Shown one piece after another: positions 1 to 21,692 of a DNA stretch of 21,692 bases. The first letter of the stretch is position 1; every line of letters begins with the position of its first letter. Below the pieces are notes generated by a model that was not told the DNA's origin, did no database searches, and was given only the letters and a program-made list of their open reading frames with translations. The DNA is from Eudoraea sp. (lineage in GTDB: Bacteria > Bacteroidota > Bacteroidia > Flavobacteriales > Flavobacteriaceae): the NCBI GenBank assembly GCA_013042125.1, contig JABDQS010000097.1, forward strand, positions 1 to 21,692, given 5' to 3'. The position numbers were made by a program, and so were the translations under genes.

Positions 1-339
1 GTAATAAGCTGGGTATGTATACTCAGTATCTTCCGAAGAAATCAACAACATAAGGTACTCCTTACCTCAATGCTTATGATCCTGACAGTCTATTTATTAT
101 TGTCCTCTACCGTGCATCCCTGGTATATTATTTCACTAGTGTTATTGTGTCTTTTCTCGGAATATCGATTTCCACTGGTTTGGTCCGCCACGGTGATTTT
201 AAGTTACTCGGCCTATGCCAATCCTGATTTTGACGAAACTATGTGGTTATTGATCATTGAATATTTAACGGTAATTGGGTTTTTGGTATACGAATTATTT
301 AAGCGACAAGGCATAAAATCATTAATTCCCAAAAATTAA
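1..339 (+). CDS. C-terminal end of a polytopic membrane protein, possibly a GT-C type mannosyltransferase (partial)
   Basis: The frame is open from base 1 to the TAA at 337-339, so this is the last 112 residues of a gene that starts before the window, not a small gene starting at the ATG at 70. The visible part alternates hydrophobic stretches (around residues 24-35, 39-49, 54-68 and 81-95) with short polar links, and ends in a basic cytoplasmic-looking tail (KRQGIKSLIPKN). The motif STVHPWYI in the first membrane stretch resembles the HPWY-type motif near the C-terminus of polyprenol-phosphate-dependent mannosyltransferases of the DUF2029/GT-C group. That family call rests on one short motif and general topology, so it is tentative. 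It is not obviously linked to the arginine operon downstream, from which it is separated by a 216-base leader with its own promoter candidate. Confidence 0.6.
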   Translation, partial: VISWVCILSIFRRNQQHKVLLTSMLMILTVYLLLSSTVHPWYIISLVLLCLFSEYRFPLVWSATVILSYSAYANPDFDETMWLLIIEYLTVIGFLVYELFKRQGIKSLIPKN

Positions 340-370
340 AGGCTTCATGGGGTTAGTTCAATTTAATTTG

Positions 371-378
371 TACATTTG
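371..378 (+). promoter_or_regulatory. Bacteroidota -7 promoter element upstream of the arginine operon
   Basis: TACATTTG is a perfect match to the Bacteroidota -7 consensus TAnnTTTG. No clear TTG (-33) is found 17-23 bases upstream; only weak T-rich sequence (TTAGTTC at 353-359) lies nearby. If used, transcription would start about 4-8 bases after the element, at about 382-386, which is right at the ATG of the leader ORF at 385. It is the only perfect match I see between the upstream gene and the first operon gene. Confidence 0.5.
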
Positions 379-384
379 AGGTTC

Positions 385-468
385 ATGATAACCAATGCAC
401 ACACGTATACGAATCAAAGAATAGCCTCCGGGGCTGCTTCTTTTGTGCCAACTCGTCGTCGCCCGTAA
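385..468 (+). CDS. Candidate arginine leader peptide (27 aa, ends T-R-R-R-P)
   Basis: This is a 27-codon ORF from ATG 385 to TAA 466-468, lying between a -7 promoter element and the first gene of the arginine operon. The peptide begins MITNAHTYTNQ and ends SFVPTRRRP. Arg24-26 are encoded by CGT CGT CGC at 454-462, followed by Pro27 and stop. A short upstream ORF with a run of codons for the end product of the operon is the hallmark of ribosome-mediated attenuation, as in the his, trp and leu leaders of other bacteria. Slow Arg-tRNA supply would stall a ribosome on the CGT/CGC run and cover the hairpin at 460-473. Arg12 (AGA) is the only other Arg. The predicted start of transcription leaves almost no 5' UTR. 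No homologue could be searched, so the ORF is supported by position, codon content and the overlapping RNA structure only. Confidence 0.6.
   Translation: MITNAHTYTNQRIASGAASFVPTRRRP
415..445 (+). promoter_or_regulatory. Leader RNA hairpin 1 (inside the leader ORF)
   Basis: AGCC (423-426) pairs with GGCT (432-435) around a short CCGG-containing loop. The stem extends outward through T422-G436, a bulged C437, AAAGAA (416-421) with TTCTTT (438-443), a bulged T444, and C415-G445. This gives about 12 pairs. It lies inside the leader ORF, upstream of the Arg codons, so a translating ribosome would melt it. It could act as a polymerase pause hairpin. Confidence 0.45.
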
Positions 469-473
469 GGGTG
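460..473 (+). promoter_or_regulatory. Leader RNA hairpin 2 with a GTAA (GNRA) loop holding the leader stop codon
   Basis: CGCCC (460-464) can pair with GGGTG (469-473), with one G-U pair, around the tetraloop GTAA (465-468). The loop contains the TAA stop codon of the leader ORF, and the 5' arm is the third Arg codon plus the Pro codon. A ribosome stalled on the Arg codons, or terminating at the stop, would block this hairpin. No U-run follows, so it is not an intrinsic terminator by itself. Confidence 0.4.
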
Positions 474-485
474 CTCCTCTCTCAT

Positions 486-507
486 GGAAATAGGTGAGTC
501 CATTTCC
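486..507 (+). promoter_or_regulatory. Leader RNA hairpin 3 downstream of the leader ORF
   Basis: GGAAAT (486-491) pairs perfectly with ATTTCC (502-507) around a 10-base loop. An alternative register pairs ATGGA (484-488) with TCCAT (499-503), and CTCA (481-484) can also pair with TGAG (495-498). These mutually exclusive pairings are what a switching leader needs, but no run of T follows (next bases are GCAACGATCC), so the regulatory outcome cannot be read directly. Confidence 0.35.
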
Positions 508-555
508 GCAACGATCCTTCAGTCATATATAGTTTACGATTAATTTTTATAAGCA

Positions 556-1170
556 ATGGACATTGTAATTGCTAACGAATCACATATTAAATACGCTACG
601 GTTATTAGCGAAACAATCTCAGAATCTGCCAAGGTAAGGGGTACAGGTATTGCTAAAAGAACGCCCGATTATATAATCAAAAGGCTGGTAAATGGTAATG
701 CGGTCATAGCGCTGGATGAGGATACGTTTGCGGGCTTTTGCTATATAGAGGTTTGGGGGCATCAGAAATTTGTGGCCAATTCCGGACTAATTGTCCATCC
801 TGATTATCGCAATCAGGGACTGGCAAAAAAAATTAAAAAGGCCATTTTTGAACTATCTCTAAAAAAATTTCCGGAAGCAAAGATCTTTGGCATCACAACA
901 GGCTTGGCGGTGATGAAAATGAATTATGAACTGGGTTACAAGCCAGTTACCTTTTCGGAGCTAACAGAAGATCCTGATTTTTGGAAGGGTTGCCAGACCT
1001 GTAAGAACTTTGATATCCTAACAAGGACAGAACGGAAAATGTGCCTTTGTACAGGAATGTTATATGATCCTGCTTTTAAAGGAAAAAAACAAAAAAAGAA
1101 AGTTAACAGAAAGGCCTTTCAGCGATTAACGAGTATTAAAGAGCAACTTTTCCTCAAAAAGAAAAAATAA
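556..1170 (+). CDS. GNAT-family N-acyltransferase, candidate N-acylglutamate synthase, first gene of the arginine operon
   Basis: This 204-residue protein has a GNAT fold: beta-strand region with IVIANESHIKYA at the start, a central strand FCYIEVWG (61-68), and the acetyl-CoA pyrophosphate-binding motif RNQGLA (residues 85-90, fitting Q/R-x-x-G-x-G/A). After the GNAT core comes a Cys group, C146-x2-C149 and C163-x-C165, that could bind zinc, then a very basic tail ending KKKK. ArgJ is absent here and the pathway uses an N-acyl-ornithine carbamoyltransferase, so a separate enzyme must acylate glutamate. Being first in the operon, 4 bases ahead of argG, makes this protein the natural candidate for that ArgA step, with acetyl-CoA or succinyl-CoA as donor. 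The family is seen; the substrate is inferred from context. The tail is encoded across two A7 tracts (1083-1089 and 1091-1097). Confidence 0.8.
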   Translation: MDIVIANESHIKYATVISETISESAKVRGTGIAKRTPDYIIKRLVNGNAVIALDEDTFAGFCYIEVWGHQKFVANSGLIVHPDYRNQGLAKKIKKAIFELSLKKFPEAKIFGITTGLAVMKMNYELGYKPVTFSELTEDPDFWKGCQTCKNFDILTRTERKMCLCTGMLYDPAFKGKKQKKKVNRKAFQRLTSIKEQLFLKKKK

Positions 1171-1174
1171 CAAC

Positions 1175-2386
1175 ATGAACACTTCAAACAAAAACAACAA
1201 GAAATTAGTCCTGGCTTACAGTGGTGGGCTAGACACTTCCTACTGTGCTTTGCATCTTTCACAGGACCAGGGGTATGAGGTACATGCTGTTAGTGTAAAT
1301 ACCGGGGGTTTTGACGATGATGAGATTCAGGATATTAAGGAGAAGGCTTTACAATTAGGAGCGCACTCATACAATTCCATTGATGCTATTCAAACCTTTT
1401 ACGACACCGTAGTTAAATACCTCATCTTTGGAAACGTGCTGCGTAATAACACCTATCCATTAAGTGTAAGTGCAGAACGAATTGTTCAGGCGATCGAAAT
1501 TGTGAAGTACGCACAAAAAATAGGTGCTAATGCAATTGCCCATGGAAGTACAGGTGCCGGAAATGATCAGGTGCGTTTTGATATGATCTTTCAGATCATT
1601 GCACCGGAAATTGAGATCATAACCCCTATCCGGGATAACAAACTTTCCAGAGAAGCTGAGATCAACTACCTTCAGAAACACGGAATATCCTATTCCTGGG
1701 AAAAAGCACAGTATTCCATAAATAAAGGCCTTTGGGGAACCTCTGTAGGGGGTGTAGAAACACTCACTTCCGAGAAGGGACTTCCATCTGAAGCCTATCC
1801 CAGTCAACTGAAGTCTCAGAAGCCTAAAGATGTAAAACTCTCCTTTACCAAAGGCGAACTCACTGCAATTGACGGGAAGCCAGGTAGTCCGGTTCAAAAC
1901 ATTGAAAAATTACAGGAATTAACTGCTTCATATGCCATTGGCCGCGATATTCATGTGGGTGATACTATCATAGGGATCAAAGGAAGAGTAGGCTTTGAAG
2001 CCGCAGCACCGTTAGTTATCCTAAAAGCTCATCACCTCCTGGAAAAACATACCCTGAGCAAATGGCAACAGTTTCAAAAAGAACAATTAGGAAACTTTTA
2101 TGGAATGCTATTACATGAAGGAAATTATCTGGATGAAGTTATGAGGAATATTGAAGCCTTTCTGACCGATACACAAAAAAATGTGAGTGGTGACGTTTTT
2201 GTTACCCTCCACCCTTACAGATTTGAACTTAATGGTATCCAATCCAAATATGATCTGATGGCGGCTTCTTTTGGAAGTTATGGGGAAATGAATAAGGCCT
2301 GGACGGCCAACGACGCAAAAGGATTTATAAAGATCCTATCGAATCCTGCAAAAATAGCAACCCAGGTAAATAAACATCATGATTAA
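1175..2386 (+). CDS. argG: Argininosuccinate synthase
   Basis: It joins citrulline and aspartate using ATP to form argininosuccinate, the next to last step of arginine synthesis, in the cytoplasm. The N-terminal ATP pyrophosphatase motif is intact as AYSGGLDTS (residues 14-22). Other family signatures are NNTYPLSVSAERIVQA, HGSTGAGNDQVRFD (ligand-binding loop) and TPIRD. At 403 residues it has the usual length. Only four bases separate it from the GNAT gene, and its last 8 bases overlap argC, so the genes are co-transcribed and probably translationally coupled. The citrulline substrate must be the deacylated product of ArgE in this pathway. Confidence 0.96.
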   Translation: MNTSNKNNKKLVLAYSGGLDTSYCALHLSQDQGYEVHAVSVNTGGFDDDEIQDIKEKALQLGAHSYNSIDAIQTFYDTVVKYLIFGNVLRNNTYPLSVSAERIVQAIEIVKYAQKIGANAIAHGSTGAGNDQVRFDMIFQIIAPEIEIITPIRDNKLSREAEINYLQKHGISYSWEKAQYSINKGLWGTSVGGVETLTSEKGLPSEAYPSQLKSQKPKDVKLSFTKGELTAIDGKPGSPVQNIEKLQELTASYAIGRDIHVGDTIIGIKGRVGFEAAAPLVILKAHHLLEKHTLSKWQQFQKEQLGNFYGMLLHEGNYLDEVMRNIEAFLTDTQKNVSGDVFVTLHPYRFELNGIQSKYDLMAASFGSYGEMNKAWTANDAKGFIKILSNPAKIATQVNKHHD

Positions 2387-3353
2387 CGCGGGTATTATAG
2401 GTGGTTCCGGATATACCGGCGGTGAGTTGATCAGACTCCTGATAAATCATTCTCAGGTAGAGATCAAATTTGTGTACAGCACCACAAGGGCGGGAACAAA
2501 AGTTTCAGCCACTCATTCTGATCTTCTTGGACAAACTGAATTGTTGTTTAGCGATGAGGTTGATCATAATATTGACCTGGTATTCTTATGCTTAGGTCAC
2601 GGAAACTCAACAAAATTTTTACAAAAGCATCCATTCTCAGAGACTACAAGGATCATTGACCTTAGTAATGATTTCAGATTGGAAGCAAACAGTTCCTTTG
2701 AAAGCAGAGAATTTGTGTATGGGCTTCCTGAACTCAACAGAGATCAGATTCAGAAGACCAAGTATCTAGCTAATCCGGGATGTTTTGCCACTGCTATTCA
2801 ATTGGCTTTACTGCCACTTGCCAACGCAAAACTAGTGAACAATGCGGTCCATATCAATGCAACAACAGGAAGTACCGGTGCAGGAGTTGGCCTCTCTCCT
2901 ACTACCCACTTCAGTTGGCGCGAAAACAATATGTCACATTACAAAGCCTTTACTCATCAACATCTGGGTGAGATCAACGAAAGTCTGGAGCACTTACAAA
3001 AAAATAAAGGTAAGCTACTATTCATTCCCAACCGTGGGAATTTTACCAGAGGTATTTGGGCCACAGCTTATACACAATACAAAGGAAGTGAGAGCGAGGC
3101 AATTGGTCTGTTTAAAGACTTTTACAAAGAAGCGCCTTTTACACAGCTCTCTGAAGAAGCTATTGCGTTAAAACAAGTGGTCAACACCAATTACTGTCAC
3201 CTGCATGTAGTAGTGCATGATGAAATGATCCTGATTGCTTCGGCAATAGACAACTTGCTCAAAGGAGCCAGCGGCCAGGCAGTACAAAATATGAACCTTA
3301 TGTTTGGTTTTCCTGAAACGGAAGGCCTACACTTAAAGTCGGGTGTATATTAA
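2379..3353 (+). CDS. argC: N-acyl-gamma-glutamyl-phosphate reductase
   Basis: It reduces N-acylglutamyl phosphate to the semialdehyde with NADPH, the third step of arginine synthesis. The nucleotide-binding loop GGSGYTGGEL is at residues 8-17. The catalytic cysteine is C135 in the motif NPGCFATA, and the conserved active-site His region is YKAFTHQHLGEI (188-199). The C-terminal half carries FIPNRGNFTRGI, a known family signature. At 324 residues it is the compact form found in Bacteroidota. The start overlaps the argG end by 8 bases, which supports this ATG. Its stop codon lies inside the loop of a perfect 8-bp hairpin (3337-3362). Confidence 0.95.
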   Translation: MINAGIIGGSGYTGGELIRLLINHSQVEIKFVYSTTRAGTKVSATHSDLLGQTELLFSDEVDHNIDLVFLCLGHGNSTKFLQKHPFSETTRIIDLSNDFRLEANSSFESREFVYGLPELNRDQIQKTKYLANPGCFATAIQLALLPLANAKLVNNAVHINATTGSTGAGVGLSPTTHFSWRENNMSHYKAFTHQHLGEINESLEHLQKNKGKLLFIPNRGNFTRGIWATAYTQYKGSESEAIGLFKDFYKEAPFTQLSEEAIALKQVVNTNYCHLHVVVHDEMILIASAIDNLLKGASGQAVQNMNLMFGFPETEGLHLKSGVY

Positions 3354-3362
3354 AACCCGACT
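3337..3362 (+). terminator. Hairpin across the argC stop codon, possible intra-operon attenuator or processing site
   Basis: AGTCGGGT (3337-3344) pairs perfectly with ACCCGACT (3355-3362). The 10-base loop contains the argC stop TAA (3351-3353). The next bases are CATAATTTTATAAG, T-rich but without a clean U-run. It lies in the widest gap before argH (47 bases, argC to proC), so it could lower transcription of proC and the later genes or protect the upstream mRNA end. It is not convincing as a full terminator because the operon clearly continues. Confidence 0.45.
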
Positions 3363-3400
3363 CATAATTTTATAAGACAAAAAACCAGAAGAATAAGCAT

Positions 3401-4195
3401 ATGAAAATAGCCATCATTGGAGCCGGGAACCTGGGAATATCCATTGCAGAAGGTGTATTACACAGCAATGGAGCAACTACCATGCATCTCACCAAAAGAC
3501 ACCCGGACACTATCAAGAATTATGAGAAATATGGAAATGTCACCGTTTCATCAGACAATTCCCTGGCAGTAAAACAATCAGACATTCTAATATTTTCAGT
3601 ACAACCCGGGCATTTTGAACAGATCTTAAATGAGATCAAAGAGCATCTCACTGAGAAGCATGTCATTATCTCAACCATCACAGGATTCAGCATTGACAAG
3701 ATCGAATCGATTATAGGGAAGGATACCTTTATCATTCGAAGTATGCCAAACACAGCTATTTCAGTGGGCAAGTCCATGACCTGTTTATGCAGTAATGAAA
3801 TGGGAGCAAAACGCATCGATCTTGCCAAGGCGATCTTTAATAGAATGGGGAATTCCATGGAGATACCTGAAAGCCAGATGCAGGCTGCTACAGTAATATG
3901 TGCAAGTGGCATCGCTTTTTGGATGCGACTTATCCGAGCCACCACTCAGGGAGCCATTCAATTGGGGTTTGATGCGAAAGAGGCGCAAGAATTAGCCATG
4001 CACACCTGTAATGGGGCAGCTGCCTTATTGATAGAATCCGGGAATCATCCGGAAGAAGAAATTGATAGAGTAACAACTCCAATGGGATGTACCATTGAAG
4101 GCTTGAATGAAATGGAACACCAGGGCTTAAGCTCTTCTCTCATACGAGGAATTGTTACTTCATTCGAGAAGATCAGTCAGATTAGAAAAGGTTAA
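3401..4195 (+). CDS. proC: Pyrroline-5-carboxylate reductase
   Basis: It reduces 1-pyrroline-5-carboxylate to proline with NAD(P)H. The N-terminal Rossmann motif is GAGNLG (residues 7-12), and the C-terminal dimerisation/substrate region has VTTPMGCTIEGLNEMEHQGL, matching the family signature VTSPGGTT-x-x-GL. Length is 264 residues, normal for ProC. It is a proline enzyme embedded between argC and argD. The link may be that glutamate semialdehyde/ornithine metabolism feeds both products, or that the enzyme handles cyclised semialdehydes made nearby. The gene follows argC after 47 bases with a hairpin in between, and ends one base before argD starts. ProC identity is clear; a modified role in this operon is only a thought. 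Confidence 0.92.
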   Translation: MKIAIIGAGNLGISIAEGVLHSNGATTMHLTKRHPDTIKNYEKYGNVTVSSDNSLAVKQSDILIFSVQPGHFEQILNEIKEHLTEKHVIISTITGFSIDKIESIIGKDTFIIRSMPNTAISVGKSMTCLCSNEMGAKRIDLAKAIFNRMGNSMEIPESQMQAATVICASGIAFWMRLIRATTQGAIQLGFDAKEAQELAMHTCNGAAALLIESGNHPEEEIDRVTTPMGCTIEGLNEMEHQGLSSSLIRGIVTSFEKISQIRKG

Positions 4196-4196
4196 T

Positions 4197-5324
4197 ATGA
4201 AACTCTTCGACGTATACCCGTTGTACGATATAACACCAGTCTCTGCAGAAGGAGTGATCCTCACGGATGATAAGGGTCAGGACTACCTTGATCTATACGG
4301 GGGTCATGCTGTCATATCTATAGGGCATAAGCATCCGCATTATGTAAAGCGACTCAAAGACCAAATAGATCGGATCGGGTTTTATAGCAATGCCGTCCAA
4401 AATCCTTTGCAACAAGCACTGGCTAAAAAATTGGGCAGTCTTTCGGGCTGCGATGATTATCAGCTATTTATGTGTAATTCCGGAGCAGAAGCCAATGAGA
4501 ATGCCCTTAAACTTGCATCTTTTCACACTGGAAAATCGAGGATCGTGGCTTTTCATAATAGTTTCCATGGACGCACCTCCGCGGCAGTGGCCACTACAGA
4601 TAATCCCGCCATAAACGCCCCAATCAACAAACAGCAAAAGGTCACCTTTTTATCGTTCGAAGATACCCCGGGTTTAAAGCAAGAGTTAAAAAAAGATGAT
4701 GTCTGTGCCGTGATCATGGAGGCAATTCAAGGAGTAGGTGGTTTGGATGAGCCTTCTGCCGGCTTCTACCAGGAGGTAGCTCAAATTTGTAAGGAACACG
4801 AAGTAGTTCTAATCGCAGATGAAGTTCAATCTGGCTTTGGAAGAAGCGGCAAATTCTTCGCCTATCAACATCATGCTATTGAGCCAGACATAATCTCCAT
4901 AGCTAAAGGGATGGGTAACGGGTTTCCTGTAGGTGGTATTTTGATCCATCCAAAGTTCAAAGCTTCTTACGGAATGCTCGGAACTACCTTTGGGGGTAAT
5001 CATTTAGCATGCGCAGCTACCCTGGCAGTCTTGGAAGTTTTAGAACAAGAGAACCTTATTTCAAATGCTGAGAAACTTGGGGTCTATTTTAAGCAAAAAG
5101 CAAATGAAATACCTCAGGTAAAACGAGTAAAAGGAAAGGGGCTGATGCTCGGACTGGAATTTGATTTTGAAGTGGCTCCATTGAGAAAAAAACTCATCTA
5201 TGATCAGCATGTTTTCACCGGTAGCGCAAAAGACAAAAAAGTACTGCGCATACTCCCAGCTCTTACTATTAATAAAGCTCATTTAAATCATTTTTTCGAT
5301 GCTCTAAAACAGGAATTATCATGA
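4197..5324 (+). CDS. argD: N-acylornithine aminotransferase (PLP-dependent)
   Basis: It transfers an amino group from glutamate to N-acylglutamate semialdehyde, giving N-acylornithine. It is a class III aminotransferase of 375 residues. Visible signatures: GAEANENALKLA (96-107) and FHGRTSAA at the PLP phosphate and ring sites, IADEVQSGFGRSG (206-218) with the Asp that contacts the pyridine nitrogen, and SIAKGMGNGFPVGG with Schiff-base lysine K237. An in-frame start 15 codons upstream (4152) is possible but would overlap proC; the ATG at 4197, one base after the proC stop, starts directly with MKLFDVYPLYDI, the usual beginning of the family. The last 4 bases form an ATGA overlap with the carbamoyltransferase gene. 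Confidence 0.95.
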   Translation: MKLFDVYPLYDITPVSAEGVILTDDKGQDYLDLYGGHAVISIGHKHPHYVKRLKDQIDRIGFYSNAVQNPLQQALAKKLGSLSGCDDYQLFMCNSGAEANENALKLASFHTGKSRIVAFHNSFHGRTSAAVATTDNPAINAPINKQQKVTFLSFEDTPGLKQELKKDDVCAVIMEAIQGVGGLDEPSAGFYQEVAQICKEHEVVLIADEVQSGFGRSGKFFAYQHHAIEPDIISIAKGMGNGFPVGGILIHPKFKASYGMLGTTFGGNHLACAATLAVLEVLEQENLISNAEKLGVYFKQKANEIPQVKRVKGKGLMLGLEFDFEVAPLRKKLIYDQHVFTGSAKDKKVLRILPALTINKAHLNHFFDALKQELS

Positions 5325-6262
5325 AGCATTACGTCACAGTAAACGACATAGATTCTTCCAGCGATTGGATAGACCTAGCCGGGGAATTGAAGAAAGACCC
5401 GTTTAAGTATAAAGAGTTAGGCCGGGGTAAATCCATTGGCTTGTTGTTCTTTAACAATAGCTTGCGGACCCGACTTAGCACACAAAAAGCAGCTTTTCAT
5501 TTAGGGATGCACTGCATGATCATGAATTTTGGCAGTGAAGGATGGGCGCTCGAATTTGAAGATGGCACCATCATGGATCAGGGCAAAGCAGAACATATCC
5601 GCGAAGCAGCTCAAGTGGTCTCTCAGTACTGTGATGTTTTGGGAGTTAGAGCCTTCGCCTCCTTATCGAACAAAGAGCAAGATGAAGCAGAGATAGTGTT
5701 GAATGGATTTAAGAAATACGCCACTATTCCTGTATTAAATATGGAAAGTGCAATAGAACATCCTTTGCAGGCCCTTGCGGATCTGATCACAATTGCCGAA
5801 AAAACTGAAAAAAAGAGTCCTAAAGTTGTATTGTCATGGGCACCACATCCTAAGGCCCTTCCACATGCGGTGGCTAATTCCTTTGTGAAGATCATGAAAC
5901 AGAATTCGCAGTTCAATTTTAGTATCACTCATCCCCAGGGATATGAACTCAATCCAGACATCACTAAAGATGTGCCAATTGTGTATGATCAGGAGGAAGC
6001 CCTTGCGGAAGCCGACTTTGTCTATGTTAAGAATTGGAGCAGTTATAGTTCATACGGAAAAGTACTAAGCACAGACCCACATTGGATGATCACAAAGGAG
6101 AAGTTGGGCCAAGCGCAGTTCATGCATTGTTTACCCGTACGGCGAAATGTAGTTGTGGAAGACGCTGTGCTCAACGGCGACCAATCATTGGTCATGGAGC
6201 AAGCAAATAATAGAACTTTTGCGGCTCAGGTAGCTCTCTATAAAATATTAAAAGGATTATGA
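5321..6262 (+). CDS. argF': N-acylornithine carbamoyltransferase, probably N-succinylornithine type
   Basis: It carbamoylates N-acylornithine to N-acylcitrulline. This is the Bacteroidota/Xanthomonas type of transcarbamylase, not a classical OTCase. The carbamoyl-phosphate motif is SLRTR (47-51), followed by the core region HPLQALADL (147-155) and HCLPVRRN (269-276). The protein (313 residues) follows the known Bacteroides fragilis succinylornithine enzyme along its length as I remember that sequence. The residue that decides substrate choice is Pro90 in B. fragilis (succinyl) and Glu92 in Xanthomonas (acetyl). Here the aligned motif MDQGKAEHIREA has Ala90. In published mutational work small residues at this place gave succinyl specificity, so N-succinylornithine is the more likely substrate. 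It has ATGA overlaps with both argD and argB. Confidence 0.93.
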   Translation: MKHYVTVNDIDSSSDWIDLAGELKKDPFKYKELGRGKSIGLLFFNNSLRTRLSTQKAAFHLGMHCMIMNFGSEGWALEFEDGTIMDQGKAEHIREAAQVVSQYCDVLGVRAFASLSNKEQDEAEIVLNGFKKYATIPVLNMESAIEHPLQALADLITIAEKTEKKSPKVVLSWAPHPKALPHAVANSFVKIMKQNSQFNFSITHPQGYELNPDITKDVPIVYDQEEALAEADFVYVKNWSSYSSYGKVLSTDPHWMITKEKLGQAQFMHCLPVRRNVVVEDAVLNGDQSLVMEQANNRTFAAQVALYKILKGL

Positions 6263-7038
6263 AACCTTCATTATCTATTGTAAAAATAGGAGGAAACATC
6301 ATTGAAAATGAGAAAGAGTTAGCTCGTTTTATGATCCTCTTCTCCCAAATTGAAGGACACAAGATCCTGGTACATGGTGGTGGTAAAAAGGCCACGTCAA
6401 TGGCTGAAAAAATGGGAATAAAGACCACCATGGTGAAGGGAAGACGCATCACAGATAGGAAAAGTCTGGAAGTAGCTGTGATGATCTACGGCGGACTGGT
6501 AAATAAATCAATAGTAGCAACATTACAGGCCCTGTCATGTAATGCCATTGGTCTTAGTGGTGCTGATGCAGGGATCATCGAAGCAGTAAAACGACCTGTA
6601 GAATCGGTAGATTTTGGATTTGTTGGTGATATTGTATCGGTACATACAAAAGCCCTCTTAAATTTTGTACAAACAGGTTTAGTCCCTGTTTTTTGTGCCC
6701 TGTCTCATGATGGAAAAGGTCAATTACTAAATACGAATGCAGATACCATTGCTTCTGAACTAGCCATCGCCTTATCTGAAGAATATACCACCACCCTGTA
6801 TTACTGTTTTGAAAAACCGGGAGTATTAAGTGATGTAGCGAGCGACAATTCTGTTATTTCGCATATCAATAAACAGACCTATTATAGCCTTTTAAAGGAG
6901 CAGACAATTGCTGATGGTATGTTGCCTAAATTGGAAAATTGCTTTTATGCATTAGACCATTCTGTACATAAAGTATGTATTGGCAATATGCAAATGTTGC
7001 TCCCACATTCTACAACCTATACAACCCTTACCCTATGA
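6259..7038 (+). CDS. argB: N-acylglutamate kinase
   Basis: It phosphorylates N-acylglutamate with ATP, the second step of arginine synthesis. The amino acid kinase fold is shown by KIGGN (9-13), the glycine loop HGGGKK (39-44), the substrate-binding loop LLNTNADTIASELA (156-169), and GMLPKLE with K224 near the C-terminus. At 259 residues it lacks the N-terminal helix that arginine-inhibited kinases use for hexamer formation. Feedback inhibition at this step is therefore not expected, which would make transcriptional control of the operon more important. ATGA overlaps join it to argF' and argE. If the pathway is succinylated, the substrate would be N-succinylglutamate. Confidence 0.94.
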   Translation: MKPSLSIVKIGGNIIENEKELARFMILFSQIEGHKILVHGGGKKATSMAEKMGIKTTMVKGRRITDRKSLEVAVMIYGGLVNKSIVATLQALSCNAIGLSGADAGIIEAVKRPVESVDFGFVGDIVSVHTKALLNFVQTGLVPVFCALSHDGKGQLLNTNADTIASELAIALSEEYTTTLYYCFEKPGVLSDVASDNSVISHINKQTYYSLLKEQTIADGMLPKLENCFYALDHSVHKVCIGNMQMLLPHSTTYTTLTL

Positions 7039-8111
7039 AGCAAGATGTTACACAATTAACAAAAAATGCCATCTTATTATTGAACGAACTAATTGCGACT
7101 CCTTCGTTCTCTTCTGAGGAAAATAAAACCGCTCTGCTCATTGAAAAGTGGTTCACTACAAATGAAATTCAGTATAAAAGAGAGAACAACAATGTGTACG
7201 CTTTTAATAAATACTTTGACAAAGCTAAGCCTACATTGCTTTTGAATTCTCACCACGACACCGTAAAACCAAATTCGGCTTATACCAAGGATCCTTTTTT
7301 ACCTCAAGTGGAAGATGGTAAACTCTATGGCCTTGGCAGTAATGATGCCGGTGGAGCGCTGGTTTCCCTGATCGCTACTTTTACCTATTTCTATGAAGAG
7401 AAGAACCTATCGCACAACCTCATCATTGTAGCTTCAGCGGAAGAAGAGAGTTCCGGTCCTAATGGCCTTAATTCCATGCTTAAGATTCTTCCTGAGATTT
7501 CGTTGGCTATTGTTGGCGAACCAACGTTGATGCAACTTGCGATCGCAGAAAAAGGATTGGTCGTCTTTGATGCAGAAGTTAAAGGCACCCCTTCCCATGC
7601 AGCACATCCTAATGATAATAGTGCAATTTATAATTGTATTGATGTCCTGGCCTGGTTTAAAAACTATCGATTTCAAAAAGTGTCTGATGTTTTGGGAGAG
7701 GTAAAAGTTACAGTTACTCAAATAAATGGCGGAAGTCAACATAACGTAGTACCGGCCAAGGTAGATCTCGTCATTGACGTTAGAGTAAATGATTGTTATA
7801 CCAACAAGGAAATTGTTGCTATTCTGCAAAAAGATGCTCCGTGTAAAGTAACCCCTCGCTCCTTGCGCTTAAACTCTTCATCTATACCTAAAGAGCATCC
7901 ATTGGTACTTTCAGGATTGTCCCTGGGAAGAACAACCTACGGGTCACCAACCCTATCAGATCAGGCGGCACTAAGTTGTCCGTCCTTAAAATTAGGTCCG
8001 GGAGACAGTACACGTTCACATAGTGCAGACGAATATATTTTCGTATCTGAAATTGAAGAAGGAATACAGTTGTATATCAACTTATTAAAAGGATTTATAA
8101 TTACAGAATAA
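7035..8111 (+). CDS. argE: N-acylornithine/N-acylcitrulline deacylase (M20 metallopeptidase family)
   Basis: It removes the acyl group from the pathway intermediate; after an N-acylornithine carbamoyltransferase the substrate is N-acylcitrulline. The M20 zinc enzyme signatures are complete: SHHDTVKP (H73, D75), the bridging aspartate D104 in GSNDAGG, the catalytic glutamate region SAEEESS (134-140), GEPT (161-164) and the late GPGDSTRSHSADE with a metal-ligand His. A longer reading from 6975 would run 60 bases into argB; the ATG at 7035 forms an ATGA overlap like the two preceding joints and starts just before the conserved domain, so 358 residues is preferred. Whether it prefers acetyl or succinyl groups cannot be read from the sequence. 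Confidence 0.93.
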   Translation: MKQDVTQLTKNAILLLNELIATPSFSSEENKTALLIEKWFTTNEIQYKRENNNVYAFNKYFDKAKPTLLLNSHHDTVKPNSAYTKDPFLPQVEDGKLYGLGSNDAGGALVSLIATFTYFYEEKNLSHNLIIVASAEEESSGPNGLNSMLKILPEISLAIVGEPTLMQLAIAEKGLVVFDAEVKGTPSHAAHPNDNSAIYNCIDVLAWFKNYRFQKVSDVLGEVKVTVTQINGGSQHNVVPAKVDLVIDVRVNDCYTNKEIVAILQKDAPCKVTPRSLRLNSSSIPKEHPLVLSGLSLGRTTYGSPTLSDQAALSCPSLKLGPGDSTRSHSADEYIFVSEIEEGIQLYINLLKGFIITE

Positions 8112-8140
8112 GCTAATTAACCATTTTAAAATACCGCATC

Positions 8141-9421
8141 ATGAAACTTTGGGAAAAAGGAATGAAAACGAATGAGAAGATAGATCGTTTTACCGTGGGA
8201 AATGACAGGGAACTGGATCTTGTCCTTGCAGAGTATGACGTAAGAGCATCCAAAGCTCATGCCAATATGCTGGGCTCAATAGGATTGCTAACAAAAGAAG
8301 AAAATCTTGCCATGATATCTGCTCTTGATGAAGTTCATGATTCTATTGAAAAAGGGGAGTTTACCATAGAAGGATCCTTTGAGGATATGCATTCCAAAAT
8401 TGAATTTCTTCTCATACAAAAACTTGGTGATACAGGAAAAAAGATACATACTGCCCGTTCCCGAAATGATCAGGTATTAGTAGCAATGCAACTGTTCATA
8501 AAGGAAGAGCTACAGAGTGTAAAGAAACAAGTAAAGGAACTTTTTGAGGTATTGCTTCAATTAGCCGATAAGAATAAAAAAGTTCTCCTTCCGGGATATA
8601 CACATCTTCAGGTAGCCATGCCTTCTTCCTTTGGCCTTTGGTTTTCTGCCTATGCTGAAAGCCTTATTGATGATCTTTTTTTTGTAGATGCCGCTTTGAG
8701 GGTAGCAGATCAAAACCCGTTGGGTAGTGCGGCAGGTTATGGAAGTTCTTTCCCTATTGATCGGGAAATGACCACCCGGGAATTAAATTTTAGTACTCTT
8801 AAATACAACGTAGTAGCGGCACAAATGGGCCGGGGAAAAGTGGAAAAGGCCGCAGCTGTGGGGATGGCTGGTGTAGCTTCTACCCTATCGAAATTATCCA
8901 TGGACATCTGTTTGTACATGAGTCAGAATTTCAATTTTATTTCATTCCCTGATGATCTGACAACCGGAAGCAGTATTATGCCGCACAAAAAAAATCCGGA
9001 TGTTTTTGAATTGGTACGCGGCAAATGCAATGTAATACAAGCCCTGCCAAATGAATTGACCCTATTACTAACCAACTTGCCCAGCGGATATCACAGGGAC
9101 CTTCAGGTTACCAAGAATAGTCTGCTTCCTGCCCTGCAGGAATTAAAGGCATGTTTAGATATTTTGACATTCAGCCTTCCCAAGGCTGTGGTTCGGGAAG
9201 ATATTCTAGAGGATCCCAAATACGACCTTCTATTTACTGTAGATGCCTTAAATGATTTAGTGGTTCAGGGGATCCCGTTTAGGGACGCCTATAAACAGAT
9301 CGCATTAGAGGTAGAGGAAGGAAAATTTAAGTTTGGCAAAGATGCAAAGCATACGCACCAGGGAAGTATAGGCAACCTCTGCTTACAAGAGATCCGGGAT
9401 AAAATGAAGCTGATCTCCTAA
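8141..9421 (+). CDS. argH: Argininosuccinate lyase
   Basis: It splits argininosuccinate into arginine and fumarate, the last step. The fumarase/aspartase superfamily signature GSSIMPHKKNPD lies at 276-287. Other conserved parts are HTARSRNDQV (103-112), GYTHLQVAMP (152-161; H155 is the usual catalytic His region) and MGRGKVEKAAA. Length is 426 residues, somewhat shorter than the roughly 460 of Escherichia coli ArgH. It lies 29 bases after argE and is the last gene of the operon; the next gene is on the opposite strand. Confidence 0.95.
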   Translation: MKLWEKGMKTNEKIDRFTVGNDRELDLVLAEYDVRASKAHANMLGSIGLLTKEENLAMISALDEVHDSIEKGEFTIEGSFEDMHSKIEFLLIQKLGDTGKKIHTARSRNDQVLVAMQLFIKEELQSVKKQVKELFEVLLQLADKNKKVLLPGYTHLQVAMPSSFGLWFSAYAESLIDDLFFVDAALRVADQNPLGSAAGYGSSFPIDREMTTRELNFSTLKYNVVAAQMGRGKVEKAAAVGMAGVASTLSKLSMDICLYMSQNFNFISFPDDLTTGSSIMPHKKNPDVFELVRGKCNVIQALPNELTLLLTNLPSGYHRDLQVTKNSLLPALQELKACLDILTFSLPKAVVREDILEDPKYDLLFTVDALNDLVVQGIPFRDAYKQIALEVEEGKFKFGKDAKHTHQGSIGNLCLQEIRDKMKLIS

Positions 9422-9435
9422 AAGTATTTTAATTG

Positions 9436-9464
9436 TAAACAGAGAATTACCGCTCGTCTGTTTA
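9436..9464. terminator. Inverted repeat between the convergent argH and rluB-type genes
   Basis: TAAACAGA (9436-9443) pairs perfectly with TCTGTTTA (9457-9464), with a 13-base loop. It lies between two convergent genes, only 14 bases after the argH stop, and its right arm includes the stop codon of the minus-strand gene. Neither side has a strong T-run, so it is at best a weak bidirectional terminator or an mRNA end stabiliser. Confidence 0.4.
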
Positions 9465-10304
9465 TTGTAACATTCCTAAATTAATAACCTCTTGCGAAGT
9501 TAATGGGCGCCAGTGACCTCTTGGAAGGTCCTTTTTTGTAAGATTGGCAAAGATCACACGATCTAATTTCACGACATTATATCCCAACTGTTCAAAAATT
9601 CGCCTAACTATCCTGTTCTTTCCACTGTGTATTTCTACTCCTACCTCTTTCTTTGGGGCATTTTTGAGATAACTGATCTCATCAACTTTTATAGGACCAT
9701 CCTCCAGCATTAACCCATCTTGTATCTTATGAAGATCATCAGACTTCAGGTTTTTGTTGAGTTCTACATGATAGATCTTCCGCACTCCATACCTGGGATG
9801 GGTCAGCTTTTTTGCCAGGTCGCCATCATTGGTAAACAGTAAAAGTCCGGTTGTATTCCTGTCTAAACGTCCTACGGGGACCAATCTGGATTTGGTGGCA
9901 TTAGAGATCAATTCCATTACCGTCCTTCTGCCTTTTTCGTCCCTGGTGGTAGTAATAAAGTTCTTGGGTTTATTAAGCAGTATATACTCTTTCTGCTCAG
10001 GATTGAGCAGTCGGCCATCGAAACGAACTTCATCTGTTCTGCTTACTTTATGGCCCATTTCCGTTACCGGTTTTCCGTTCACAGTAACATTCCCTGCAGC
10101 AATATAGACGTCTGCCTCTCGTCTTGAACAAACCCCGGCATTGGCTACATACTTGTTTAAGCGGATCAAGCCTGAATCTGAAGCTGGATTTCTTTCCCTG
10201 TGTTTTTTAATAGGTGCATTCCCGCGGGCATAACTTTTCTTTCGGTAATTTCCTCCACCGCGGCCCGATGATTTCCCTCCGTCATTATAGTCAGATCTGC
10301 TCAT
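9462..10304 (-). CDS. rluB: rRNA pseudouridine synthase, RluB/RsuA family
   Basis: It converts a uridine in ribosomal RNA to pseudouridine. An S4 RNA-binding domain (residues 48-95, LNKYVANAGVCSRREADVYI) is followed by the catalytic domain with the RsuA-family motif GRLDRNTTGLLLFTNDG (145-161); catalytic aspartate is D148. RluB (23S) is the likely match but RsuA-type 16S specificity cannot be excluded. The first 45 residues are a low-complexity tail rich in Gly, Arg and Lys (GRGGGNYRKK), as is common in Bacteroidota members of this family and suited to RNA contact. The gene is last in the minus-strand run, 61 bases after the nitrilase, with its own -7 element, so it may be transcribed separately. 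Confidence 0.9.
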   Translation of the reverse strand: MSRSDYNDGGKSSGRGGGNYRKKSYARGNAPIKKHRERNPASDSGLIRLNKYVANAGVCSRREADVYIAAGNVTVNGKPVTEMGHKVSRTDEVRFDGRLLNPEQKEYILLNKPKNFITTTRDEKGRRTVMELISNATKSRLVPVGRLDRNTTGLLLFTNDGDLAKKLTHPRYGVRKIYHVELNKNLKSDDLHKIQDGLMLEDGPIKVDEISYLKNAPKKEVGVEIHSGKNRIVRRIFEQLGYNVVKLDRVIFANLTKKDLPRGHWRPLTSQEVINLGMLQ

Positions 10305-10318
10305 GGATACATTTTTTC

Positions 10319-10326
10319 CAAAGGTA
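10319..10326 (-). promoter_or_regulatory. -7 promoter element upstream of the rRNA pseudouridine synthase gene
   Basis: On the minus strand this reads TACCTTTG, a perfect TAnnTTTG match that ends 14 bases before the start codon. No clear -33 TTG was found at the usual distance. It lies in the 61-base gap after the nitrilase stop. Confidence 0.45.
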
Positions 10327-10365
10327 GCAAAATGTGTTACGGCTTAAACTACCTTCTCATTATTA

Positions 10366-11316
10366 TTAGTCTTCAAAGGCGACAGTGGATTGTCGTTGCC
10401 TGTCTATATGTAATCGTGTTACATCGGGCCTTGAATAGTGCCCGGCCGGATCAAAATTCTGTCGTTCCTCATATATACGATTGCAATCTAAGGTATGATA
10501 AATAAGTCCCTCTTTATTCAATACCGGGGATACAAGCCATTCACCGTCAGGACCTGCAATACAAGAACCTCCGTTGGCCAGGACATCGGGAACTACTTTC
10601 AATAATTTTTCCAGGTAAGGAGTGTCTTTCGGGAAATCTTCTTTCCGCATCAAGGAAGAAACGGAGAGTACATAGCTTCTAGATTCCCTTGCAATAAACC
10701 TGGTGATGTCTTTCGTATTGTTCTCATTGCCGGGCCATACGGCAATATGAACATTTTCTCCCTGTCCGTACAGCGATGCTCTCGGAAGTGGCATCCAATT
10801 TTCCCAACAGTTAAGTCCTCCCAATCTAAACTGCTTTAAAGGATGCACCTGTAAACCATGACCATCCCCGGGGGCCCAGGTAAGACGCTCGTCATAGGTA
10901 GGTTGTAATTTTCGATGAATGGATTGAATAACACCCTTATTATCAATATAAACCAGCGAACAATACAGGCTGTGACCTCCCCTATCTCCGGCCCTTTCAA
11001 TAACGCCGAGATAAACGGCAATGGAACATTCCTTTGCCAGGGCACAAACTTTATCTAGATCACCAGACTCAATTTGTACTGCATTTTGAGCATAATGCGC
11101 ATGGAGTTCCTTGTTGATCTTCAGATCCCATTTGGCCCCATCTGTATAAGCAAGCCAGAAGGGGTACCCGGGTAAAAGGCCTTCTCCAAATACTATTAAT
11201 TCTGCCTCGTTAGCCGATGCTTCCTGTATATAGTTTTTTATTTTCTCAAGGGTGGCATCCCTGTCTAACCAGCAAGGCGCTATCTGGGCTAAAGCAACAT
11301 TAAGTAAAGAATCCAT
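10366..11316 (-). CDS. Nitrilase-type carbon-nitrogen hydrolase
   Basis: This is a 316-residue member of the nitrilase superfamily, in the true nitrilase branch, which turns organic nitriles into acids and ammonia. The catalytic triad is visible: E45 in VFGEGLLPGYP, K136 in HRKLQPTYDERLTW (with the extra glutamate E143 typical of this branch), and nucleophile C170 in GLNCWENWMPL. The first three bases of the gene overlap the UbiA gene stop (TAATG), so translation is coupled. Its link to the isoprenoid genes upstream is unclear; it may act on nitriles from plant or algal matter. The catalytic class is well supported, the substrate is not. Confidence 0.88.
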   Translation of the reverse strand: MDSLLNVALAQIAPCWLDRDATLEKIKNYIQEASANEAELIVFGEGLLPGYPFWLAYTDGAKWDLKINKELHAHYAQNAVQIESGDLDKVCALAKECSIAVYLGVIERAGDRGGHSLYCSLVYIDNKGVIQSIHRKLQPTYDERLTWAPGDGHGLQVHPLKQFRLGGLNCWENWMPLPRASLYGQGENVHIAVWPGNENNTKDITRFIARESRSYVLSVSSLMRKEDFPKDTPYLEKLLKVVPDVLANGGSCIAGPDGEWLVSPVLNKEGLIYHTLDCNRIYEERQNFDPAGHYSRPDVTRLHIDRQRQSTVAFED

Positions 11317-12221
11317 TATAAAATCCGATTTAATACAAGATCAACATTGATCAACAAGATACTAAACAAGCCCACAATGATGATAAATTTTAGGATGTTG
11401 TGAAGCCATACGTAATGTTTCTTGGTTGAAGACCTCCACAGAAGGATCAAAAAGATGATCAACAATACAATAGATGCATAAAAATACAGGTACATATACC
11501 CTACATCAAAGGACCTGATCAATAAGATTGCCGGAACCAGGGTCAACAAAATTAAGAGGGTGATATACGCCTTTGCATATTTTGTACCATATAAAATTGG
11601 GATAGTCTTATAATTCAGGGCTAAATCACCGGCTATATTTTCCATATCCTTGATCAATTCCCTTGCCAGAATAAGCAGAAATAGGAACATAGCATGGACG
11701 AAGATCACTGTTTCAAAATTCTTGTAGTAAACGAACACTGCGAAAAATGGTGTAATGGCCAAAAAAGCAGAAACCAGGTTACCAAAAAAAGCAATTTTTT
11801 TCAATTTATGTGAGTAGAGCCAGATGCCAAAAATATAGCCGGAAAAAAAGAGAACAGCCTTAAAGGACACATAACTTGCAAAAAGAACCGCCAAAAAATT
11901 CAGTACAAAATAGGTGCTCAATTTGGTTCGCTGGCTAACGAGTCGGTCGAGCATCGATTTGCGAGGCTTGTTTATCAGATCTTTTTCTGAATCGTAGAAA
12001 CTATTAATGATATAGCCGCCTGCTATAACCAGAGAAGAGGCTAAAACAAGGGCAAATAAACGCAGATCGAATACTACCTCCCGGAGAGGAAGGTCAGGTG
12101 CCAGAATATAAATGGATGCAAGGTATTGAGCAATGACGATCATCAATACATTGTAACCCCTTACAATGGAAAACAAACTCAAGAGCTTCAAAAGCAAGAG
12201 TTTGTTCTTTCTACTAAGCAT
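11316..12221 (-). CDS. UbiA-family prenyltransferase
   Basis: This is an integral membrane enzyme that moves a polyprenyl group onto an acceptor. It has 301 residues with about eight or nine hydrophobic segments. The two Asp-rich diphosphate/magnesium motifs are present: N73-x3-D77-x3-D81 (NSFYDSEKD) and D192...D199 (KDMENIAGD). Related flavobacterial proteins are usually annotated as geranylgeranylglycerol-phosphate geranylgeranyltransferase, the second ether-lipid step known from archaea, but menaquinone or heme-type acceptors cannot be excluded from sequence alone. It follows the GHMP kinase by 10 bases in a mevalonate-pathway run, which fits with use of a mevalonate-derived prenyl diphosphate, and its stop overlaps the nitrilase start. 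Confidence 0.87.
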   Translation of the reverse strand: MLSRKNKLLLLKLLSLFSIVRGYNVLMIVIAQYLASIYILAPDLPLREVVFDLRLFALVLASSLVIAGGYIINSFYDSEKDLINKPRKSMLDRLVSQRTKLSTYFVLNFLAVLFASYVSFKAVLFFSGYIFGIWLYSHKLKKIAFFGNLVSAFLAITPFFAVFVYYKNFETVIFVHAMFLFLLILARELIKDMENIAGDLALNYKTIPILYGTKYAKAYITLLILLTLVPAILLIRSFDVGYMYLYFYASIVLLIIFLILLWRSSTKKHYVWLHNILKFIIIVGLFSILLINVDLVLNRIL

Positions 12222-12231
12222 TTTTGTTTAT

Positions 12232-13170
12232 TTAGAAGTTGTATACCACTTCCAGACGATGTTCCTTAAGCGCATTCCTGGCCTTTTCAATATCCCGCGT
12301 AAAGCCAAGGATATAGCCACCGCCTCCGGAACCACATAATTTTAAATAATAATCATTTGTTTCTATTCCCTGTTTCCACAGATGATGAAATTGTGGTGGG
12401 ATCATAGGTTTAAAATGGTCCAAAACAACGTGAGAAAGTTGTTTTATATTCCCGAATAGTGATTTTACATTACCCGTTAGAAAGTCCTCTACACAGGCAT
12501 CAGTATGTTTTATGAATTCTTCTTTAAGAATAGTCCTGAATCCTTCGTGTTTCATCTTTTCCATAAAGATCTGAACCATAGGAGCAGTTTCACCGGTTAT
12601 ACCACTATCTATAAGAAATACAGCTCCTTTCCCATCTATATTCTGCGAAGGAATACTGGTAGATTCAATGTTATCCTGAGAATTGATCAGGATAGGCAAG
12701 CTAAGGTAACTGTTCAAGGGATCTAATCCGGATGATTTCCCGTGAAAAAAAGATTCCATTTTTCCAAAAATGGTCTTTAAACTCAGAAGTTTTTCACGCG
12801 TAAGGTTTTCTAAAATGGTGATCTTATTCTTGGCGTATTTGTCATAAATAGCGGCCACTAAGGCACCACTACTGCCAATACCATATCCCTGCGGAATAGA
12901 GCTGTCAAAATACATCCCCTTATCGAGATCGTTTCTAAGGGCCTCAACATCAAAAGTAACCAGGTTTGGGTCCTCCTCTTGTATTTCGGCTAAATGTTCG
13001 GCAAATCTCCTGAGGCTATCATTAGATTTTTTACCTGCTTCAGACAGCGTTTTCTCAGTCTTCAAGGCACCTTTAAAGAAATTATAGGGAATGGATAGTC
13101 CTTTGGAATCTTTAATGATCCCGTATTCTCCGAAGAGAAGGATCTTTGAATAAAAGAGAGGTCCTTTCAT
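12232..13170 (-). CDS. GHMP-family kinase, mevalonate kinase-like
   Basis: It is a GHMP kinase of 312 residues, probably phosphorylating mevalonate (or phosphomevalonate). Motifs: LLFGEYGII (11-19, substrate end), the ATP loop PQGYGIGSSGALVAA (93-107), FFHGKSSGLDPLNS (141-154) with D150 as candidate catalytic base, and the C-terminal glycine motif CGSGGGG (279-285). A longer reading begins with TTG at 13191; the ATG at 13170 is preferred because it leads straight into the KILLFGEYG motif. It lies 61 bases after the diphosphomevalonate decarboxylase and 10 before the UbiA gene. The ATP loop has YGIGSSGAL instead of the usual GLGSSA form, so it is a divergent member and which substrate it uses is uncertain. 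Confidence 0.85.
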   Translation of the reverse strand: MKGPLFYSKILLFGEYGIIKDSKGLSIPYNFFKGALKTEKTLSEAGKKSNDSLRRFAEHLAEIQEEDPNLVTFDVEALRNDLDKGMYFDSSIPQGYGIGSSGALVAAIYDKYAKNKITILENLTREKLLSLKTIFGKMESFFHGKSSGLDPLNSYLSLPILINSQDNIESTSIPSQNIDGKGAVFLIDSGITGETAPMVQIFMEKMKHEGFRTILKEEFIKHTDACVEDFLTGNVKSLFGNIKQLSHVVLDHFKPMIPPQFHHLWKQGIETNDYYLKLCGSGGGGYILGFTRDIEKARNALKEHRLEVVYNF

Positions 13171-13231
13171 AAACTGTTTGCTGTTGTGCAAAATAAAAAT
13201 AGCACTAAAATACGTACGATGGACTTAAAGA

Positions 13232-14314
13232 TCAGACTTTCTTAGATCCTCCACCAACCTGGTCGCAAATATACTGCCCATTTTCACAATACACAACAAG
13301 CTCATTCTTAATAAATTGCAAAACTTTTTCAGTGTGTTTTTGAGGATATAAGAGATGAACGTTGGCTCCGGCATCGAGCGTGAAACAAAGAGGCACCCCG
13401 CTTTGCTTCCTATATGCCCATATTTTTTCAATAATAGTTAATGTTTGCGGCTTCATAAGTATAAAATAAGGTACACTTGTCATCATCATTGCATGTAGCG
13501 TCAGAGCCTCACTCTCTACTATTTCTATGAACTCCGGCAGGTCACCTTTCTCGAAAATAGTGAGCAACCTGGATAAATTTTTATGTGCCTGGGCAAAGCG
13601 CGGTTTGGCAAACGGATGGTTGTTCATCAGATCGTGGCCTGCGGTACTACTAACGATCTTTTCCCCTTTGTGAACCAGTAAAATGGTATCCTGATATCCC
13701 TCAAATACTTCGTGTACCTTTCCTCCATATGGCAGACCTACTAGATCAGAACTGTCAGAAAGGTCTTTGTGCTGCCCCCATTCCACTATGGGTCCGCTAA
13801 TACTTCTGCATGCACTACCAGAACCTAAACGAGCGAGAAAAGATGCTTTTTTTAATAAAAAATCAGGGGCAATAGAAGGATTCATTCTTTTTTCCATGTC
13901 CATAAGGCATAATGCCAAGGCTGCCATCCCACTTGCAGAAGAGGCTATCCCACTGCTATGTGGAAAGGTATTGCTGGTATCGATCTTTAGATGATACTCC
14001 TTTAAAAAGGGTAAATATTTAGAAATACGTTGAAAGAAGGTACTGATCTTAGGTCGGAACTCTTCCTTGGATTTCCCTTCAAAAAGAAGGTCAAAAGACG
14101 GTTTGCAATTCCCATTTTCCCTCCTTTCAAACTCTAACGACGTAGTGGTTGCAGCATTAGAAAGTGTAAAGCTAATAGAAGGATTAGCAGGGATCTGATC
14201 CTGAAATTTTCCCCAATATTTCACCAGGGCTATGTTACTTGGCGCCCTCCATGTTGTGGTGCCGGAAGTAAGCAGGGTTTTATATTTCGAAGGAATAAAT
14301 TCCTGTTCGTTCAT
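13232..14314 (-). CDS. mvaD: Diphosphomevalonate decarboxylase
   Basis: It converts mevalonate diphosphate to isopentenyl diphosphate with ATP, the last step of the mevalonate pathway. The N-terminal family signature NIALVKYWGK (27-36) is intact, as is the ATP-binding GHMP loop PHSSGIASSASGMAALAL (118-135). SGSACRSISGP (165-175) and FTLDAGANVHLLYP (311-324), with the catalytic aspartate D314, identify the decarboxylase and not a kinase. Length is 360 residues, as expected. It is the first gene of the minus-strand run and has a perfect -7 element 17 bases upstream. Its presence shows that the organism makes isoprenoids by the mevalonate route, at least in part. Confidence 0.95.
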   Translation of the reverse strand: MNEQEFIPSKYKTLLTSGTTTWRAPSNIALVKYWGKFQDQIPANPSISFTLSNAATTTSLEFERRENGNCKPSFDLLFEGKSKEEFRPKISTFFQRISKYLPFLKEYHLKIDTSNTFPHSSGIASSASGMAALALCLMDMEKRMNPSIAPDFLLKKASFLARLGSGSACRSISGPIVEWGQHKDLSDSSDLVGLPYGGKVHEVFEGYQDTILLVHKGEKIVSSTAGHDLMNNHPFAKPRFAQAHKNLSRLLTIFEKGDLPEFIEIVESEALTLHAMMMTSVPYFILMKPQTLTIIEKIWAYRKQSGVPLCFTLDAGANVHLLYPQKHTEKVLQFIKNELVVYCENGQYICDQVGGGSKKV

Positions 14315-14331
14315 TCTGCCAAATTTTGATG

Positions 14332-14339
14332 CAAAGATA
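14332..14339 (-). promoter_or_regulatory. -7 promoter element for the mevalonate gene run
   Basis: On the minus strand this is TATCTTTG, a perfect TAnnTTTG match ending 17 bases before the mvaD start codon. A TTG lies at 14366-14368 on the minus strand, 26 bases further up, slightly outside the usual 17-23 spacing. It is the only promoter candidate for mvaD, the GHMP kinase, the UbiA gene and the nitrilase. Confidence 0.5.
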
Positions 14340-14368
14340 GTTTTTCAACACTTTAGGTATGCCCTCAA

Positions 14369-14399
14369 TTGAAATAAATTCCTATTTTAGAGTACTTTG
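14369..14399 (+). promoter_or_regulatory. Promoter candidate for the TspO gene
   Basis: TTG (14369-14371), a 21-base spacer and TACTTTG (14393-14399) give a good Bacteroidota promoter layout, except that the -7 element is one base short of TAnnTTTG. The TspO start codon follows 11 bases later. It is divergent from the mvaD promoter, in a 96-base shared gap. Confidence 0.4.
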
Positions 14400-14410
14400 A
14401 ATGGTTTCCA

Positions 14411-14884
14411 ATGAAGAAAAAAGTGCTCTACATAGTCATTGCCGTTACCATTTGCCTGCTTATTGGTTTTTTAGCAGGTTTTGCTACCCAAAGTTCAGTA
14501 GACACATGGTATACCACCCTTAACAAACCAAGTTTTAATCCGCCTAATTGGATCTTTGCCCCCGTTTGGACCATTCTGTATATCCTTATGGGGATTGCTG
14601 CCGGATTGGTATGGTCCAAGGGTTTTTATCACGTATGGGTTAAAACAGCCCTGTATTATTTTGGATTTCAATTGCTTTTCAACGCTTTATGGAGCATTGT
14701 ATTCTTTGGATTTCAAGAACCCTTTTGGGCCTTAATGGTTATTCTGGTCCTATTGATATTAATTCTGATGACAATAAAATGGTTTAAGATAGTTAGCAGA
14801 CCGGCTGCCTATTTAATGCTTCCTTATCTCCTATGGGTAAGCTTTGCTATGGTTCTGAACTACAAGATCTGGGAATTGAATTGA
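14411..14884 (+). CDS. TspO/MBR family membrane protein
   Basis: It is a 157-residue protein with five predicted membrane helices, the normal TspO topology. Family signatures are WYTTLNKPSFNPPNWIFAPVW (33-53), LFNALWSIVFFG (89-100) and LPYLLWVSFAMVLN (137-150). TspO proteins bind porphyrins and other tetrapyrroles and sterols and have been linked to tetrapyrrole breakdown and stress or light signalling; the exact role in Bacteroidota is not settled. The gene stands alone on the plus strand, divergent from the mevalonate run and 148 bases ahead of glycerol kinase. Its closeness to isoprenoid genes could mean a link to pigment synthesis, but that is only positional. Confidence 0.92.
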   Translation: MKKKVLYIVIAVTICLLIGFLAGFATQSSVDTWYTTLNKPSFNPPNWIFAPVWTILYILMGIAAGLVWSKGFYHVWVKTALYYFGFQLLFNALWSIVFFGFQEPFWALMVILVLLILILMTIKWFKIVSRPAAYLMLPYLLWVSFAMVLNYKIWELN

Positions 14885-15032
14885 TTATCAGATATTCAGG
14901 ATTTCTAGGTGTTTTCTCCATTTTGCGCTGCACAGTTCGTTGCCTGAACTTCCCTGATTATGCTAAATAAAATAAATCCTTTACATTTAAAGAATTGGAA
15001 TATCCCAAGAGAAAATAGAACATAGGACCTAT

Positions 15033-16532
<1,500 letters not shown>

Positions 16533-16538
16533 AATACT

Positions 16539-17270
16539 ATGACACCATTTGTTGCTGAATTAATAGGCACCGCTCTTTTGATAACCTTTGGGTCTGGCGT
16601 TGTTGCCAATGTGGTTCTGAATAAAACAAAAGGACATGGTGGAGGTTGGATGGTGATCACCACTGCCTGGGCATTTGGCGTTTTTATAGGTGTTGTAGTG
16701 GCAGGACCTTACAGTGGTGCCCATATAAATCCGGCAGTAACCCTTAGCCTGGCAGTCGCAGGCATTTTTGAATGGTCCGAAGTCCCTATCTACTTACTGG
16801 CACAACTTCTTGGCGCGATGATCGGAGCAACCATTGTATGGATAATGTACAAGGATCACTTTGATGTAACCAAGGACAAAATCTTGAAACTGGCAGTATT
16901 TTCAACGGTCCCTGCAATACGCAATTACAGATCCAATCTTTTTAGTGAGGCTGTTGGAACTTTTGTACTGGTTTTCACCATTCTGTTCTTTACAGATCCC
17001 TCTATGGGCTCTACAGGAGAGATCATAGGCCTTGGATCTTTAGGTGCCCTGCCAGTAGCCATACTAGTCTGGGGAATTGGGCTTGCATTAGGGGGAACCA
17101 CGGGCTATGCCATTAATCCCGCTCGAGATCTGGGACCAAGACTTATCCACGCATTAATGCCCATTAAAGAAAAAGGTGGCAGCGATTGGGCCTATTCCTG
17201 GGTGCCTGTTCTAGGTCCTATTCTAGGAGGTAGTGCAGCGGCCGGACTATCCCTTTTGCTTCTTGGTTAA
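16539..17270 (+). CDS. glpF: Glycerol facilitator / aquaglyceroporin (MIP family)
   Basis: It is an inner-membrane channel of 243 residues that lets glycerol diffuse into the cell. It has the two half-membrane NPA motifs of the MIP family, N64-P65-A66 (SGAHINPAVT) and N193-P194-A195 (GYAINPARDLGPR). The Asp after the second motif (NPARD) is typical of glycerol-permeable channels, which separates it from water-only aquaporins. The first helix GTALLITFGSGVVANVVLN is family-typical. It is 6 bases downstream of glpK, which fits uptake directly coupled to phosphorylation. Its end lies 13 bases from the convergent flavoprotein gene. Confidence 0.95.
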   Translation: MTPFVAELIGTALLITFGSGVVANVVLNKTKGHGGGWMVITTAWAFGVFIGVVVAGPYSGAHINPAVTLSLAVAGIFEWSEVPIYLLAQLLGAMIGATIVWIMYKDHFDVTKDKILKLAVFSTVPAIRNYRSNLFSEAVGTFVLVFTILFFTDPSMGSTGEIIGLGSLGALPVAILVWGIGLALGGTTGYAINPARDLGPRLIHALMPIKEKGGSDWAYSWVPVLGPILGGSAAAGLSLLLLG

Positions 17271-17283
17271 AACAGGAACTTTT

Positions 17284-18567
17284 TTATGAACTTGCTATGG
17301 CCTGTGCGGCCAAATAGGATCCCGTCCAGGCATTTTGAAAATTATACCCGCCCGTAATAGCATCTATATTTAAGATCTCTCCTGCAAAATAAAGACGGGG
17401 GTGCAGCCTGCTTTCAAAGGTCTTGAAATTGACCTCTTTCAGGTCTATTCCACCTGATGTAACAAACTCTTCTTTAAAGGTGCTTTTTCCATCCACTAAA
17501 AATTCGCCGGCTGTTAGTTCTCTGGCTAGTTCCATAAGTTGTTTTTTGGAGATATCGGCCCATTTCTGATCGGGTAAAATACCAACTGCCTTCACTAATT
17601 TCCCCCAAAGTCTTTTAGGTATATCAAGGGGATGTGTTCTGAAAACCGTTTTTTTTGCCTCCATATCTTTGACTTCCATCAAATAGGAAAAAAGGCCTTG
17701 TTGGTGATACTCCGGCACCCAATTTACCTGTATCTTAAAACGGTATTGATAGTCATGCAAGGTCCTTGCACCCCAGGCAGAAAGTTTAAGGATAGCGGGG
17801 CCGCTCATTCCCCAATGAGTGATCAGCAAAGGTCCTTCTGAAACCAATTCGTCACTGCGCTCAGCACTGCTTTTGAGAGGCACCGTTATCTTTTTTCCGG
17901 GAATATCCCTGGATACTATTTTAACTCTGGCTTCCGTGCTCAGTCCGGGGATCCCTGCAATCCGCGGATCGCGGATATTAAAGGTGAACAGGGAGGGCAC
18001 AGGTTCTATGATCGTATGTCCCAACTTCTTTAGGACATTCCACATTTTTGAGCTACTCCCGGTAGCAAGGAGTAGCTGTTTGGCATAAAAAGGAGTTGTT
18101 TTGGTTTGGACTTTATAAAGTTCCCTGCTATCCTGATCGGGAGAAGGAAGCAAGATATCAGTAACAATAGTATTCCGAATCAGATCGATCTTAGAGTTGG
18201 AAATAGCATCCATAAAGCAATCGATAATGGTTTGGGAAGAGTTCGAAACAGGAAACATCCTTCCATCCTCCTCGATCTTTAGTTCAACTCCACGTTCCTG
18301 GAAAAACTGTACCGTGTGTTCCGTACAATAGGTATTGAATGGACCAAGTAATTCTTTTTCTCCTCTTGGATAGTTTTGAGCGAGTATTTTAGGGTTGAAC
18401 TGCGCATGGGTTACATTGCAGCGACCACCTCCGGAAACTTTTACCTTCCCCAGTACTTGTTTTCCCTGTTCCAGGATGGCGATCTTGAGATCTGGTCTAA
18501 TTTCGGCCAAATTGATGGCCCCGTAAAATCCTGCTGCCCCACCACCAATAACAATAACATCATACAT
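17284..18567 (-). CDS. BaiN/HI0933-type NAD(P)/FAD-dependent oxidoreductase
   Basis: It is a soluble flavoprotein of 427 residues, of the family often annotated as aminoacetone oxidase or BaiN-like; the physiological substrate of most members is unknown. The FAD dinucleotide motif GGGAAG is at 8-13, and the family-specific motif SGGGRCNVTH is at 45-54. LLLATGSSS lies mid-protein, and the C-terminal FAD-binding part is AGEILNIDAITGGYNFQNAW (about 393-412). The start codon overlaps the stop of the phosphodiesterase gene by one base (TGATG), so the two are translated together. Whether the two share a function is not evident. Confidence 0.88.
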   Translation of the reverse strand: MYDVIVIGGGAAGFYGAINLAEIRPDLKIAILEQGKQVLGKVKVSGGGRCNVTHAQFNPKILAQNYPRGEKELLGPFNTYCTEHTVQFFQERGVELKIEEDGRMFPVSNSSQTIIDCFMDAISNSKIDLIRNTIVTDILLPSPDQDSRELYKVQTKTTPFYAKQLLLATGSSSKMWNVLKKLGHTIIEPVPSLFTFNIRDPRIAGIPGLSTEARVKIVSRDIPGKKITVPLKSSAERSDELVSEGPLLITHWGMSGPAILKLSAWGARTLHDYQYRFKIQVNWVPEYHQQGLFSYLMEVKDMEAKKTVFRTHPLDIPKRLWGKLVKAVGILPDQKWADISKKQLMELARELTAGEFLVDGKSTFKEEFVTSGGIDLKEVNFKTFESRLHPRLYFAGEILNIDAITGGYNFQNAWTGSYLAAQAIASS

Positions 18568-19313
18568 CAGCGTGCCCTTTCAGGAAAATTAGTAAAGATC
18601 CCGTCTACTTTGAACGATCTCATCGCTTCAATATCCTCTGCTTCATTCACTGTCCAGGTATACACTTTAAAACCTTCATCATGTAATGCTTTTACATTCT
18701 CAGTATTTAAGGTCTTATAAAAAGGGTTGATGGCCACGGCACCTAATTTTTTGGCTGTTGGGATCGCCTTAATAGGGTCTTCCTCGGTTAGAACGGCAAT
18801 GGCTATATCCGGATTATAAGATCTCATACTTTCCAATTCCTGCCAGTTAAAACTAGAGATCACAAAATCGTCTAATTTCCACCCTTTTTCTTTGATGTAA
18901 TACTCAATAATAAAGTTAACCCTGTCTGAGGTGTTGGCACCTTTGAGTTCTATATTGAGACGTGTTCTATGATCGATCAATTTAAGCACGTCCTGTAGCA
19001 GAGGGATCTTGTGATTGCCGTCGAGGATCACTTTTCTCAACTCAAAAACATCGTAGTCTTCAATAAGTCCACCGGCATTACTCAGGCGCTCAAGGCGCTC
19101 ATCATGAAAGACAACCACCTCTCCGCTTTTTATCCTGAAAACATCGATCTCGATCATATCTACCCCCAGATCCATTGCCTTTTGAATGGATGCGAGTGTA
19201 TTTTCGGTCTCATGTCCCATAGCGCCCCTATGGCCTATTACAAGCATTTTATGATCCATTCCTGTGCAACTTGAAATTAGTATGACCAATAAAACAATTC
19301 CAAAATTCTTCAT
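18567..19313 (-). CDS. Glycerophosphodiester phosphodiesterase, predicted lipoprotein
   Basis: It cleaves glycerophosphodiesters (from phospholipid breakdown) to glycerol 3-phosphate and an alcohol. It has 248 residues. The N-terminus MKNFGIVLLVILISSC is a lipoprotein signal with lipid-attachment cysteine Cys16, so it acts outside the cytoplasm. The GDPD motifs are HRGAMGHETENT (H28-T39), EIDVFRIKSGEVVVFHDE (E55, D57, H70). A reading from 19412 would add 33 residues and overlap the amylase gene; the ATG at 19313 is chosen because it begins a proper signal peptide and has a -7 element just upstream. It is coupled (TGATG) to the flavoprotein gene downstream and lies near glpK-glpF, which use the same metabolites after uptake. 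Confidence 0.9.
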   Translation of the reverse strand: MKNFGIVLLVILISSCTGMDHKMLVIGHRGAMGHETENTLASIQKAMDLGVDMIEIDVFRIKSGEVVVFHDERLERLSNAGGLIEDYDVFELRKVILDGNHKIPLLQDVLKLIDHRTRLNIELKGANTSDRVNFIIEYYIKEKGWKLDDFVISSFNWQELESMRSYNPDIAIAVLTEEDPIKAIPTAKKLGAVAINPFYKTLNTENVKALHDEGFKVYTWTVNEAEDIEAMRSFKVDGIFTNFPERAR

Positions 19314-19337
19314 AGTCCATGGTGTTTTTCTATTTCC

Positions 19338-19345
19338 CAAAAATA
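19338..19345 (-). promoter_or_regulatory. -7 promoter element upstream of the phosphodiesterase gene
   Basis: On the minus strand this is TATTTTTG, which fits TAnnTTTG, and ends 24 bases before the ATG at 19313. No clear -33 TTG is at the right distance. It lies in the 91-base gap after the amylase gene, and supports the shorter start of the phosphodiesterase. Confidence 0.4.
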
Positions 19346-19404
19346 CAACTTGCCCTGAAATGTATCTCACTCTTAGATCATTTAGAAACAAGGGATACTT
19401 ACCC

Positions 19405-21291
19405 TTATCCATTTAGCTTAAATATATAGGATTGAAGTGGGGCCAGTGCTATATCGAAATGGCCCTGTCCTCCTTCTATGCTAAGCACAACCTTGGCTTC
19501 ATCGTAAAGCAGATCACTCATTTCATACGAGGTTGCTTCTTGTAAGCCCCATGCTTCCACAATTGAGGGTGGTATTTTCATTTGTAACCGGTAGGATTCC
19601 TCTGAATCAAAATTGGAAAGCACCAGCAGTCGTTCTTTGTCTTGCCAGCGAACAAATGATAGCACTCTGTGGTTGTATCCTTCTGTATGATCCTTATTGT
19701 AGTAATGAATATCCTCATAGGCCCCCATTAAAGCGTCATTACTAATCGTAACATTTAAAAGTCGCTGATAAAAATCGCGAAGTTCTTTTTCTTCCTTCTT
19801 TAATTGGCCCCCATCAAATTTCTTCTCATTGACCCAGCGCTGATAATGGGGTACACCTATATAGTCGAACATGGAGGTTCTGGAAGGCGAGCCAAAACCA
19901 GCATCTTCGGCTCCGGGCTCTCCAACCTCCTGACCAAAATATATCATGGTTGGAGAAGTGCTCAAGGTTGCAGAGACCACCATGGCCGGTTTACCTATTT
20001 GAGCATTGCCAACAAATTCCGGACTGGCTATTCGCTGCTCATCGTGATTTTCCAGAAAATGCAGCATATGGTGTTCAATATCCATCATCCCTTTTTGCAC
20101 CACAGGGATATGATCTGTCCACCCATGCCCCTGCATAATGTGCTTTAAACTATCGTATAGTTCTACCTTATCATATAGGTAGTCCATTTTTCCCTTAAAA
20201 ATATAGTCCCTGTAAAGAGAGGGATTATAGACCTCAGCCAAAATCAGGGCCTTCTCATTCTTTTCTTTAATATGAGAGTTTAAGTAGCTCCAGAATTCCA
20301 GGGGGACCATTTCAGCCATATCATATCGGAAACCATCCACTCCCATATCTAACCAATACAGAGCGATGTCCTTAAATTTGATCCAGGAATCGGGCACAGT
20401 TTTATCTGACCAGAAATTCAGGTGTTCCTTATGGGTCTTCGACCCGAATTCGTCCGGTAATTTTTCAAAATCAAGATTCCCGTCCGGGCTAACACCATAA
20501 TTTATCTTTACGGTCTCATACCAGTCATTCATATCTGGTTGTGATTTTCTGGATCCGTTTCCGGTCCATTTTGCAGGATCTTCAGGAAAATAATGATCTA
20601 TAAGAGGATGTGGCTCACCGCCTAGTGGCAGATATCCGTTGGTCCATTCTGGCACTTCAAATGATGCTCCTGGTATATAATAAAAGTTGTTATTCTTTTG
20701 ATACGCTACTCCCGAGTTATCTGAAGCTCCAAAAGGTTCCTTCCCTTGAGGCGTTGAGGCCCCTTCGTAATGTCTGGCTACATGATTTGGCACAATATCA
20801 ATGATCAATTGTAGCCCTGCCTCATGCGTCCGGTTTATCAACTCCTTAAATTCCTCTAAACGCCTGGCCGGATCCACTGCCAGATCCGGGTTTACATTGT
20901 AGTAATCCTTTACGGCATATGGAGATCCTGCTCTCCCTTTAATTACATCAGGATCATCATTTGTGATTCCAAAAGCAGTATAATCTGTAACCAGTGCATG
21001 GTGAGGTACGCCGGTATACCAGATATGTGTTACGCCGAGATCTTTGATTTCCTTTAATGCCTTAGGGGTGAAATCATTGAATTTCCCAACGCCATTTTCC
21101 TCAAGCGTTCCCCATGGTTTATTGGTGGTATTTGTGTTCCCGAATAATCTTGTAAAGACCTGATATATTACTTTTTTTCTTTCCTTTTTCATAACTGTTT
21201 CTTCCTTGGTATCCTGTGAAATATTCTCATTATTCTTGCAGGCAACGGCTGCCAAAACAAGCAAAATAGTGATCACGTACCGTCTTACCAT
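19405..21291 (-). CDS. GH13 alpha-amylase family lipoprotein
   Basis: It is a 628-residue glycoside hydrolase of family 13, probably cutting alpha-1,4-glucans such as starch, glycogen or maltodextrin. The N-terminus MVRRYVITILLVLAAVAC is a lipoprotein signal with Cys18. The (beta/alpha)8 domain follows from about residue 40, with conserved region DIVPNHV (165-171), nucleophile D324 in GVDGFRYDMAE, acid/base E353 in LILAEVYNP, and the third acid D417 in FLENHDEQR. A C-terminal beta-sandwich domain ends the protein (from about 540). The residues after Cys18 are K-N-N-E-N, lacking a clear acidic pair of the surface-export type, so inner-leaflet or periplasmic placement is possible. It lies 6 bases after a second GH13 gene, in one operon. 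Confidence 0.9.
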   Translation of the reverse strand: MVRRYVITILLVLAAVACKNNENISQDTKEETVMKKERKKVIYQVFTRLFGNTNTTNKPWGTLEENGVGKFNDFTPKALKEIKDLGVTHIWYTGVPHHALVTDYTAFGITNDDPDVIKGRAGSPYAVKDYYNVNPDLAVDPARRLEEFKELINRTHEAGLQLIIDIVPNHVARHYEGASTPQGKEPFGASDNSGVAYQKNNNFYYIPGASFEVPEWTNGYLPLGGEPHPLIDHYFPEDPAKWTGNGSRKSQPDMNDWYETVKINYGVSPDGNLDFEKLPDEFGSKTHKEHLNFWSDKTVPDSWIKFKDIALYWLDMGVDGFRYDMAEMVPLEFWSYLNSHIKEKNEKALILAEVYNPSLYRDYIFKGKMDYLYDKVELYDSLKHIMQGHGWTDHIPVVQKGMMDIEHHMLHFLENHDEQRIASPEFVGNAQIGKPAMVVSATLSTSPTMIYFGQEVGEPGAEDAGFGSPSRTSMFDYIGVPHYQRWVNEKKFDGGQLKKEEKELRDFYQRLLNVTISNDALMGAYEDIHYYNKDHTEGYNHRVLSFVRWQDKERLLVLSNFDSEESYRLQMKIPPSIVEAWGLQEATSYEMSDLLYDEAKVVLSIEGGQGHFDIALAPLQSYIFKLNG

Positions 21292-21297
21292 ATCCTT

Positions 21298-21692
21298 TTA
21301 GTTCGAGAGCAATAACACTCCCTTGTTCTTTAGAATGAGTTCATCCCCAATGACCATCTCTTTTCCTGTAATTACATCCTTGAATGTAGCTCCAAGAATA
21401 TCCGTTTCACGGAAACGATGCATTGGCAGAGAAACGCTCTGCTCATTTTTGTTTAATATCAAAAAGACTTTTTTATTTCCTTTGTATCTAACGAGCACAT
21501 AGATTCCGTTTTCAGGGGCAAAGTGTTTGGTGGCGCCTTCGTGGATCGCAGCTTCGCTTTTTCTAAAAAGTAACAGCGTTTTTAGAAATTCTTGCATTCT
21601 TCTTGCCTTTGCGCCCAATCCTTTTCCCGTAAAGGCATTTATGGCATCCCCTGCCCATCCTCCCGGAAAATCGGTCCTGATTAGTCCGTGGT
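21298..21692 (-). CDS. C-terminal end of a GH13 enzyme, SusA/neopullulanase-like (partial)
   Basis: The frame runs open off the right edge, so this is the last 130 or so residues of a larger gene; the apparent TTG start at 21618 is internal. The first complete codons read HGLIRTDFPGGWAGD followed by INAFTGKGLGAKARRMQEF. The DFPGGW...D-x-x-NAFTGKG signature and the following LLLFRKSEAAIHEG and beta-sandwich end (IYVLVRYKGNKKVFLILNKN) are what I recall for SusA-type neopullulanase/cyclomaltodextrinase. The catalytic residues are outside the window. It is 6 bases upstream of the alpha-amylase gene, suggesting a starch-utilisation locus that continues past the edge. Confidence 0.8.
   Translation of the reverse strand, partial: HGLIRTDFPGGWAGDAINAFTGKGLGAKARRMQEFLKTLLLFRKSEAAIHEGATKHFAPENGIYVLVRYKGNKKVFLILNKNEQSVSLPMHRFRETDILGATFKDVITGKEMVIGDELILKNKGVLLLSN

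Follow-up and report, generated by a model that had tools for sequence, protein, structure and literature searches.

The window, a stretch of 21,692 nucleotides from Eudoraea sp., carries on its forward (+) strand an operon of arginine biosynthesis genes in the order GNAT-argG-argC-proC-argD-argF'-argB-argE-argH, as assigned by Pfam and NCBIfam models. The first gene (556..1170) encodes a GNAT acetyltransferase recognized by Pfam, with no NCBIfam match above the cut-off; its product is probably N-acetylglutamate synthase. It is followed by argG (1175..2386, Pfam/NCBIfam), argC (2379..3353, TIGR01850 above cut-off), proC (3401..4195, TIGR00112 above cut-off), an argD-type aminotransferase gene (4194..5324, Pfam/NCBIfam) and a carbamoyltransferase gene (5321..6262), whose nearest NCBIfam model is N-acetylornithine carbamoyltransferase, just below the cut-off. 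The last three genes are argB (6259..7038, TIGR00761 above cut-off), an argE-like M20 peptidase gene (7035..8111, Pfam/NCBIfam) and argH (8162..9421, TIGR00838 above cut-off). The earlier remark that ArgB lacks an N-terminal helix, one said to be tied to arginine inhibition, is compatible with the short N-terminus of the protein (position 3 of the NCBIfam argB model aligns with residue 7).

A short ORF at 385..468 (+), encoding the 27-codon peptide MITNAHTYTNQRIASGAASFVPTRRRP, precedes the operon, with ATG at 385-387 and TAA at 466-468. The peptide ends T-R-R-R-P-stop. Its Arg-Arg-Arg codons (454..462, +) are CGT (454-456), CGT (457-459) and CGC (460-462), and the Pro codon CCG (463-465) stands between the last of them and TAA. 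The end of the ORF is separated from the GNAT start by 87 nt. A Bacteroidota -7 promoter element, TACATTTG, lies at 371..378 (+), and the leader ATG is found 6 nt downstream of it. The original prediction of a 27-codon ORF ending in this way between a -7 box and the first arginine gene was thus confirmed from the sequence. In the probable promoters of Flavobacterium johnsoniae described in passages of PMC6847099, the -7 box is separated from the start site by 4 or 5 nt; together with the 6-nt gap between box and ATG, this spacing predicts a transcription start at 383-384 and a 5' UTR of 1-2 nt, so that the ORF would be nearly leaderless.

The same arrangement was found at all 80 named argG loci (Muriicola, Eudoraea, Maribacter, Arenibacter, Allomuricauda, Cellulophaga and others; close kin, with ArgG identity of at least 77%), where a P2 loop (see below) and an Arg-Pro-stop ORF occupy the leader position. 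Seventy-four of these loci fit the CGNCGCCC pattern, and six Eudoraea-type loci end RPRP-stop. A wider set of 206 distinct leaders was drawn from 250 loci; of the loci not included, nine were off-pattern and the others duplicates. A spurious row (L079) was removed from an earlier set of 207 leaders, and the statistics given below for 207 leaders still contain it. The pattern defining the 206 leaders requires GCCC and GGTGnGnCC; the Arg codon inside hairpin P1 and the core of hairpin P2 are therefore conserved in it by construction. TAnnTTTG stands 5-9 nt before an in-frame ATG in 80 of the 206 leaders and in none in the other two frames.

Conservation of the Arg codons follows the reading frame. 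With codon positions numbered from the Arg codon inside P1, 189 of the 206 leaders have an in-frame Arg codon at -1, 134 have one at -2 and 36 have one at -3; for -1 and -2 the corresponding counts are 1 and 6 in frame 1 and 0 and 0 in frame 2. At least one Arg codon is present at positions -8 to -5 in 150 leaders in frame versus 58 and 18 in the other frames. An out-of-frame AGG inside P1 also recurs (181 of 206). The entropy of codon -1 is 0.18, 0.44 and 1.13 bits for its three bases; the first two are conserved and the third varies, a pattern that CGN codons would produce but an unpaired RNA strand would not. Outside P1, the Arg codons are CGU (350), CGC (215), AGG (20), CGA (17), AGA (8) and CGG (4). 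CGU and CGC make up 565 of these 614 codons, while in argG of the named loci CGY accounts for 19% and AGR for 50% of Arg usage. This bias is not predicted by a simple depletion model alone.

Pro-stop is retained in 196 of the 206 leaders through seven spellings over UAA, UAG and UGA (CCGTAA 165, CCGTAG 11, CCTTAA 8, CCCTAG 6, CCTTAG 4, CCGTGA 1, CCCTAA 1), and in 10 leaders the ORF continues beyond the Pro-stop site of P1. The nine off-pattern loci (L014, L175, L270, L271, L272, L291, L297, L298 and L299), inspected by eye, end RRP-stop in four cases, RRT-stop in one and RRTxVRx-stop in four. Pro is replaced by Thr in L014, L270, L272, L297 and L298, and in four of these five the ORF extends to another Arg codon before its stop. 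Arg thus outlives Pro at the off-pattern loci. The terminal Pro, which had been suggested to slow release further, is common and not universal. The comparison of related genomes that had been proposed as a check found the ORF, its frame, its Arg codons and its position conserved while the remaining peptide drifts. Judged by comparison of sequences, the Arg-rich ORF before the arginine operon is real and conserved, and is not a chance occurrence.

Three RNA hairpins accompany the ORF. Sliding folds of 207 leaders, compared with dinucleotide shuffles, gave three stability peaks, which correspond to P0, P1 and P2. Hairpin P0 (416..443, +, core 423-435) lies inside the ORF and is seen in the fold, the stability peak and the all-pairs covariation scan. 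Its peak extends from -52 to -20 relative to P1 and reaches 2.15 kcal/mol below the shuffles; since the register of P0 shifts between genera, energy relative to shuffles was used rather than fixed columns. Hairpin P1 (460..473, +; CGCCC-GUAA-GGGUG), supported by the fold, leader comparison and compensatory forms, pairs C460-C464 with G469-G473. Its 5' strand holds the last Arg codon and the Pro codon, and UAA lies in its GUAA loop. A hairpin next to the Arg run had been noted; it is in fact built around the end of the run. Across the 207 leaders, the P1 loop usually carries the stop codon and is most often the tetraloop GUAA. P1 is nearly invariant in the 206 leaders, and five further loci (L014, L270, L272, L297, L298) have the compensatory form CGCAC/GUGCG.

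A pyrimidine- and U-rich linker (474..485, +; base profile of 207 leaders) leads to hairpin P2 (486..507, +), which leader comparison and covariation define as a covarying stem with a bulge and a nearly invariant GG-UGAGU-CC tip. P2 occurs once, at the leader position, in each of 11 genomes. In the 207 leaders, P1 and the P2 loop are 31-37 nt apart, and a median of about 50 nt separates the end of P2 from the GNAT start. The tip pairs GG/CC are changed to GA/UC in L175, L271 and L291; in L299 the tip is GA/UG, so that not both pairs are restored. The base after GGTG varies among the 207 leaders (166 GGTGAGTCC, 30 GGTGTGTCC, 8 GGTGCGTCC and 3 others), and GATG replaces GGTG in L175, L271, L291 and L299. 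By eye, the P2 loop resembles a Shine-Dalgarno site and also a sequence that could pair with the P1 5' strand; both ideas were dropped because of this variation and the four GATG loci. A candidate ORF overlapping P2 (484-543) was rejected, its ATG not being conserved.

The all-pairs covariation scan of the 206 leaders (effective number about 136) ranks the P2 stem first and P0 next. It revealed no alternative long-range helix and no four-part switch, with the nearly invariant parts hardly testable by such a scan. No U-tract follows P2 in the 207 leaders, and no convincing intrinsic terminator was found in the leader. Folded as a single sequence, 384-556 does not stand out (z = -0.26), so the hairpin signal comes from comparison. 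A known riboswitch or other Rfam element was also considered and rejected: no Rfam 15 family reached its gathering score in the window, and a lax search gave one sub-threshold match to an antisense RNA. At the loci of 20 relatives there was one Rfam match, Flavo-1 at L178, a locus without the P1/P2 pattern.

The leader is closely tied to the GNAT gene. The GNAT protein was matched in 34 of 60 relatives searched with it. A covariance model of the leader, R1, was built from 43 training leaders, some of them out of the genomes then searched. Within the window's own family, 26 of 37 genomes carry the GNAT gene and the same 26 an R1 leader; the other 11 have neither. In a draw of 299 Flavobacteriaceae genomes, the GNAT gene was found in 199 (with E values no better than about 7e-4 in G183 and G204) and R1 matches in 182, one match in each except for two in G034 and G209. 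R1 leaders are present in 180 of the 199 genomes with the GNAT gene versus 2 of the 100 without it (G115, a strong match, and G284, a weak one). The remaining 19 of 199 have the gene and no R1 match; few candidates were scored per genome in this search, and such misses may therefore be divergent leaders. All nine off-pattern loci match R1.

By tblastn, the GNAT gene begins no more than 200 nt past the leader in 204 of the 206, a proximity that is partly by construction, as some loci were fetched via the GNAT gene (L031-L110, L141-L164 and L193-L301 were fetched via argG or R1). The exceptions are L157, whose only GNAT match is weak and lies at a distance of 271 nt, and L211 in G115, which has none. 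L211 has a full leader followed by a different sequence, and no GNAT gene was found in its genome. Two loci of family f2 (L028, L029) carry, as read by eye, Arg-rich ORFs of the type TRRCAMxLxRRRRPVR upstream of the GNAT gene, and the P2 hairpin is absent there. The idea that P2 is a general element used elsewhere was rejected. Extra R1 matches lie inside unrelated coding genes (L139, L140) or between two genes unrelated to arginine (L137); the check covered these three and left out L138 and the second matches in G005, G006 and G209. A search for the 22-nt P2 in 38 genomes gave one non-leader site; it has 3 mismatches, and its genome lacks the GNAT gene.

Many leaders are preceded by another one. 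Among 126 leaders lacking a -7 box at the P1 ORF, 66 have a second Arg ORF ending 120-176 nt upstream of P1, defined as having 2 or more Arg among its 12 C-terminal residues (3 or more in 61 of the 66); a few of them, L059 and L225 included, look like chance ORFs. An example is MKNLKNKIRCTTPGLPVRNRRRF, and the general type is MKNLKNKIRCxTPGLPxRNRRRF-stop. In 55 of the 66, the second ATG lies 0-12 nt past a TAnnTTT box, most often 4-5 nt, which is the expected transcription start; the second ORF is thus apparently leaderless. In a separate count, such upstream ORFs with 4 or more Arg among the 12 C-terminal residues were present at 52 of 205 loci (shuffles average 0.7). Tandem Arg ORFs about 130 nt upstream of P1 were observed in L173, L198, L203, L266 and other Flavobacteriaceae loci.

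Arg codons before the GNAT gene extend beyond this family. In a draw of 247 genomes across the phylum, the GNAT gene is present in 103, of which 76 are outside Flavobacteriaceae. The best Arg-rich ORF in the 430 nt upstream was scored against 30 shuffles per locus at 71 loci, namely 69 of these 76 and two of genus g147; the seven unscored were L189-L192 (family f37, read by eye), G040, G476 and G484. In families f17, f18, f19, f22 and f37, 28 of 39 loci beat all their shuffles, and none of the other 32 did, a split into five families and the rest that was made after the scores were seen. The Arg codons are spelled differently in other families (CGG, CGA, AGG). Leaders of f37, such as MQNTLAHRIDFIPVRPIPRRR, use mostly CGG codons and have a different RNA architecture; L189-L192 end RRR-stop by eye. 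In L302, the ORF stretch AGAATTGAC pairs with GTCAATTCT, which lies about 90 nt downstream; in L302, L189, L190 and L192 this outer helix encloses CGG CGG CGG stop. Several f37 loci (e.g., L190 and L192) keep the same helix with changed sequence in both strands, though not every folded f37 locus does. Since other families keep Arg codons without P1 and P2, Arg codons before the GNAT gene are wider in distribution than the P1/P2 RNA. The sequences are compatible with both common descent and convergence of the Arg ORFs across families.

Genus g147 has another element at the site where other genera carry Arg leaders. A short conserved ORF, e.g., MNKISLHITSLSRTNSPITSPEVRTLSL (L176-L187, by eye), lies about 250-330 nt upstream of GNAT, and the Arg run is absent; this site may respond to a different signal.

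In bacteria, regulation of the arginine biosynthesis pathway is usually attributed to ArgR. No ArgR (PF01316) was found in any of the 60 relatives. In the phylum draw it is present in 93 of 247 genomes, with no match in f17, f18, f19, f22 and f37 and one weak match (G205) in the window's family. In the two f25 genomes, which lack an Arg leader, the GNAT gene is directly preceded by ArgR in the same orientation. This distribution is consistent with one control replacing the other, many lineages having neither.

Taken together, these data make it fairly probable, as far as sequence comparison can tell, that the locus is an arginine-sensing leader, in which ribosomes stalling on Arg codons control the operon; progress of the ribosome through these codons probably sets the output of the arginine pathway. 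A short ORF lies in the leader of the operon mRNA, the transcript being that predicted from the promoter, and its run of end-product codons is conserved while the rest drifts. In-frame Arg conservation, the several Pro-stop spellings and the tie to the operon (180/199 versus 2/100) argue for such control, as do the Arg codons kept where Pro-stop is lost, the five loci with compensatory P1, the different spellings of the Arg codons in other families, the absence of ArgR matches from the relatives and the five other leader families, and the tandem Arg ORF close to the predicted transcription start in many relatives. Against it stand the missing U-tract after P2, the weak P1 and the lack of a covarying alternative helix, as well as the CGU/CGC bias, the enrichment of an F-x-P-x-R-R motif (see below), the 19 genomes without a model match and the g147 gene without an Arg run. 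The ribosome-mediated attenuation proposed originally is therefore supported, by the conserved ORF and Arg codons and by the absence of ArgR matches in the 60 relatives, though a textbook terminator/antiterminator pair could not be made out.

Control by stalling could proceed as follows. Transcription would begin 1-2 nt before the AUG, and the ribosome could therefore load at once. P0 would then form within the ORF and probably pause RNA polymerase just before P1, by analogy with trp, keeping ribosome and polymerase in step. Past P0, and a second time where P1 begins, the ribosome would encounter Arg codons, which are conserved at both places. With enough Arg-tRNA, it would reach the stop codon, usually inside P1, and leave; when Arg-tRNA is short, it would stall on the Arg codons and alter both the formation of P1 and the RNA between ribosome and P2. 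P2, the most conserved RNA element, would relay this state to the operon. This output, the least certain step, would most likely act through access of Rho; alternatively, translation or RNA stability could be affected.

The peptide rather than the supply of Arg-tRNA could be the sensor. A nascent F-x-P-x-R-R-(R)-P chain, together with free arginine (or a relative) bound to the ribosome, would, in arginine excess, prevent release at Pro-stop, and the operon would be shut down by the ribosome held next to P2. The F-x-P-x-R-R motif occurs in 67 of 206 leaders versus a shuffled mean of 3.64 (max 7), an enrichment which hints that the peptide itself matters; outside the family, 10 of 29 Arg ORFs contain F-x-P-x-R versus 0.77 (max 4). 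Pro-stop in 196 of the leaders and the constant distance from P1 to the P2 loop point the same way, and the TnaC peptide also ends Arg-Pro-stop. However, the strict motif is missing in about two thirds of the leaders, 10 of 206 have no stop in P1, sequence beyond Arg and Pro drifts widely, and ORFs of other families end RRR-stop or run past the Arg run. Thr for Pro in five of the nine further loci, four with the stop moved on, slightly lowers the standing of this explanation, and peptide arrest is considered unlikely.

A special case of control by stalling is the classical intrinsic attenuator, in which P1 and the U-rich linker would form a terminator, a stalled ribosome would cover the P1 5' strand and P2 would have some other job. 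The GC core of P1, followed by the linker, and the position of the last Arg codon in the P1 5' strand fit this scheme. It is nevertheless quite improbable, as the P1 stem is short (4-5 bp, with A instead of G at position 13 in 46 of 207 leaders), the U run begins about 3 nt late and the terminator would precede P2, the most conserved element. An element made of RNA only, in which arginine or a protein is the ligand of P1 and P2 and the hairpin sequence CGYCGCCCGUAAGGG happens to spell Arg-Pro-stop, would explain the nearly invariant P2 tip, the nearly invariant P1 with its compensatory variants and the nearly universal single copy per genome, but it is very improbable given that Arg codons outside P1 are frame-specific with a varying third base, the stop is kept by several spellings and other families keep Arg codons without P1/P2.

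Among known systems, the trp, his, leu and thr leaders likewise have an ORF rich in codons of the pathway product before a biosynthetic operon, with hairpins; they differ from the present leader, where no terminator/antiterminator pair was found, P2 is conserved and the start is near-leaderless. To our knowledge, arginine is not among the classical cases of ribosome-mediated attenuation. The fungal arginine attenuator peptide lowers expression in high arginine. Like TnaC, it is a short peptide acting at a stop codon; kingdom or ligand differs, and both are likened here by description only.

By analogy, the closest worked example for the leader mechanism is speF. Passages of PMC6386406 describe that in Salmonella two consecutive Arg codons of a leader ORF can sense arginine, that Rho, RNA decay and a hairpin downstream of the stop codon are involved, and that the folding of this hairpin depends on ribosome position. 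The speF leader ORF (ORF34 in Salmonella, SpeFL; also in E. coli) shares with the present one its shortness and its consecutive Arg codons; there Rho and the post-stop hairpin act (PMC6386406). The gene controlled is ornithine decarboxylase in gammaproteobacteria, whereas here it is a biosynthetic operon. ORF34 has 34 amino acids, the Arg pair at codons 12-13 and a Shine-Dalgarno site, according to the same passages, unlike the Arg run at the stop and the nearly leaderless start found here. Its transcript starts 516 nt upstream of speF, and no RNA element common to both systems was seen. The HIRRT core of DUF2618 is absent from the leader peptide by reading, and the downstream genes differ from ornithine decarboxylase.

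In Flavobacterium psychrophilum, another member of Flavobacteriaceae, clues to leader-peptide attenuation before amino-acid operons were described among structured 5' regions, and the elements named in other genera include pheA and hisG, according to passages of PMC9723704. Its main text, supplements aside, has no argG and one unrelated mention of arginine. In the titles, abstract openings and passages searched, no report of an arginine leader peptide in Bacteroidota was found, and no earlier report of an Arg-codon leader with P1/P2 in this phylum.

A broader evolutionary picture can be offered as a tentative possibility. Bacteroidota without ArgR could share an old family of arginine-sensing leader peptides with an F-x-P-x-R-R core, partly acting as nascent-chain sensors; Flavobacteriaceae would have added a new P2 output without an intrinsic terminator, often in a tandem arrangement whose first leader is fully leaderless. 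If arginine sensing by these leaders is true, they would explain control of the arginine pathway in lineages of a major phylum where no ArgR was found. They would also be a case of attenuation with a nearly leaderless start, in organisms with mRNAs devoid of Shine-Dalgarno sites. The conserved P2 hairpin offers a ready target for finding how Bacteroidota convert ribosome position into gene expression.
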